Origin: Capnocytophaga felis
Lineage (GTDB): Bacteria > Bacteroidota > Bacteroidia > Flavobacteriales > Flavobacteriaceae
Length of the DNA: 64,000 nt
Direction: 5' to 3'
Assembly (NCBI RefSeq): GCF_009684755.1
Contig: NZ_BLBC01000003.1
Span: 114,104 to 178,103 of the forward strand
Position numbers and translations under genes: made by a program. The notes under the pieces were generated by a model. That model searched no databases and was not told the DNA's origin. It saw only the letters and a list, made by a program, of their open reading frames with translations. Of the stretch, positions 1 to 64,000 are shown piece by piece; position 1 is the stretch's first letter, and each line of letters begins with the position of its first letter.

Positions 1-1603
1 ATACTACATCGATGACAATCAAATTAAATTAGATGAATTTGAAGCCGAAAATCGATTCCGTTCCAATAACTATCTGAAAATTGATTATCGTATCAAAAAT
101 TTTGAATTTGGGCTACAAGGCGAGTCGTACGCACCAAAAGCGTTGCTTCATTACAATCCGCAACTAAAAGATTATCATATCGGTACGGCTTTCGCTCGTT
201 ATAACAATCTTCAAAAAGGAATTGACATCACGGCAGGACATTTTTACGAGCAATTCGGGAGCGGATTGGCACTTCGTTTTTGGGAAGACCGTGCTTTGGG
301 CATCAACAACGCCCTTTTCGGCGGACGTATCAAATGGAATCTATCGGATATTTTCCAACTAAAAGTTCTCGGCGGAAGGCAACGCATCGGTATGGGATTT
401 GATTTTTCCAAAGGATTCATTGTGGGAAGTGATGCCGAATTGGATATAAGTCAATTACTTAAAAAAGAAGAATATACGCTTAAAGTTGGAGGTTCGTTCA
501 CGATTCGAAATGAAGATATTTCCAAAAAACAACCTTTGTCAGAGAAAAATACTTCCATTTTTGGCTTTAGAACCGATTACAGCGGAGAAAAATTCAATTT
601 CAGCGGAGAATATTTATATAAAACCAAAGATATTCACTTCGAACAAGAAGAGTTTTTTCCTAAAATCAATCGTGCCGGTAATGCCCTGCTACTCAATATG
701 GGATACAACAACGGCGACAATGTTGCTTTCAACCTAAACCTTCGTCGATTGGAAAATTTCAGATTTTTCTCACAACGAAATTTGGTGGACAATATTTACA
801 ATTACGGAATGATAAACTACATTCCCGCACTAACCAAACAGTATGAGCACAGCTTGCAAAACATATATGTATATCAGGCTCAACCGCAAATGGCTTACTA
901 TAGCTATCTTAAAAAGCAAGGAGAAATCGGCGGGCAGTTTGACCTCTTTTACGAAGCTCCATCCGGTTCATTTTTAGGCGGTTCAACCGGGGCAAGTTTT
1001 GCCATAAACGGCTCATATTGGGCAGGAATTAAAAACAATGTAAAAACCACCATTGTAACCGACAAATACGGTATCGAAAATGAAGAAGTAGCACTTAGCA
1101 GCCCTATTATCGGGTTCGGAGAGAAATATTATCACGACATTGCTATCGAATACCGAAAGCCTTTTTCGGATAATTTCACTACCATATTCTCTTACTTGAA
1201 TCAATACTACAATAGCGAAGCCATTGTTTTTAAACCTTATCAAATAAAAGCTCATACTTTTTCTGCCGAAGGAACTTATTTTATGTCTGATACACAGTCC
1301 ATTCGATTGGAAGTGCAACACCAATGGGCTAATGAAGATTTGAAAAATTGGATAGGCAATACTTTGGAATACATTCCCAATGCAAGATGGTCGTTCTTTG
1401 TAAGTGATTTGTACAATTACGGAAACGATGACAAAGACAAAAGAATTCATTATTACAACGTCGGGACGTCCTTCTCCTACAAAGCTACGCGAGTGGCTCT
1501 AAGCTACGGAAGACAACGTGGTGGCGTTTTGTGCGTAGGTGGAGTTTGCCGTATCGTACCAGAATCAGCGGGTCTTACCCTTAACATTACCACCAATTTT
1601 TAA
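1..1603 (+). CDS. DUF6029-like outer-membrane protein, 5' end outside window
   Basis: The reading frame is open from base 2 with no stop until the TAA at 1601-1603, so the gene begins left of the window and about 533 residues of its C-terminal part are seen. A TTG at 143 could be mistaken for a start, but coding continues upstream of it. The protein is rich in alternating aromatic and polar residues, ends in a phenylalanine (TTNF) as outer-membrane barrels do, and contains the phrase FYEQFGSGLALRFWEDRALG, which I associate with the Bacteroidetes DUF6029 family. Family function is unknown; a beta-barrel in the outer membrane is inferred. A strong hairpin follows the stop, so the gene ends its transcript here. 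Confidence 0.7.
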   Translation, partial: YYIDDNQIKLDEFEAENRFRSNNYLKIDYRIKNFEFGLQGESYAPKALLHYNPQLKDYHIGTAFARYNNLQKGIDITAGHFYEQFGSGLALRFWEDRALGINNALFGGRIKWNLSDIFQLKVLGGRQRIGMGFDFSKGFIVGSDAELDISQLLKKEEYTLKVGGSFTIRNEDISKKQPLSEKNTSIFGFRTDYSGEKFNFSGEYLYKTKDIHFEQEEFFPKINRAGNALLLNMGYNNGDNVAFNLNLRRLENFRFFSQRNLVDNIYNYGMINYIPALTKQYEHSLQNIYVYQAQPQMAYYSYLKKQGEIGGQFDLFYEAPSGSFLGGSTGASFAINGSYWAGIKNNVKTTIVTDKYGIENEEVALSSPIIGFGEKYYHDIAIEYRKPFSDNFTTIFSYLNQYYNSEAIVFKPYQIKAHTFSAEGTYFMSDTQSIRLEVQHQWANEDLKNWIGNTLEYIPNARWSFFVSDLYNYGNDDKDKRIHYYNVGTSFSYKATRVALSYGRQRGGVLCVGGVCRIVPESAGLTLNITTNF

Positions 1604-1622
1604 GGTAGAAACATCGCAAAAC

Positions 1623-1657
1623 AAAAAAGTGGAAGTTTTGAAACTTCCACTTTTTTT
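1623..1657. terminator. Bidirectional rho-independent terminator
   Basis: Arms AAGTGGAAGTTT and AAACTTCCACTT face each other across a two-base loop, with A-tract before and T-tract after. It lies between two convergent genes (DUF6029 and arginine decarboxylase) and can serve both. Confidence 0.85.
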
Positions 1658-1670
1658 GCTCATACATTTT

Positions 1671-3062
1671 TTAGTATCCTAATATTTTCAGCATTTCTTC
1701 AACTTTTTGCTGTTCCATAAATAAATGTGTACTTATTTTTCCTTCTTCATCCTTATCAATTAAAATGATTTTTGGTTGTGGAATCAAACAGTGTTGTAGT
1801 CCGCCTACTCCACCAATAGTATCCTGATAAGCCCCCGTATTGAAAAACCCAATATATAAAGGCTTGTTTTTGTTATATTTAGGCAAGTAAATAGCGTTCA
1901 TATTCTGTTCACTGTTGTAGTAATCGTCTCCGTCACAAGTAAGCCCGCCAAGTAATACACGCTCATATTCATCATACCAACGATTGATTGGAAGCAACAC
2001 AAATCTTTTGTTAATAGCCCAAGAATCAGGCAATGTGGTAATGAAAGATGAATTAATCATATTCCACTTTTCACGGTCGTTTTGTTGCTTTTGGTACATA
2101 ATTTCATAAATTGCTCCGCCCGCTTCTCCAACTGTAAAACTTCCAAATTCTGTAAAAATATTAGGTACAGGAACTTTTTCTTGCTCACAAGCGATTTTTA
2201 TCTGACGGATAATCTCATCAACCATATAAGCATAATCGTATTCAAACGCCAAAGAACTCTTAATCGGGAATCCTCCTCCTATGTTTAGGCTATCAAGTTC
2301 AGGAGCTACTTTTTTGAGCTGAATATATACTTTCAAACATTTCAAAAGCTCGTTCCAATAGTAAGCATTGTCTTTTATTCCCGTGTTGATAAAAAAGTGT
2401 AACATCTTAAGTGTTACCTTTTTATTATCTTTGATTTCTCTGTTGTAAAACGGAACGATGTTTTTATAACCAATTCCCAAACGACTGGTATAAAACTCTG
2501 AACGCGGGTCTTCTTCTGAAGCAATGCGGATACCTATATTGTACTGTCCTTCAATCTTTTTATCAAAAAGGTTGATTTCCTCATAGTTATCAATAATCGG
2601 CATACATTTATCAAACCCGCGATTTACCAAATCGGCGATACCGTCAATATAGCCATTACGCTTGAATCCGTTGCAAATGATATAGTTATCTTTGGTAATT
2701 CGTCCTTCTTTTATTAAATTATTAATAATATCAATATCAAAGGCAGATGAAGTTTCCAAATGAATATCATTTTTCAAAGCCTCCACCATAACGTGCTTAA
2801 AATGAGAACTTTTAGTACAATAACAATAATTGTAAGTTCCTTTGTATCTGTGTTTTTTGATAGCTTTTTCAAACCAGCGTTTTGCTCGTTGAATATTTTC
2901 GGAAATCCTTGGAAGATACATAAATTTGAGTGGTGCCCCATACTGACGAACAAGCTCCATCAAATCAATGTCGTGAAAGCGAAGCTCATCTCCTTCTAAT
3001 CTGAACTCTTCTTGCGGAAAATAATAAGTTTGGTCTATTAAGTCTATGTATTTGTTTTTCAT
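1671..3062 (-). CDS. speA: Biosynthetic arginine decarboxylase (PLP, alanine-racemase fold)
   Basis: The 463-residue product matches the short arginine decarboxylase common in Flavobacteriia. It would convert arginine to agmatine, the first step to putrescine, in the cytoplasm. Seen in the sequence: an N-terminal PLP barrel with the candidate Schiff-base lysine K84 in YCYCTKSSHF, a glycine-rich phosphate-binding NIGGGFPI, and a late CDGDDYY segment matching the substrate-contacting Cys-Asp motif of fold III decarboxylases. No agmatinase or other polyamine gene is next to it in this window. It is single, convergent with the gene to its left, and has a 490-bp upstream region with repeated elements. 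A diaminopimelate or ornithine decarboxylase is the main alternative, but length and motifs fit arginine decarboxylase better. Confidence 0.82.
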   Translation of the reverse strand: MKNKYIDLIDQTYYFPQEEFRLEGDELRFHDIDLMELVRQYGAPLKFMYLPRISENIQRAKRWFEKAIKKHRYKGTYNYCYCTKSSHFKHVMVEALKNDIHLETSSAFDIDIINNLIKEGRITKDNYIICNGFKRNGYIDGIADLVNRGFDKCMPIIDNYEEINLFDKKIEGQYNIGIRIASEEDPRSEFYTSRLGIGYKNIVPFYNREIKDNKKVTLKMLHFFINTGIKDNAYYWNELLKCLKVYIQLKKVAPELDSLNIGGGFPIKSSLAFEYDYAYMVDEIIRQIKIACEQEKVPVPNIFTEFGSFTVGEAGGAIYEIMYQKQQNDREKWNMINSSFITTLPDSWAINKRFVLLPINRWYDEYERVLLGGLTCDGDDYYNSEQNMNAIYLPKYNKNKPLYIGFFNTGAYQDTIGGVGGLQHCLIPQPKIILIDKDEEGKISTHLFMEQQKVEEMLKILGY

Positions 3063-3552
3063 TGTTTTAAATATAATTTGAAGAATAAAATAAACAATTG
3101 TTTTTCAATCATTTTTGCAAAGGAAATCAATCCTTTAAATCCTGAAAAACATTCAAATACGCAAAGGAGACAAACCTTTCATTCGGGCTTGATTTCGTTG
3201 TTTTTCAATCAAATCCGAACGAAAATAATTAAATGAGCAATCTATTTTAAAAACAGTATCAGATATGCTTATTTTTTCAAAAAATACAACGTTCATTTTA
3301 AGCTATTATTCAATTGATTGTCAATTTTCTACATAAAAATAGTGACATTACAGCACACGCGAGGCAAAATTAAATATTTTCTTCAAAAAATAAAATAAAA
3401 CCCATATAAATTTTATTTTCACTAAGTTACTTGTTTTTCGAACTTGAGAGAGTATAACCCTTTGTCTTTCTACTTTTTTAAAACAAATCACACTTAAAAA
3501 AATTTTGCTTTTGCAATCATTTTTTTGTATCTTCGCATAAATCTTTAAAAAG
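3063..3552. other. Long intergenic region between divergent speA and patatin gene
   Basis: No credible gene is seen in these 490 bases; a weak minus-strand open frame over 3348-3593 has no family resemblance and overlaps the patatin signal peptide. The region holds a 14-bp direct repeat TTGTTTTTCAATCA at 3098-3111 and 3198-3211 (exactly 100 bp apart), and two similar small inverted repeats: AAAGGA-N6-TCCTTT at 3119-3136 and AAAGG-N7-CCTTT at 3163-3179. The right end carries the patatin promoter. Confidence 0.6.
3504..3535 (+). promoter_or_regulatory. Bacteroidetes-type promoter of patatin gene
   Basis: TTTG at 3504-3507, a 20-bp spacer and TATCTTCG at 3528-3535 resemble the Bacteroidetes -33/-7 consensus (TTTG, TAnnTTTG), with one mismatch in the -7 box. 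It lies 18 bases before the ATG. Confidence 0.55.
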
Positions 3553-5784
3553 ATGAGAAAATTTCTATTCATATTCGTTTTTTTTATCTCCAATTTCGTT
3601 GTATCACAGAATGTTAAACCCGAAAAAGACTTAAAAGTAGGGCTTGTTCTCAGCGGTGGCGGTGCAAAGGGATTGGCTCACGTTGGCGTTCTGAAGGTTT
3701 TGGAAGAAGCAGGCGTACGCATTGACTACATCGGAGGGACAAGTATGGGAGCCATCGTGGGGGCAATGTACTCCGCTGGTTACTCGGCACGAGAATTGGA
3801 TTCTATTTTTCAGCAATTGGACTTTAAAAAACTATTGCAAGACCAAACCTCCAGACGAGCGAAATCTCTGCACGAGAGATATTTACACGACAGATATGCT
3901 GTGGCTCTTCCGTTCAACAACTTCAAACTGGGCTTCCCTCGTTCCGTTTCAAAAGGGCAAAATTTATACAACGAATTTGTTAAATTATTGTATCCCGTGA
4001 GCGATATTTACGACTTTTCAAAGCTTCCCATTCCGTTTTTGTGTGTGGCAACGGATATCGAAACGGGCAAAGCAATGCATCTGGAAGGAGGTTTTCTGCC
4101 CAAAGCCATTATGGCAAGTGGTGCTTTTCCTTCATTGTTTGATTTGGTGGAAATTGACGGAAAATTTCTGACAGATGGCGGAATCGTAAATAATTATCCT
4201 ATCGATGAAGTTAAAGCCAAAGGAATGGATATTATCATAGGAGTTGACGTCCAAAGTCCTTTATATACAAGGGAAGAACTCGCTTCCGTTTTCGGGATAT
4301 TATCACAAATAAGCTCTTTCCCAATGGTAAACGATATGACCGAAAAAGCCGAGAAAACAGATATTTACATAAAACCTGACATACACGGATTCAATGTAGT
4401 TTCTTTTGACAAAGGAAATACCATCATCAAAAACGGAGAGATTGCCGGAAGACAGTTTTTAGAACGCCTAAAGAAAATCGCTTCTCTTCAAAAAAAGGAA
4501 AATTACACGAGAGAAAGAGTTGAAAAAATAGATTCTTTTTACTTAAAAAACATTCATTTTCACGGAAATAAGCACTATTCCCGAAGCTATTTAAGAGGAA
4601 AACTACACCTGAAAGAACTCGACAGAAAAATTTCTTTCAAAGAACTTGAAGAAGGAATTTCCAACTTAATGGCTACCCGAAATTTTCATTCTATCAATCA
4701 TCAAATTCGGCATACGTACGAGGGCGAACACATTGATTTTGTGATAAAAGAAAATCCTGAACGCACTTTCTTGAAATTCGGATTACATTACGATAATTTA
4801 TTCAAAACAGGCTTTCTGTTCAACTATACAAAGCATTACGCTCTGCAAACCGATGATTTTCTGTCGTTAGATATTGTTTTGGGAGATAATTTACGCTATC
4901 AGTTTGATTATTTTGTAGATAAGGGTTTTTATATCAGTTACGGAATTCGGTCAAAATTCAGTCAATTTGACAGAAAAATCAATCCCAGTTTAGTTGCTAA
5001 TTACGATATTGAGGTTTCAAACATCAATAAATTGAACGTTGATGCAGCCGATTGGATTAACCAAGTTTATTTTCAGACACTTTTAGGCAACGGATTTGTT
5101 TTCGGATTAGGTTTGGAACATCGAAAAGTTAAAATCGAAACTGAAAACGTATTTTACTCAAAAACAAATTATAACAACTCCTCCTATCGAGAAAATTCAC
5201 ACTTCGGAAGCACGTACGCCTATCTGAAATATGACTCGTACAACAATGCTTTTTTCCCGACCAAAGGAATTTATTTCAACTCGGTTTTTAATTTGTATTT
5301 ATTAGGAAGTGCGTACGAGAACTTCAATCAATTTTCAATGGGAAAAACAGAATTAGGTTTCGCAATTCCTTTATCTTCAAGGATTTCAACACGTTTGGAT
5401 TTTAGCGGAGGATTCACTCTCGGAGGAACAAATGTGTATTCCTTGGATTTCTTTTTCGGAGGATACAACAAAAATGCTTTCAGTAATTACATTCCTTTTT
5501 ACGGATATGACTTTTTAAGTTTTGGTGAAAAGAATTATTTAAAAGCTGATATTACGCTTGATATCAATCACTTCAAGCAACATCATATATTGCTTCACGC
5601 AAATTTTGCCAAGGTAGATAACAAACTCTTCGATAGCTTAAATTGGAAGTCCTACCCTGACTTTTCGGGCTATGGAATCGGTTACAGTGTTGATAGCGTC
5701 TTAGGGCCTATTGAACTGAAATGTACCTATTCTCCTGAAATTAAGAAAGCTATCTGGTTTTTCAACGTAGGTTATTGGTTTTAA
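3553..5784 (+). CDS. Patatin-like phospholipase with C-terminal outer-membrane barrel
   Basis: This 743-residue protein has a signal peptide (cleavage likely after about residue 19, FVVSQ), then a patatin domain with the oxyanion loop SGGGAKG (34-40), nucleophile S64 in GTSMG and catalytic D208 in TDGG, so the Ser-Asp dyad is complete. About residues 330-400 look like a POTRA unit (FHGNKHYSRSYLRGKL) and the remainder is a BamA/TamA-type beta barrel ending in GYWF. This layout is that of type Vd (PlpD-like) outer-membrane patatins, which expose a lipase domain made of the N-terminal part; whether it stays attached here is not visible. The expected substrate is phospholipid; physiological role unknown. 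It stands alone with its own promoter. Confidence 0.85.
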   Translation: MRKFLFIFVFFISNFVVSQNVKPEKDLKVGLVLSGGGAKGLAHVGVLKVLEEAGVRIDYIGGTSMGAIVGAMYSAGYSARELDSIFQQLDFKKLLQDQTSRRAKSLHERYLHDRYAVALPFNNFKLGFPRSVSKGQNLYNEFVKLLYPVSDIYDFSKLPIPFLCVATDIETGKAMHLEGGFLPKAIMASGAFPSLFDLVEIDGKFLTDGGIVNNYPIDEVKAKGMDIIIGVDVQSPLYTREELASVFGILSQISSFPMVNDMTEKAEKTDIYIKPDIHGFNVVSFDKGNTIIKNGEIAGRQFLERLKKIASLQKKENYTRERVEKIDSFYLKNIHFHGNKHYSRSYLRGKLHLKELDRKISFKELEEGISNLMATRNFHSINHQIRHTYEGEHIDFVIKENPERTFLKFGLHYDNLFKTGFLFNYTKHYALQTDDFLSLDIVLGDNLRYQFDYFVDKGFYISYGIRSKFSQFDRKINPSLVANYDIEVSNINKLNVDAADWINQVYFQTLLGNGFVFGLGLEHRKVKIETENVFYSKTNYNNSSYRENSHFGSTYAYLKYDSYNNAFFPTKGIYFNSVFNLYLLGSAYENFNQFSMGKTELGFAIPLSSRISTRLDFSGGFTLGGTNVYSLDFFFGGYNKNAFSNYIPFYGYDFLSFGEKNYLKADITLDINHFKQHHILLHANFAKVDNKLFDSLNWKSYPDFSGYGIGYSVDSVLGPIELKCTYSPEIKKAIWFFNVGYWF

Positions 5785-5850
5785 AAATAATAGATGGAAA
5801 ATATTTTATATTCTTTTTATTTTTCACTTTTCAATTTTAACTTTTAACTT

Positions 5851-5858
5851 TATATTTG
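5851..5858 (+). promoter_or_regulatory. -7 promoter box of sdaA
   Basis: TATATTTG is a perfect TAnnTTTG match, 27 bases before the ATG at 5886. It falls upstream of the in-frame TTG at 5877, which would leave almost no leader and is therefore unlikely as the start. Confidence 0.55.
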
Positions 5859-5885
5859 CCTCTTCGTAAATAAACTTTGATTTTT

Positions 5886-7301
5886 ATGGAATGTATCAGC
5901 GTTTTTGATATGTTAAAAATAGGTGTTGGACCCTCAAGTTCACACACATTAGGACCTTGGCGAGCTGCCGAAGCCTTTCTGAAAGAATTAAAATCGGAAA
6001 AACTACTCGATAGAACCCAAAAAGTACGTGTGGATTTGTACGGTTCTCTCTCCTTAACAGGAAAAGGACACGCAACGGATTTGGCGGTAATGTTCGGGCT
6101 TAGCGGTGCTGACCCTGAGTATGTTCCCATTGAAAGTTTAGATGTAATCATCACAGCCATAAATAAAAATCAAGAAATTTGTTTGGGTAACGAATTCATT
6201 ATCAAATTCAACCCCGCGGAAGACATCGTTTTTAATCGAAATTTTTTGCCTTTTCATTCCAACGGAATTTCTTTTACTGCTTGGGGTGAAGGTTTTGAAT
6301 ATCAATCTACTTTCTATTCCATTGGCGGGGGATTTATTGTCAAAGAGGGAGAAGACGCTCCTATCACTGAGGACACGAAAAGATTTCCTTTCCCTATTGA
6401 AAAAGCCACTGAACTTTTAGATTACTGCCACAAAGAAGGCAAAAAAATCTCTGAAATCGTTTATCAGAATGAGAGGTCATTGCGTTCAGATGAAGAAATC
6501 CATAACGAATTGCTTCGCATTTGGAATACAATGCTTGAATGCACCTACATCGGTTGCCATACCGAAGGAATTCTTCCGGGAGGACTAAATGTACGCCGAC
6601 GTGCTTACGATACTCACAAAAACCTGATTGGGGTAGTTACCTACGACAGCCCTAAAAGTTGGCTCACTTCCATCAAAAAAACCGAAATCAAATTTCGAGA
6701 AATTTTAAAATGGGTAAACTGCTTCTCTCTGGCTGTCAATGAAGTAAATGCTTCATTAGGGCGTGTGGTTACAGCTCCGACCAACGGAAGTGCAGGTGTA
6801 ATTCCCGCCGTGCTTTTGTATTACTTAGTCATTGAGAATCACAATGCTACGGAGGAAGATGTAAAACAATTTTTGCTGGTTGCAGGCGAAATTGGCAGTC
6901 TGTTCAAAAAAGGAGCTACGATTTCCGCTGCAATGGGAGGATGCCAAGCCGAAATAGGCGTTTCTTCAGCAATGGCTGCCGCCGGCTTATGCGAGGTAAT
7001 GGGAGGCTCACCCGAACAGGTTATGGTCGCTGCCGAAATTGCGATGGAACACCATTTAGGATTAACGTGTGACCCTATTGGAGGATTGGTGCAAGTGCCT
7101 TGTATTGAGAGAAATGCGATGGGAGCCATCAAAGCTATTAATGCTGCTGAACTGGCAATCGAAACCGACCCAAAAAATGCAAAAGTGCCTCTTGATAAGG
7201 TAATAAACACTATGTGGGAAACCGCCAAAGATATGAATTCCAAATATAAAGAAACCTCGGAAGGTGGTTTGGCTGTAGCTGTGAATATTGCGGATTGTTA
7301 A
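5886..7301 (+). CDS. sdaA: L-serine ammonia-lyase, single-chain iron-sulfur type
   Basis: The 471-residue product deaminates L-serine to pyruvate and ammonia using a [4Fe-4S] cluster. Seen: the N-terminal signature [12 protein letters not shown] (residues 13-24), the substrate segment [13 protein letters not shown], and three cysteines in [14 protein letters not shown] and VPCIERN that match the cluster ligands of the family. Alpha and beta parts are fused in one chain, as usual for Bacteroidetes. The ATG at 5886 is preferred over an in-frame TTG at 5877 because family proteins begin with a residue or two before the CISVFD motif. folP starts 28 bases downstream and may be co-transcribed. Confidence 0.92.
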
Positions 7302-7329
7302 TGTTATTTCTTTCTGATTTTTCAAAAAA

Positions 7330-8154
7330 ATGTATATCAATTGTAACGGAGAACTGATTTCACTGGAAACTCCCAAAGTGATGGGAATTCTGAACGTAAC
7401 ACCTGATTCCTTTTTTCAGGGCAGTCGTGTTACTCAAATTGATGTTTTAAATCGGGTAGAAGAAATGCTTTCGCAAGGAGCTGATTTTATTGACATTGGC
7501 GGATATAGCTCTCGCCCCAACGCAAAAGAAGTATCACAGGAAGAAGAACTGAAAAGAGTAACTCCCATTGTGAAATCGGTGGTCAAACATTTTCCAAAAA
7601 TAAAAATTTCTGTTGATACATTCCGAAGTGAAGTGGCTCGTCAGTCCCTACTTGAGGGAGCCTGTATTGTCAATGACATTTCTGGAGGAAACCTTGACAA
7701 TCAAATATTTGAAGTTGTAGCAGAGTTTCAAGTACCTTATATAGCTATGCATATGATTGGGACGCCACAAACAATGCAGAGCCACACAAATTATACAAAT
7801 ATCATTACCGAAATGATTTATTATTTTTCTAAACTTAAAGCAAAATCTCAAAGTTTCGGTATTAATGATATTATCATTGACCCTGGTTTCGGATTTTCTA
7901 AAACATTAGACCAGAACTACGAAATATTACAGAAATTAAATCTGTTCAAAACATTGGATTGCCCTATTTTGGTTGGAGTTTCCCGTAAATCAATGCTTTA
8001 CAATTTATTGAAAATCAATCAAGATGAAGCTCTTAATGCTACTTCGGTTGTAAACACTATTTCTCTGATGAAAGGTGCTAACATTCTCAGAGTGCACGAT
8101 GTAAAAGAAGCCAAGCAGTGTGTCAAAATTTTTAATAAAATCGTTATCAAATGA
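7330..8154 (+). CDS. folP: Dihydropteroate synthase
   Basis: The 274-residue TIM-barrel enzyme condenses p-aminobenzoate with dihydropterin pyrophosphate in folate synthesis; it is the sulfonamide target. Visible motifs are MGILNVTPDSFF (residues 18-29), SRPNA, the pterin-site SVDTFRSEVA, NDISGG, DPGFGFSKT and GVSRKSML, all in family order and at normal length. The stop overlaps the next start by the four bases ATGA, indicating translational coupling. Adjacency of folP and the diadenylate cyclase gene is common in Bacteroidetes; here a small lipoprotein gene lies between them. Confidence 0.95.
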   Translation: MYINCNGELISLETPKVMGILNVTPDSFFQGSRVTQIDVLNRVEEMLSQGADFIDIGGYSSRPNAKEVSQEEELKRVTPIVKSVVKHFPKIKISVDTFRSEVARQSLLEGACIVNDISGGNLDNQIFEVVAEFQVPYIAMHMIGTPQTMQSHTNYTNIITEMIYYFSKLKAKSQSFGINDIIIDPGFGFSKTLDQNYEILQKLNLFKTLDCPILVGVSRKSMLYNLLKINQDEALNATSVVNTISLMKGANILRVHDVKEAKQCVKIFNKIVIK

Positions 8155-8726
8155 AAAAAATTACACTTATCATATTTATATTGTTTCTAATTTCCTGCAA
8201 CAAACGTGATGTTTGGCTCCCGCAAGTTCATCAATGCAATTTGATGACAGAAATCAACGATTATTCCGTAATTTATATTTTTTTTGATGAAACTACGCAA
8301 AAAGCTGACTTAAACAAAAACAATTTGATAACTTCAACTCATTGGGTTTTCAATATCGACAGACGTTTATCACTCACCGAAGCAGGAAAAAACATTGTTG
8401 AACTTCAAGAAAAAAAAGACGCCCCTAACATTCACAAAAATCCTGATTCCAGAAACTTTTTCTCGGTAGCTGATATGAACGACAAAAAATTGAAATTTCT
8501 TGAGTTTACCAAAACACATTTTTCACTTTCGAAAGATAAAAATAATACAGATAACATATTGAAAGAAAAAGATTTATCCGATTTTTCTGGCAATATTAAA
8601 AACAAAAAAATCAATATATCTGATACAATTTCAATAAGTGGAAATGTTTCCTTTCAAGATTTTATTGTATTTTTACAAAAAATTCAAGATGAAGGTATTT
8701 TTTTCAAAAATATAATTATCATTTAA
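8151..8726 (+). CDS. Small lipoprotein of unknown function
   Basis: The 191-residue product starts with a lipoprotein signal (MKKITLIIFILFLISC, acylated Cys16). The rest is hydrophilic, lysine-rich and contains no motif I recognise. Its start overlaps the folP stop (ATGA), and cdaA begins 13 bases after its end, so the three genes form one operon. A role linked to the membrane-bound cyclase is possible but rests only on position. Confidence 0.7.
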   Translation: MKKITLIIFILFLISCNKRDVWLPQVHQCNLMTEINDYSVIYIFFDETTQKADLNKNNLITSTHWVFNIDRRLSLTEAGKNIVELQEKKDAPNIHKNPDSRNFFSVADMNDKKLKFLEFTKTHFSLSKDKNNTDNILKEKDLSDFSGNIKNKKINISDTISISGNVSFQDFIVFLQKIQDEGIFFKNIIII

Positions 8727-8739
8727 AAATATAAATCCT

Positions 8740-9525
8740 TTGAAAATATTTGATATTTTAGATTTTACCGCAGTAGATGTAATTGATATTCTTTTAGTTA
8801 CGTTATTACTTTACTACGTTTACAAATTAGCTCGTGGCACGGTTGCTATTAATATTTTTATGGGAATCGTGATTATTTATCTAATTTGGAAAATTACCGA
8901 AGCTTTGCAAATGCAATTGCTCAGCAGTATTTTGGGGCAATTCATCGGTGTGGGAGTTTTCGCTCTGATTGTGGTTTTTCAGGAAGAAATACGAAAATTT
9001 TTACTTACGATTGGTTCTACAAATATTGCCGCTCGAAACAAATTTTTTAAAGTTTTTCAGTCGTTAAAAGCTGCCAAAAGCACATCAAACCTCAATGTAC
9101 AGAAGCTCATCAATGTCTGTAAAAAATTAAGTTCTTCACATACAGGAGCGTTAATTGTGTTGGAACGAAATATTCCTCTGGATTTTATAAAAAAAACAGG
9201 AGATGATGTTTATATTCAGGTTTCAGAACCTATTATTGAGAGTATTTTCTTCAAAAACAGCCCATTACACGACGGAGCCATCGTAATTAGCGGAAATTTC
9301 ATCGTGGCAACTCGAGTAATTTTACCCGTTGCCGGAGAAAACCAACTTCCTAAGCACTACGGATTAAGACACAGAGCAGCTACTTCAATTTCAGAAAAAA
9401 CCGATGCGAGTGCAATTGTCGTCTCCGAAGAAACAGGAAAAATTTCGTACATCAAAAATGGTAATTTCGTAACCTTCAAAAACGATGAGGAGCTCATCAA
9501 AATCATTGAAAAAGATTTGAACTAA
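8740..9525 (+). CDS. cdaA: Diadenylate cyclase (c-di-AMP synthase), membrane bound
   Basis: The 261-residue protein makes c-di-AMP from two ATP. Three membrane helices fill about residues 14-30, 35-53 and 68-82, followed by the DAC domain with the catalytic DGA (178-180, in SPLHDGAIVI) and RHR (210-212, in GLRHRAATSIS). The start codon is TTG at 8740: the frame opens there with KIFDILDF, which is how CdaA proteins normally begin, and no ATG lies nearby in frame. The gene is in the folP operon; c-di-AMP typically governs osmolyte and cell-wall homeostasis, but no known target gene is seen here. Confidence 0.93.
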   Translation: MKIFDILDFTAVDVIDILLVTLLLYYVYKLARGTVAINIFMGIVIIYLIWKITEALQMQLLSSILGQFIGVGVFALIVVFQEEIRKFLLTIGSTNIAARNKFFKVFQSLKAAKSTSNLNVQKLINVCKKLSSSHTGALIVLERNIPLDFIKKTGDDVYIQVSEPIIESIFFKNSPLHDGAIVISGNFIVATRVILPVAGENQLPKHYGLRHRAATSISEKTDASAIVVSEETGKISYIKNGNFVTFKNDEELIKIIEKDLN

Positions 9526-9531
9526 CCTTAT

Positions 9532-10809
9532 ATGAGAGAAGATTTTCTTCAATATCTTTGGAAATATGGAAAAATTCCGCAAAGTTGCACCTTAACCTCA
9601 GGAGAAAATTTATCCATTCTTTCAGTGGGAGAATGCAATCGCCTTTCAGGTCCTGACTTTTTCAATGCCCGACTACAAATCGGCGAGCAATTATGGGCAG
9701 GAAACGTTGAAATACACTTAAAATCATCATATTGGTATGCACATCGGCACGAACAGGATAAGACTTACAATAACGTAATTTTACACGTGGTTTGGGAGCA
9801 CGATGTTGAAATTTTTAACAGTAACCATCAAACAATTCCTACCTTAGAGCTTAAAAATCAAATTGATATAGAAATTATAAATAAATATGAGAAACTTTTT
9901 CTGTCGAAGAATAACTTCATCAGTTGTGAAAAATACTATTCAAAAGCTGACAAAATGGTTTCTGATTCGTGGAATGAACTTTTGTTTTCGGAACGGCTAA
10001 AACACAAATCCGACTACGTAACGAAACTCTTGCTACAAACACACTCCGACTGGGAAAAAGTGCTGTTTTTGATGCTTTTAAAGAATTTTGGAGGAACTGT
10101 AAATGGCGATATTTTTCTTGAAATGGGAAAAGCCATTGACTTTTCTATTATTCGTAAAGAAAAAAACATTCCTCTTAATTTGGAAGCTCTCTTTTTTGGT
10201 CAATCAAACTTATTATCAGATAAATACGAAGATTTCTATTTTAAAAATTTATCCAAAGAATATGAATATCTAAAAAGTAAATACAATTTAAAATCCTCCG
10301 TAACAAGCGTATATTTTTCCAAGCTAAGACCGCAGAGTTTTCCTACTATCAGGCTATCGCAATTGGCTCAACTGTACGAAAAAACGGAAAGTTTATTCTC
10401 AAAAATTATTGAAATTCAGGAAATAAATGATTTAAAGAAGATTTTTTCCGTAAGTACTTCTGAATTTTGGGAGACTCACTATACCTTCGGAAAAACGTCC
10501 CCAAAAGCAAAGAAAAAAATAACTTCTTCACTTGTTGAGCTTATCTGGATAAACACCATAGTTCCTATAAAATACCTGTACTTCAAATCAATAGGCAAAG
10601 ATATTTCTAAATCATTAATGATGAGCCTACAAAATATCGCACCGGAAAAAAATACTATCATAGAAAAATTCTGCACATTGGGAAAACATTCAGAATCAGC
10701 TTTTGACACTCAAATCATATTACAACAATACAAAAATTACTGTCTACCAAAACGTTGCCTTGATTGTGCTATCGGAATTTTTCTTTTGAAAGACGAACCA
10801 ATCGTATGA
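9532..10809 (+). CDS. DUF2851 family protein
   Basis: A 425-residue cytoplasmic protein of a family confined largely to Bacteroidetes, function unknown. It has the family N-terminus (DFLQYLWKYGKI, then LSGPDFFNARLQI and WAGNVEIHLKSS) and a C-terminal cysteine cluster YCLPKRCLDCAIG that could bind metal. The aspartates, glutamates and histidines of the first 110 residues (HRHEQDKTYNNVILHVVWEHD region) are reminiscent of nuclease-like folds, but that is only an impression. It starts 6 bases after cdaA and probably belongs to the same operon. Confidence 0.85.
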   Translation: MREDFLQYLWKYGKIPQSCTLTSGENLSILSVGECNRLSGPDFFNARLQIGEQLWAGNVEIHLKSSYWYAHRHEQDKTYNNVILHVVWEHDVEIFNSNHQTIPTLELKNQIDIEIINKYEKLFLSKNNFISCEKYYSKADKMVSDSWNELLFSERLKHKSDYVTKLLLQTHSDWEKVLFLMLLKNFGGTVNGDIFLEMGKAIDFSIIRKEKNIPLNLEALFFGQSNLLSDKYEDFYFKNLSKEYEYLKSKYNLKSSVTSVYFSKLRPQSFPTIRLSQLAQLYEKTESLFSKIIEIQEINDLKKIFSVSTSEFWETHYTFGKTSPKAKKKITSSLVELIWINTIVPIKYLYFKSIGKDISKSLMMSLQNIAPEKNTIIEKFCTLGKHSESAFDTQIILQQYKNYCLPKRCLDCAIGIFLLKDEPIV

Positions 10810-10887
10810 TTCTTTTGTAAATAAGTTACTAATAAATTATTTTCACAAAATCTATTGATTTCTTCCTGTACATAACGAAAATTGTTG

Positions 10888-10895
10888 TACCTTCG
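10888..10895 (+). promoter_or_regulatory. -7 promoter box of TlpA-like gene
   Basis: TACCTTCG matches TAnnTTTG with one mismatch, 30 bases before the preferred ATG at 10926. The alternative ATG at 10908 would sit nearly at the transcription start. Confidence 0.45.
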
Positions 10896-10925
10896 CCTAA
10901 AATTTATATGACAAGTTTCAGCATT

Positions 10926-12263
10926 ATGAAAAAATTATTTATTGTAACACTCGCTACACTGAGTTTTGTTGCCTGCGAAAAGAAGAACGAATATATTACT
11001 GTTTCGGGGCAAATCAAAAACCATAATGGTACTAATTTTCAATTAATTGGCAGAGATATTGAACGTGATTTGAAAATTAACCCTGATGGCAGCTTTTCCG
11101 ATACATTGACAAAAGCAGGATACTACACGATTTCCGGTCAATCCGGACACTATGTTCCTGTTTATCTGCCACAAGGAGGAGAAATAAACATCGTTATCGA
11201 CGACCAAAATCCTCTCGAAACCAAATTTTTAGGGAAAGACACCATCGCAAGCGTCTATTTACGGGAAAAAAGTAAACTAACAAAAGAGTTACAAAATACA
11301 TTTAACGATTTATTTGAAAAAAATGTTTCGAATTTCAAATCTTCCCTGAATGAAATAAACAAAAAATATGGTGAGTTCTTAAAAAATTACAAAGGGCTTC
11401 CGGAAGATTTCATCACTTTGGAAGAAAGAGCAAACAAATTCATAGATTTACATTTAAAAGTTATTTATCCTCAATTTCATTATAGCCTCACCGGAACGGA
11501 AATTAAACTTCCAGCAGAATTTGAAGCTGAAATAGCAAAAATAGACTATGACAATGCCGATGATTTCAGTATGTTTGATGAATACAAGCGACTGATTGAT
11601 GAAAATTTCTTTTCAAAATTTGATTTTACAAACCCCGACTGGAATTCTGTAATTGGTTATATTCGCAGTCTGAAATCCGAAAATATCAAAAGTCATTTAT
11701 CTCAGTTTCTGGTTCAAGGTATGTCGGCTGGCAATTCTTTTGAGACAAACCAAATTTTATTTGATGCCATCAAGGAATTATCCAAAAATAAGGAATTAGT
11801 TACACTTGCCGAAACAGATTTCCTAAATTTCAAAAAGTTAAGACCGGAAGCTCCTTCTCCTTCTTTTAATTTTGAGAATTTTGCAGGAGGAAAAACCTCA
11901 CTTGAAAGTCTGAAAGGAAAATTGGTGTACATTGATGTTTGGGCAACTTGGTGTGTTCCTTGTCTCAACGAATTTCCTGCTCTTCAAGCACTTGAAAAAG
12001 AATATCACGGAAAAGACATCGTTTTTGTAAGCATTTCAGTGGACAAGGACAAACAGAAATGGATTGATTATCAAAAAGCAAAAAAACTTGACGGAATTCA
12101 GTTACACGCTGATTTTGAAGCAGAGGTTACTTTCTCCAAAGCATATACAATCAAAACCATTCCTCGTTTCATATTGATTGACAAAAACGGAAACATCATC
12201 AATGCCGATGCTCCAAGACCTTCCGAACCTGAAATTAAAAAACTTATAGACGATAACTTATAA
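10926..12263 (+). CDS. TlpA-family thiol-disulfide lipoprotein with DUF4369-like N-terminus
   Basis: The ATG at 10926 gives a clean lipoprotein signal (MKKLFIVTLATLSFVAC), so it is chosen over an in-frame ATG at 10908. About residues 25-110 look like the DUF4369 beta domain found before thioredoxin domains in Bacteroidetes; a helical middle follows, then a TlpA-type thioredoxin domain with the active site WATWCVPC near residues 338-345 and the cis-proline segment KTIPRFILID. It would be a periplasm-facing reductase or isomerase; its partner is unknown. A strong terminator follows the stop. Confidence 0.85.
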   Translation: MKKLFIVTLATLSFVACEKKNEYITVSGQIKNHNGTNFQLIGRDIERDLKINPDGSFSDTLTKAGYYTISGQSGHYVPVYLPQGGEINIVIDDQNPLETKFLGKDTIASVYLREKSKLTKELQNTFNDLFEKNVSNFKSSLNEINKKYGEFLKNYKGLPEDFITLEERANKFIDLHLKVIYPQFHYSLTGTEIKLPAEFEAEIAKIDYDNADDFSMFDEYKRLIDENFFSKFDFTNPDWNSVIGYIRSLKSENIKSHLSQFLVQGMSAGNSFETNQILFDAIKELSKNKELVTLAETDFLNFKKLRPEAPSPSFNFENFAGGKTSLESLKGKLVYIDVWATWCVPCLNEFPALQALEKEYHGKDIVFVSISVDKDKQKWIDYQKAKKLDGIQLHADFEAEVTFSKAYTIKTIPRFILIDKNGNIINADAPRPSEPEIKKLIDDNL

Positions 12264-12266
12264 ATT

Positions 12267-12295
12267 AAAAAGAGGGCTGTTGTAGCCCTCTTTTT
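12267..12295. terminator. Bidirectional rho-independent terminator
   Basis: Arms AAAAAGAGGGCT and AGCCCTCTTTTT with a five-base loop lie between the convergent TlpA-like and Gfo/Idh genes. Confidence 0.88.
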
Positions 12296-12314
12296 ATTTC
12301 ATTCATTTAATTAC

Positions 12315-13277
12315 TTATAACTTTTCCGTAATTTGTTTAGCAATTCGCAATGCTTCCGTGCCTTGTTCCAATGTAACTATGGGGACAGTGTCATTTTTTA
12401 TGGCATCAGCAAACTCTTCCAACTCATCTAAAATCGCATTATTGGCACTTATTTCGGGATTTTCAAAATAAATTTGTTTCTTCTTTCCTTCTGCATTTTG
12501 CAAAATCATATCAAAATCACCAGGAACCTCAGGAGCATCTTTCATCCGAACAACTTCCACTTTTTTCTCTAAAAAATCAACAGAAATGTAGGCATCTTTC
12601 TGAAAAAATCGTGATTTTCGCATATTTTTCAATGAAATTCTGCTTGCTGTCAGATTTGCTACACAACCGTTTTCAAACTCAATTCGTGCATTGGCAATAT
12701 CAGGCGACTGACTGATAACCAAAGCTCCACTTGCAGAAATATGTTTCACTTTTGATTTCACTACACTCAAAATCACATCAATATCGTGAATCATCAAATC
12801 CAACACTACAGGAACATCCGTACCTCGCGGATTAAATTCAGCCAAACGATGAGCCTCTATAAACATCGGGTTGGTAATTGTCTCTTTCACAGCAAGAAAC
12901 GCAGGATTGAAACGTTCCACGTGTCCTACTTGCCCTTTTACGTTGTATTTCTTTGCCAAAGCAATAATTTTCTCAGCCTCCTCAACCGTATTGGCGATTG
13001 GTTTTTCTATAAATAAATGCTTCCCCTTTGTTATAATTTTTTCTGCACACTCAAAATGATTTAAAGTTGGAGTAACAACATCCACCACATCACAAGCTGA
13101 AATTAATTCTTCAATAGAATTAAAAAGTTGATAACCAAACTCTTGACTTACTTTTTGAGCATTTTCCAAATTGGGGTCATAAAAACCTACCAATTCGTAT
13201 TTCTCCGATTGATTCAATAATCGTAAATGTATTTTTCCTAAGTGCCCCGCACCCAAAACCCCAGCTTTTAATTTCAT
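12315..13277 (-). CDS. Gfo/Idh/MocA family NAD(P)-dependent oxidoreductase
   Basis: The 320-residue protein has an N-terminal Rossmann motif GVLGAGHLGKIH (residues 6-17), the family signature FIEKPIANT that holds the catalytic lysine of the EKP motif, and HDIDVIL in the position of the conserved D-x-x-H region. Substrates in this family are usually sugars or bile pigments; this one cannot be assigned. It has its own promoter, back to back with that of the PatB-like gene, and is not in an obvious pathway cluster. Confidence 0.85.
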   Translation of the reverse strand: MKLKAGVLGAGHLGKIHLRLLNQSEKYELVGFYDPNLENAQKVSQEFGYQLFNSIEELISACDVVDVVTPTLNHFECAEKIITKGKHLFIEKPIANTVEEAEKIIALAKKYNVKGQVGHVERFNPAFLAVKETITNPMFIEAHRLAEFNPRGTDVPVVLDLMIHDIDVILSVVKSKVKHISASGALVISQSPDIANARIEFENGCVANLTASRISLKNMRKSRFFQKDAYISVDFLEKKVEVVRMKDAPEVPGDFDMILQNAEGKKKQIYFENPEISANNAILDELEEFADAIKNDTVPIVTLEQGTEALRIAKQITEKL

Positions 13278-13298
13278 TCTTTTTACTTTTTATAAGGA

Positions 13299-13306
13299 CA
13301 AAGATA
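13299..13306 (-). promoter_or_regulatory. -7 promoter box of Gfo/Idh gene
   Basis: The minus strand reads TATCTTTG, a perfect TAnnTTTG match, 22 bases before the ATG. Confidence 0.55.
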
Positions 13307-13348
13307 CGAAAATTGCAGAAATCTGAAAAATCTAAATTATTTTCAAAA

Positions 13349-13381
13349 ATGTTGCAACATTATTTAATTTTTGTATCTTTG
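13349..13381 (+). promoter_or_regulatory. patB promoter overlapped by a palindrome
   Basis: TATCTTTG at 13374-13381 is a perfect -7 box, and TTG at 13352-13354 lies 19 bp before it as -33. The -33 element is inside the perfect palindrome AATGTTGCAACATT (13348-13361), which could be a repressor site. Transcription from here begins after base 13381, so translation must start at the ATG 13424 and not at the upstream in-frame codon at 13313. Confidence 0.55.
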
Positions 13382-13423
13382 GGGGTTGCTATTAATAACC
13401 AAATAATAAACTTTGATAGACCT

Positions 13424-14596
13424 ATGATATATAATTTTGACCAAATTAATGACCGTAGCAAAAGCGATGCCCTTAAATTAGAAGCACTTGAACCTCGTTG
13501 GGGAAGAAATGATTTACTTCCTATGTGGATTGCCGATATGGATTTCAAAACGCCTCCTTTCATCATCAATGCACTAAAAAAGCGTATGGAGTGTGAAATT
13601 TTTGGCTATACGGCAAAACCAAAAGCTTGGTATGATTCAATCGTAAATTGGCAAAAACGCCGTTTTGGCTGGGAAATTACCCCCGAAATGATTTCTTTTT
13701 CACCCGGTGTAGTTCCCGCTTTGGCTATGGCAGTACAAGCCTTCACCAATAAAGGAGATAAAGTATTAATACAACAACCTGTTTATCAACCTTTTTCACT
13801 TGTAGTAGAGAATAATGACCGAGTTTTGATAAACAGCCCGCTTGAACTCATTGATGGAAAGTATCAGATTAATTTCGATAAATTAGAAAAAGATATCAAA
13901 GGTTGCAAATTGTTCCTATTTTGCCATCCGCACAATCCGGGTGGTCGTGTTTGGACACGTGAAGAACTCAAAAAAGTAGCTCATATCTGTCACAAAAACA
14001 ACGTTGTAATTGTTTCCGATGAAATTCACGCCGACCTGACTCTACCTCCACACAAACACATTCCTTTTGCAAGTGTAAGTGAGGAAGCCCGTATGAATAC
14101 CATTATGTTCGGCTCTCCGAGTAAAGCCTTCAACTTAGCCGGTTTTTCAACTTCATACGCAGTTATTGAAAATCCTGAATTACGTAAAAAATTTCAAGGC
14201 TATGTAGATGGAAATATGCTTGGTGATGGAAATGTATTTGCTTTTCAAACTGTTATAGCTGCATACACAGAAGGCGAAGAATGGTTAAAACAATTATTGG
14301 CTTACATACAAGGAAACATTGATTTTCTTGTAGATTATGTACACAAACATATTCCAAGGGTAAAAACAATCGTTCCCGAGGCGTCTTACTTGGTGTTTTT
14401 AGATTTTCGAGATTTAAATCTGTGCCACAAAAGTATTGTTGATTTATGTACAGAAAAGGCTTTTCTTGCTCTAAATGATGGTGCTATGTACGGAAAAGAA
14501 GGGGAAGGTTTTATGCGTATTAATCTGGCTTGTCCAAGAAGTATAATTGAAAAAGCATTGACCCAACTTAAAAAAGCCGTTGATGACTGTGCATAA
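13424..14596 (+). CDS. PatB/MalY-type PLP C-S lyase (cystathionine beta-lyase-like aminotransferase)
   Basis: The 390-residue fold-type I PLP enzyme carries YTAKP, the HPHNPGGRVW segment, SDEIHADL and the Schiff-base lysine K234 in SPSKAFNLAG, all as in PatB/MalY enzymes that cleave cystathionine or cysteine to pyruvate, ammonia and a thiol. The open frame extends 37 codons upstream, but the promoter lies inside that extension. In oral bacteria such enzymes can release H2S from cysteine; that is known for the family and not shown here. A terminator follows. Confidence 0.88.
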   Translation: MIYNFDQINDRSKSDALKLEALEPRWGRNDLLPMWIADMDFKTPPFIINALKKRMECEIFGYTAKPKAWYDSIVNWQKRRFGWEITPEMISFSPGVVPALAMAVQAFTNKGDKVLIQQPVYQPFSLVVENNDRVLINSPLELIDGKYQINFDKLEKDIKGCKLFLFCHPHNPGGRVWTREELKKVAHICHKNNVVIVSDEIHADLTLPPHKHIPFASVSEEARMNTIMFGSPSKAFNLAGFSTSYAVIENPELRKKFQGYVDGNMLGDGNVFAFQTVIAAYTEGEEWLKQLLAYIQGNIDFLVDYVHKHIPRVKTIVPEASYLVFLDFRDLNLCHKSIVDLCTEKAFLALNDGAMYGKEGEGFMRINLACPRSIIEKALTQLKKAVDDCA

Positions 14597-14625
14597 AGTT
14601 TCTATAATGCAGAAAAACTTAAACG

Positions 14626-14656
14626 AAGCCAAAGACATAAAATCTTTGGCTTTTTT
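14626..14656 (+). terminator. Rho-independent terminator after patB-like gene
   Basis: AAGCCAAAGA and TCTTTGGCTT pair across a seven-base loop and are followed by six T. Confidence 0.85.
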
Positions 14657-14676
14657 AATCTTTTTTAAAAATAATT

Positions 14677-14684
14677 TATCTTTG
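14677..14684 (+). promoter_or_regulatory. -7 promoter box of MATE gene
   Basis: TATCTTTG, a perfect TAnnTTTG match, 20 bases before the GTG start at 14705. Its closeness supports the GTG as the real start. Confidence 0.55.
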
Positions 14685-14704
14685 CTATTTAAAAACTTCA
14701 AATT

Positions 14705-16096
14705 GTGATATTAGAAAAGTTTTCAGACTATACAAAAGAATTCAAAAATAACCTCAAAATTGCTTATCCTGTCATTTTTGGAATGTTAGGTCACGCCTTT
14801 GTAGGATTTATTGATAATGTTATGGTAGGAAAAGTAGGTGTTACGGAACTCGCTGCTGTGGCATTGGGTAATAGTGCTGTTTTTATTGCAATGTCATTCG
14901 GGATAGGTTTTTCCACCGCACTTACGCCTTTAGTTGCAAAAGCCGATGGGGAGAACAACAAAGAAGAAGCAAAATCAATTTTAAAACACGGTATTCTTCT
15001 GAATGTTGTTTTATCACTCTTTCTTTTTCTATTGTTATTGTTTGCAAAACCATTGATGTACCTGACAGGACAGCCTGAAAATGTGATAAAACTCGCCATT
15101 CCGTACACCAATTTAGTGGCTTTCTCCCTGATTCCTTTAGGATTTTTTGCTGCATTAAAACAATTTGCCGATGGGTTTTCCTTAACGAAACAGTCAATGT
15201 ACGTAACCCTGACCGGAAATGTTATCAATGTAGTTCTCAATTATTTATTCATATACGGAAGTTTCGGATTTCCAAAATTGGGAATTATCGGAGCGGGAAT
15301 TGGCACCTTAGCTTCACGCTTTGCAATGCCCATACTTCTGTGGTGGATGCTAAAAAATTTAAATAAAACTCGAGATTTGGTCACTGGTTTTAATTGGCGT
15401 GTTTTTGAAATACCAAAATTTAAACGAATTACTGCCTTAGGTATCCCATCAGGATTACAAATGATTTTTGAAGTAGGAATTTTCACAACTGCCATTTGGA
15501 TGAGCGGAATTTTGGGAGAAAACCAACTGTCTGCCAATCAAATAGCTCTAAACTTAGCCACAATGACATTTATGGTTGCTAACGGACTGGGAATAACCGC
15601 AATGATTCGGGTAGGAAACCAATTAGGAGCAAAGAATTATTTAAATTTAAGACGTATTGGACTTTCCGTATTTTTATTGGTACTGTTCACACAATCTTTC
15701 TTTGCAATTTTATTGGCTGTTTTCAGGCATTGGCTACCTTCTTTATACTTGGATATGAACGATATCGGAAAGCTGACTAACAATACCTTAGTGATAGCTG
15801 AAGCAGCTCAGTTGTTATTGATTGCAGCCATTTTTCAAATTTCGGACGGATTGCAAGTTACGGCTTTGGGTGCCTTGCGGGGCATACAGGACGTCAAAAC
15901 ACCAATGTACATCACATTTGTAGCTTATTGGGTTGTAAGTTTTCCTATTTCCTATTTTTTAGGACTTAAAACCGAATTGGGAACAATGGGAATTTGGATA
16001 GGACTCCTTGCCGGACTTACCGTGGCTGCCGTTTGGCTTTTGTGGCGTTTTAACCTAATATCCAAAAGATTAATCCTCCGACAAAATAGCTTATAA
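14705..16096 (+). CDS. MATE family multidrug/Na+ antiporter
   Basis: The 463-residue protein has about twelve membrane helices in two related halves, beginning with AYPVIFGMLGHAFVGFIDNVMVGKVG, the typical MATE N-terminus. It would export cationic compounds or metabolites in exchange for sodium or protons across the inner membrane; the substrate is not evident. The start is GTG at 14705, which places the usual short cytoplasmic segment before helix 1 and fits the promoter just upstream. It is monocistronic, closed by a strong terminator. Confidence 0.9.
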   Translation: MILEKFSDYTKEFKNNLKIAYPVIFGMLGHAFVGFIDNVMVGKVGVTELAAVALGNSAVFIAMSFGIGFSTALTPLVAKADGENNKEEAKSILKHGILLNVVLSLFLFLLLLFAKPLMYLTGQPENVIKLAIPYTNLVAFSLIPLGFFAALKQFADGFSLTKQSMYVTLTGNVINVVLNYLFIYGSFGFPKLGIIGAGIGTLASRFAMPILLWWMLKNLNKTRDLVTGFNWRVFEIPKFKRITALGIPSGLQMIFEVGIFTTAIWMSGILGENQLSANQIALNLATMTFMVANGLGITAMIRVGNQLGAKNYLNLRRIGLSVFLLVLFTQSFFAILLAVFRHWLPSLYLDMNDIGKLTNNTLVIAEAAQLLLIAAIFQISDGLQVTALGALRGIQDVKTPMYITFVAYWVVSFPISYFLGLKTELGTMGIWIGLLAGLTVAAVWLLWRFNLISKRLILRQNSL

Positions 16097-16123
16097 AATT
16101 TTTAAAAGTAAAATATAATGCAA

Positions 16124-16158
16124 AAAAAAATCGGAGATTTTGAGAATCTCCGATTTTT
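16124..16158. terminator. Bidirectional rho-independent terminator
   Basis: A/T tracts flank the arms ATCGGAGATT and AATCTCCGAT around a short loop. It lies between the convergent MATE and NagB-PIG-L genes. Confidence 0.88.
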
Positions 16159-16180
16159 TAGTTTATATTTATTATTTGAA

Positions 16181-18124
16181 TTAAAAAATCCATCTTTTAA
16201 ATGCCTCAATTGCAGCATAATCCGCCATACCCAAATTTCTGTAACGTTTAGCAGTTTCGCTATTTCGTGCTTCGGCACGTTGCCAAAACTCACGTAAATC
16301 ATCTCCTTGAAACATTACACCATCTTTTTGAGATTGGTGGAAGAAAATCGCCTGACGTTTTTTCAATACTTGTGCCGGACTCATCGGAACAGCCATCTCA
16401 ATTTCGTGAATGTCCCATTCGTGCCAAGCTCCACGGTATAACCAAACCCAACAATCTTTCATATAATCTTTTGATTTCATACGTTTTAGTGCTTCGAAAA
16501 TAGCATCTAAACAAACCTTATGTGTTCCGTGTGGGTCGGCAAGGTCTCCCGCTGCATAAATCTGATGAGGTTTTACTCTTTCAATCAAATCCATAATAAT
16601 TTGAATATCAGCCTCTCCTAACGGACTTTTCTTAATGGCACCTGTTTCATAGAAAGGCAGATTTAAAAAGTGTACTTGTTCATCGGGAACTCCTTCATAA
16701 CGTGTTGCTGCCAATGACTCGTGACGACGTATATTCCCTTTCAACATACGCACCGGAAGAGCATCCATCTCGTTGGATTTCTTATTGTTAAGAGCATTAA
16801 TAATTTCTTGAAGAACTTTCACATCTCCTCCGTTTTCTTTTAATAAATCTTTGAAAACTTCAGCAAATTTCAAAGCCTCGTGATCAGATACGGCAATGTT
16901 TCCTGAGGTTTGATAAGCAATATGCACCTCGTGTCCTTGTGATACCAATCGGTCAAAAGTTCCTCCCATTGAAATTACGTCATCATCAGGGTGCGGACTG
17001 AAAATAATAACACGTTTTTTGTGAGGATACTCACGCTCAGGACGATTTGAATCATCTGCATTTGGTTTTCCTCCCGGCCATCCTGTAATTGTATGTTGCA
17101 AACGATTGAACATCGCAATATTCAAATCATAAGCTGGTCCTGATTCAGCCAATAATTTTGACATACCGTTTTCGTTGTAATCTTTATCGGTAAGTTTCAA
17201 AATTGTCTTTCCAAGATGTTCACATAACCAAACGATGGCTTTGGCTTTCAAATCCTCGTTCCAATCACAATCGGTTACCAACCAAGGAGTTTTGATACGT
17301 GTAAGTTGAGCAGAAGCCTCTGTATCCATCACAAAAGTAGCATTGTCGTGTTCTTGCAGATAAGTTGCAGGAACTTCAGATGAAATCTCTCCTTCAATGG
17401 CTTCTTTTACGATATCGGCTTTGTTACTTCCCCAAGCCAAAAGCACAATTCTCTTAGCCTTCATCACAGTTCTTACTCCCATTGTGATGGCTTGTTCCGG
17501 TACATTTGCAATTCCGTGAAAAGCTCCTGAGGCATCGGCACGTGTGATGTGGTCTAAAGTAATGATACGAGTTCCTGAATTTCTGTGTGAACCAGGCTCA
17601 TTGAAACCAACGTGCCCTGTTCTTCCAATTCCCAAAAGTTGGAAATCTATTCCTCCACATCCTTTAATCTTTTTGTCATAATTCAAACAATATTCAACCA
17701 ATTTTTCCCTTGGTACCATTCCGTCAGGAATATTGATATTTTCTTTTGGAATATCAATGTGATTGAATAAATGTTCGTGCATAAAATACCAATAACTTTG
17801 TACATCATCCTTCTCCATAGGATAATATTCATCTAAGTTAAAAGTAATAACATTTTTAAAACTAAGCCCTTCCTCCTTATGCATACGCACCAATTCATCA
17901 TATACTCTGACAGGAGATGAGCCTGTTGCCAAACCTAAAACACACGTTTTTCCTTCGGCTTGTTTACTTCTAATCAAATCCGCTATTTCGTGAGCCACTG
18001 CTTGAGAAGCCTCTACAGAGTCGGAAAAAATAACATTATGGATTTTCTCATAACGTGTGTCTTCAAACAATCCTGCTGGTTGATGCTGAATGGATTGTTC
18101 ATTTTTTTGGATAGTTGTACTCAT
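16181..18124 (-). CDS. nagB: Glucosamine-6-phosphate deaminase fused to PIG-L deacetylase
   Basis: The 647-residue protein has two parts. Residues about 25-300 are NagB: phosphate loop GLATGSSPVRVY, catalytic D98 in FNLDEYYPM and H171 in GIGRTGHVGFNEPG. Residues about 370-640 are a PIG-L (LmbE-like) deacetylase with the zinc motif HPDDD (378-382) and a later HGTHKVC that can supply a further histidine. NagB turns glucosamine 6-phosphate into fructose 6-phosphate and ammonia; the second domain suggests N-deacetylation of an amino sugar. The fusion is widespread in Bacteroidetes, and the substrate of the second domain is not settled to my knowledge. The gene is single, divergent from an OmpA gene. 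Confidence 0.9.
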   Translation of the reverse strand: MSTTIQKNEQSIQHQPAGLFEDTRYEKIHNVIFSDSVEASQAVAHEIADLIRSKQAEGKTCVLGLATGSSPVRVYDELVRMHKEEGLSFKNVITFNLDEYYPMEKDDVQSYWYFMHEHLFNHIDIPKENINIPDGMVPREKLVEYCLNYDKKIKGCGGIDFQLLGIGRTGHVGFNEPGSHRNSGTRIITLDHITRADASGAFHGIANVPEQAITMGVRTVMKAKRIVLLAWGSNKADIVKEAIEGEISSEVPATYLQEHDNATFVMDTEASAQLTRIKTPWLVTDCDWNEDLKAKAIVWLCEHLGKTILKLTDKDYNENGMSKLLAESGPAYDLNIAMFNRLQHTITGWPGGKPNADDSNRPEREYPHKKRVIIFSPHPDDDVISMGGTFDRLVSQGHEVHIAYQTSGNIAVSDHEALKFAEVFKDLLKENGGDVKVLQEIINALNNKKSNEMDALPVRMLKGNIRRHESLAATRYEGVPDEQVHFLNLPFYETGAIKKSPLGEADIQIIMDLIERVKPHQIYAAGDLADPHGTHKVCLDAIFEALKRMKSKDYMKDCWVWLYRGAWHEWDIHEIEMAVPMSPAQVLKKRQAIFFHQSQKDGVMFQGDDLREFWQRAEARNSETAKRYRNLGMADYAAIEAFKRWIF

Positions 18125-18168
18125 TTTTATTTTTTTTGGTTGTATATATGTTATCTTAAAAGCGAGGT

Positions 18169-18176
18169 CAAAGATA
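18169..18176 (-). promoter_or_regulatory. -7 promoter box of nagB fusion
   Basis: The minus strand reads TATCTTTG, perfect TAnnTTTG, 45 bases before the ATG. Confidence 0.5.
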
Positions 18177-18353
18177 CAAAATTATTTACAGATATGAATA
18201 ATTAAAAACTATTTATTTTTACAAAATATTTAAGAATAATATTTGAAAGCTCTCAATCATATCAACTATGAAATATCTCTTTTTTTCAAAAATCAGTACT
18301 TATTTTTAAATAAATTATCCCCAAAACTCTTTTTTTATAATTATTTTTTTTCG

Positions 18354-18361
18354 TATTTTTG
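18354..18361 (+). promoter_or_regulatory. -7 promoter box of OmpA gene
   Basis: TATTTTTG, a perfect TAnnTTTG match, 28 bases before the ATG at 18390. The T-rich run before it has no sharp -33 box. Confidence 0.5.
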
Positions 18362-18389
18362 CAGAAAATTTTAATTGTAACAATTATTT

Positions 18390-19535
18390 ATGAAAAAAAT
18401 TATTTTATCGGCAATGATAGCTGGAATTGCTATGACTGCCTCTGCACAGGAAAAAGGGCTCAGCCAAAGTAAATTTTTTGACAATTGGCAAATAGGGGCA
18501 AACGTAGGTGGATATGTTCCTACCAAAGGCTATGACTTAATTGAAGATGTTCGTTTTAATTTCGGAGCAGAATTGAGCAAACAAATTTCTCCCGTATTCC
18601 GATTAGGTTTTGATGCAAATGCTTACCTAAATGGAAATTGGGAAGAAAGAAATCCTCTTGTTATTGAACACACAAATGTAGCTGTAATTGGTGCACTCAA
18701 TTTAAACAATCTTTTTGCAGGCTACAAAGGCGAACCCCGTAAGTTTGAAGTGGAAGCCTTTGCCGGACCAGGTTGGATGCATCACTTCTTCCAAGGAGAC
18801 AATAACAATTACAACACGATGACAACCAAATTTGGAGCTAACTTTATGTACAATTTTGGAGCTAACAAAGCTTGGGCTGTAAAACTCACTCCGTCGATTT
18901 TGTATCGCATCGACACGCCAAGTTCAGACGCAGCTAACAGCCTCAATATCAATACCTCTTGGACTCAAGTAAACGTTGGTATTGTATATCGTTTTAAAGG
19001 AAGTAACGGAGCACATCACTTTACCGAAATTGAAGGAAGAAATCAATCTGAAATTGACCAGTTAAATAACAATATCAATAATTTACGAAATCAAGTAAGC
19101 AGTAAAGAAGGAGAGATTAACAGTGCTCAAGAACGTATCGCTCAACTTGAAAAAGAACTGGAAGAGGCTAAAAACAAAGAACCTGAAATACAAACAATAA
19201 CAAAAACAAAACAAACTTTGGAGTCTGTTATTACTTTTGGTTTAGGAAAATCAACTGTTGATGCTTCTCAATTACCTAATGTTGAGCGTATTGCAACATA
19301 CTTGAAAAAATATCCGAATAGCCGTGTGGTTATCAAAGGTTTTGCTTCTCCGGAAGGAAATGAAGAAAAAAACATCGCCTTAGCTAATGCACGTGCCGAA
19401 TCTGTGAAAAAAGTCCTTATCGCACGTTACAAAATTGATGCTAATCGCATTTCTGCTCAAGGAAATGGTATTGGTGATATGTTCTCAGAACCAGAGTGGA
19501 ATCGTGTGAGTATCGCTACAATAGAGGAAAAATAA
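18390..19535 (+). CDS. OmpA family outer-membrane protein with coiled-coil linker
   Basis: The 381-residue protein has a signal peptide (MKKIILSAMIAGIAMTASA, cut before Gln20), an eight-strand-like barrel up to about residue 205, a coiled-coil linker around 215-265 and a C-terminal OmpA domain, which normally binds peptidoglycan, with the repeat VVIKGFASPEG...NARAESVKKVL. It would anchor the outer membrane to the cell wall. The barrel resembles other Bacteroidetes major OmpA proteins only in general form. It is monocistronic with its own promoter and terminator. Confidence 0.88.
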   Translation: MKKIILSAMIAGIAMTASAQEKGLSQSKFFDNWQIGANVGGYVPTKGYDLIEDVRFNFGAELSKQISPVFRLGFDANAYLNGNWEERNPLVIEHTNVAVIGALNLNNLFAGYKGEPRKFEVEAFAGPGWMHHFFQGDNNNYNTMTTKFGANFMYNFGANKAWAVKLTPSILYRIDTPSSDAANSLNINTSWTQVNVGIVYRFKGSNGAHHFTEIEGRNQSEIDQLNNNINNLRNQVSSKEGEINSAQERIAQLEKELEEAKNKEPEIQTITKTKQTLESVITFGLGKSTVDASQLPNVERIATYLKKYPNSRVVIKGFASPEGNEEKNIALANARAESVKKVLIARYKIDANRISAQGNGIGDMFSEPEWNRVSIATIEEK

Positions 19536-19569
19536 TTTCTTCTCTATCATTAAGTTAAAGCAAATTTCA

Positions 19570-19605
19570 AGCCATCAAAAAATTAATTTTTTTGATGGCT
19601 TTTTC
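19570..19605 (+). terminator. Rho-independent terminator after OmpA gene
   Basis: AGCCATCAAAAAA and TTTTTTTGATGGCT form a long stem followed by a T tract. Confidence 0.87.
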
Positions 19606-19699
19606 CTTTTTATTTATAATAACATTACTTTTTTTCTTTAAAATTTCCTAAAACAGAAATCTTTACAAAAGTGGTTTTTCTTAATTATTTCATAAAAAA

Positions 19700-19731
19700 T
19701 TTGTATTTAAAAAATTTTTAAAATAGGTTTG
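19700..19731 (+). promoter_or_regulatory. Bacteroidetes-type promoter of fabD
   Basis: TTTG at 19700-19703, exactly 20 bp, then TAGGTTTG at 19724-19731: a full match to both consensus boxes. The ATG at 19754 is 22 bases downstream. Confidence 0.65.
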
Positions 19732-19753
19732 TAAAAATAAAATTTAATTGAAT

Positions 19754-20632
19754 ATGAAAGCATATATTTTTCCCGGTCAGGGAGCTCAATTTGTAGGAAT
19801 GGGACGTGATTTGTACGAAAAATCAAGTAAAGCAAAAGATTTATTTGAACAAGCAAACCAAATCTTAGGTTTTTCAATCACTGACATTATGTTTGAAGGT
19901 ACTGACCAAGATTTAAAACAAACCAAAGTTACACAACCTGCTATTTTTCTTCATTCAGTCATTTTGAGTAAAGTTTTAGGAGAATCTTTTCAACCCCAAA
20001 TGGTTGCGGGACATTCATTAGGTGAATTTTCTGCATTGGTTGCCAATAAAACTCTTTCTTTTGAAGACGGATTACAATTGGTGTACAAACGAGCAATGGC
20101 AATGCAAAAGGCTTGTGAATCACAACCGGGAACGATGGCTGCCGTTTTAGGCTTGGAAGATGCTGTTGTTGAAGATGTTTGTAAAAAAATCGAAGGAATT
20201 GTTACCCCTGCAAACTACAATTGTCCTGGGCAATTAGTAATTTCCGGTGAACTTAATGCCGTTGAAAAAGCTTGTGAAGCAATGAAAGAAGCTGGTGCCA
20301 AACGTGCTTTAATTTTGCCTGTGGGCGGAGCTTTTCACTCAGTTTTGATGAAACCTGCAGAGGAAGAATTAGCAAAAGCCATTGAAAGTACACACTTTAA
20401 CAAACCTATTTGCCCAGTATATCAGAATGTTACTACAACAGCGGTTAATAATCCTGATGAAATCAAGAAAAACTTAATTAATCAGCTAACAGCACCCGTA
20501 AAATGGACGCAAAGTGTACAACAAATGATTCAAGATGGTGCCTCAGAATTTATTGAAGTAGGACCTGGAAAAGTGCTACAAGGTTTGGTTAAGAAAATAA
20601 ATAAAGAAGCAATCGTTAGTTCTGCAGAATAA
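19754..20632 (+). CDS. fabD: Malonyl-CoA:ACP transacylase
   Basis: The 292-residue enzyme loads malonyl groups onto acyl carrier protein for fatty-acid synthesis. Seen: FPGQGAQFVGMG (6-17), nucleophile S88 in GHSLG, and H195 in GGAFHS, giving the Ser-His pair; the usual PANYNCPGQLVISG segment is also present. The start is the ATG at 19754, two codons after an in-frame TTG. Other fab genes are not next to it, so it is expressed alone. Confidence 0.95.
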   Translation: MKAYIFPGQGAQFVGMGRDLYEKSSKAKDLFEQANQILGFSITDIMFEGTDQDLKQTKVTQPAIFLHSVILSKVLGESFQPQMVAGHSLGEFSALVANKTLSFEDGLQLVYKRAMAMQKACESQPGTMAAVLGLEDAVVEDVCKKIEGIVTPANYNCPGQLVISGELNAVEKACEAMKEAGAKRALILPVGGAFHSVLMKPAEEELAKAIESTHFNKPICPVYQNVTTTAVNNPDEIKKNLINQLTAPVKWTQSVQQMIQDGASEFIEVGPGKVLQGLVKKINKEAIVSSAE

Positions 20633-20647
20633 ACTCATTTTCAACCC

Positions 20648-20698
20648 AAAATCAAAGTCAAAGTTATTGTTATCTTGCTATGACTTTGACTTTGATTT
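20648..20698 (+). terminator. Long inverted repeat between fabD and ABC genes, probable terminator
   Basis: Sixteen-base perfect arms at 20649-20664 and 20683-20698 enclose an 18-base loop; each arm contains a direct repeat CAAAGT CAAAGT (or its complement). No good T tract follows, so a regulatory or processing role is also possible. Confidence 0.5.
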
Positions 20699-20737
20699 AC
20701 TTAAAAATATCCTTTTTTATCAGTTGAAAAAATTTAT

Positions 20738-21637
20738 ATGAAAACAATTTTAGAAGTTACTAATTTATCTAAAAATTTTGGCAGATTCAAAGCTGTTGAC
20801 AATATTTCCTTTCATATTGAAAAAGGAAATGTGTATGGTTTGCTGGGACCTAACGGAAGTGGAAAATCAACCACTTTAGGAATGATTCTTAATGTGGTAA
20901 ACAAAACCTCCGGAACGTATCTGTGGTTTGGAGGAGAGGTTTCTAACCAACAGGCTCTCAAAAGAATAGGTGCAATTATTGAACGTCCTAATTTCTACCC
21001 GTATATGTCAGCTTATGAAAATTTGAAATTGGTTTGCAAAATCAAAGAAATTTCTGCTGAAAAAATCGAAAACAAGCTGAAACTCGTAGGTTTATGGGAA
21101 TATAAAGACCGTAAATTCAAGGCTTTTTCGTTAGGAATGAAACAACGTTTGGCAATAGCTTCAGCTTTGCTAAATGACCCTGAAATATTAATTTTAGACG
21201 AACCCACAAACGGTCTTGACCCTCAAGGAATACACAAAATCAGAGAGTTAATACAATACATCGCTTCACAAGGGGTTACTGTACTTTTGGCTTCACATTT
21301 ATTAGATGAAGTTGAAAAAGTATGCTCACACGTAATTGTTTTGCAACAGGGAAAAATGCTTTACAACGGACGGGTTGATGAGATGGTAACCAGTAACGGT
21401 TTCATTGAATTATCTTCTGAAAATAATGAAGAATTACTTCATTTTTTGAGAAATAGCTCTGATTTTAATAAAATTATTTCAGAAAATGGAATTATCAAAG
21501 TCTTTCCGAAAACAAATCTGAATGCCTCAGACTTAAATAAATTACTTTTTGAAAAAGGATTTTTTCTTTCACATTTAGTAAAACGAAAAGAAAGCCTTGA
21601 GAATCAATTCCTAAAACTAACCAACAATCAAAATTAA
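20738..21637 (+). CDS. ABC transporter ATP-binding protein
   Basis: The 299-residue ATPase has Walker A GPNGSGKST (37-45), signature SLGMKQR (131-137), Walker B LILDEPTNGLDP and the switch histidine in LASHLLDEVEK. The last 80 residues are the variable tail seen in single-domain exporters of the BcrA/NatA type. It pairs with the permease that starts 5 bases downstream; together they would form an exporter. The substrate (lipid, peptide or drug) is not evident. Confidence 0.9.
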   Translation: MKTILEVTNLSKNFGRFKAVDNISFHIEKGNVYGLLGPNGSGKSTTLGMILNVVNKTSGTYLWFGGEVSNQQALKRIGAIIERPNFYPYMSAYENLKLVCKIKEISAEKIENKLKLVGLWEYKDRKFKAFSLGMKQRLAIASALLNDPEILILDEPTNGLDPQGIHKIRELIQYIASQGVTVLLASHLLDEVEKVCSHVIVLQQGKMLYNGRVDEMVTSNGFIELSSENNEELLHFLRNSSDFNKIISENGIIKVFPKTNLNASDLNKLLFEKGFFLSHLVKRKESLENQFLKLTNNQN

Positions 21638-21642
21638 ACATT

Positions 21643-22467
21643 ATGGTACGATTACTACAAATTGAACTTATCAAAATATGGAGCAACAAAAGTAGCCGAT
21701 TTTTAATAATTTCCTATTTCGGATTACTTATGTTACTTTTCTTATTTTCAATGGTTAAGATTGATTTTGGCGATTTTGAATTTCATTTGGCAAAACAAGG
21801 AATTTTTGATTTTCCATACATTTGGCATTTTAACACTTACATTGCCGACTATTTCAAGTTATTTCTTGCCATTGTCATCGTGTCAATGATTGCTAATGAA
21901 TATAGTAATAAAACACTGAAACAGAACCTCATAGACGGATTAAGCAAAAAAGAATTTGTACTCTCAAAATTTCTTACCACCGTTTTGTTCGCCTTAATTT
22001 CAACTGTTATGGTGTTTATAATTTCAATGATTTTGGGGCTGATATATTCAAGTTTTGATGAATTAGGAATTATTTTCTCACAAATGGAATTTTTACCCGC
22101 CTACTTTTTAAAACTGGTAGGTTTTTTTAGCATTTGTTTATTTTTTGCAGTACTCACGCAAAAATCTGCTTTTTCCTTAGGATTTCTAACACTTTGGTAC
22201 ATTGCAGAAAGTATTATTTCGGGAATTTCTTCTTATAACGACCATAATTTAAATTTTCTTGTACGAATTCTTCCTTTGAAAACTATGGGCAACCTCATAA
22301 AAGAACCTTTTACCCGAATGTCGGGCGTACAAATAGCTGCGAATCAAGTTGGTGTGGAACTAAGTGGCGAATATGGCGTAAGCTTGATTGATGTTATGAT
22401 AACTTCCATCTGGATAGGAATTTTTATTTACTTTTCGTACTTTTTAATAAAACGAAGAGATTTATAA
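21643..22467 (+). CDS. ABC-2 type permease
   Basis: The 274-residue membrane protein has about six helices, starting with an N-terminal one after LIKIWSNKSSRFLIISYFG, and a short lysine/arginine end (KRRDL). Gene spacing of 5 bases to the ATPase shows one operon. ABC-2 permeases with this size and partner commonly export antimicrobial peptides or lipids; nothing here decides which. A very strong terminator follows. Confidence 0.85.
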   Translation: MVRLLQIELIKIWSNKSSRFLIISYFGLLMLLFLFSMVKIDFGDFEFHLAKQGIFDFPYIWHFNTYIADYFKLFLAIVIVSMIANEYSNKTLKQNLIDGLSKKEFVLSKFLTTVLFALISTVMVFIISMILGLIYSSFDELGIIFSQMEFLPAYFLKLVGFFSICLFFAVLTQKSAFSLGFLTLWYIAESIISGISSYNDHNLNFLVRILPLKTMGNLIKEPFTRMSGVQIAANQVGVELSGEYGVSLIDVMITSIWIGIFIYFSYFLIKRRDL

Positions 22468-22473
22468 GATAAG

Positions 22474-22514
22474 AAAAAGGGTCGGAAATTTGATAAATTT
22501 CCGACCCTTTTTTA
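22474..22514. terminator. Bidirectional rho-independent terminator
   Basis: AAAGGGTCGGAAATTT and AAATTTCCGACCCTTT form a 16-bp stem (with outer A/T pairs) between the convergent permease and lipA genes. Confidence 0.92.
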
Positions 22515-22515
22515 A

Positions 22516-23400
22516 TTACAAAACGTGCTTGTGGGCTCTGTAAGATGAACGAACTAAAGCTCCACTTTCAACGTGTCGGAAGCCTAACAACTCCCCTATT
22601 TCTTTATACTTAGCGAACTGATCAGGTGTAATAAATTGTTTAACAGGCAAATGCCTTTTTGATGGTTGCAAATATTGCCCGATGGTAAGTACATCCAAAT
22701 TAACCGATTTCAAGTCGTGAAGCGTTTCAATAACTTCCTCTTCCGTTTCACCAAGACCGAGCATAATCCCTGATTTTGTGCGTTTTGCCCCATTATCTTT
22801 TAAATATTTCAAAACTCCCAAACTTCGGTCATACTTTGCTTGAATGCGTACTTCTCTGGTTAATCTGCGTACGGTTTCCATATTGTGAGAAATTACTTCA
22901 GGGGAAACTTCCAACATACGGTCTAAATGCCTCTCTATTCCCTGAAAATCAGGAATGAGCGTTTCTAATGTGGTTTCAGGATTCATTCTGCGGATGGCTT
23001 TAACAGTTTCTGCCCACATTATGCTTCCCATATCTTTCAAATCGTCACGGTCAACCGAAGTGATCACAGCGTGTTTGATGTTCATCAACTTAATAGAACG
23101 AGCCACCTTTTCAGGTTCTTCCCAATCCAAACTCTCAGGGCGACCTGTTTTAACGCCACAAAATCCGCAAGAACGTGTACAAATATTTCCTAAAATCATA
23201 AATGTAGCCGTACCTTCTCCCCAGCATTCTCCCATATTAGGACAACTTCCTGAGGTACAAATTGTATGAAGATTATATTTATCAACTACATTTCTGAGTT
23301 CCGTATATTTTTTTCCTGTAGGTAATTTTACTCGAATCCATTTCGGTTTGCCTTTTGGAGGAAAAACATTTTTCTCCATTGTAGCACTATCTATACTCAT
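22516..23400 (-). CDS. lipA: Lipoyl synthase (radical SAM)
   Basis: The 294-residue enzyme inserts sulfur into octanoyl groups on lipoyl domains. Both iron-sulfur sites are visible: C48, C53 and C59 ([12 protein letters not shown]) for the auxiliary cluster, and C74, C78 and C81 (CTRSCGFC) for the radical SAM cluster; the C-terminal RSSY serine of the family is also present (VRSSYRA). It has its own promoter beyond the end of the fucosidase gene. No lipB is in the window. Confidence 0.95.
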
Positions 23401-23426
23401 AATTTATTACTCTTGTAAACAATCCC

Positions 23427-23456
23427 CAAAAGTACAGCTTTTTTCTGAAATAACAA
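23427..23456 (-). promoter_or_regulatory. Promoter of lipA
   Basis: On the minus strand TTG (23454-23456), 19 bp, then TACTTTTG (23427-23434), a perfect TAnnTTTG. It sits between the fucosidase stop and the lipA ATG. Confidence 0.55.
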
Positions 23457-23462
23457 TATTAC

Positions 23463-25892
23463 TTACTTAACTATGTATTTAGCTCCTTTCACTGTCTTAA
23501 ATTCAGCTTCTCTATCCCTTTTTTGTTTTTTAACAACACATTTTCCTTTGTAATAAACACTTTTCCCGGCAGGTAGAAATAATTTGCATTTATGTCCACT
23601 TAAAGAAACTATTTCAGCTTGTTGCAAAGAATGATTTTTCCATAAGAAACTCACTTCAAATCCGTTACGTGCTTTCATTCCTTTCATTTCCCCTTCTTTC
23701 CAATCAGGATGTGTAGGTAATGCGGGCAAAAAGCGAATCGTGTTATTTTTTCCGTGACTTTGCAACAACATTTCAGAAATTCCGGCAACTCCTCCAAAAT
23801 TTCCATCAATTTGGAATGGCGGATGTGCACAGAATAAATTTGGATACGTTCCACCAAGCTGACCTCCTTTAACTTCAGGACTAACAGGTTTCAATAATTG
23901 TCTTATCAATGTAAGAGCGTGATTTCCGTCTTGCAATCTTGCCCAAAAATTGATTTTCCAAGCTCTTGACCAGCCTGTTCCTCCATCACCTCTCATTTCC
24001 AAAGTTTTTTGTGCAGCTTTAGCAAGTTCGGGCGTATCCCAAGGAGTAATTTCATCATAAGGATACAATCCGTACAAATGCGAAACGTGACGATGTGTAG
24101 GCTCAGCATCATCCCAATCGTCAAGCCACTCGTTCAAATCTCCATTTTTACCGATGGTGTTTGGTGCGGTATTTTCTATGATGTTTTTCCATTGTTTGCG
24201 TTTATCTGCATCAACATTCAAAACTTCAGATGACTCCAACACACTGGAAAACAACTCTCTAATGATTTGCATATCCATTGTTGGTCCCATACAAGTAAAG
24301 CCCGTTTGTTTTTTGCCATCTTTCAGTTCAGGTAAAATATAGGCATTTTCAGGAGAATTTGAAGGAGCTGTAACCCAATACCCTGTTTTGGGGTCTTTGA
24401 TTAAAATATCCTCAAAAAACTGTGCCGCTCCTTTTAAAACAGGATAATATTCTTTCAAGAAATTAGTATCTTGTGTAAACTTGTAATGTTCCCAAATATG
24501 CTCGCAAAGCCAAGCCCCTCCTGTAAGTGTAGAACCCCAACCCGCACCTTCTCCCGGAGAGGTGAAAAACCAAGGATTACTAACCACGTGAGCCACCCAA
24601 CCATTAGCATTATAATATGCTTTTGCCGTCTTTTTTCCATTAGGAATTAAATTCTTTGTAAAACGGTGCAAAGGTTCAGTTAGGTCAGATAAATTTGTAG
24701 ATTCTGCCAACCAATAATTCATTTGTACATTGATATTCAGATGATAATCTCCATTCCAAGGAGTTTGGTATTCTTCTGCCCACAAACCTTGCAAGTTAGC
24801 AGGCAATAATCCTTTTCGAGATGATGATATCAATAAATATCTACCAAAATTGTAGTACAAAACAGGTAATAACGCATCTTTTTCTCCTTTGTAAAATCTT
24901 TCTAATCGTTGCAGAGTAGTCAAACCTTCAAGTTCTGCATTATTTGGCATTGCCCAACGATTACGATTAAATATTTTTTGATATTCATTTTGACTTTCTA
25001 TCAAAGATTGATTAAAATTCTTCGCTGTTTTTTCAAGATATTTATTTGCTTTAGCCAAAACATCTTCATTATTGAGTTGCCCGCTTTCGTTATTGTAATT
25101 AGTTGAAGCACTTATCTTTAAAACTATTTCTTTTGCAGAAATAACTTCTATATGTGAAGTTTGTGCTTGCAAATTTCCGTCAGTGTGTAACTCAACGATA
25201 GTTCCAAATTGCATTCCTTTTTCCTCTTCATTAGGAAGCGTTCCTTTCATAATTATTTTGCCACTTTCGTAAGATACAGCAGCGTTTTCTTTCCTGAAAA
25301 GCGATATATCTAAATTCAGCGGTTTTGTCCCTGAAAATTTAATCCAAATTAAATCGTTGGCAAAATCAGCAAAAGCCTCTTGTTGAATTTGATTTCCCTC
25401 TCGCTCAAAAGAAGTCCTGGCAATTGCTTTTTCTACATCAAGAATGCGTTTGTAATTTGTTACAGCATCACTTGATTTCCAGTCAATTTTTAATTCTCCT
25501 AAAATTTGATAGCAACCATAGTGGCAATTTGCTCCTTTACCAAAACAAGTGCCTTTTCCTTTAGCAACAAAATGTTTTTGTAATATTTGCTGAGCTTCCA
25601 AATTTCTGCCTTTCAAAAGTAAATCTTGAATTTCTTTTAGGTAAGAATTTGCCTGATGATTATCTCCATCTTGATGTCCTCCCGACCAAAGAGAAATTTC
25701 GTTAAGTACAATCTTCTCAATGTCAGTTTTACCGAAAATCATCGCTCCCAAACGTCCATTGCCAATAGGAAGACTTTCAGTAAAATAATTTGCGGGCTTA
25801 TCAAATACAACAGAAACGTCTTGTTTTTGAGCTTTCATACTTGTTGTAAAGCAACACAACAACAAAAAAATAAGTAAGGTTGGTTTTTCCAT
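23463..25892 (-). CDS. Secreted GH95 alpha-L-fucosidase
   Basis: The 809-residue protein has a signal peptide (MEKPTLLIFLLLCCFTTSMKA) and the full GH95 layout: N-terminal beta domain with ESLPIGNGRLGAMIFG (39-52), the LNINVQMNYW asparagines, TAPSNSPENAY with the candidate acid Glu, EPTHRHVSHLYGLYP, GDGGTGWSRAWK, and QIDGNFGG with the aspartate that helps activate water in this inverting family. It would release alpha-1,2-linked (or alpha-galactosyl) fucose from host glycans. Cys13 and Cys14 lie in the signal region, so lipid anchoring is conceivable. It is not next to SusCD or other CAZymes. Confidence 0.9.
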   Translation of the reverse strand: MEKPTLLIFLLLCCFTTSMKAQKQDVSVVFDKPANYFTESLPIGNGRLGAMIFGKTDIEKIVLNEISLWSGGHQDGDNHQANSYLKEIQDLLLKGRNLEAQQILQKHFVAKGKGTCFGKGANCHYGCYQILGELKIDWKSSDAVTNYKRILDVEKAIARTSFEREGNQIQQEAFADFANDLIWIKFSGTKPLNLDISLFRKENAAVSYESGKIIMKGTLPNEEEKGMQFGTIVELHTDGNLQAQTSHIEVISAKEIVLKISASTNYNNESGQLNNEDVLAKANKYLEKTAKNFNQSLIESQNEYQKIFNRNRWAMPNNAELEGLTTLQRLERFYKGEKDALLPVLYYNFGRYLLISSSRKGLLPANLQGLWAEEYQTPWNGDYHLNINVQMNYWLAESTNLSDLTEPLHRFTKNLIPNGKKTAKAYYNANGWVAHVVSNPWFFTSPGEGAGWGSTLTGGAWLCEHIWEHYKFTQDTNFLKEYYPVLKGAAQFFEDILIKDPKTGYWVTAPSNSPENAYILPELKDGKKQTGFTCMGPTMDMQIIRELFSSVLESSEVLNVDADKRKQWKNIIENTAPNTIGKNGDLNEWLDDWDDAEPTHRHVSHLYGLYPYDEITPWDTPELAKAAQKTLEMRGDGGTGWSRAWKINFWARLQDGNHALTLIRQLLKPVSPEVKGGQLGGTYPNLFCAHPPFQIDGNFGGVAGISEMLLQSHGKNNTIRFLPALPTHPDWKEGEMKGMKARNGFEVSFLWKNHSLQQAEIVSLSGHKCKLFLPAGKSVYYKGKCVVKKQKRDREAEFKTVKGAKYIVK

Positions 25893-25961
25893 AGATAAAA
25901 TAATTTATTCCTAAGTAAAATCCGCTAAAGACTAATTTTTCACAAAATAAATAATGAAACA

Positions 25962-25992
25962 AAAATCCTAAGAAACAATTTCTTAGGATTTT
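25962..25992 (-). terminator. Rho-independent terminator after OmpA gene
   Basis: AAAATCCTAAGAAA and TTTCTTAGGATTTT form a 14-bp perfect stem with a three-base loop, 35 bases past the stop of the minus-strand OmpA gene. Confidence 0.85.
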
Positions 25993-26027
25993 CGCATACT
26001 GACACATACGGTCATTATTTTTTTTAT

Positions 26028-27206
26028 TTATTTCAACTCGAAAGTTGCTCTACGTGCAATTTGACGTGCTCTCGGAGAAGTTTTATTAACTGATGTATCC
26101 TCTCCTCTTCCTTCAGTAGAAATTCTTGAAGCATCAACACCTAAATCAACTAACAACTTCTTAACCGCTTCAGCTCTTTTGTTAGAAAGTAATTGGTTGT
26201 AATCAGTTCCACCAAGCTCATCAGCAAATCCTACAATATTAATATTTGCATTAGAATTAGATTTCAAGAACTTAGAAACAAAATCAACAGCCCAAGTTGA
26301 AGACATTTGTGGTTTTGATGAATTAAAGTCAAAATACGTACTTATATAACCTTTTCTGATTAAGTCCGCAGCCATATCTCCGTCTTCAGTCAAAGATTTT
26401 ACGCTTTCTTTAGTTGCATAATTATCGTTTACATAGTTTTCAACCTCATCAGGAACACCATTTCCGTTTGCATCGTTCATTTTATTTTGCTTATTAGCAA
26501 CTTCTTGCTGCAATCCTGAAACATCTCCCTCCAATGAAGCTAAACGCTCTTCAATTTTCTCGAATTTGCTTCCTTCGTGATGCCAATCAGCGTGTTTTCC
26601 GTGTTTTCCTAAAGCAATTTGCAACCCGATAGTTGCTGCAACATTAACTCCTTGAATACCTCTTCTGTCTGATTGTGAGAAAGTATCGAATGTTCTTTGT
26701 TGTCTTGCATTGAAGAAGATAGATGCATCTGCCAATAAAGTTACTCTGTTAGAGATTCGTAACTGAGGTGTCAAACCTGCTACGATGAAAGCAACTTGGT
26801 CTGCACTTGAAAGTGCGTCGCTGTTAAGCTGTCCGTATCCAACCCCTGCGTGAGCAAGCAATCCCAAATCGCTTGTCCATTCTTCAAAAGACAGAACACG
26901 CCCCACGTTCGCAACTCCTTGCAAATTAACATTCCAGAAATTCGACTCAAATTTATTGCTATTATCTCCTTCTTTGAAAGAATCATATCCTCCTCCCAAA
27001 CGAAGCCCGAATTTGTTATTGAACATATAACGAACTCCCGCGTTTGCTCCCCACAAACTTGGTGTAGAAGCCGAATGCTGTGCTGAAAAAGGAGCTATAG
27101 GCTTGTTTATTCCTCCGTTGAAGTCAATTGACCACTTATTGTAATTCTCTTGAGCTTGTGCCCCAACAAAAACCAGTGAAGCCAAAGCAAAAATGTGTTT
27201 TTTCAT
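26028..27206 (-). CDS. OmpA family protein with calcium-repeat-like linker
   Basis: The 392-residue protein has a signal peptide (MKKHIFALASLVFVGAQA), a barrel domain up to about residue 200, a short coiled segment, a thrombospondin-3-like stretch (NDANGNGVPDEVENY), and a C-terminal OmpA domain with INIVGFADELGGTDYN and LSNKRAEAVKKLL. It is a second OmpA-type anchor in this window, different in its linker from the one at 18390. Strong promoter and terminator suggest an abundant protein (inference). Confidence 0.9.
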   Translation of the reverse strand: MKKHIFALASLVFVGAQAQENYNKWSIDFNGGINKPIAPFSAQHSASTPSLWGANAGVRYMFNNKFGLRLGGGYDSFKEGDNSNKFESNFWNVNLQGVANVGRVLSFEEWTSDLGLLAHAGVGYGQLNSDALSSADQVAFIVAGLTPQLRISNRVTLLADASIFFNARQQRTFDTFSQSDRRGIQGVNVAATIGLQIALGKHGKHADWHHEGSKFEKIEERLASLEGDVSGLQQEVANKQNKMNDANGNGVPDEVENYVNDNYATKESVKSLTEDGDMAADLIRKGYISTYFDFNSSKPQMSSTWAVDFVSKFLKSNSNANINIVGFADELGGTDYNQLLSNKRAEAVKKLLVDLGVDASRISTEGRGEDTSVNKTSPRARQIARRATFELK

Positions 27207-27241
27207 ACTATTTTTAAATTACTTTAAATTATTGATTGGGG

Positions 27242-27249
27242 CAAATATA
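27242..27249 (-). promoter_or_regulatory. -7 promoter box of second OmpA gene
   Basis: The minus strand reads TATATTTG, perfect TAnnTTTG, 36 bases before the ATG. Confidence 0.55.
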
Positions 27250-27286
27250 CATTTTTTTAACTTAAAAAAAATGTTTTAACCGTTTT

Positions 27287-27577
27287 TTAACGTTTTTCTT
27301 TATATTTTAATAACATTCTTTCCAAAGGAGTTATTGAACTATCAACTCCCTCTTCAAATGTTTTGAATTGCTTTTTCACTACCAAACTTTCTCCTGGTAC
27401 GTGTACTTTTATTTCTACAATTTTATTTTCTTTTGAACTTGTGTTTTCTAATTTTAAATGAACATCTGCCTCTATTATTCTATCATAAAAATGATCCAAC
27501 TTATCCATTTTTTTCTGAATAAAATCAACCAATTTTTGATCTACTGTAAAATCTACTGGGTGTACATAAACTTTCAT
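27287..27577 (-). CDS. hpf: Ribosome hibernation promoting factor, short form
   Basis: The 96-residue basic protein matches the HPF/RaiA fold: MKVYVHPVDFTVDQKLVDFIQKK opening pattern, YDRIIEADVHLKLE, and the KTFEEGVDSSITPLERMLLKYKEK helix. It would bind idle 30S subunits in slow growth. It follows the xerC-type gene by 41 bases, a pairing often seen in Bacteroidetes; the usual tRNA/tuf genes after it are absent here, replaced by an OmpA gene. Confidence 0.85.
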   Translation of the reverse strand: MKVYVHPVDFTVDQKLVDFIQKKMDKLDHFYDRIIEADVHLKLENTSSKENKIVEIKVHVPGESLVVKKQFKTFEEGVDSSITPLERMLLKYKEKR

Positions 27578-27618
27578 AAACTAAACTTTTTAAAAGGTTT
27601 AACAATCTACTTTATTTT

Positions 27619-28530
27619 TCATATTTTTCCACCACTTGCCCTGGGATGTGCCTTTCCATACTGTTTTTTGAGTTCGGCTAAGCTTGTATTGGTATAAACC
27701 TGAGTCGCTGCCAAACTCGAATGCCCCAACAATTCCTTAACTGTATTCAAATCGGCACCATTATCGAGCAAATGATTTGCAAATGAATGTCTTAACACGT
27801 GCGGACTAACATCTTGCTTTGTAGTCACCGCACTAAAGTACAAATTAATTATTCTATAAACAAGCGTTGGATATATTTTTTTACCATTTTTGGCTAAAAA
27901 TAAGAAATCTTTACTATTTTCATTAACTACTTCCTCTCTTTTTTTAAGATATTCTTCCAAAATAACTTCAATTTGAGGAAGCATTGGTATTAATCTTTCT
28001 TTATTTCGCTTACCCAAAACTTTAATTTGTTTCTGACTGAAATCCAAATCATTAACTTTCAATAAAATCAACTCCGAACGCCGCATTCCTGTCGCGTAAA
28101 GAACCTCTATAATAGCCTTATCTCGAATTTCTTCAAATTTGTTTTTGTTTGAAAAACAAGACAACACCTTTTCTATCTCTTTTTCTGAAAAAGGAAGTTT
28201 TATTCTTTTTTCTATCTTTAAAGGCATTATTCCTTTTTCAAACGGACTAACTTCAATTTGGTTTGTTTTCTTCAAAAACGAATAATAAGCCTTTAACGCT
28301 GATAACTTTCGGTTGATACTCCTAAACGCAATTGATTGATTTGAGAGTTCAACAATCCAACTTCTAACATCCTCATAGGAAACATTTTCTAAACTATGTT
28401 CCTTTTCACTCTCACCATAAATATTCTTCACAAACTTTGCAAAAGCTTTAAGGTCATTTTTATAAGCCTCTATCGTATGTTTTGAATATTTTTTCTCGAT
28501 GGAGAGGTAATCCATAAATTCAACACACAT
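27619..28530 (-). CDS. XerC/D-type tyrosine recombinase
   Basis: The 303-residue enzyme has an N-terminal SAM-like core-binding domain and a C-terminal catalytic domain with the full set R150 (TGMRRSEL), K174 (GKRNKERL), H244 and R247 (HVLRHSF), H270 (LLGHSS) and Y279 (QVYTNT). Size and lack of cargo genes fit a chromosomal dimer-resolution recombinase and not an integrase. An ATG five codons downstream (28515, MDYLSIEKKYS) is an equally good start. Linked with hpf in one operon. Confidence 0.88.
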   Translation of the reverse strand: MCVEFMDYLSIEKKYSKHTIEAYKNDLKAFAKFVKNIYGESEKEHSLENVSYEDVRSWIVELSNQSIAFRSINRKLSALKAYYSFLKKTNQIEVSPFEKGIMPLKIEKRIKLPFSEKEIEKVLSCFSNKNKFEEIRDKAIIEVLYATGMRRSELILLKVNDLDFSQKQIKVLGKRNKERLIPMLPQIEVILEEYLKKREEVVNENSKDFLFLAKNGKKIYPTLVYRIINLYFSAVTTKQDVSPHVLRHSFANHLLDNGADLNTVKELLGHSSLAATQVYTNTSLAELKKQYGKAHPRASGGKI

Positions 28531-28592
28531 TACTTCAACTACTTTAATTATACGATTAAATAATATCCTCCCTCACTTGGATTTTTCTGCTA

Positions 28593-28600
28593 CGAAGATA
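28593..28600 (-). promoter_or_regulatory. -7 promoter box of xerC-type gene
   Basis: The minus strand reads TATCTTCG, one mismatch to TAnnTTTG, 62 bases before the ATG at 28530. Confidence 0.4.
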
Positions 28601-28742
28601 GAAAATAGAAAAGTAATTATGCGTTAATAAATAGTTAATTTTTAGGATTTATAATTAATTTTTAAATTACATTAACGCTTTGTAATCAAAAAAATGATTT
28701 GACTTAATAAAGAAAACAACATTCTTAGCAAAAATAAATATT

Positions 28743-29741
28743 TTAATACTTGTCATTTGCTAATTTCCAGAAAATCAAGTAAGATGCTTTTGTAATTTCT
28801 ACGATTTTCTCCCAATTAAGTCTATCACTATGGTCAGTAGGTTTGTGATAATCAGGATGTCCGTCAGTATGAAACCACACAATCGGAATTTTATGAACTG
28901 CAAATGAACCATTATCACTCCCTCCAACAGGGTTATCCCACGCTCTGTAATCCGGCTGTAAATCAAGCTTATATTTTTGAATATCTGACTTTAACCAATC
29001 TCCAAAAACAGGATGTGAAGCCGTATAAAAATACACAACGTAATTGGGCTGTTCCGGACGATTATTTCTACCAATCATATCATAGTTCAAATACGCTTTA
29101 ATATGATTTCGGAAAGAACAATTATTCGTAAAATACTTAGAACCAAGCAATCCTCTTTCTTCTCCGTCCCAAAAAGCAAATATAATCGTTCGCAAAGGCT
29201 GCTCTCCTGACATCTTAAAAGCTTTTGCCAGTTGCAACACCGCCGAAACACCCGAAGCATTGTCATCCGCACCATTATATATTTGGTCCCCTTCAAGATA
29301 TTTATCCATTCCCAAATGGTCATAATGAGCTCCGACGATAACATATTCATCTGTTTTTTTACCTTTTATCACCCCCAAAACATTTGCCATCTCCAAACGA
29401 TAATGAGTATTGTTTTTCAAACGATTGATAACAGAATCGACCACTGTGTATCTTTTCGATTCTTTAGACTGACTATCAACTCTATACGCAGAAAAATGTT
29501 GCAAATATCCATCAGAGAAAAATGGTTCTATCCCAATTTGTCGCAATTGTGAAACAATGTAATTTCGAGCTATGCGTCCGCCCTGAAATCCTGATTCACG
29601 TCCTTCCAAAGCATCATCTGCCAAAAAATCAATATGTGCTTCTGCCGATTGTCTATTGATACTTTTCAATCCATCTTGAAGAGATTTTTGAGCGTAACCA
29701 ACAGAAAAACAAAACATTAAAAATAAATAAATATATTTCAT
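28743..29741 (-). CDS. Secreted M28 family zinc aminopeptidase
   Basis: With the ATG at 29741 the product is 332 residues and starts with a clean signal peptide (MKYIYLFLMFCFSVGYA); an in-frame codon at 29780 would overlap the fmt stop and is not used. The two-zinc site is complete: GAHYDH, GADDNASG, WDGEERGLLG, YDMIGR and the final HPDYHKPTD histidine. It would trim peptides outside the inner membrane. It follows fmt by 35 bases and may share its transcript. Confidence 0.9.
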   Translation of the reverse strand: MKYIYLFLMFCFSVGYAQKSLQDGLKSINRQSAEAHIDFLADDALEGRESGFQGGRIARNYIVSQLRQIGIEPFFSDGYLQHFSAYRVDSQSKESKRYTVVDSVINRLKNNTHYRLEMANVLGVIKGKKTDEYVIVGAHYDHLGMDKYLEGDQIYNGADDNASGVSAVLQLAKAFKMSGEQPLRTIIFAFWDGEERGLLGSKYFTNNCSFRNHIKAYLNYDMIGRNNRPEQPNYVVYFYTASHPVFGDWLKSDIQKYKLDLQPDYRAWDNPVGGSDNGSFAVHKIPIVWFHTDGHPDYHKPTDHSDRLNWEKIVEITKASYLIFWKLANDKY

Positions 29742-29776
29742 CTTTAAAACTAATTTTGGTTGTTTATTTTTTATTT

Positions 29777-30724
29777 TCAAATGAACTTCGCTTCTTCATC
29801 AAAAGAAAACCCGTTTAGCAAATCACTGGCTTTAATACGTTTTTTTCCAGGAATTTGCAATTCCAACAGATTAACAAAACCTTCTTTCACAGCTACATAT
29901 ATTTGTCTGTTTTGTATTTTTATTTTTCCGTTAGGAAGAGAATGGCTTTCTTTCTGAAAAGTGGCATCATATATTTTTATATTCATTTCTTCTCCTTTGT
30001 GAAGCAAAATCGTCCAAGCAGTTGGGTACGGACTCATTCCCCGTATCAGCCTCTCAATAGCAATTCCTTCTTTCTCCCAATTTATTCTGCAAGTTTCCTT
30101 AAAAATCTTTGGTGCTTCTGCAAAAACATCATTCATAGGCTGTTTCCTTACTTTATGATTTCCTTTTTCTATTTCATCAACAGTTTTTAACACTAATTCT
30201 GCCCCTTGTATCATTAACTTATCGTGCAGACTACCAGCGGTTTCTTTCTCCGAAATTACTGTTTCTGATTGTAGAATAATGGCTCCCGTATCTATCTTTT
30301 CATCAATAAAAAAAGTGGTAACTCCTGTTTTTTCCTCACCATTAATGATTGCCCAATTGATTGGTGCAGAGCCTCTGTAATTAGGTAATAATGAAGCGTG
30401 TAGATTAAATGTTCCGTACTTTGGCAATTGCCAGACTACCTTTGGCAACATCCGGAAAGCAACAACAATCTGTAAATCAGGGTTTAATTCTTTTAATGAA
30501 TTAACAAAATCTTCATTTTTTAAATTTGTTGGCTGAAAAACAGGTATTTGATTCTTTTCGGCATATATTTTCACTGGTGAAGATTGCAATTTTTGTCCAC
30601 GACCAACATTTTTATCAGGTATTGTAACAACTCCAACCACATTGTACTCATTCTCAACTAACTGTTTTAAACTTTCCAATGCAAAATCAGGAGTTCCCAT
30701 AAAAATTATTCTAAGATTTTTCAT
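29777..30724 (-). CDS. fmt: Methionyl-tRNA formyltransferase
   Basis: The 315-residue enzyme formylates initiator Met-tRNA. Seen: FMGTPDFALESL (8-19), the active-site run NLHASLLPNYRGSAPINWAI with catalytic Asn-His, and a C-terminal tRNA-binding domain from about residue 205. The usual partner def is not here. Divergent from the purine nucleoside phosphorylase gene. Confidence 0.95.
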   Translation of the reverse strand: MKNLRIIFMGTPDFALESLKQLVENEYNVVGVVTIPDKNVGRGQKLQSSPVKIYAEKNQIPVFQPTNLKNEDFVNSLKELNPDLQIVVAFRMLPKVVWQLPKYGTFNLHASLLPNYRGSAPINWAIINGEEKTGVTTFFIDEKIDTGAIILQSETVISEKETAGSLHDKLMIQGAELVLKTVDEIEKGNHKVRKQPMNDVFAEAPKIFKETCRINWEKEGIAIERLIRGMSPYPTAWTILLHKGEEMNIKIYDATFQKESHSLPNGKIKIQNRQIYVAVKEGFVNLLELQIPGKKRIKASDLLNGFSFDEEAKFI

Positions 30725-30776
30725 TAATTATCTCTTTTAAAAAGTTTAAATTGTAAAATTTATAATTAACCTTCTG

Positions 30777-30784
30777 CAAAAATA
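30777..30784 (-). promoter_or_regulatory. -7 promoter box of fmt
   Basis: The minus strand reads TATTTTTG, matching TAnnTTTG, 52 bases before the ATG. Confidence 0.4.
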
Positions 30785-30806
30785 CTATTTTTTATGAAAC
30801 TTATTA

Positions 30807-30838
30807 TTTGTATAAGTGTTTATTTTTACTTATCTTTG
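30807..30838 (+). promoter_or_regulatory. Promoter of purine nucleoside phosphorylase gene
   Basis: TTTG at 30807-30810, a 20-bp spacer and TATCTTTG at 30831-30838: full consensus at both boxes, 28 bases before the ATG. Confidence 0.68.
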
Positions 30839-30866
30839 CGAATAGAATCGTATAAAAATAAAGATT

Positions 30867-31691
30867 ATGGCAATCAACGAAAAAATAAACGAAACCGCAC
30901 GCATCATACAATCTTACATTTCAGAACATACTCCTGAATTTGCAGTTATCTTAGGCTCAGGGCTTAGCAAATTACAAGATGAAGTGGAGGTTATTTCTGA
31001 AATAAAATATTCACATATCCCAAATTTCCCAAAATCAACAGTATCAGGGCATACAGGAAAATTAATTTACGGAAAGATTGAAAATCGTTACGTTTTGATG
31101 ATGGCTGGTAGGGTTCATTATTATGAAGGATACTCTATGCAAGAAGTTACTTTCCCTATTCGCGTATTTCACAAACTGGGTATCAAGCGATTAATTCTTT
31201 CAAATGCGTCCGGAGGAGTAAATCCGAACTTCTCAATCGGAGATATTATGATTATTCGTGACCATATTAATTTATTTCCGGAACATCCTTTGCGAGGAAA
31301 AAATTTAGACCATTTTGGCGTTCGTTTTCCTGATATGAGCAAACCTTACAACCACAGAATGATTGCCGAACTGGAGGAAATAGCAAAAAACAATAATATA
31401 AAGGTACATAAAGGTGTTTATGTTGGGCTACAGGGTCCTTCGTTTGAAACTCCCGCTGAATATGGTATGATTCGAATTTTAGGCGGAGATGCTGTAGGAA
31501 TGAGTACTGTACCTGAAACGATTATCGCTCGTCACCAAAATATGGACGTTTGTGCAGTTTCTATAATCACAGACTTAGGAGGTCCGGAAATTTCACCAAA
31601 TGTTTCCCACGAAGAGGTGCTAAATGCTGCAAATAAAGCTATGCCCAATGTGATTTTATTAGTAAAGAATCTTATAAAAAACTATAGATAA
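30867..31691 (+). CDS. Purine nucleoside phosphorylase, trimeric type
   Basis: The 274-residue enzyme splits purine nucleosides with phosphate. Motifs in order: LGSGLSKL phosphate loop, GHTGKLIYG, AGRVHYYEGYSMQEV, NASGGVNP, GLQGPSFETPAEY and GGDAVGMSTVPE. Length and motifs are those of the PNP/MTAP trimer family, with guanosine and inosine the likely substrates. Monocistronic. Confidence 0.93.
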   Translation: MAINEKINETARIIQSYISEHTPEFAVILGSGLSKLQDEVEVISEIKYSHIPNFPKSTVSGHTGKLIYGKIENRYVLMMAGRVHYYEGYSMQEVTFPIRVFHKLGIKRLILSNASGGVNPNFSIGDIMIIRDHINLFPEHPLRGKNLDHFGVRFPDMSKPYNHRMIAELEEIAKNNNIKVHKGVYVGLQGPSFETPAEYGMIRILGGDAVGMSTVPETIIARHQNMDVCAVSIITDLGGPEISPNVSHEEVLNAANKAMPNVILLVKNLIKNYR

Positions 31692-31713
31692 TACATATAA
31701 AATGTTAAAAAAC

Positions 31714-31760
31714 TCTGATGAAAGATAAAATTTCACAATCTTTCATCAGAATTTTTCTTT
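31714..31760 (+). terminator. Rho-independent terminator after PNP gene
   Basis: CTGATGAAAGAT and ATCTTTCATCAG form a 12-bp stem with an 11-base loop, followed by AATTTTTCTTTTT. Confidence 0.82.
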
Positions 31761-31798
31761 TTAACTTTTCCATAACACAAGGTAAATCACCTTTTTTC

Positions 31799-31806
31799 TA
31801 TGTTTG
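31799..31806 (+). promoter_or_regulatory. -7 promoter box of TlpA-like lipoprotein gene
   Basis: TATGTTTG, matching TAnnTTTG, 24 bases before the ATG at 31831. Confidence 0.5.
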
Positions 31807-31830
31807 CACCTCAGTTGATGAGATGATTAA

Positions 31831-33234
31831 ATGATGAACAGGCTACTACTTTTACTACTACTCCCTTCTTTTTTAATTTCTTGTAAAAACACTAAAGATG
31901 AAAATCGTGCCTTTTTGAAAGGATTTTTCCCTAATGCAAAGGATTCATTAGTAGTATTGTATCATAACAATAAACCTGTTGATACGGTTTTCTTTAATGA
32001 AAACAAGAAATTCTCATTAAATTTGGAGATTAGTGAGGCTAAGTTGTATCATTTTGAGATTGATAACAACTACCAATACGTATTTTTGGAGCCAAACGAT
32101 AGCTTAATTATTTCTGCTAATACACTAAATTTCCATCAAACTATATCATTTTCTGGAAGAGGTTCGGCTATTAACAGCTTTGTATCACAACAAATCAATG
32201 ACTATGAGAAGGAAAACCTTACTCTAAAGAAATTCAATCTGTTGCAACCGGACAGTTATAAAAAGAAAATGGATTCCGTGTACAATGCTAAGATGCAGAT
32301 GTATGACGCCCTTCTGAAAGATAATCCGAAATTATCTGAAAAAGCAAAAAATATAGCTTTGGTGAGTGCTACTTTCCCTTTGTACAAGGAAATAGAGACT
32401 TATGCGTTTGTATTTCAAAAAGATAATCGAAATCCTGTTACAAGTTTTCTTCTACCCAAAAATTTCTACGAACACAGAAAGAAAATCAATTTTAATGATA
32501 ATTTTTTAGAATATTTCCGTCCTTATTATGGATATATGGTTATGTTTACCAACAACTTAGCCTTAAAAAAATTAGGATTAAAATCGGGGCGTACCGATGT
32601 AAACAGAGAAGAAGACTTTCATTTGAAGAAAATTAAAGTTATCGATAGCATTTTCCCTTCTGGAAGTATGAGAGATAACTTGTACAGAAATGCTGCTTAT
32701 TCTTATGTATTTAATATTCAACACAATGGCGAATGTCAATGTTATGTTGATGAATTTAATAAATATAATGAGAATAACATACATAAATCAGAATTAGAAT
32801 CTTTCTTTAAAAGTACAATCGCTTTACAAACGGGAAGTATTCCTCCTGATTTTGAAATTATTGACCTTGAAAAAAATCGTAAATCCTTATCAAAAATAGT
32901 AAAACCTGAAATTACTGTTTATTACTTTTGGTCTGTAAATCAGCCTGAAATGTCAAGTTTGATTTTCAATAGAGTTTTACAGCTACGAACATTATTTCCT
33001 GAAGCTCAATTTACCGGAATTGATGTAGGGCAAAATGTTGATGAATGGCTTAAAAAAGCTCCTTCAGTTCAAGGAATTGAGCAGTTCCACGCAACTGATT
33101 TTACAGATTTATCACGTAAATTTCTCATCAATAACATTAGTCAAACTTTTATTCTTGGTCGAGATGCTCGGATTATTACAGCTTTTGAAGGTATCTTTAG
33201 CCCCAACATAGAAAAAATTCTTCTGAATAATTAA
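31831..33234 (+). CDS. TlpA/DUF4369-like lipoprotein lacking the redox cysteines
   Basis: The 467-residue protein starts with a lipoprotein signal (LLLLLPSFLISC) and an N-terminal beta domain (about 25-100) of the DUF4369 kind, then a helical middle with a CQC pair (HNGECQCYVDEF). The C-terminal 130 residues follow a thioredoxin fold pattern (ITVYYFWSVNQPEMSSLI, then FTGIDVGQNVDEW and NNISQTFILGRDARII), but the place of the WCxxC active site reads WSVNQPE, so it cannot act as a thiol redox enzyme there. Role unknown. ATG at 31831 or 31834 are both possible. Confidence 0.78.
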   Translation: MMNRLLLLLLLPSFLISCKNTKDENRAFLKGFFPNAKDSLVVLYHNNKPVDTVFFNENKKFSLNLEISEAKLYHFEIDNNYQYVFLEPNDSLIISANTLNFHQTISFSGRGSAINSFVSQQINDYEKENLTLKKFNLLQPDSYKKKMDSVYNAKMQMYDALLKDNPKLSEKAKNIALVSATFPLYKEIETYAFVFQKDNRNPVTSFLLPKNFYEHRKKINFNDNFLEYFRPYYGYMVMFTNNLALKKLGLKSGRTDVNREEDFHLKKIKVIDSIFPSGSMRDNLYRNAAYSYVFNIQHNGECQCYVDEFNKYNENNIHKSELESFFKSTIALQTGSIPPDFEIIDLEKNRKSLSKIVKPEITVYYFWSVNQPEMSSLIFNRVLQLRTLFPEAQFTGIDVGQNVDEWLKKAPSVQGIEQFHATDFTDLSRKFLINNISQTFILGRDARIITAFEGIFSPNIEKILLNN

Positions 33235-33254
33235 AAGTCTTTCTAAAAAAGTGC

Positions 33255-33285
33255 TTGTTTTTATGTATTCTTTTGAGTATTTTTG
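33255..33285 (+). promoter_or_regulatory. Promoter of yifB-like gene
   Basis: TTG at 33255-33257, 20 bp, TATTTTTG at 33278-33285. The in-frame TTG at 33283 is part of this -7 box, which shows that translation starts at the ATG 33304. Confidence 0.58.
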
Positions 33286-33303
33286 TGCTTAAATTTTCAA
33301 TTT

Positions 33304-34839
33304 ATGCTTGTAAAAATATACGGGAGTGCTGTTTTTGGAGTAGAAGCCACCACCATCACCATTGAAGTAAATATCGACAAAGGCGTAGGTTATCATTTGG
33401 TGGGCTTGCCCGATGTTGCCATTAAAGAAAGTAGCTACCGTATTGGGGCGGCTTTACAAAACAACGGCTACAAGATTCCGGGTAAAAAGATTACTATCAA
33501 TATGGCTCCTGCCGATATGCGTAAGGAAGGCTCGGCATACGATTTGAGTTTCGCTATCGGGATTTTGGCTGCTAACGGACAAGTACAAGCTAATGATTTA
33601 GAGCAATATATCATTATGGGAGAACTTTCTTTGGACGGAAGTTTACAACCCATAAAAGGAGCTTTACCCATTGCCATACAAGCACGAAAAGAAGGTTTTA
33701 AAGGCTTTATCCTACCTGCCCAAAACGCCAAAGAAGCTGCCATAGTTGATAATTTGGAAGTTTACGGAGTTGAAAATATTAAAGATGTTATTGATTTTTT
33801 CAATGGAGAAAAAACACTCGAAAAAACGGAAATCGACACCCGAAAAGAGTTCTTCAAAAACTTAGATTTCCCCGAATTTGATTTTGCCGATGTTAAGGGG
33901 CAAGAATCCATAAAACGATGTATGGAAATTGCAGCTGCAGGCGGGCATAACATTATTTTGATTGGTCCTCCGGGTTCAGGAAAAACAATGTTAGCCAAAC
34001 GATTACCCAGCATTCTTCCGCCAATGACCTTGCACGAAGCCTTGGAAACCACCAAAATACATAGCGTCGTTGGGCGTATAAAAGACAGCGGACTTATGAG
34101 CAATCGTCCGTTTCGTAGTCCGCACCACACCATTTCGGATGTAGCTTTAGTAGGCGGCGGAGCTTACCCTCAACCGGGTGAAATCTCACTGGCTCATAAC
34201 GGAGTGCTTTTCCTTGATGAACTCCCTGAATTTAAACGTTCGGTTTTGGAAGTGATGCGTCAGCCTTTGGAAGACAGAGAAGTAACCATATCACGAGCTA
34301 AATTTTCGGTTACATATCCGGCTTCGTTTATGTTGGTGGCAAGTATGAATCCCAGCCCCAGCGGTTATTTCAACGACCCCGACGCTCCCGTAACATCAAC
34401 GCCCGCCGAAATGCAACGTTATTTAAGTAAAATTTCAGGACCTTTGTTAGACCGAATCGATATTCATATTGAGGTAAATCCTGTTCCTTTCGAGAAACTT
34501 TCTTGTGAACAAAAAGCCGAAAGTAGTAACGTTATCCGCCAGCGAGTGATTGAAGCAAGAAATATTCAAACTGAGCGATTTAAAGAATATCCAAACATTC
34601 ATTACAATGCTCAAATGAATACCAAACAAATCCGAAAATATTGCAAATTAGACGAAGCTTCGTTAGAACTTCTGAAAAATGCAATGCAACGGCTGAATCT
34701 TTCTGCACGTGCTTACGACCGAATTCTAAAAGTAGCCCGAACCATTGCCGACTTGGAAAAATCTGAAAGTGTGAAACAACATCACATCGGCGAGGCAATT
34801 CAGTACCGAAGTTTGGACAGGGAAGGCTGGCTGGGATAA
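33304..34839 (+). CDS. YifB/ComM family Mg-chelatase-like AAA+ ATPase
   Basis: The 511-residue protein has an N-terminal Lon-protease-like domain (1-170), an AAA+ module with Walker A GPPGSGKT (221-228), SPHHTISD and GVLFLDELPEF (Walker B), and the C-terminal Mg-chelatase part ending LDREGWLG. ComM proteins of this family help branch migration during uptake of DNA in naturally competent bacteria; in Bacteroidetes the role is not tested to my knowledge. Start chosen because the upstream TTG lies in the promoter. Confidence 0.9.
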   Translation: MLVKIYGSAVFGVEATTITIEVNIDKGVGYHLVGLPDVAIKESSYRIGAALQNNGYKIPGKKITINMAPADMRKEGSAYDLSFAIGILAANGQVQANDLEQYIIMGELSLDGSLQPIKGALPIAIQARKEGFKGFILPAQNAKEAAIVDNLEVYGVENIKDVIDFFNGEKTLEKTEIDTRKEFFKNLDFPEFDFADVKGQESIKRCMEIAAAGGHNIILIGPPGSGKTMLAKRLPSILPPMTLHEALETTKIHSVVGRIKDSGLMSNRPFRSPHHTISDVALVGGGAYPQPGEISLAHNGVLFLDELPEFKRSVLEVMRQPLEDREVTISRAKFSVTYPASFMLVASMNPSPSGYFNDPDAPVTSTPAEMQRYLSKISGPLLDRIDIHIEVNPVPFEKLSCEQKAESSNVIRQRVIEARNIQTERFKEYPNIHYNAQMNTKQIRKYCKLDEASLELLKNAMQRLNLSARAYDRILKVARTIADLEKSESVKQHHIGEAIQYRSLDREGWLG

Positions 34840-34881
34840 CAATTCAAATTTTTGACTTTAATTTAAATACCCAAAAATATT

Positions 34882-35436
34882 ATGAAAACTTATCTTTCAA
34901 TAATCATTCTGGCTTTATTTTCAATATCTTGTAAATCAGATAAAGAACTAAGTTCAAGTGATGCCAAATACCTGATTTCAGCATATTTGGAAGAAAAACC
35001 CTTATACGAAACAGGAAAATTCAGCACGGACAAACAACGTCTTGAAGCAAAAAAAGATAAAGAACTCATCAAAGCTATTGAAAATCTGGTTGATGATGGC
35101 TATGTTGAAATCAACAACGAAAAAATCAGAAAAAAATGGTTTTCAAAAGATAGCGTACACATCATCGAACCCACGCTCACAAAGCTGGCATTACCTTACA
35201 TTATAAGTCATAACAAAAAAACTTCAATTGTAAAGACAATCATTTACAAACTAAATGAAGAACAAATAAATATTGAAAAAAACAACGAAAAAACAGCTGT
35301 CTGTACAGTTATTTTAGACAAGGAAAAAACTCCTTTCTACCATTTTGGTAAAGACCCAAATCCAAAATTGACGTTTATCAGTCGTAAATTCAAATTGAAA
35401 TATGATGAAAATTCAGGCTGGAAAATTGTAAAATAA
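34882..35436 (+). CDS. Lipoprotein of unknown function
   Basis: A 184-residue protein with a lipoprotein signal (LALFSISC, Cys17), then a charged, mostly helical and beta-mixed body (many Lys and Glu) with no motif I recognise. Two bases separate it from the next gene, so the pair is co-transcribed and perhaps co-functional. Confidence 0.7.
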   Translation: MKTYLSIIILALFSISCKSDKELSSSDAKYLISAYLEEKPLYETGKFSTDKQRLEAKKDKELIKAIENLVDDGYVEINNEKIRKKWFSKDSVHIIEPTLTKLALPYIISHNKKTSIVKTIIYKLNEEQINIEKNNEKTAVCTVILDKEKTPFYHFGKDPNPKLTFISRKFKLKYDENSGWKIVK

Positions 35437-35438
35437 AT

Positions 35439-35900
35439 ATGAAAAATTTAATTATTCTGACTCTTTTTCAGGCTCTTTCAAGTGTCATTTCGAGCATTTT
35501 AATTTCAAAAATGTCTTTCATTGGGCGAATTGGTATTAGCACAATGCATCGTGAATACTTGATTTTCAAAACGTGGTGGAAAACAGCTCTGTTGTTTTTT
35601 GCCGTTCAATTTATATTAATCCTGACGATGCAATTTTCAAAAAAGATAAATCAAAAATTTAAATTTTTCGTTTGTATTTTACTCATTATCATAGGAATAA
35701 TAGGAACATATCTTACATATCTTGATTTTACAACCACCAGCCATAAAATGATGAAATTCAGTTTCCATTCCGGTTTCTATTTATTCTGGTTAAGTTGGTT
35801 TGTAACTTGTTTGTATTTTCTATTTTTCAAAAAATATAAGAAAGAAGAAACTCCCCTTAATCCTTTAAAAAATCTGGAACAAGAATCCATTCAAGATTAA
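35439..35900 (+). CDS. Small integral membrane protein, unknown
   Basis: A 153-residue protein with about four membrane helices (roughly 3-25, 47-68, 75-96 and 112-130) and a charged C-terminus. No family recognised. It follows the lipoprotein gene by two bases and precedes menD by 15, so it is probably in an operon with both. Confidence 0.68.
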   Translation: MKNLIILTLFQALSSVISSILISKMSFIGRIGISTMHREYLIFKTWWKTALLFFAVQFILILTMQFSKKINQKFKFFVCILLIIIGIIGTYLTYLDFTTTSHKMMKFSFHSGFYLFWLSWFVTCLYFLFFKKYKKEETPLNPLKNLEQESIQD

Positions 35901-35915
35901 ACATTTCAAAATATT

Positions 35916-37589
35916 ATGAAGCGACCCGCCATAGAACTTGCACAAATGGTTATTCTTGCTTGCAAAGCAAAAAACATCAAACATATTGTAATATCACCCG
36001 GTTCGAGAAATGCTCCTTTAACCATCGGATTTTCAAACGATTCCTTTTTTACGTGCTACAGTGTTGTTGATGAACGTTGTGCTGCATTTTTTGCCTTAGG
36101 AATTGCACAACAGATAAAACATCCTGTGGCGATGGTCTGCACTTCCGGTTCGGCTTTGTTGAATTACTATCCTGCTGTAAGTGAGGCTTTTTACAGTGAT
36201 ATTCCTTTAGTTGTAATTTCTGCTGATCGCCCTTTGGACAAAATCGATATCGGAGATGGTCAAACTATCCGTCAGCAAAATATTTTTGCCAATCACAGTG
36301 CTTATAATGCAAATTTGTCAGACAGGAAATTTAGCAATAAAAGTAATGAATATGAGCTAAATAGAGCTTTAAATACTGCCATAGAACGTCAAGCTCCCGT
36401 ACATATAAACGTTCCTTTTGAAGAACCTTTGTATTTAACTACAGAAGAATCTTTTTATTTTGAAAATCAGCCTATTGAAAAAAGAAAGCCTTACATAAAT
36501 CCCAAACAAAAAGCGGATTTTATTAAAAATTGGAATCAATCATCAAAGAAAATGGTTTTAGTCGGAGTTTTATCTCCTAACAGTTTGGAAAATAAATACA
36601 TAAATCTTTTAGCCAATGATCCTTCCGTTTTAGTTTTAACCGAAACAACTTCAAATCTTCATAACGAAAATTTCATTCCTTATATTGATAAGTTATTGAC
36701 TTTCACAGAAAAAGATGAAACCCTAAAAGAAAAATTACGCCCTGAATTATTACTTACTTTTGGAGGTTTGGTTGTTTCAAAAAAAATAAAACAATTTTTG
36801 CGTAAATTTCAGCCTAAATTTCACTATCATATTGATTTACAAAAAGGATACGATTCATATTTTTGCTTGACAAACCATTTTCAAACAGATATAAATTTCT
36901 TTTTTAATAATTTAAGTCCTGAATTGCAAAAAAACAATACAAAATACAGAAGTAAATGGCTTAAAATCAATGAAGAAATTCATAAAAAACATTTGGAATA
37001 TATTTCCGAAATTCCGTATTCTGACTTGAGAATATACGAACTAATTTTCAGTAAAATCCCTAAAAATCAATTAGTTCAACTGAGTAACAGCTCCACAGTT
37101 CGTTATGCACAACTTTTTAAATCAGACCCTTCTTGGAAAATTTTTTGTAACCGAGGAACAAGCGGAATTGACGGAAGCATATCCACCGCCATTGGTGCCG
37201 CAGTAGGAAGCAAATCCGCTACTTTACTGATTACCGGAGATTTAAGTTTCTTTTATGACAGCAATGGACTTTGGAATAAATATATTCCGAAAAGTTTCCG
37301 TATCATACTGATTAACAATCAAGGAGGAGGAATTTTCAGAATTTTACCGGGGGATAAATCCGACAAAAATTTTGAAACATATTTCGAAACGCCCCACCAA
37401 CTTACTGCAGAGCATCTCTGCAAAATGTACGGATGGGGCTATTCTCAGACGAATGATTTAGAGTCTCTTGAAGCTGAATTAAAAAACTTTTTTGATGATT
37501 CTGAGCATCCTAAATTATTGGAAATCAACACACCTCGATTGAAAAACGATAAAGTTTTGTTAAACTACTTTCATTTCTTGAAAAATTGA
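35916..37589 (+). CDS. menD: Menaquinone biosynthesis SEPHCHC synthase
   Basis: The 557-residue thiamin-diphosphate enzyme joins 2-oxoglutarate and isochorismate. Seen: VISPGSRNAPLTI (25-37), the cofactor-activating E53 in VDERCAAFF, TSGSALLNYYPAVSEAFYS, and the ThDP/Mg segment TGDLSFFYDSNGLWN followed by INNQGGGIF. Menaquinone is the respiratory quinone of Bacteroidetes. Other men genes are not in the window. A DUF2853 gene follows by 38 bases. Confidence 0.93.
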   Translation: MKRPAIELAQMVILACKAKNIKHIVISPGSRNAPLTIGFSNDSFFTCYSVVDERCAAFFALGIAQQIKHPVAMVCTSGSALLNYYPAVSEAFYSDIPLVVISADRPLDKIDIGDGQTIRQQNIFANHSAYNANLSDRKFSNKSNEYELNRALNTAIERQAPVHINVPFEEPLYLTTEESFYFENQPIEKRKPYINPKQKADFIKNWNQSSKKMVLVGVLSPNSLENKYINLLANDPSVLVLTETTSNLHNENFIPYIDKLLTFTEKDETLKEKLRPELLLTFGGLVVSKKIKQFLRKFQPKFHYHIDLQKGYDSYFCLTNHFQTDINFFFNNLSPELQKNNTKYRSKWLKINEEIHKKHLEYISEIPYSDLRIYELIFSKIPKNQLVQLSNSSTVRYAQLFKSDPSWKIFCNRGTSGIDGSISTAIGAAVGSKSATLLITGDLSFFYDSNGLWNKYIPKSFRIILINNQGGGIFRILPGDKSDKNFETYFETPHQLTAEHLCKMYGWGYSQTNDLESLEAELKNFFDDSEHPKLLEINTPRLKNDKVLLNYFHFLKN

Positions 37590-37627
37590 TTTAGTTTTAC
37601 ACTTTAATTATTAAAACAAAAGTCAAT

Positions 37628-37972
37628 ATGAGTAAAAGAGACGAACTTATTGAATTGTATGCCAAAGACTTAAAAGAGAAATGTGGAGTAACTCCCGATT
37701 TAGATTTCTTAAAAAAAGTAACAATTGGTTTAGGTCCTTCAATCTACAACGCTGATGCTTCAACAGTTGCGGGTTCAGACAAAACGGAATTAGACCGTGT
37801 AAAACAAAATTTTTTGATTAAAAAACTTGGCTTAAAAGACGGTCCGGAATTGGATAGTGCTATTGAATCTGTAATCGAAACTTACGGAAAATCAAACAAG
37901 AGTAAATATCGTGCAGTTATTTACTACTTATTGGCAAAACATTTCAAAAAAGAAGGAGTTTACGAAAAGTAA
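37628..37972 (+). CDS. DUF2853 family protein
   Basis: A 114-residue, mostly helical, soluble protein of the DUF2853 family; phrases seen include LGPSIYNADASTVAGSDKTEL and KYRAVIYYLLAKHFKK. Function unknown. In many Flavobacteriaceae it lies beside menD, as here. A terminator follows. Confidence 0.85.
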   Translation: MSKRDELIELYAKDLKEKCGVTPDLDFLKKVTIGLGPSIYNADASTVAGSDKTELDRVKQNFLIKKLGLKDGPELDSAIESVIETYGKSNKSKYRAVIYYLLAKHFKKEGVYEK

Positions 37973-37986
37973 AACTTAAAAATTAG

Positions 37987-40033
<2,047 letters not shown>

Positions 40034-40058
40034 TAATTGTTAAACCTCTCTATTTTAC

Positions 40059-40089
40059 ATCGACCTCTTTTTTTGAGGTCGATTTTTTT
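40059..40089. terminator. Bidirectional rho-independent terminator
   Basis: ATCGACCTC and GAGGTCGAT pair across a seven-T loop and are followed by a T tract; lies between convergent ligA and birA. Confidence 0.82.
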
Positions 40090-40104
40090 ATAAAACATTA
40101 AAAA

Positions 40105-40839
40105 TCAATATAGTAATTGTATTTCTTTTAATGCAAATTGCTTAATTTCTTCGTTTTCTATTTCAACTAGAAGCTCTCCTGAAGGAAGCACTCCTCGTAT
40201 AATTCCTGAAAAATCTTTTCCTTCTTTCGGTCGGAAAGCAGAAATTTTATTCAACTGAAAAAGATATTTTTCATAAACTGGATAAACTTCGGCAAATTGC
40301 ACCTGTTCCAAATTTATGAACTCTTTCCGTAAATTACGAATAATGGATTTCATAATCAACTCTATATCAAACTCTTTTTGAGTTATTTTTTGAAGAGATG
40401 ACGCTTTTGGCAAGCCGGAAAAGTCTGTTTGATTCACATTCAGCCCTATGCCTATGACACTTTTTTCTATATTCGTACCTCTAATTACATTTTCGATTAA
40501 AATTCCGCCTATTTTATGTTTTTCTAACAAAATATCATTAGGCCATTTTATCTTTACACTCGGAATTTGCATTTCTTCGATAGTTTGTGCAACCACAATT
40601 GCCGTAAGCATATTCAACAGAAAATATCGTTCTAATTGAAATTTTTTATGTAAAAATAAAACACTGAATGTCAAATTCTTGTATGATTCTGTCAGCCACT
40701 TGGCTCCGTACTGCCCTACTCCATTGGTTTGATTTGGAGTCCAAACGGTTAAGAAATTTGGCAAATTTTCTTCCGAATTTGCTAACTTTTTCAGATAATT
40801 ATTAGTAGAATCTACCGTATCAAGCTTAATAATATTCAT
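40105..40839 (-). CDS. birA: Biotin-protein ligase, catalytic domain only
   Basis: The 244-residue protein attaches biotin to carboxylases. It has no N-terminal helix-turn-helix, so it is not a repressor. Seen: VDSTNNYLKK, QTNGVGQYGAKW at the biotinyl-AMP loop, VKIKWPNDILL with the catalytic lysine, GGILIE and GIGLNVN. The loop keeps its glycines but has no Arg/Lys inside it (GVGQYG compared with GRGRRG of E. coli). Confidence 0.9.
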   Translation of the reverse strand: MNIIKLDTVDSTNNYLKKLANSEENLPNFLTVWTPNQTNGVGQYGAKWLTESYKNLTFSVLFLHKKFQLERYFLLNMLTAIVVAQTIEEMQIPSVKIKWPNDILLEKHKIGGILIENVIRGTNIEKSVIGIGLNVNQTDFSGLPKASSLQKITQKEFDIELIMKSIIRNLRKEFINLEQVQFAEVYPVYEKYLFQLNKISAFRPKEGKDFSGIIRGVLPSGELLVEIENEEIKQFALKEIQLLY

Positions 40840-40880
40840 ATTTAATTACAAAATGCGGACAAAACTAACAAAAACTACGA

Positions 40881-41879
40881 TTAACTTTTCAACATTTTCC
40901 AGAAAATATCCTCATCTGATTTACTCACAAATTCAGTTTCTATGGGGAGATAATGAATCTCAGGCAATTGATTTTGCAAGCGTACGAAATCTTTTTCAGT
41001 AGTCAATATTCGAGGTTCTTTCTTTAATTTTTCTATTTCTGAGGAAGAAAAATTATGGTGGTCAGGAAATTCCAAATGCCTGTAATTAGCCTGATTATCA
41101 TCTAAAAACTGAATTAACGGAAGAGGATTTGCAATTCCTGTAACAAGTAGAAAAGGCTTTTTTAAAAAATCCTGTAAATCAATCACTTCTTTTTGCGAAT
41201 ATACTTTTTCAGAATAGGAAATAGTTGCAAAAACTACCTTTTGTTTTTCGTTTTTTTGTAATTTTTTTGTAATTTCTATGCGTTTTTTTTCTGAAATATT
41301 AGTCGGAGATTTAGTAACAACAATTACATCTGCTTTTTCAGCTCTTGAAACAACGTCTCTCAAATTTCCCGTTGGAAGAAGATAATCATCTGAATATAAA
41401 CTATTATAGGAAGTTAATAATACGTTTTTTTGAGCTTTTATTCTCCTATGCTGAAAAGCATCATCAAGCAAAATAATTTCAGGAGCATTTTTTAGTTTCA
41501 ATAATTCTCCAACACCTCTAACTCTATCAGAATCAACTACTAAAATAATTTCAGGAAACTTTTTCCAAAATTGAAATGGCTCATCTCCCAAATCAAAAAC
41601 CGTTGAATTTTTATTCGCCAAAACAAAGCCTTTCGTTTTACGTTTGTATCCACGACTAACAACTCCCACTCTTTTTTGAGATTTGAGTTTGCGTATCAGA
41701 TATTCCACCATTGGAGTTTTTCCTGTACCTCCAACACTCAAATTTCCCACACAAATAATTGGAACATTGAAAGTTACAGAATTGAATATTCCATAATCAA
41801 ATGCCAAATGACGCAGACGAATTACCATTCCGTATAAAATGGAAACTGGAAAAAGCAAATAACGTAAAAATTGTATCAT
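40881..41879 (-). CDS. lpxK: Tetraacyldisaccharide 4'-kinase
   Basis: The 332-residue inner-membrane-associated kinase phosphorylates the lipid A precursor at the 4' position. An N-terminal hydrophobic helix is followed by the P-loop GNLSVGGTGKTP (45-56) and the DDAFQHRRIK motif. It is 41 bases upstream of birA and may be transcribed with it. Confidence 0.93.
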   Translation of the reverse strand: MIQFLRYLLFPVSILYGMVIRLRHLAFDYGIFNSVTFNVPIICVGNLSVGGTGKTPMVEYLIRKLKSQKRVGVVSRGYKRKTKGFVLANKNSTVFDLGDEPFQFWKKFPEIILVVDSDRVRGVGELLKLKNAPEIILLDDAFQHRRIKAQKNVLLTSYNSLYSDDYLLPTGNLRDVVSRAEKADVIVVTKSPTNISEKKRIEITKKLQKNEKQKVVFATISYSEKVYSQKEVIDLQDFLKKPFLLVTGIANPLPLIQFLDDNQANYRHLEFPDHHNFSSSEIEKLKKEPRILTTEKDFVRLQNQLPEIHYLPIETEFVSKSDEDIFWKMLKS

Positions 41880-41892
41880 TTTCGTTTTTGTG

Positions 41893-41900
41893 CAAAAGTA
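41893..41900 (-). promoter_or_regulatory. -7 promoter box of lpxK
   Basis: The minus strand reads TACTTTTG, matching TAnnTTTG, 13 bases before the ATG; a short leader is implied. Confidence 0.4.
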
Positions 41901-41956
41901 AAATTATTTAGAACAATAAAAACCAAAAATTAATGATTTTTTCTCAATTAATTGAT

Positions 41957-41964
41957 TACCTTTG
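41957..41964 (+). promoter_or_regulatory. -7 promoter box of DEAD-box gene
   Basis: TACCTTTG, perfect TAnnTTTG, 18 bases before the ATG at 41983. The in-frame TTG at 41962 is part of this box and cannot be the start. Confidence 0.55.
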
Positions 41965-41982
41965 CCCCGTAGAAAATTATAT

Positions 41983-43743
41983 ATGAATTCATTTAAACAA
42001 TTGGGGCTTAATGAGCCTATTATCAAAGCCATAGATGATATGGGCTTTGAAAACCCTTCTGAAATACAACAAAAAGCAATCCCTTCACTACTTTCTGAAG
42101 ACACTGATATGGTTGCTTTAGCACAAACAGGAACTGGAAAAACGGCAGCATTCGGCTTTCCTCTTTTACAAAAAATCAACGCTGACAACCGTGAAACACA
42201 AGGACTTATTCTTTCTCCCACTCGTGAACTATGTCTGCAAATTGCCTCAGAATTAAAACTTTACTCAAAGTACATTCCTAAAATAAATGTTGTTGCAATT
42301 TATGGTGGAGCAAGTATTGAAGAACAGGCTCGTAGTGTAAAAAAAGGAGCTCAAATCATAGTTGCTACTCCCGGACGTATGCAGGATATGATTCGCAGAA
42401 ATTTCGTAAACATCTCAAATATAGAATTTTGCGTATTAGATGAAGCTGACGAAATGTTAAATATGGGCTTCTACGAAGATATTACGTCAATTTTATCTCA
42501 TACTCCGGAAACGAAAAACACGTGGCTTTTTTCGGCTACAATGCCTAATGAAGTAGCAAAAATTGCTCGTCAGTTTATGCATAAACCCCTGGAAATCACA
42601 ATAGGAACAAGAAATCAGGCTTCCAACAGCATACGCCACGAGTTCTATATGGTAAACGGACGGCACAGATACGAGGCTCTAAAACGATTGGCTGATGCAA
42701 ATCCCGATATCTTTTCTGTAGTTTTTTGTAGAACAAAGAAAGACACTCAATCTGTTGCAGAAAAACTAATCGAAGACGGTTATAACGCAGCCGCATTACA
42801 CGGTGATTTGAGTCAAAACCAACGTGATTTGGTAATGAAAGCCTTCCGTGCCAAGCAAATACAGATGTTAATCGCCACAGATGTTGCTGCACGAGGAATT
42901 GACGTTGATGATATTACTCACGTTATTCACTATCAACTTCCTGATGAAATAGAAACATATACTCACCGAAGCGGACGCACCGGAAGAGCCGGAAAATCAG
43001 GAGTTTCAATGGTTATTATCCCTAAGAGTGAAGTAAAAAAAATCAAAGCCATTGAGAAAATCATTCAGCAACCTTTTGAACTGAAAAAGTTACCAAGCGG
43101 AATCGAAATCTGTGAAATACAATTATATCATTTAGCTAATAATATCAAAAATGTTACTGTAAATCAGGCAATTGAGGATTATCTACCTGCTATAAATGAC
43201 GTTCTACAAGGAGTTGACAGAGAGGAACTTATCAAAAAAATGGTAGCTGTGGAATTTAACCGATTCTTCAACTATTATAAAAATTCAAAGGATTTGAACA
43301 GTTCAGAAGGAAAAGATTCTAACTCAAATAATGACGAAGTTCGATTTTTTATAAATGTAGGTGAAAGAGATGGTTATGATTGGAAAACTTTGAAAGACTT
43401 CCTAAAAGCAACTCTTGATTTAGGTAAAGACGATATTTTCAAAGTAGATGTGAAAAATAGTTTCTCTTTTTTCAACACTGAAGCAGAAAATACTGATTTA
43501 GTGATGAATACATTCAATGATTTTCAAATGGATGGTCGCTTTATCAATGTCGAAATTTCTTCAAAACAAGAAGGAAAAGAGCGAAACAGAAAAGGTCAAA
43601 GAGAAAAAAACAGAGATTCAAAAAGCAAAAAACGCAATGGAAAATCTCGTTCTGCTGAAAAACAATCTCCAAAAGGAAAAAGAGAGCAAAAAACCTCACA
43701 AGCCTTTGAAAAAGCTTTCAATAAAAGGAAAAGACGAAAATAA
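41983..43743 (+). CDS. DEAD-box RNA helicase with DbpA-type RNA-binding domain
   Basis: The 586-residue helicase has AQTGTGKT (47-54), PTRELCLQIA, TPGRM, DEAD (153-156), SAT, VFCRTKK and HRSGRTGRAG, so the motor is complete. Residues about 440-520 form a DbpA-like RRM (VRFFINVGERDGYDW...GRFINVEIS) and the tail is strongly basic (Lys/Arg/Ser). Such helicases help ribosome assembly or cold adaptation (CsdA/DbpA group). Which of these applies is not visible. Monocistronic, with its own terminator. Confidence 0.92.
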   Translation: MNSFKQLGLNEPIIKAIDDMGFENPSEIQQKAIPSLLSEDTDMVALAQTGTGKTAAFGFPLLQKINADNRETQGLILSPTRELCLQIASELKLYSKYIPKINVVAIYGGASIEEQARSVKKGAQIIVATPGRMQDMIRRNFVNISNIEFCVLDEADEMLNMGFYEDITSILSHTPETKNTWLFSATMPNEVAKIARQFMHKPLEITIGTRNQASNSIRHEFYMVNGRHRYEALKRLADANPDIFSVVFCRTKKDTQSVAEKLIEDGYNAAALHGDLSQNQRDLVMKAFRAKQIQMLIATDVAARGIDVDDITHVIHYQLPDEIETYTHRSGRTGRAGKSGVSMVIIPKSEVKKIKAIEKIIQQPFELKKLPSGIEICEIQLYHLANNIKNVTVNQAIEDYLPAINDVLQGVDREELIKKMVAVEFNRFFNYYKNSKDLNSSEGKDSNSNNDEVRFFINVGERDGYDWKTLKDFLKATLDLGKDDIFKVDVKNSFSFFNTEAENTDLVMNTFNDFQMDGRFINVEISSKQEGKERNRKGQREKNRDSKSKKRNGKSRSAEKQSPKGKREQKTSQAFEKAFNKRKRRK

Positions 43744-43761
43744 TCAGCTATAAATGATAAA

Positions 43762-43794
43762 ACAAAGAGTGGAGAGAAATCTTCACTCTTTTTT
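43762..43794 (+). terminator. Rho-independent terminator after helicase gene
   Basis: AAAGAGTG and CACTCTTT stem with an extended inner part, followed by T tract. Confidence 0.75.
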
Positions 43795-43924
43795 AATACT
43801 CTACAAAATTTGTTAAATAAAAACAAAAAGTAAAGCCATTTCCTAATTTATTTCTTTTATTTTTATACCTTTATCCTTTGATTATGTGATGAAATCATAG
43901 AACCTTAAAGTTAAAAAACATTAT

Positions 43925-44683
43925 ATGAAAAAAATACTATTTATACTAACAATTGTATTTGCTCATCTTGCAACTGCTCAAGAAACTGAAGTTCAAGGAA
44001 ATGTATTTAGTGTACATACGAATAAACCAATTCCTAATGTACACATTTTAAACCTCAATAAGGTTAGAGGGACAACCACTGATAACAATGGAAATTTCAG
44101 TATTCGTGCTGCGATAAATGACACCTTGTATTTTTCTTTTTTAGGACACAAATCAATGAAAGTGCAGGTAACCAATGATATGCTCAAGTTTTCGGGTACA
44201 AAAATTGGAATGACAGAACTTGCGTACGCTTTGGAAGAAGTAGTCATAACTCCTTATAAATTAACTGGTTTCTTAGATATTGACGCAAAAAACGTTCCTA
44301 TAAACGAAAACAAACGTTATAGTATTTCAGGGTTAGAAATTGGTTACGAAAGTCGAGGAAGTTCAGGTGCTGTGGGGCGTGTAATTAGTTCCATATTCAA
44401 TCCTGTTGATTTACTTTATCGAACATTCGGTTCAAAAGGAAGAGAAATGCGAAAACTCCAAAAAATGCGGGAAGACAATCAATTAAGCGACCTTCTTGCC
44501 ACAAGATACGACCGAGAAACATTGTTGGAACTTCTGCAAATAGACCGAAATGAACTTGAAGAAATCATTCGTTCGTGTAATTATTCTAGCGATTTTATAA
44601 TGTCAGCCAATGATTTACAAATACTTGAGGCAATCAGTAGTTGTTATGAAGAATATCGAGTATTAAATCGAAAAAAGAAATAA
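43925..44683 (+). CDS. Secreted carboxypeptidase-D-regulatory-like protein
   Basis: The 252-residue protein has a signal peptide (MKKILFILTIVFAHLATA) and one CarboxypepD_reg-like beta domain (about 23-100: VQGNVFSVHTNKPIPNVHIL, TTDNNGNFSIRA, YFSFLGHKSMKV, LEEVVIT), the domain that begins SusC proteins, but no barrel follows. The rest is helical and charged, ending in RKKK. Its role is unknown. A separate gene for an AsmA-like protein begins 54 bases downstream. Confidence 0.82.
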   Translation: MKKILFILTIVFAHLATAQETEVQGNVFSVHTNKPIPNVHILNLNKVRGTTTDNNGNFSIRAAINDTLYFSFLGHKSMKVQVTNDMLKFSGTKIGMTELAYALEEVVITPYKLTGFLDIDAKNVPINENKRYSISGLEIGYESRGSSGAVGRVISSIFNPVDLLYRTFGSKGREMRKLQKMREDNQLSDLLATRYDRETLLELLQIDRNELEEIIRSCNYSSDFIMSANDLQILEAISSCYEEYRVLNRKKK

Positions 44684-44737
44684 TTCAAAAATTGTCTTCT
44701 TTCTTATTCAAAAAATTTTACAAAAACACAATTTTAG

Positions 44738-47416
44738 ATGAAAACAGCAAAAAAAATCTTTAAAATCGGAGGTATCATTCTGATTATTATCATTTTAGCA
44801 ATGATAGCAATTCCTTATCTTTTCAAAGATACGATTAAAGAAAAAGCAATCGCCTCCATAAACAAAAATATAAACGCAACAGCCTCTTTGGAAGATGTTT
44901 CCGTAAGTCTGTTCAAAAACTTTCCAAGAGCATCTGTTTCTCTTGCTAACTTTCAGATTATCAACAAAGAACCTTTTGCCGGAGATACATTGTTTTCAGC
45001 CAAAGAGATGAATTTAAAACTAAGTATAACAGATTTAATTTCAGGAAATTATAATATTCTTGGTTTTGATTTGAAAGATGCTTCTGTTTTAATACATTTT
45101 AACAAAGAAGGAAGAGGAAATTACGATATTGCCATTCCTTCTGAAACCGCAACAGACAAAAACAGTGAATCAAGTGCTTTTGACTTAAAAATACAATCCT
45201 ATACCGTTGAAAATATGAAGTTTACCTTCAAAGATGATGATGGAAACATACTTTTAACTCTTGATAAAATCAATCATAAAGGAAAAGGAAATTTTTCCAA
45301 TGAAATTTTAGATTTGAAAACAGAAAGCACAGCAAACCTCTCTTTTTCAATGGATAAAAGCAACTTTATGAATAAGATTCCCATTTCATTAGACGCTGTT
45401 TTAGGAATTGATTTAAACCAACAAAAATACACTTTTAAGGAAAATAAAGCTGTCATTAACCGATTAGATTTGGTGTTTGACGGATTTATTCAGCTATTAG
45501 AAAACGGACAACGATACGATTTAACTTTTAATACACCTTCCTCTTCCTTTCAAAACTTTTTGGCTTTAATTCCAGAAGAATATTCAAAAAGTATTGAAAA
45601 TGTGAAAACTACGGGCAACTTTACGGTTAATGGAAAAGTAAAAGGAGATTTTAACAAAGAACGTATTCCGGCTTTCGGAATTGAAATGTTTTCACAAAAC
45701 GCATCACTTAAATATCCTGATTTGCCCAAAACAATCCAAAATATTAATATCGATTTGAAGGTAAATAACGAAACAGGAATTTTGAATGACACCAAAATCG
45801 ACCTGAACAAATTTACAATGACCATTGACCAAGACCATTTTTCTGCCAGAGCAAAAGTCAGTAACCTTATTGAAAATCCTTATGTAGATACTGATTTAAA
45901 AGGAGTTATAAACTTAGCTAATCTTTCTAAAGCATATCCTATCTCTTTGGATAAAAAATTATCAGGAATTTTAAAAATGGATGTTTCTGCTCAATTGGAT
46001 ATGAATTCTGTTGAAAGACAACAATATCAAAATATAAAAAGTCAAGGAAATGCTTCATTACAGCAATTTGTATATGACGGTGAAGAATTTGTAAAACCTT
46101 TTCATATCAATGAAGCTGGATTAAATTTCAGTCCTTCGCATATTGAACTGAGTAGCTTTTCGGCAAAAACGGGTGAATCAGACATCAATCTGAAAGGAAG
46201 ATTTGACAATCTCTACGGATTTCTATTCAAAAAAGAGATTTTGAAAGGAAATTTTAATATGAAATCAGATAAATTGGCTGTAAATGACTTTTTACAACCT
46301 TCATCAGCTTCAAAAAGTACAGAATCTGAAGCTAAAACCATAGAAAACACTTCGAAAGAGACTGACAAAACTTCATTAAAAGTTCCTTCTTTCTTGGATT
46401 GTACTTTTTCTGCCAGTGCCAATACCGTGATTTACGATAATTTACATCTAAAAAATGTCGCCGGAAAATTAATTATCAAAGATGAAAAAGTTTCACTTGA
46501 AAATTTGAAAACAGATATTTTTGGAGGAGAAATTGCCATAAGCGGAAATGTTTCCACTAAAGAAAACGTCCCTACTTTTGATGTTAAACTATTAATGAAC
46601 AAATTGAATGTACCCGAGGCTTTCACACATATTGATATGTTAAAGAAAATAGCTCCGATTGCCAGTGTTGTTCAAGGTTTTGTAAATACAAACATCTCTG
46701 TTAGTGGAGAATTAAATGACGATTTAACTCCAAATTTGAATACCATTTCAGGAGATTTGTTGGCTTCACTTATTAATTCCAGAATTAAAAGTGAAGAATC
46801 ACCTTTGCTTTCTTCCTTAGATTCACATTTTTCAGGTTTAAATTTATCTAATCTAAACTTGAACGATTTGAAAGCGTCTTTACAGTTTGAAAATGGCAGA
46901 GTAAAATTCAAACCTTTCACTCTGAAATACAAGGATGTAGCGATTAATGTAGATGGCTCACACGGCTTCGACCAAACGATGAATTATCAACTAATATTTA
47001 ATGTTCCGCCTCAAATGTTAGGAAATGAAGCTAATTCTCTACTATCAAAACTAACTCCTGAGAATCAGAAGAAAATCAGTAATATTCCTGTAATTGCCTC
47101 TGTTGAAGGAACTTTTAAATCTCCTAAGGTATCAACTGATATGAAACAAGCTGTCACAAACTTAGTCTCTCAAATAGCTGAAGGTCAGATTAATAATTTA
47201 AAGAACAAAGGAACTGATGCAATAAAAAGTTTAATTTCATCAAAAACAGACTCTACAACAGCAGGAAAAGCTGGCAAAATGGTTGATGGATTAATCAATA
47301 ATAAAGATAGCGTCATTAATAAAACAAAAGAAGAAGTTAAAGAGAAAGCAAAAGAAGAGGTGAAAAAAGAAGCTAAAAAACAAATAAACAACTTTTTAAA
47401 AGGATTAGGAGGTTAA
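44738..47416 (+). CDS. AsmA family envelope protein
   Basis: The 892-residue protein has one N-terminal membrane helix (about 9-29) and then a long beta-rich periplasmic part with the AsmA N-terminus (NATASLEDVSVSLFKNFPRASVSLANFQI). AsmA-like proteins form groove-like bridges thought to carry phospholipid to the outer membrane. The C-terminal 130 residues are Lys/Ala-rich and helical (KEEVKEKAKEEVKKEAKK). A terminator follows. Confidence 0.87.
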   Translation: MKTAKKIFKIGGIILIIIILAMIAIPYLFKDTIKEKAIASINKNINATASLEDVSVSLFKNFPRASVSLANFQIINKEPFAGDTLFSAKEMNLKLSITDLISGNYNILGFDLKDASVLIHFNKEGRGNYDIAIPSETATDKNSESSAFDLKIQSYTVENMKFTFKDDDGNILLTLDKINHKGKGNFSNEILDLKTESTANLSFSMDKSNFMNKIPISLDAVLGIDLNQQKYTFKENKAVINRLDLVFDGFIQLLENGQRYDLTFNTPSSSFQNFLALIPEEYSKSIENVKTTGNFTVNGKVKGDFNKERIPAFGIEMFSQNASLKYPDLPKTIQNINIDLKVNNETGILNDTKIDLNKFTMTIDQDHFSARAKVSNLIENPYVDTDLKGVINLANLSKAYPISLDKKLSGILKMDVSAQLDMNSVERQQYQNIKSQGNASLQQFVYDGEEFVKPFHINEAGLNFSPSHIELSSFSAKTGESDINLKGRFDNLYGFLFKKEILKGNFNMKSDKLAVNDFLQPSSASKSTESEAKTIENTSKETDKTSLKVPSFLDCTFSASANTVIYDNLHLKNVAGKLIIKDEKVSLENLKTDIFGGEIAISGNVSTKENVPTFDVKLLMNKLNVPEAFTHIDMLKKIAPIASVVQGFVNTNISVSGELNDDLTPNLNTISGDLLASLINSRIKSEESPLLSSLDSHFSGLNLSNLNLNDLKASLQFENGRVKFKPFTLKYKDVAINVDGSHGFDQTMNYQLIFNVPPQMLGNEANSLLSKLTPENQKKISNIPVIASVEGTFKSPKVSTDMKQAVTNLVSQIAEGQINNLKNKGTDAIKSLISSKTDSTTAGKAGKMVDGLINNKDSVINKTKEEVKEKAKEEVKKEAKKQINNFLKGLGG

Positions 47417-47450
47417 TAACAAAGAATAAACAATAGATTTTTTCACATAT

Positions 47451-47482
47451 AAAAAAGCTCGAAATTAATTCGAGCTTTTTTT
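47451..47482. terminator. Bidirectional rho-independent terminator
   Basis: AAAAAAGCTCGAA and TTCGAGCTTTTTT arms between convergent genes. Confidence 0.88.
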
Positions 47483-47501
47483 ATTATCAACAAATTAACT
47501 T

Positions 47502-48515
47502 TTATTTAATAGCCTTTATAGCTGTTTCAAATTCGGCTTGTGTAGCTTCCTTCAAGTCAGATTTCAAAAACTCTATTTGATGGTCTTTCGTAATTTTTGC
47601 ACTTTTTATGGCATAAGCCCATTTTCCATTACTTTCAGAAGCGAAAATTACGTGAACGTCTAAACCAATTGGCAAATAGGAATCGTCATAAACTTTTTCG
47701 GTTTCATTATACCGAGCGGTGGAAAGTCCAGGCACGTCTTTGTACGAAATATAAACCATAGAATTTTTATAATTATACTCAACAGGTATCTTAACTGTTA
47801 ATGTGGTTTTTTCACGAGGGTCGCTATAAAAATAATCACAATTTACCCAGCCAAATTTATTCACGACTGTGTAGTACACTTCGTCTTTAGCCCAAACTCC
47901 GAGGGGTGGAGGTCCTTCCATTATCTCTCCTGTTTCAGGGTTTCGATATTCTTCATTGACAACTTCTTCCCAAATCAGTTCTCCCTTATCATTGAAACTT
48001 CCATACCAAAGCCCCATTTCTGGTTTTACCCCTCCTGTTAAGCTTGTAGGCACTTCAATTGTATAATTACAATAGTTGTAAGCCTCTATTTCCTGATTAT
48101 CCTGAGTTAATTTTAGAAAAAAGGCTCCTCCTGTAACCAAAAATCTGGCAACATTTTCATTGGTATCCCACCCCATCGTAGCAATACCAGTGGTAAGCAA
48201 TGATGCTTTGTCAAATAGTTCAATGAAATCAAACTTTACTTTTCCTTTTACAGGAGCTCCTTTAAGGGACAAACAACCTTCCGGAATATTTACTTTTACA
48301 CCTTTCTTAGATGTAAACTCAATACTTCCAGTTCCGTCAACCTCAAACTCCTTTGTTTGAGTCAGTTCACTCAAAGCTGCCTTTCTTAAATTCTGAAAAC
48401 TTTCGGAATTAGGCATTGCAATAACGTCGCTTTCCTTTACGTCATCATTATCTTTACAACCTACCAAAAGCAATGCAAAGATAAATAGCATACTAAAATA
48501 ATTTTTTTTCTTCAT
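47502..48515 (-). CDS. Lipoprotein of unknown function, ZU5-like beta domain possible
   Basis: With the ATG at 48515 the 337-residue product begins with a lipoprotein signal (MKKKNYFSMLFIFALLLVGC). An upstream in-frame ATG would add 14 hydrophobic residues with no role. The stretch VKVNIPEGCLSLKGAPVKGK, with a following FIELFDKASLL, resembles the ZU5-like beta domain found in several Bacteroidetes surface proteins. No catalytic motif seen. Single gene. Confidence 0.68.
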   Translation of the reverse strand: MKKKNYFSMLFIFALLLVGCKDNDDVKESDVIAMPNSESFQNLRKAALSELTQTKEFEVDGTGSIEFTSKKGVKVNIPEGCLSLKGAPVKGKVKFDFIELFDKASLLTTGIATMGWDTNENVARFLVTGGAFFLKLTQDNQEIEAYNYCNYTIEVPTSLTGGVKPEMGLWYGSFNDKGELIWEEVVNEEYRNPETGEIMEGPPPLGVWAKDEVYYTVVNKFGWVNCDYFYSDPREKTTLTVKIPVEYNYKNSMVYISYKDVPGLSTARYNETEKVYDDSYLPIGLDVHVIFASESNGKWAYAIKSAKITKDHQIEFLKSDLKEATQAEFETAIKAIK

Positions 48516-48605
48516 TTTTATTTGTTTTTTAAATGTTAATAAAAAAATATTAAGCAAAAATTATACCGAATTTAGTTAATAAATCATAATTATTTTAAAT
48601 CAAAA

Positions 48606-48638
48606 ACAAAAAAATTGCCTCTTTTTCTTCGAGGCAAT
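48606..48638 (-). terminator. Rho-independent terminator after pckA
   Basis: On the minus strand ATTGCCTC and GAGGCAAT enclose a nine-base loop, followed by a T-rich run. Confidence 0.78.
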
Positions 48639-48685
48639 CTTTTTTATTAAAAATATGACTTAATGAACTTAATTCCTAATTGAAT

Positions 48686-50266
48686 TTACAACTTCGGAGC
48701 TCCTGCAAGCACTTGTGCATCAGCACCTTTTTCAAATCCTTTATCTTTGAAGTTTTGTAGGAAAGCCTCAGCCAATTCTTTTGATTTGGCAGCAAATTGT
48801 GCTTTATCGTCCCAAGTATTTTCCGGATTCAAAATAGCTTGGTCAGAAACCCCTTCGCAAGATTGTGGCACTTGGAATCCGAAGATAGGAAGTGCTTTGT
48901 ACTCAACTTTGTCCAAAGCACCTGTAAGAGCTGCAGTAATCAAGGCACGAGTATCTTTCAAGCTGCAACGTTTCATTTTTCCGTTGTAACCTGTATTTAC
49001 TAACCATACGTTTACGCCTGATTTTTCGATTTTTTCAGCCAACATTTTTCCGTACTCAGCTGGGTGAAGTGGCATAAATGCTGCTCCGAAACAAGCTGAG
49101 AACGTTTTTTGTGGTGTAGTAATTCCTACCTCTGTTCCTGCAACTTTTGAAGTATATCCTGAAACGAACTGATAAGCAGCTTGTTCTGGTGTCAATTTAG
49201 AGATTGGAGGCAACACTCCGTAAGCATCAAACGTTAGGAAGAAAATGTTTTTAGGATTTTTTCCAATTGAGCCTGGTTGAATATTGTCAATGTGATAAAT
49301 TGGGTAAGAAACACGTGTGTTTTCAGTAATTGAAGTATCTGCAAAATCTACTTCTCCATTGTGCATTACTACGTTTTCAAGGATAGCTCCTTTTTTGATA
49401 GCACCAAAAATTTCTGGTTCTTTTTCAGGTGTTAAATCTACTACTTTTGCGTAGCAACCACCTTCAAAGTTAAATACGGTGTTCTCTGGTGTCCAACCGT
49501 GCTCATCATCTCCGATTAAGTGACGGTTAGGGTCTGCAGAAAGCGTTGTTTTACCAGTTCCTGAAAGTCCGAAGAAAATCGCTGTATCGCCATTTTTACC
49601 AACGTTAGCAGAACAGTGCATTGGCATTGTATTTTTGAATACAGGAAGCACGAAGTTAAGAGCAGAGAAAATACCTTTTTTCATTTCTCCTGGGTATCCT
49701 GTTCCACCGATAAGAGCGATTTTTCTGGTAAAGTTCAAAATTGCGAAGTTTGACTGACGAGTTCCGTCAACAGCCGGATCAGCCAAGAATCCCGGAGCGT
49801 TTACTACCAACCAATCTTCTTTAAATCCTGCTACTTCGCTCTCTTCCAAACGAAGGAACATATTGTAAACGAATTGTGCACTCCAAGGAAGTTCGGCAAT
49901 AGTACGAACATTTGTACGGTAGTTAGGGTCGGCACAAACATATCCGTCGTGAACGAATAATTCTTTTCCTGAAAGGTACGCCATTACTTTATCATAAAGA
50001 GCGTCAAATTTTTCTGACTCAAACGGAATGTTCACTTTTCCCCACCATACGCGGTCTTTTGTGATATCGTCTTTTACGATGAAGCGGTCTTGTGGAGAAC
50101 GCCCTGTGAATTTCCCTGTTTTGATTGACAAAGCACCTGAATTAGCCTCCTCTGCTACACCTTTTGCGATGGCTTCTTTGTGTAACTCATCGGCAGAAAG
50201 TTGATAGCGTACATTTGCATTTTTGATTCCGTAATTCTCAACTGAAATTGTTTTTGATTTACTCAT
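48686..50266 (-). CDS. pckA: Phosphoenolpyruvate carboxykinase (ATP)
   Basis: The 526-residue enzyme interconverts oxaloacetate and phosphoenolpyruvate. Motifs: TGRSPQDRFIV, the lysine region SGVNV... and the ATP P-loop GLSGTGKTT with metal-binding GDDEHGW. In capnophilic Bacteroidetes it usually works in the CO2-fixing direction towards succinate (family knowledge). The ATG at 50266 is chosen; the open frame upstream (to 50371) encodes only AT-rich leader. The gene looks strongly coded (smooth, less AT-rich third positions than its neighbours). Confidence 0.95.
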   Translation of the reverse strand: MSKSKTISVENYGIKNANVRYQLSADELHKEAIAKGVAEEANSGALSIKTGKFTGRSPQDRFIVKDDITKDRVWWGKVNIPFESEKFDALYDKVMAYLSGKELFVHDGYVCADPNYRTNVRTIAELPWSAQFVYNMFLRLEESEVAGFKEDWLVVNAPGFLADPAVDGTRQSNFAILNFTRKIALIGGTGYPGEMKKGIFSALNFVLPVFKNTMPMHCSANVGKNGDTAIFFGLSGTGKTTLSADPNRHLIGDDEHGWTPENTVFNFEGGCYAKVVDLTPEKEPEIFGAIKKGAILENVVMHNGEVDFADTSITENTRVSYPIYHIDNIQPGSIGKNPKNIFFLTFDAYGVLPPISKLTPEQAAYQFVSGYTSKVAGTEVGITTPQKTFSACFGAAFMPLHPAEYGKMLAEKIEKSGVNVWLVNTGYNGKMKRCSLKDTRALITAALTGALDKVEYKALPIFGFQVPQSCEGVSDQAILNPENTWDDKAQFAAKSKELAEAFLQNFKDKGFEKGADAQVLAGAPKL

Positions 50267-50666
50267 AATTTTGATTTTATAATTATTTATATTGTTAATT
50301 CTAAGCAATGCCTTTTTTAATTTGGCGATGTAAAAGTAAAAAAAAAACTTGAAATAAAAAATCAAATTCACATTTTTTTTATCCTAAAAATGAAAATTTA
50401 ATACTTACGTAACATTAGAAAGTAAAACTAATTGTAACTCTGATTGGTATGCTTTATTCAAATTTATTAGGACAACAAAAACAACAATCAAAACACAAAA
50501 ATTGTTCTATTCTCTACTTTTTTGAAAACAATTCCTCTCAAATAAGCTACCACAAGTGAAATATATTAGACTCATTTTAAGAGCAATTTGTTAATTTATT
50601 CCTATTTCAAATAACACCACAATAGAGTTAATCTAAATACATATAATTCATTTTCAACTATTTAAA
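50267..50666. other. Intergenic region with no gene seen
   Basis: About 400 very AT-rich bases between the divergent pckA and the small Cys-rich gene. I find no open frame, RNA gene or strong hairpin; a weak 7-bp inverted repeat (AATTGTT at 50500, AACAATT at 50527) is not enough to call. The pckA control region should lie in its left part. Confidence 0.5.
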
Positions 50667-50697
50667 TTGTTTCTAAGTGTTTCTGTACATATCTTTG
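50667..50697 (+). promoter_or_regulatory. Promoter of eight-cysteine protein gene
   Basis: TTG at 50667-50669, 20 bp, then TATCTTTG at 50690-50697. Transcription starts after an in-frame codon at 50677, so the protein must start at the ATG 50740. Confidence 0.62.
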
Positions 50698-50739
50698 CAA
50701 CGTAAAATAAATGAATTATTAATTAAAAAATATACAATT

Positions 50740-50985
50740 ATGGCTATCAGATTGACAAGCGGTTGTGTAAACTGCCAAAATTTAGAAAAAGACAACATTT
50801 GCAGTGTTCACAAAACAAAAGTAGAAGCAAAATATACTTGCGATAGTTTTGATATGACTGTTGCTGCAAAAGAAGCTATCAGCTGCGGAACTTGTGTTCG
50901 TTTTAAAACTGATAAATGTGCTCACCCTCAAAAAGCTAGCTCAGAGATGTTATGTTCTTCTTGGGCACCAGAGGCAAAGGCTTAA
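50740..50985 (+). CDS. Small eight-cysteine protein, duplicated Cys4 module
   Basis: The 81-residue protein has cysteines at 9, 12, 21, 34 and again at 49, 52, 60, 72, that is twice C-x2-C-x7/8-C-x11/12-C. The two halves also share a residue pattern (CVNC/CGTC, then CDSFDM/CSSWAP). Two metal sites (zinc or iron-sulfur) are likely; function unknown. No signal peptide is seen, so it is cytoplasmic. It has a near-consensus promoter and a strong terminator, and stands alone. Confidence 0.78.
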   Translation: MAIRLTSGCVNCQNLEKDNICSVHKTKVEAKYTCDSFDMTVAAKEAISCGTCVRFKTDKCAHPQKASSEMLCSSWAPEAKA

Positions 50986-51022
50986 TGGTTTTTAGTTATA
51001 AAATTTTTTAGTTTAATTTTTT

Positions 51023-51054
51023 ATCGGTAAGTGAGAATCACTTACCGATTTTTT
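51023..51054 (+). terminator. Rho-independent terminator after Cys-rich gene
   Basis: ATCGGTAAGTGA and TCACTTACCGAT, a perfect 12-bp stem with GAA loop, followed by six T. Confidence 0.9.
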
Positions 51055-51070
51055 CTTTTCTTAAAAAAAC

Positions 51071-51105
51071 AAAAGAATAGATAAAAAAATTATCCATTCT
51101 TTTTT
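51071..51105 (-). terminator. Terminator after MBL hydrolase gene
   Basis: Minus-strand arms AAGAATGGATAA and TTATCTATTCTT pair with one wobble; T tract follows. It is back to back with the terminator of the Cys-rich gene. Confidence 0.65.
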
Positions 51106-51120
51106 AAATCACTTCGGCTT

Positions 51121-51816
51121 TTAGTTAAGATTTGTAACGTCAAGCGTGTTTCCGATGGGCAGTAAATGTAGTTTACGATGTGAATCCGCAAATTTCTGTT
51201 TTGAAAATTCTTTATCTACTTTAATAACATCAAAAGTATCGTAATGAACTCCTAATGTGTGATATGAATCAACAAATTTAGCAGCCAACAACGCATCTTG
51301 AACGCCCATAGTGTAATTATCACCTATCGGTAGAATTGCCAAATCTACTTTATATTGATACGGAATGAGTTTCATATCTAAACACAAAGCTGTATCCCCA
51401 GACACATACACTGTAACATTTTTATTTTTTAGAAGAAATCCAGCAGGATTTCCACCGTATTTTCCATCAGGAAAAGCAGATGAATGTTCAGCCTTTGTCA
51501 TTTTAACCTCCACTTCGCCGTTTTCAAATTGTTGTGTTCCTCCAATATTCATTTCATATCCGTCCAATCCCAACTCTCTGTAATATGCCATTATTTCAGG
51601 ATTGGTAACAAGCTTTGCTCCTGTGTTTTTGGCTATAACCTCAGCATCTAAAATATGGTCTAAATGAGCGTGCGTGAGAAGAATATAATCTGCCTTTACG
51701 GATTTAATATCAATATGCTTCGCGAGCGGATTGCCCGAAATGAACGGATCAACGAGGAAATATTTCCCGTCAATTTCAATATTGACACAAGCGTGTCCTA
51801 AATAGGTTACTTTCAT
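51121..51816 (-). CDS. Metal-dependent hydrolase, metallo-beta-lactamase fold (UPF0173 group)
   Basis: The 231-residue protein has the MBL metal motif H49-A-H51-L-D53-H54 (THAHLDH), a preceding VDPF, HSS at the third site, SGDTA with the bridging aspartate, and a final GVHYDT histidine. Length and the opening KVTYLGHACVNIEIDG fit the UPF0173 group, whose substrates are unknown. It follows the SMR gene by 37 bases in the same direction. Confidence 0.87.
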   Translation of the reverse strand: MKVTYLGHACVNIEIDGKYFLVDPFISGNPLAKHIDIKSVKADYILLTHAHLDHILDAEVIAKNTGAKLVTNPEIMAYYRELGLDGYEMNIGGTQQFENGEVEVKMTKAEHSSAFPDGKYGGNPAGFLLKNKNVTVYVSGDTALCLDMKLIPYQYKVDLAILPIGDNYTMGVQDALLAAKFVDSYHTLGVHYDTFDVIKVDKEFSKQKFADSHRKLHLLPIGNTLDVTNLN

Positions 51817-51853
51817 AATTATATCTTTTATTTTAAGTTAAAAATTTATCAGT

Positions 51854-52180
51854 TTAATTAGAAACAGCTTTCAATCCAATTATAGAACCAATAAGCGTTG
51901 AAATGAAAAATAGCCTCCAAAAAGTAGCCGGTTCTTTAAAAATAAATATCCCCACTAATACAGTCCCTACAGCTCCAATGCCTGTCCACACAGCATAAGC
52001 CGTTCCCAACGGAAGATGTTGAGAGGCTTTCATCAGCAAACTCATACTTATTATGGTACAAATGACAAATCCGCCATACCAAAAATATGCTTCTGCTCCA
52101 ATACTTCCTTTTGCTTTTCCTAAACAGAAAGTAAACGCCACCTCAAACAACCCTGCAATAATCAGAAGTATCCAATTCAT
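51854..52180 (-). CDS. SMR family exporter, SugE/Gdx-like
   Basis: The 108-residue protein has four membrane helices with the essential E13 (GLFEVAF) and the segment AYAVWTGIGAVGTVLVGIF, which is closer to the SugE/Gdx (guanidinium) branch than to EmrE. It would work as a proton-coupled dimer in the inner membrane. No guanidine riboswitch is evident upstream. Substrate assignment is by resemblance only. Confidence 0.85.
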   Translation of the reverse strand: MNWILLIIAGLFEVAFTFCLGKAKGSIGAEAYFWYGGFVICTIISMSLLMKASQHLPLGTAYAVWTGIGAVGTVLVGIFIFKEPATFWRLFFISTLIGSIIGLKAVSN

Positions 52181-52234
52181 TTGGTTTAATTATATTTTGA
52201 TAACAACCACAACTTTTGGGGTTTGACTTATATT

Positions 52235-52242
52235 CAAAATTA
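52235..52242 (-). promoter_or_regulatory. -7 promoter box of SMR gene
   Basis: The minus strand reads TAATTTTG, matching TAnnTTTG, 55 bases before the ATG. Confidence 0.4.
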
Positions 52243-52332
52243 CTTTTTATCTCAATGCAAATATAAACCAAGCAAACCAAATAAACAAAATTTCTTCTTA
52301 CAAGCATAATCCTGAGTTTTAAATGGTTTTAA

Positions 52333-52369
52333 AAAAGAAAAAGCTGCCCGAAAAGTATCGAACAGCTTC
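52333..52369 (-). terminator. Probable terminator after susD
   Basis: Minus-strand arms beginning AAGCTG and ending CAGCTT are separated by an imperfect inner part and followed by a T-rich run. Less regular than others here. Confidence 0.55.
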
Positions 52370-52398
52370 TTTTACTTCTGAATTACTTAAAGTCTATG

Positions 52399-54240
52399 TT
52401 AATTTCCTCCATAATTTGGATTTTGCTTATCAAACCACAAACGTTGTGTGTTGAGAATTTGAGGATCATTCACACCTGATGTAAATCCTTGTTCATCAAT
52501 TGCCTTTTTAGTGTTTTGGTAGTTTTTGTCATCTTCGGTTGGTGTACGTACCAAGAAGCGACGAGGAAGCACCAAATCGTTTCCAGCAGATTTTAACTCT
52601 CCCCAAGCCAAATAAGTACTATTCTTTTTAGGATATCCTGAACGACGAACTGTTGTCCAAATATCTCCTGAAGCAGCGGTAGCATAATTGATATACTGCT
52701 GAATATACACTTTCTCCAATCCGTCAGTAGTTACATTGTATGCTGGTTGCATCAGTAAATTATCTATTTCTCCTTCTTTGAGTTTAATACTTCCCGCTCG
52801 CCTGTCTGCCTCCGTTGCATATACAGGATCTTCTTCATAATAAGCCAATTGGTTATTTTTAGCAATAGCATCCATACGCTGAACTGATAAACGTACTCCC
52901 TGATTGAAATAATCTTGAGCCGATTGAGGAAGATTTGCTCCCAAAAGTTTAAACTCTGCTAAAAATAAATTTGTTTCCCCAGATGATCCCAAAACGATGT
53001 TAATGGGAGGGTAATTATCCTTCACCTCAATGACACGTCCTCCTGGTTTAGTTGGATAAGAGTAATTATAGCCCGTACGTGTATTTCTTTCTGAGTAAGA
53101 AGAAGTTGACGCGTATGTTTTTTCAACTCCTTTTAAACTGATTTTATTACGTTCTCCTTGTTTGAAATATTCATCGTAAGTGGCATCATTTGTTTTGTCG
53201 GGTGAAATAGGCACCCCCACGTAACGTACCCAAGGTTCACCTGGTGCTTTCCAGCTATCAAATGTATTGTCTGGTTTTAAATTTACGTGCTTTTTAACGT
53301 GAGGCGGAAGATCTTTTTTTGCTTCAGCAAAGGCATCAATCACCTCACTATTAAAATGATTTTTAGTGAAAATAAAACGAAGACGAGGGTCTTTATTTGC
53401 TACCATAAAATCAACGATAGGTTCCGCCGCTGAGCCTGGCTGTGTTTCGTTGCCTGTACCATAATATTTGATGCTTCGTCTGTAAACAAAATCATCAGCC
53501 AACTCATTCATATATCCCACTGGAGAATTTGCAACCTCTTCAGCTATCTTCATAGCTTTACTTAGATTTGCGTGGACTAATCGGGCTGCTATTTTCAATT
53601 TCAACAAGTTACAAAATTTAGCCCATTTTTTGTAATCACCGTTGTAAACCACGTCCTGAGCTCCCAATTGCAATTGACCACTTGTTGTCAAAAGTTCTGC
53701 AATGGCTTCATCAAGTTCTTTCAACCAAGTATCAAAAAGCTGTTCCTGACTGTCATACTCAGGAGTAAGTAAAGGAGGCGTGGTGTACGGAGCTAAAGCT
53801 GCTTGTGAATACACCAATGAACCGTATTTGTCTGTTACGCTTAATGCAGGATGAATTACAGCTGGAAAAGTAATGGCTCGTAAGGCTCTAAATTTCTCTT
53901 TCTCAGCATCAGGCATTGCATCAATTCTTGCACGAATATCACGAGCATTCGGGAATAAAGCTCCGTATAAATTATGCCCACCTGTATTTTCCATTTCATT
54001 CATTCTTAAACCATTACCTAAACCAGTAGTAGTCAATTGGCTCCACGGAAAAACATAATCAAAATTGTCATAATACCAAATGGTATAATCATCAGTGTAC
54101 ATTGTTTCAATTACTTTCGCCGTTGAAAAACGCAAATCTGGCTCTGAAAGGGTTGATGGATCAGTATTTTTATCAGCAAAATCTTCACGACTACACCCCA
54201 CAGCCAACACAGTTGTTATTAATAATACTATTTTTTTCAT
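52399..54240 (-). CDS. SusD/RagB-family outer-membrane nutrient-binding lipoprotein
   Basis: The 613-residue lipoprotein (MKKIVLLITTVLAVGC, Cys16) is the surface lid that partners the SusC barrel. Its start NKNTDPSTLSEPDLRF-like region (DKNTDPSTLSEPDLRF) and lack of the classic SusD_RagB ends suggest the SusD-like_2 group. Helical TPR-like repeats are apparent. The ATG at 54240 is preferred to an in-frame TTG at 54249. It begins 11 bases after susC, so a stop in susC would probably lower its expression. Ligand unknown; no glycan-degrading enzymes flank it. Confidence 0.85.
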   Translation of the reverse strand: MKKIVLLITTVLAVGCSREDFADKNTDPSTLSEPDLRFSTAKVIETMYTDDYTIWYYDNFDYVFPWSQLTTTGLGNGLRMNEMENTGGHNLYGALFPNARDIRARIDAMPDAEKEKFRALRAITFPAVIHPALSVTDKYGSLVYSQAALAPYTTPPLLTPEYDSQEQLFDTWLKELDEAIAELLTTSGQLQLGAQDVVYNGDYKKWAKFCNLLKLKIAARLVHANLSKAMKIAEEVANSPVGYMNELADDFVYRRSIKYYGTGNETQPGSAAEPIVDFMVANKDPRLRFIFTKNHFNSEVIDAFAEAKKDLPPHVKKHVNLKPDNTFDSWKAPGEPWVRYVGVPISPDKTNDATYDEYFKQGERNKISLKGVEKTYASTSSYSERNTRTGYNYSYPTKPGGRVIEVKDNYPPINIVLGSSGETNLFLAEFKLLGANLPQSAQDYFNQGVRLSVQRMDAIAKNNQLAYYEEDPVYATEADRRAGSIKLKEGEIDNLLMQPAYNVTTDGLEKVYIQQYINYATAASGDIWTTVRRSGYPKKNSTYLAWGELKSAGNDLVLPRRFLVRTPTEDDKNYQNTKKAIDEQGFTSGVNDPQILNTQRLWFDKQNPNYGGN

Positions 54241-54251
54241 TTCTTTCAATT

Positions 54252-57200
54252 TTAAAAATCAATTGCTACGCTGAATGTATAAGAAGCTGTATATGGTATA
54301 AAACTTCTTTCAAAAAAAGATTCTGTACTAGTTGTTCCTCTGAAACTCTCAGGGTTCAATTTATTAGGCAACGAATTATACAGATATCCAAGATTACGCA
54401 AATTTACTCCTAAATACAAATTTTTCATTTTCAACCTCTTACTCACTTCACTTGGCAAAGTATATCCTAATGATATGTTACGAAGTGCCACATAATTTAC
54501 CTCGTGGAACCAATCATCATTTACCACTCCTTGTCCCCACGAATTTTTAAAGTAAGTATGTGTACTTCCGTGTGAGGGCTCTATGTATCCCTTATCCATT
54601 GCTTCTTGGTAGGTTAATCCTCCTACATCTTGAGTTGTTCCTGCCGGAGTTTGTACGTTTGTTCCAGGAGCAAAAACACCCTCAACAATTACACCATCTG
54701 AAAAGGTTTGCCCCTTTGTATCAGCGTATTGTGACGTCCAGGTAATACCTCCGTGCTGGGCATCACGAGCTTTTAATGAAGTATTTAAAAATCCGTTAGC
54801 TGTACCATATCTATTTGAGAAAGAAGCCATATATCCTCCAAAACGAGCATCTAACATCACAGATAACGAAACTCCCTTGTAAGTGAATGTATTTTTTAAA
54901 GACCCTTCAAAATCAGGCTGCATTTTCCCAATTTCCTCCACTTCACCACTTCTTTCATAATAAGCCGTTCTTCCATTATTAGTCCACTTCAAAATTGGCA
55001 TTCCATTTCTCGGATCGTCAATGTTATTTCCATTAGCATCTTTGGCTTGAAATTTTTTAGGAGCACTGTCCGACATCAAAACACCGTACTCTCCTCCTTC
55101 AAAAGCCACCGAACCTATGCGGAAGTTACCATATGCTGGCGTTCCTCCCAGTATCTTGTAAGCTCCATAATCTTTATGTAAATCGGTAACTTGGGTTCTG
55201 TTTCGCCAATAATTAAAGGAAACATCCCATACAAAATTATTAGTGCGAATTGGCTTGGCATCTACCTTCAACTCAAAACCATAATTTCGTAAAGTACCGA
55301 TGTTGGTAAGCAAATTCCTATATCCAGAGGCATTCGGAAGTGGAATATCCCCAATCTGGTTGGTAATATATTCGTCATAATAAGCCACATCAAAGCCCAA
55401 TCGATTATTAAAAAAGCGTGCGTCAAGCCCCACCTCATAGGAATTTTTGCGTTCAGGTTTAATGCTTTTATCAACCAAAGTAGTTGAGACTTCATTCAGG
55501 TAAATATTATTTCCTCCATTCATCTCATAAGAACCGAGCGAATATCCTTTGTTTATGGAATAAGGGTCGGTGTCGCTACCCACTTGTGCCCACGAAGCTC
55601 GAAGTTTCCCGAAAGAAACCCAAGACGGAAGTCCAAGTGTTTGACTAAATACCCAAGAAGAACTAACCGATGGATAAAAGTAAGAATAATTACCTGTTCC
55701 ATCAGTATAAACTAAAGCTGATGACCAGTCGTTACGCCCAGTTATATCTAAAAATAACTGGTCTTTCAATGAGAATGATGTCAAAAAATAGAGTGAATTA
55801 ATCTGTTTAGTTCCAAAGACTCTACCTGCATCAGCTATAGGTGTTTTTTTCGAATTTTTCAAATAGTAACGTCCTGGAACCACCAATCCTCCATCGGTTC
55901 TTACACGAGTTTCAGACTTTTCCTGATTCCAAATTTCTCCTCCAACAACTACATAAGCCGAAAGACCTTGTGTAATGTCTTTGGTATAATCCAACGAAAT
56001 TTTTCCAGTTTGGCTTACATCTCTATAATGATAAAGGGCATAATAGCCTCCTTCATTGGCATATCCGCTACCCAATTCTTTATTTTCTTGCTTTATGGTA
56101 TAGTAGTTAAGATTTCCTTCCAAACGTACATTCAATCCTTTCAAAATTTCAGCAGATAATTTAACAATGGGACGAACCACATTTTCATTACGTACTTGGT
56201 TATTTTTATTGTAAGCAAACCAAATGCTTTTGCCTGGAACATACGCATAATCATCACCATAATTTGAATTTGGAAGTCCTCCGTGTTTTGCTTGCCAATA
56301 CTGATTTTGTTTATATTTTTCTACATCGTACTCATTAGTCCAAGTACCATCCAAAAAATTGGCAGCCAAATCGCTTCGTGGATTTTTCCCTTCGGAAGAA
56401 GTATAAGAAACTGATGCTTCAGCTTTTAACCAAGATGCAAGATTATAAGCTCCTGAAAATAAAAGTGAATTCCGTGTAAATCCATTATTAGGGAGTACTC
56501 CTGTACGTTGGTTGTACGAATCGGAAAGATAAAAATTTCCTTTTTCGTTACCTCCGGTTAAGGAGACTGAAGTGGTGTTACTAACCCCTAAATTATATGC
56601 TTTGAGCACATTATTTTTGTACGGACGATAGGGTACTAATTTCCCATCATAGTCCACAATCATTGTATTTTCATTGAATCTGGGACCGTATCCTAATCCT
56701 TCTCTCGGATGATTCACCCGTGATGGATTTCCGTTGGCATCGTAATAAAACTGCTCGGTATCAAATCGAAAATACTGCCCGCTGGCATCAGTTTTTCCGT
56801 AGCCGATATATCCTGCCATAATTCCTTGTCCGTATTCGGTTTGTAACTCAGGAGTAGCGTACACGTGATCAACCCCTAAGGAGTGCTTTACAGACACCCC
56901 CAAGCCTTTCGCTTCCGAACCGTTTTTAGTTTCGATTAAGACCACTCCATTAATCCCACGCGAACCATAAAGGGCTGTTGCCGCAGCTCCTTTTAAAACG
57001 GAAACGCTTTTATAATCATCAGGATTTAGATTTTTTAAGATGTTACCAAAATCATTAGCGTTTGATTCCCAATCGGCACTTGCCCCAGAAGTATTATTCT
57101 CCAAAATCACGCCGTCAATGACAAAGATAGGTTGGTTATTGTTGGAATTCAATGAAGAAACACCACGTACCTGTATTTTCGCATTCCCGAACAATCCCCC

Positions 57201-57671
57201 ATCAGAACTACCGATACTTACCCCAGCCGACTCTCCTTGCAAAGCCGATACAGGATTTACCGTATTGGTCTTGGCGAGTTCTTCACCTTTCATTTCGGTC
57301 ATCGCGTACCCTAATTTTTTAGTTTCCCGCTTGATTCCCAAAGCTGTAACAACAACCTCGCCAAGTTGTTGCGCCTCTTCTTTTAGTACCACATTGATTT
57401 TTAAGGATTTACCCCCCCCCACTACTTTTTTGGTTTGGGCTTGAAAACCGATGTAGGTAAACTCAAGCACATCACCCTCCTGAAGTTGAAGGGAATAATT
57501 TCCGTCAAAATCGGTGGAAGTCCCCTTTGATGTTCCTTTCACCAAAATACTCACCCCTGGTAGTGGGCTACCTGACTCATCTGTAACAGTTCCTGTTACG
57601 GTCTTCACCTGTGCCAAGATAGGAAAACTCACTATAAACAGCACAAGTAAACATAAAACTTTCTTGCTCAT
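54252..57671 (-). CDS. SusC/RagA-family TonB-dependent importer with internal G tract
   Basis: The 1139-residue barrel has a signal peptide (MSKKVLCLLVLFIVSFPILA), a CarboxypepD_reg-like domain (24-100), the TonB-dependent plug (LGEVVVTALG, then VRGVSSLNSNNNQPIFVIDG) and a large barrel ending in FSVAIDF. It imports a ligand captured by the SusD partner, powered by TonB. Codons for V84-G85-G86-G87 contain nine consecutive G (57412-57420). One extra G gives TAA at once; one fewer gives TAA after three more codons. The frame is open (on) as sequenced. Both states are consistent with phase variation; this is inference. The gene has its own promoter. Confidence 0.93.
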   Translation of the reverse strand: MSKKVLCLLVLFIVSFPILAQVKTVTGTVTDESGSPLPGVSILVKGTSKGTSTDFDGNYSLQLQEGDVLEFTYIGFQAQTKKVVGGGKSLKINVVLKEEAQQLGEVVVTALGIKRETKKLGYAMTEMKGEELAKTNTVNPVSALQGESAGVSIGSSDGGLFGNAKIQVRGVSSLNSNNNQPIFVIDGVILENNTSGASADWESNANDFGNILKNLNPDDYKSVSVLKGAAATALYGSRGINGVVLIETKNGSEAKGLGVSVKHSLGVDHVYATPELQTEYGQGIMAGYIGYGKTDASGQYFRFDTEQFYYDANGNPSRVNHPREGLGYGPRFNENTMIVDYDGKLVPYRPYKNNVLKAYNLGVSNTTSVSLTGGNEKGNFYLSDSYNQRTGVLPNNGFTRNSLLFSGAYNLASWLKAEASVSYTSSEGKNPRSDLAANFLDGTWTNEYDVEKYKQNQYWQAKHGGLPNSNYGDDYAYVPGKSIWFAYNKNNQVRNENVVRPIVKLSAEILKGLNVRLEGNLNYYTIKQENKELGSGYANEGGYYALYHYRDVSQTGKISLDYTKDITQGLSAYVVVGGEIWNQEKSETRVRTDGGLVVPGRYYLKNSKKTPIADAGRVFGTKQINSLYFLTSFSLKDQLFLDITGRNDWSSALVYTDGTGNYSYFYPSVSSSWVFSQTLGLPSWVSFGKLRASWAQVGSDTDPYSINKGYSLGSYEMNGGNNIYLNEVSTTLVDKSIKPERKNSYEVGLDARFFNNRLGFDVAYYDEYITNQIGDIPLPNASGYRNLLTNIGTLRNYGFELKVDAKPIRTNNFVWDVSFNYWRNRTQVTDLHKDYGAYKILGGTPAYGNFRIGSVAFEGGEYGVLMSDSAPKKFQAKDANGNNIDDPRNGMPILKWTNNGRTAYYERSGEVEEIGKMQPDFEGSLKNTFTYKGVSLSVMLDARFGGYMASFSNRYGTANGFLNTSLKARDAQHGGITWTSQYADTKGQTFSDGVIVEGVFAPGTNVQTPAGTTQDVGGLTYQEAMDKGYIEPSHGSTHTYFKNSWGQGVVNDDWFHEVNYVALRNISLGYTLPSEVSKRLKMKNLYLGVNLRNLGYLYNSLPNKLNPESFRGTTSTESFFERSFIPYTASYTFSVAIDF
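57412..57420 (-). repeat. Nine-G homopolymer in susC, candidate phase-variation tract
   Basis: Nine C on the plus strand (nine G in the coding sense) at codons 84-87 of susC. I saw no other G or C run this long in the window. Sequence on both sides is set so that any one-base slip ends translation within four codons. Confidence 0.75.
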
Positions 57672-57709
57672 ACTTTATCGTTTATTAAGTTAATACTCAA
57701 AAAGTCCCA

Positions 57710-57717
57710 CAAAAGTA
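57710..57717 (-). promoter_or_regulatory. -7 promoter box of susC
   Basis: The minus strand reads TACTTTTG, matching TAnnTTTG, 38 bases before the ATG; no clear -33 box. Confidence 0.45.
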
Positions 57718-57886
57718 AAAAATAATATTATCTTATGAAATTTTTATATTAAAATTTTATTTTCATTATGATAAAATTCAGCTTTCACAATTTTGAGGAG
57801 TTATTTTTTCTTTTCGAAGAGATATATTTTATAGTTTGGTACGGTTATTGCCCTATTCTTTTCGGAAATTTTAAATTTTACAAGAT

Positions 57887-58465
57887 ATGAAAAAAACAAT
57901 TTTAACATTTTCGGTTATTTTTGCTTTGCTTATTTCGGCAAATGCATTCTCTCAGGTCAATTTTGGAGTAAAAGCAGGTGCTAACTTAGGTAAAATTGAC
58001 GGTGTTGCTTACAAAGATCAATTTAAATTGGGGTATCAGTTGGGTGGATTTGTGAGTGTCGGTTTTTCAGAGAAATTTGCCCTGCAAGGCGAAATTTTAT
58101 TTGACCAAACAAACACTTCCCTAAGAGATTCATATGCTTCCATTTGGAATGATAAATTCGATAAAGGGAAGAAATTAAACTATTTAAACGTTCCTATTTT
58201 GCTCAAATACAATCAAAAGGGATTTATCTCGCTACTTGCAGGTCCTCAGTTCAGTGTTTTAACAAATCGCGATGATAATTTATGGCAGAATGGGGAAAAA
58301 CTTTTTAAAGGCTCTGATTTTTCCTTCCTCGCAGGAGCTGAAATTAATCTTAGTCCTTTTTTCATATACGGACGCTACGTTTGGGGCTTCTATGATATTA
58401 GCGATTTTTTAAAAGAAAAGGCTAAAACACAACAAATTCAAGTGGGAGTCGGATTGAAATTCTAA
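57887..58465 (+). CDS. Outer-membrane beta-barrel protein (porin-like, small)
   Basis: The 192-residue protein has a signal peptide (MKKTILTFSVIFALLISANAFS) and an eight-strand-type barrel pattern starting VNFGVKAGANLGKIDG and ending QVGVGLKF, as in the PorT/OmpW-like beta-barrel group (beta-barrel protein 13.x). No catalytic motif. Function unknown. It is divergent from susC and shares that 215-bp spacer. Confidence 0.83.
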   Translation: MKKTILTFSVIFALLISANAFSQVNFGVKAGANLGKIDGVAYKDQFKLGYQLGGFVSVGFSEKFALQGEILFDQTNTSLRDSYASIWNDKFDKGKKLNYLNVPILLKYNQKGFISLLAGPQFSVLTNRDDNLWQNGEKLFKGSDFSFLAGAEINLSPFFIYGRYVWGFYDISDFLKEKAKTQQIQVGVGLKF

Positions 58466-58485
58466 TCGGTTATCTATAATTGGTA

Positions 58486-58517
58486 AAATCCCAGTAATGA
58501 GCTCATTACTGGGATTT
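58486..58517. terminator. 32-bp perfect palindrome between convergent genes, likely terminator
   Basis: Sixteen-base arms meet at GAGCTC with no extra loop (AAATCCCAGTAATGAG and its complement). T tract is short, but the position between convergent genes fits termination on both strands. Confidence 0.7.
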
Positions 58518-58575
58518 CTGTTTGAAGTAATTTAGCATTTGCAATTATTCAGAAGAATAAAAGCTATATCAAATT

Positions 58576-61500
58576 CTACATTCTTACCTTTCTTCCTACG
58601 AATCGCTCTTGTAAATGCTGGAAAATCACGAATAAAACTGGAATTACTATCAGCCCTAAGAAAGTACCAATAAGTAATCCGCTTACAGCTCCCGTTGCCA
58701 CAGAACGATTCCCAGCCGCACCAATTCCTGAGGCAAATACCAATGGCAATAGCCCTACAATAAAGGCAAATGAGGTCATCAAAATAGGTCGCAAACGTGC
58801 CATTGCCGCATTGATAGCCGAGCGAGACAAACTCTCACCGTGATGACGACGTTGTTCAGCAAACTCAATAATCAAGATGGCATTCTTTGCCAATAGCCCA
58901 ACCAGCATAATGAGCGAAATCTGGAAATAAATATTATTCTCCAAGCCAAACAACCATTGTCCTAAATAAGCTCCCATTATCCCAAAGGGTAACGAGCAGA
59001 TTACCCCTAAAGGAAGAATATAACTTTCATATTGTGCCGAAAGAATGAAATAGGTAAATATCAAGCTAAGTACAAAAATGATAGCTGTTTGTGAGCCCGA
59101 ACCTTGTTCTTCCCGTGTAATTCCTGTATAATCAATGCTGTAATTTGCCCCAAGGCTTTCAGCTGCCACTTCCTCAACGGCACGCAAGGCATCACCCGTG
59201 CTATATCCTTCGGCGTTGGCTCCGGAAAGATTCACAGCTGTAAAAAGATTATAACGATTCAAGCTCTGAGGTCCGAAAGTTCTTTCCAAGCTCACGAATT
59301 GTGAAATTGGGGTCATTGCACCTGATGCTGTTTTCACCATCAAGCCATTTAAGTTGTTTATATCCTTTCTATCATCGGGAAGTGCCTGAACCATCACACG
59401 AAATTGCTTCCCGTACTTAGTAAAATCAGTAGCATACACACCTCCTATATAGCTTTGAAGAGAATGCAAAATAGTACTTACATTTACTCCCGACTGTACT
59501 GCACGCTCTACATTTAACGTCATCTGATATTGCGGATAATTCGCATTGAAAGAAGTTTGCACATATTGTATTTCAGGTCGTTGCATTAGATTTCCGATAA
59601 ACTCCTGTGATACTCGCTCCAAATCTTTAATCTCTCCTCCTGCCCTATCAAGAAGTACTATTGAGAATCCTGAACTCATACCAAAGCCAGGAACTGCTGG
59701 TGGTTGAAAAAAGATAACGCGAGCCTCTGGAATATCTGAAATTGCTTTGAAAGCCTGCATTGTAATAGCTTGTATGGATTGATTGGGGTCTGACAGACGT
59801 TCTTCAAAAGGCTTCAAACGTAAAAAACCCATACCATAATTACTCCCCGCACCAGAAATAAAACTTCTACCTGTAATAGCTGTTACTGAACTTACTCCTG
59901 GTATCTTTCTCAGTTTTTGTTGTGCTTCTTCCATTACAGCTGCTGTACGCTCCATTGAAGCTCCTGGTATCAATTGAGCATCTATGAATAACAATCCATT
60001 ATCTTCCGTAGGCACAAAACCTGATTTCATCTGACTATTAGACACATAAAATCCTGCACCAGCTAAGGCAAATAATACCAAAGTTACCCACTTATGACGT
60101 AAAAAGAAGGTAAACGTTTTTCCATATCGCTTGGTAGCAGCATCGAAAGCAATATTGAATTTATGAAAGAATTTCTGCAAGAAGGATTTATTAGCATATT
60201 CCTTATGTGAGTGGGGTTTTAGGAACAATGCACATAGCACAGGACTAAGTGTAAGGGCATTCACCGCTGAAATAGCAATAGCTACAATAAGTGTTATCCC
60301 AAATTGCTTATAAAATACACCCGTTGTTCCACCTATAAAGGTTACAGGAATGAATACTGCTGCCATTACCAGAGTTACAGAAATGATTGCTCCTGAAATC
60401 TCGTGCATTGCCTCAATAGTTGCATTTCTTGCTTTATCTCCTGTGCGTTCCATTTTAGCGTGAACAGCCTCCACCACGATAATCGCATCGTCCACCACAA
60501 TACCAATAGCAAGCACCAAGGCAAAAAGTGTAAGCATATTAATTGAATAACCAAACAAATTCAAGAAGAAAAACGTACCTACAATAGATACTGGCACTGC
60601 AATAGCAGGAATAAGCGTAGAACGGAAATCCTGCAAGAAGATATAAACTACTAAAAACACTAATAAGAAGGCTTCTAAAAGCGTAGTAAGTACCTTTGAT
60701 ATGGAGGCTTCCAAGAACTCATTGGTATCGTAATTAATCGTATAGCTTATCCCTTCGGGAAATGTGGGTCGTGCCTTTTCCAAGTATGACTTAATATCAT
60801 TAATAATATCCTGTGCATTGGAGCCTGGCGTTTGAAAAATACCCATAGATACTGCTGGGTTTCCATTATTTTTAGCAAACCCAGTATAGGAGAGGGCTCC
60901 TAACTCTATCTTTGCTACATCTTTCAATCGCAGAATTCTACCTCCATCTATCGATTTGATGACAATATTTTCATACTCGGTTACTTCATTGAACTTACCT
61001 TTATATTTGATGGTATATTCATAGATGCTTCCGCTGTTTTGCCCCAATGTACCTGCTGCGGCTTCTCTACTCTGGCTAGTGATAGCTGAGGTAACTTCGG
61101 ACGGATTTAGTTTATAGGCTGAAAGTTTCTGAGGATTGAGCCATATTCGCATAGAATAATCCTTCGCTCCGAATACTGATGCATCACCTACTCCATTAAT
61201 ACGCTTAATGGCAGGAACTACGTTAATATTCATATAGTTCTGGATAAAGATATCATTCAGCTCTGGATTTTCTGAATAGAAAGTTAGGAACATCAATGCT
61301 CCTGAGTTTTGTTTTTGGGTGATAACTCCTGATTGCGTAACCTCCGAAGGTAATATAGCATTAGCTCGTGCAACCCTATTTTGCACATTTACCACTGCAA
61401 TATCCGGATTAGTTCCCTGCTTAAAATATACAGAAATACTTGCAGAACCGCTATTGTTTGCCGTAGAGGTAATATAATCCATATTTTCTACCCCATTGAT

Positions 61501-61704
61501 TTGTTCTTCAAGGGGAATTACCACCGATTTTAGCACCGTTTCTGCATTTGCACCCGTATAATTAGCCGAAACAGTTACCGTTACAGGAGCAATATCAGGA
61601 TATTGAGATACAGGTAACGCCATTATTCCTAAAATACCTACAATAACTATCAAAATGGAAATAACCGTTGATAGTACAGGTCTGTCAATAAATTTTTTTA
61701 TCAT
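58576..61704 (-). CDS. RND family efflux permease, AcrB/HAE1 type
   Basis: The 1042-residue inner-membrane pump has the family N-terminus MIKKFIDRPVLSTVISILI, ALPVSQYPDIAP, proton-relay aspartates in GIVVDDAIIVVEAV, the second-half lysine in GLLAKNAILIIEFAEQ, and twelve predicted helices. It would export hydrophobic drugs or detergents through a tripartite complex. The tolC-family gene lies upstream beyond a DUF6261 gene; no membrane-fusion protein is in the window. A hairpin at 61735-61772 lies in the 130-bp space before it. Confidence 0.94.
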   Translation of the reverse strand: MIKKFIDRPVLSTVISILIVIVGILGIMALPVSQYPDIAPVTVTVSANYTGANAETVLKSVVIPLEEQINGVENMDYITSTANNSGSASISVYFKQGTNPDIAVVNVQNRVARANAILPSEVTQSGVITQKQNSGALMFLTFYSENPELNDIFIQNYMNINVVPAIKRINGVGDASVFGAKDYSMRIWLNPQKLSAYKLNPSEVTSAITSQSREAAAGTLGQNSGSIYEYTIKYKGKFNEVTEYENIVIKSIDGGRILRLKDVAKIELGALSYTGFAKNNGNPAVSMGIFQTPGSNAQDIINDIKSYLEKARPTFPEGISYTINYDTNEFLEASISKVLTTLLEAFLLVFLVVYIFLQDFRSTLIPAIAVPVSIVGTFFFLNLFGYSINMLTLFALVLAIGIVVDDAIIVVEAVHAKMERTGDKARNATIEAMHEISGAIISVTLVMAAVFIPVTFIGGTTGVFYKQFGITLIVAIAISAVNALTLSPVLCALFLKPHSHKEYANKSFLQKFFHKFNIAFDAATKRYGKTFTFFLRHKWVTLVLFALAGAGFYVSNSQMKSGFVPTEDNGLLFIDAQLIPGASMERTAAVMEEAQQKLRKIPGVSSVTAITGRSFISGAGSNYGMGFLRLKPFEERLSDPNQSIQAITMQAFKAISDIPEARVIFFQPPAVPGFGMSSGFSIVLLDRAGGEIKDLERVSQEFIGNLMQRPEIQYVQTSFNANYPQYQMTLNVERAVQSGVNVSTILHSLQSYIGGVYATDFTKYGKQFRVMVQALPDDRKDINNLNGLMVKTASGAMTPISQFVSLERTFGPQSLNRYNLFTAVNLSGANAEGYSTGDALRAVEEVAAESLGANYSIDYTGITREEQGSGSQTAIIFVLSLIFTYFILSAQYESYILPLGVICSLPFGIMGAYLGQWLFGLENNIYFQISLIMLVGLLAKNAILIIEFAEQRRHHGESLSRSAINAAMARLRPILMTSFAFIVGLLPLVFASGIGAAGNRSVATGAVSGLLIGTFLGLIVIPVLFVIFQHLQERFVGRKVRM

Positions 61705-61734
61705 ACTTTTTATTTGCTAATACATATTATTTAA

Positions 61735-61772
61735 TCTGTGTAAGCCCTTGACCTCTCTTGGACTTACACAGA
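61735..61772. other. Hairpin between DUF6261 gene and RND gene
   Basis: Perfect ten-base arms TCTGTGTAAG (61735-61744) and CTTACACAGA (61763-61772) enclose 18 bases that can partly pair further. Both flanking genes are on the minus strand. It may be a weak terminator, an attenuator or an RNA-processing site. Confidence 0.55.
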
Positions 61773-61834
61773 ATATTTTTGGCTTATTAATTTTATACAT
61801 TTAACATATAAAATCAATATCTGCCTATAATACA

Positions 61835-62605
61835 TCACGATACAGAAGGAACATTTTCTTCCTTAGTTGATATATTTTTGTTTGCTTTAAGCTGACCTAA
61901 ACGCTGTTTGTATGCATTCATCGTATCTTCCATTAACTTACTGAGCAAGGTAATAAAATTTTTGCTTTCTTCTGATGGGTGTATTACATTATTAGAAAAA
62001 GCGAAGCGAACTAACTCCTTATATAAAACGTGAGCTTCTTTACGTACCTTTTTCACATTGATTAATGGTGTTGTAGCCTGTGTTTCAGCACGCACTCCCA
62101 CCAATTCCTGATATCGGGTATTGGCTTGCTTTAAAGAAGCCACAGCGTGTGATACACTCAATGCATTCAAGTGCTTAGAGATTTCAGGCTTTTCCAAATC
62201 TTTAATCAATGCATCGATAGCTTGCGACTTTTGTCGAGTAGGAAGTGATGCCACTCGCGAATAATTTTTAAACTCTTTGACAAGCACCTGCGCTGATTCC
62301 TTATGCGATTCCATAGAACTTTTCTTTGCCAATCGGAATGAAGATATTACATAGGATAGCAATTCGCTACGTTGTTTCTCCAATCGGTTAATATTTTCAG
62401 ACTCTTTGCTTGAACGAGTTTGGCGAGATGCCTCCGTAAGCAAATCCAAGTTCTTTTGAATAGATGTAAACAACTCTTTCCTTACAGCTAATTTATCCAA
62501 ATCATTTTCATCTATCAATCCCATTGCCCCTTTTATAAATTGGGCATATTCATCATTGTTTAATTTAACAAGATTCGGTAAAGAAATATCCATCAATACA
62601 CTCAT
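61835..62605 (-). CDS. DUF6261 family helical protein
   Basis: The 256-residue protein is nearly all helix and coiled coil, rich in Lys, Glu and Ser, without signal peptide or membrane segment. The opening SLPNLVKLNNDEYAQFIKGA and the spacing of heptads fit DUF6261, a Bacteroidetes-only family of unknown role. It separates the tolC-type gene from the RND pump gene, an unusual position. ATG at 62605 is used; M5 is an alternative. Confidence 0.65.
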   Translation of the reverse strand: MSVLMDISLPNLVKLNNDEYAQFIKGAMGLIDENDLDKLAVRKELFTSIQKNLDLLTEASRQTRSSKESENINRLEKQRSELLSYVISSFRLAKKSSMESHKESAQVLVKEFKNYSRVASLPTRQKSQAIDALIKDLEKPEISKHLNALSVSHAVASLKQANTRYQELVGVRAETQATTPLINVKKVRKEAHVLYKELVRFAFSNNVIHPSEESKNFITLLSKLMEDTMNAYKQRLGQLKANKNISTKEENVPSVS

Positions 62606-63017
62606 AACTTATAACTTTTTTGGGTTAAACTTTAATAAAACAAATTCAGTTTATATTTTAATGCTAAATACATTATATTATTTTCTTTCTTTGGATTATC
62701 TTTTATAGTTTTAACTTATAAAAACTAATCAATATTACAGGTTACACTCATCAAAGTCATAATAACGACCGCATCACAACAATCTTGACTTTCATAAACC
62801 ATAAAAAACACCTAATTACACTAACTTTTATATTTAAAACCTAAAAGAAACTATAAAATATCAATATCACAAAAATAAAAATCAACAAGAACGACCTAAA
62901 TACAATAACTTTTATATTTATTACCCGCAAGAAAGACCTCAATACACCAACTATTTTTAAACCTCATTTCCTACGCAATACAGCTATATATATTTTTAAA
63001 ATTTTTACCTATTGTAA
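62606..63017. repeat. Intergenic region with 42-bp degenerate tandem repeat
   Basis: No gene is seen in these 412 bases. Copies start near 62811, 62853, 62895 and 62937 (42-bp period). Units at 62811 and 62895 agree at 33 of 42 positions and share TAACTTTTATATTTA exactly; the second and fourth are more decayed. The region before 62811 is plain AT-rich sequence. Confidence 0.6.
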
Positions 63018-64000
63018 TTACCGCCATCCACCACCCAAAGCCTTATAAAGGGTAATTCCATACTGCATTCGCATAAATTTGGCATTCGCAAGGGATAGTT
63101 CGGCATTCAATCGATTAACCTCAGAGGTTATCACCTCCAAATAACTTGCCATTCCGCTATTGAATAATTCTTTTGAATAATCTGTTGCCTTTTGGTAAGC
63201 CTCTGTTTCTTTTTGTTTTAGTTGTATAAACTCCTCTTGTGAGGCAAAATTTTGCATAGCGTCCGAAACTTCCTTCCCTGCCATCAATATTGTTTTCTGA
63301 AATCCTAACAATGCTATTTCTTTATTAGCTTTGCTTACTTCGTATTGTGTACGTACTTGTCGTCTGTTAAATATAGGTTGCGTAAGCCCTGCAATAAAAT
63401 TAGCAAAAATAGATTTCACTGAAAACCATTGCTCTATATCGGTACTTGTAACACCTGTGCGAGCTGTTAGCGTTAGTGATGGATAAAATCCGGTACGTGC
63501 TACGTTGGTTAGCTCAAAGGCATTCATCAGGTTGTACTCTGCACGCTTTACATCGGGTCTGTTCTCGAGCAAACTGACAGGATACCCTTGTTTGAAATCG
63601 GTCGGAAACTGTTGTTCATCTAACCTTGTGCGTTCAATATCTTGCGGATTCTCCGCCAATAATATTGCTATGCTATTTTCTAACGCCCAGACAGCATTGT
63701 TTATCGTAATTAACTGCGATTGTGCATTATATAATAAGGCTTGTGTTTGTTGAACGGCTACTTCTGTGGTGATTCCCGCATCTTTAAGTGCTTGAGTAGT
63801 TTCCAATCCGGCTTGTCTGAGCTTAATGGTTTCCTGCAATATTTCACGTTGCCTGTCATACATTAGCAATTGATAATAAGCTGTTGCCAGCGTGGCTATC
63901 ACTTCAGACTGAACCGCCTGATGTGCCGAAACCGTAGCCAGATACGATGCGTAACTTGCCTTATTTTGAGCGTTTAATTTCCCCCATATATCGGCTTCCC
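63018..64000 (-). CDS. TolC-family outer-membrane efflux protein, 5' end outside window
   Basis: The frame is open to the right edge, so about 326 C-terminal residues are seen and the gene starts beyond base 64000; the GTG at 63902 is internal. Seen: EADIWGKL at the edge, long coiled helices, ENRPDVKRAEYNLMNAFE and SLTLTARTG, and the C-terminal repeat half of the NodT/CusC type. It would form the outer-membrane channel of a tripartite pump, presumably with the RND permease 1.3 kb downstream. Confidence 0.92.
   Translation of the reverse strand, partial: EADIWGKLNAQNKASYASYLATVSAHQAVQSEVIATLATAYYQLLMYDRQREILQETIKLRQAGLETTQALKDAGITTEVAVQQTQALLYNAQSQLITINNAVWALENSIAILLAENPQDIERTRLDEQQFPTDFKQGYPVSLLENRPDVKRAEYNLMNAFELTNVARTGFYPSLTLTARTGVTSTDIEQWFSVKSIFANFIAGLTQPIFNRRQVRTQYEVSKANKEIALLGFQKTILMAGKEVSDAMQNFASQEEFIQLKQKETEAYQKATDYSKELFNSGMASYLEVITSEVNRLNAELSLANAKFMRMQYGITLYKALGGGWR

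Follow-up and report, generated by a model that had tools for sequence, protein, structure and literature searches.

Does a run of nine consecutive G residues inside the coding sequence of an outer-membrane importer act as an on/off switch for that importer? The question is raised by a susC gene of Capnocytophaga felis that lies in a 64,000-nucleotide stretch of contig NZ_BLBC01000003.1, referred to here as the window. Species of Capnocytophaga are oral commensals and opportunists, and SusC/SusD pairs decide the diet of Bacteroidota and can be within reach of phages and antibodies. An earlier note on the window had read the tract as making this SusC phase variable. When the tract is placed into the context of its gene, its genome, and its genus, we consider it very probable that it is a contingency (phase-variation) switch.

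The G tract and the reading frame of susC

The gene, its partner, and the elements discussed below were assigned as follows.

54252..57671, minus strand: susC, 1139 aa, SusC/RagA TonB-linked outer-membrane protein (TIGR04056, 580.8 bits)
57348..57599, minus strand: CarboxypepD_reg-like (CPD) domain, PF13715, residues 25-108, containing the tract
57412..57420, minus strand: G9 homopolymer, codons 84-87 of susC (V-G-G-G), the proposed slipped-strand switch
56943..57317, minus strand: TonB-dependent receptor plug domain, PF07715, residues 119-243, lost in OFF forms
52399..54240, minus strand: susD partner, PF12741/PF12771, with its ATG 11 bases past the susC stop
57710..57717, minus strand: TACTTTTG, a Bacteroidota-type -7 box (TAnnTTTG) identified by consensus match, 46 nt upstream of the susC ATG

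Assignment of the gene to the SusC/RagA family follows from a score above the curated TIGR04056 cut-off of 368.25, from the presence of both CPD and plug domains, and from the neighboring SusD gene, which starts (ATG 54240) at the distance from the susC stop (54252) that the earlier note had given. The tract itself, correctly placed by that note at codons 84-87, is flanked on the coding strand by GTAGT and TAAATCC; its first G is gene position 252, the third base of codon 84, and it lies close to the end of the CPD domain. As had also been claimed, no comparable run of G or C occurs nearby, the window holding runs of 1-5 and the single run of 9.

Tract length sets the reading frame of the window gene. 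When the length was edited in silico, the frame stayed open with G6, G9, and G12, and was closed after 86, 89, 87, and 90 aa with G7, G8, G10, and G11, respectively, so that the early closure foreseen for both eight and ten G is confirmed. At 35% GC, early stops in the two wrong frames are on their own no surprise. When synonymous codons were shuffled within the window susC, 1.3% of the shuffled sequences contained a run of nine.

The -7 box TACTTTTG is likely to be the susC promoter. An invertible promoter was sought at the window gene as well, and the search returned one imperfect, AT-rich 14-nt pair near the promoter, which is unconvincing; phase variation of the Bacteroides type, in which SusC/SusD expression depends on inverted repeats, was rejected for this gene on the same ground. 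Further upstream, a perfect 16-nt inverted repeat without a loop (58486-58517) lies between an outer-membrane beta-barrel gene and an AcrB gene and is probably a bidirectional terminator.

Tracts at the same site across the genome and the genus

In the 2.88-Mb genome, assembled in 37 contigs, G runs of exactly nine occur five times and a run of eight occurs once. As extrapolation from shorter runs gives a chance expectation of about 0.2-2, the count alone is only mildly unusual. It is the placement that exceeds chance by far: four of the five G9 runs occupy one shared codon (83 or 84) of four SusC genes, namely the window gene and those designated C5, C7, and C8, and chance is rejected because of this same-site recurrence. 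In all four the context resembles AACCAAAAAAGTAGT-G9-TAAATC, one G more or less leads to a stop at 86-89 aa, and a SusD gene follows, while the barrels of the pairs compared share background DNA identity only. Around their tracts, the window gene (57412-57420) and the C7 gene (L222) share 37 identical bases, the genes having otherwise diverged, and it is possible that gene conversion has spread the switch between them.

The comparison with related genomes that the earlier note had called for was extended to 20 Capnocytophaga genomes, in which runs of at least eight G were collected, nearly all sequences were retrieved, and 186 distinct tracts were classified with a SusC N-terminal profile. Tracts of G8-G12 were found at the CPD end of 34 SusC genes, with observed lengths of 8, 9, 10, and 12; as these genes are homologous, the tracts are not 34 independent events. 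Twenty-nine are in frame (ON) and five out of frame (OFF), and as the sample holds one genome per species, the length differences recorded are those between species or genes. A second tract position, directly behind the signal peptide, was found in three SusC genes (L050, L180, and L179/L220), and only L179/L220, with G8, is out of frame there. All six OFF SusC genes, counted over both positions, carry a single lesion, with downstream frames open for 942-1058 codons and a normal outer-membrane C-terminus, and, judged from these frames, they do not resemble decayed pseudogenes. One of them, G019 C8 from another species, is the closest relative of the window gene (90% aa identity) and has G8. 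Length thus varies between relatives, at the level of species, and OFF copies (5/34) are otherwise intact. The ON share of 29/34 shows that function is kept, and selection alone would give the same. Some ON genes tolerate an additional residue (VVGGGGK with G12, and VTEGGGK with an in-frame GAA), so the loop accepts a change in length.

Could a glycine loop and shared ancestry account for these tracts? A glycine-rich turn might be needed at this site, and GGG codons might have been copied among SusC paralogs by duplication or gene conversion with no role in switching. The genes are indeed homologous, GGG[K/N] is a common peptide, and the 37 bases shared with the C7 gene are what a conversion patch would leave. 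The glycine triplet is, however, not required, as the G003 orthologue of the C8 gene has VTTTGK (TTTG) at the tract position and G008 has VTGAGN. Codon use also speaks against this explanation. In a codon-blind search within the genus, in which any Gly codon was accepted at GGG[K/N] in tract context, 34 sites were recovered, 26 as pure G runs and 8 with mixed codons. All but one of the pure runs lie in SusC (25/26; the exception is L048), and the seven mixed sites that were read (G019:C64 left out) comprise three in SusC and four in short unrelated frames. A pure G run therefore encodes 25 of the 28 SusC GGG[K/N] sites, a figure that comes from related genes and so is no count of independent events, against a GGG share of 53/340 among Gly codons in window genes. 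Most third codon positions on either side are variable, and at many of them the variation amounts to 1.0-1.9 bits. With four of five G9 runs at one SusC codon and 25/28 sites as homopolymers, the tract is longer and more localized than chance would have it. As neutral copying also leaves OFF alleles in otherwise intact genes unexplained, we regard ancestry with a glycine loop as an unlikely account of the tract.

The earlier note had named non-repetitive glycine codons for the same residues in relatives as an observation that would count against switching. Such codons are present at the syntenic locus of the closest genome, G003 (GGT GGT GGT), but in the genus as a whole homopolymer sites outnumber mixed ones by 25 to 3. 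At the same locus G008 has GGA GCT GGT (Gly-Ala-Gly) and no tract. As both relatives lack it, the tract is a lineage-specific gain and not a fixed feature of the locus, and by these comparisons it is gained and lost between close species. In a family-wide search of 397 Flavobacteriaceae genomes, three of them Capnocytophaga, the pattern was found in three genomes: the source genome and two of one other genus, whose matches (L097-L099) are not in SusC frames.

A second alternative would place the variation after replication. RNA polymerase or ribosomes could slip on the G run and yield a fixed mixture of full-length and truncated protein from one genotype, which would also soften an OFF state; transcriptional slippage can arise at long homopolymers. 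The differences in length between genes, and G8 with its OFF frame in the nearest relative, are nevertheless changes in the DNA itself, and slippage of this kind is improbable as the role of the tract, even if it may coexist with a heritable switch. Least credible is a sequencing or assembly artefact in which lengths are miscalled and every copy is truly in frame, because even though draft or metagenome assemblies (G019, G006, and G015) are the source of every OFF copy, so that an assembly error at 8-10 G is possible for each, the tract is present in independent assemblies that include the single-contig genomes G003 and G017. The phase-variable reading of SusC is thus supported by tracts at the same site, by their varied lengths, and by five out-of-frame intact copies, and further by the OFF state of G019 C8, the gene closest to that of the window.

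Receptor exchange behind the 5' part of the gene

The window susC/susD locus sits between a UlaG-like gene and an AcrB gene. These neighbors are 94-99% identical at the amino acid level in G003 and 86-96% in G008, but they enclose different SusC/SusD genes. In a DNA comparison, identity breaks at window 52266, which is 133 bases beyond susD, and at 57304, at about codon 123 of susC, and the locus is thereby divided into two parts.

52267..57303, minus strand: cassette that was exchanged, starting near codon 123 of susC and ending shortly after susD
57304..57717, minus strand: 5' module that was kept, with promoter, signal peptide, CPD domain, and tract, and largely G003-like as far as gene position 240

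The sequence enclosed by the break points has no counterpart at the syntenic locus in G003, but a SusC/SusD pair from a different G019 locus matches it at 83% identity. As G003 and G008 are collinear throughout the window locus, the change can be assigned to the lineage of the source genome. Site by site, the window susC is G003-like at positions 1-240, mixed at 270-360, and G019-like from 360 onward. Arrival of the whole 5' part together with the G019-like cassette is rejected on the basis of positions 1-240. The bin that holds the tract is G019/C7-like; the tract itself may either have been introduced through a small patch of gene conversion or have arisen in place.

A comparable break is seen at the C5 gene, which lies between genes that we take, from reading their sequences, to be fucI-like and fucP-like. 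From 400 bases upstream to about +315 of susC, tract region included, this gene is 96-100% identical to G003, and past +315 identity falls sharply to about 62%. At the same locus (L289 12090-17016 compared with L288, L309, and L310), the pair in G008 is of the G003 type, and G006 lacks SusC/SusD altogether.

Comparison of the window and C5 loci indicates that the switch-bearing 5' module stays and the receptor is replaced. Two exchange events in one lineage are suggestive of a module-cassette system and no proof of it. It could be speculated, tentatively, that surface variation here has two parts, a fixed switchable 5' module and a receptor cassette (plug, barrel, and susD) swapped by homologous recombination at the conserved start of the plug. 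If so, an incoming SusC/SusD pair would become phase variable at once. Neither the retained module nor the replaced receptor had been predicted by the earlier note.

Proposed switching, its precedents, and other G tracts

For the window gene, slipped-strand mispairing at replication would add or remove one G. Full-length SusC would be made with G9, and also with G6 or G12; the other two length classes would give a stub of 86-90 residues that ends in the CPD domain. As the stub ends before the plug and barrel, no receptor would be expected in the outer membrane. SusD, presumably encoded on the same mRNA, would lose its SusC partner and perhaps be lowered by polarity. The switch would be reversible. 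As many genomes have several SusC genes with a tract at the same codon, these could toggle independently, and the cells of one clone would thereby come to differ in the receptors they carry. The benefit could lie in bet-hedging over substrates or in escape from phage, antibody, or bacteriocin, which is plausible by analogy.

Switching of this kind has precedents in part. In Neisseria meningitidis, the TonB-dependent receptor systems HmbR and HpuAB are switched by poly-G within the open reading frames of hmbR and hpuA (PMC3786947). The likeness extends beyond the intra-ORF tract on a TonB-dependent receptor, as HpuAB also pairs the receptor with a lipoprotein partner; the difference is that those are haemoglobin receptors of a betaproteobacterium, whereas Capnocytophaga has SusC/SusD proteins of Bacteroidota with a tract at the same site in many paralogs. 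SusC/SusD clusters of Bacteroides fragilis phase-vary through the invertase Tsr0667, in a shufflon described by Nakayama-Imaohji (2009), as cited in PMC4747536 and PMC11868660. According to these secondary accounts, the protein family, the phase-variable surface expression, and the presence of several clusters per genome are shared, but B. fragilis relies on site-specific DNA inversion, and in Capnocytophaga it is the tract length that changes. Campylobacter jejuni has poly-G contingency loci (PMC8355987). Sets of G tracts in surface genes of an AT-rich, host-associated genome are the common element, and the genes are different ones (LOS, capsule, and flagella modification). To our knowledge, tract positions in C. 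jejuni are not shared between paralogs as they are in Capnocytophaga SusC.

Poly-G-switched TonB receptors and inversion-switched SusC are thus already known, and poly-G-switched SusC in Capnocytophaga was not found reported. A literature search that covered few subscription papers or preprints returned none joining Capnocytophaga with slipped-strand mispairing, which leaves priority unproven, and its co-mentions of Capnocytophaga and phase variation were incidental, as judged by titles and counts. With a genus-wide set of switches, if true, annotation would be mistaking genes in the off state for broken ones, isolates of equal gene content would differ in their receptors, and a single amplicon assay would suffice to read which receptors are on in natural populations. 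The tracts would offer a directly testable contingency-locus system in Flavobacteriia.

G tracts also occur in promoter spacers, which in Neisseria are contingency loci. Ten Capnocytophaga tracts are flanked by TTAA[C/A] on one side and TAnnTTTG on the other; at G8-G9 the whole spacer measures 20-22 nt, and at G12 and G15 it measures 27-28 nt (G000:C13:80988-80996, as L010 and L224; L055, L075, L106, L146, L150, L157, L166, L235, and L283). The first of these is the fifth G9 of the source genome, upstream of a lipoprotein-like gene, and in several cases lipoprotein or outer-membrane genes follow the tract. Such tracts are candidates for transcriptional phase variation through promoter spacing. 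Very long G runs were seen in other Capnocytophaga open reading frames, L155_1187 (G21) and L282_1191 (G17). Finally, a G10 run immediately follows a specificity domain (PF01420) of the type I restriction-modification kind (L103, G003:C1:1230671-1230679) and marks a candidate phase-variable restriction-modification system.
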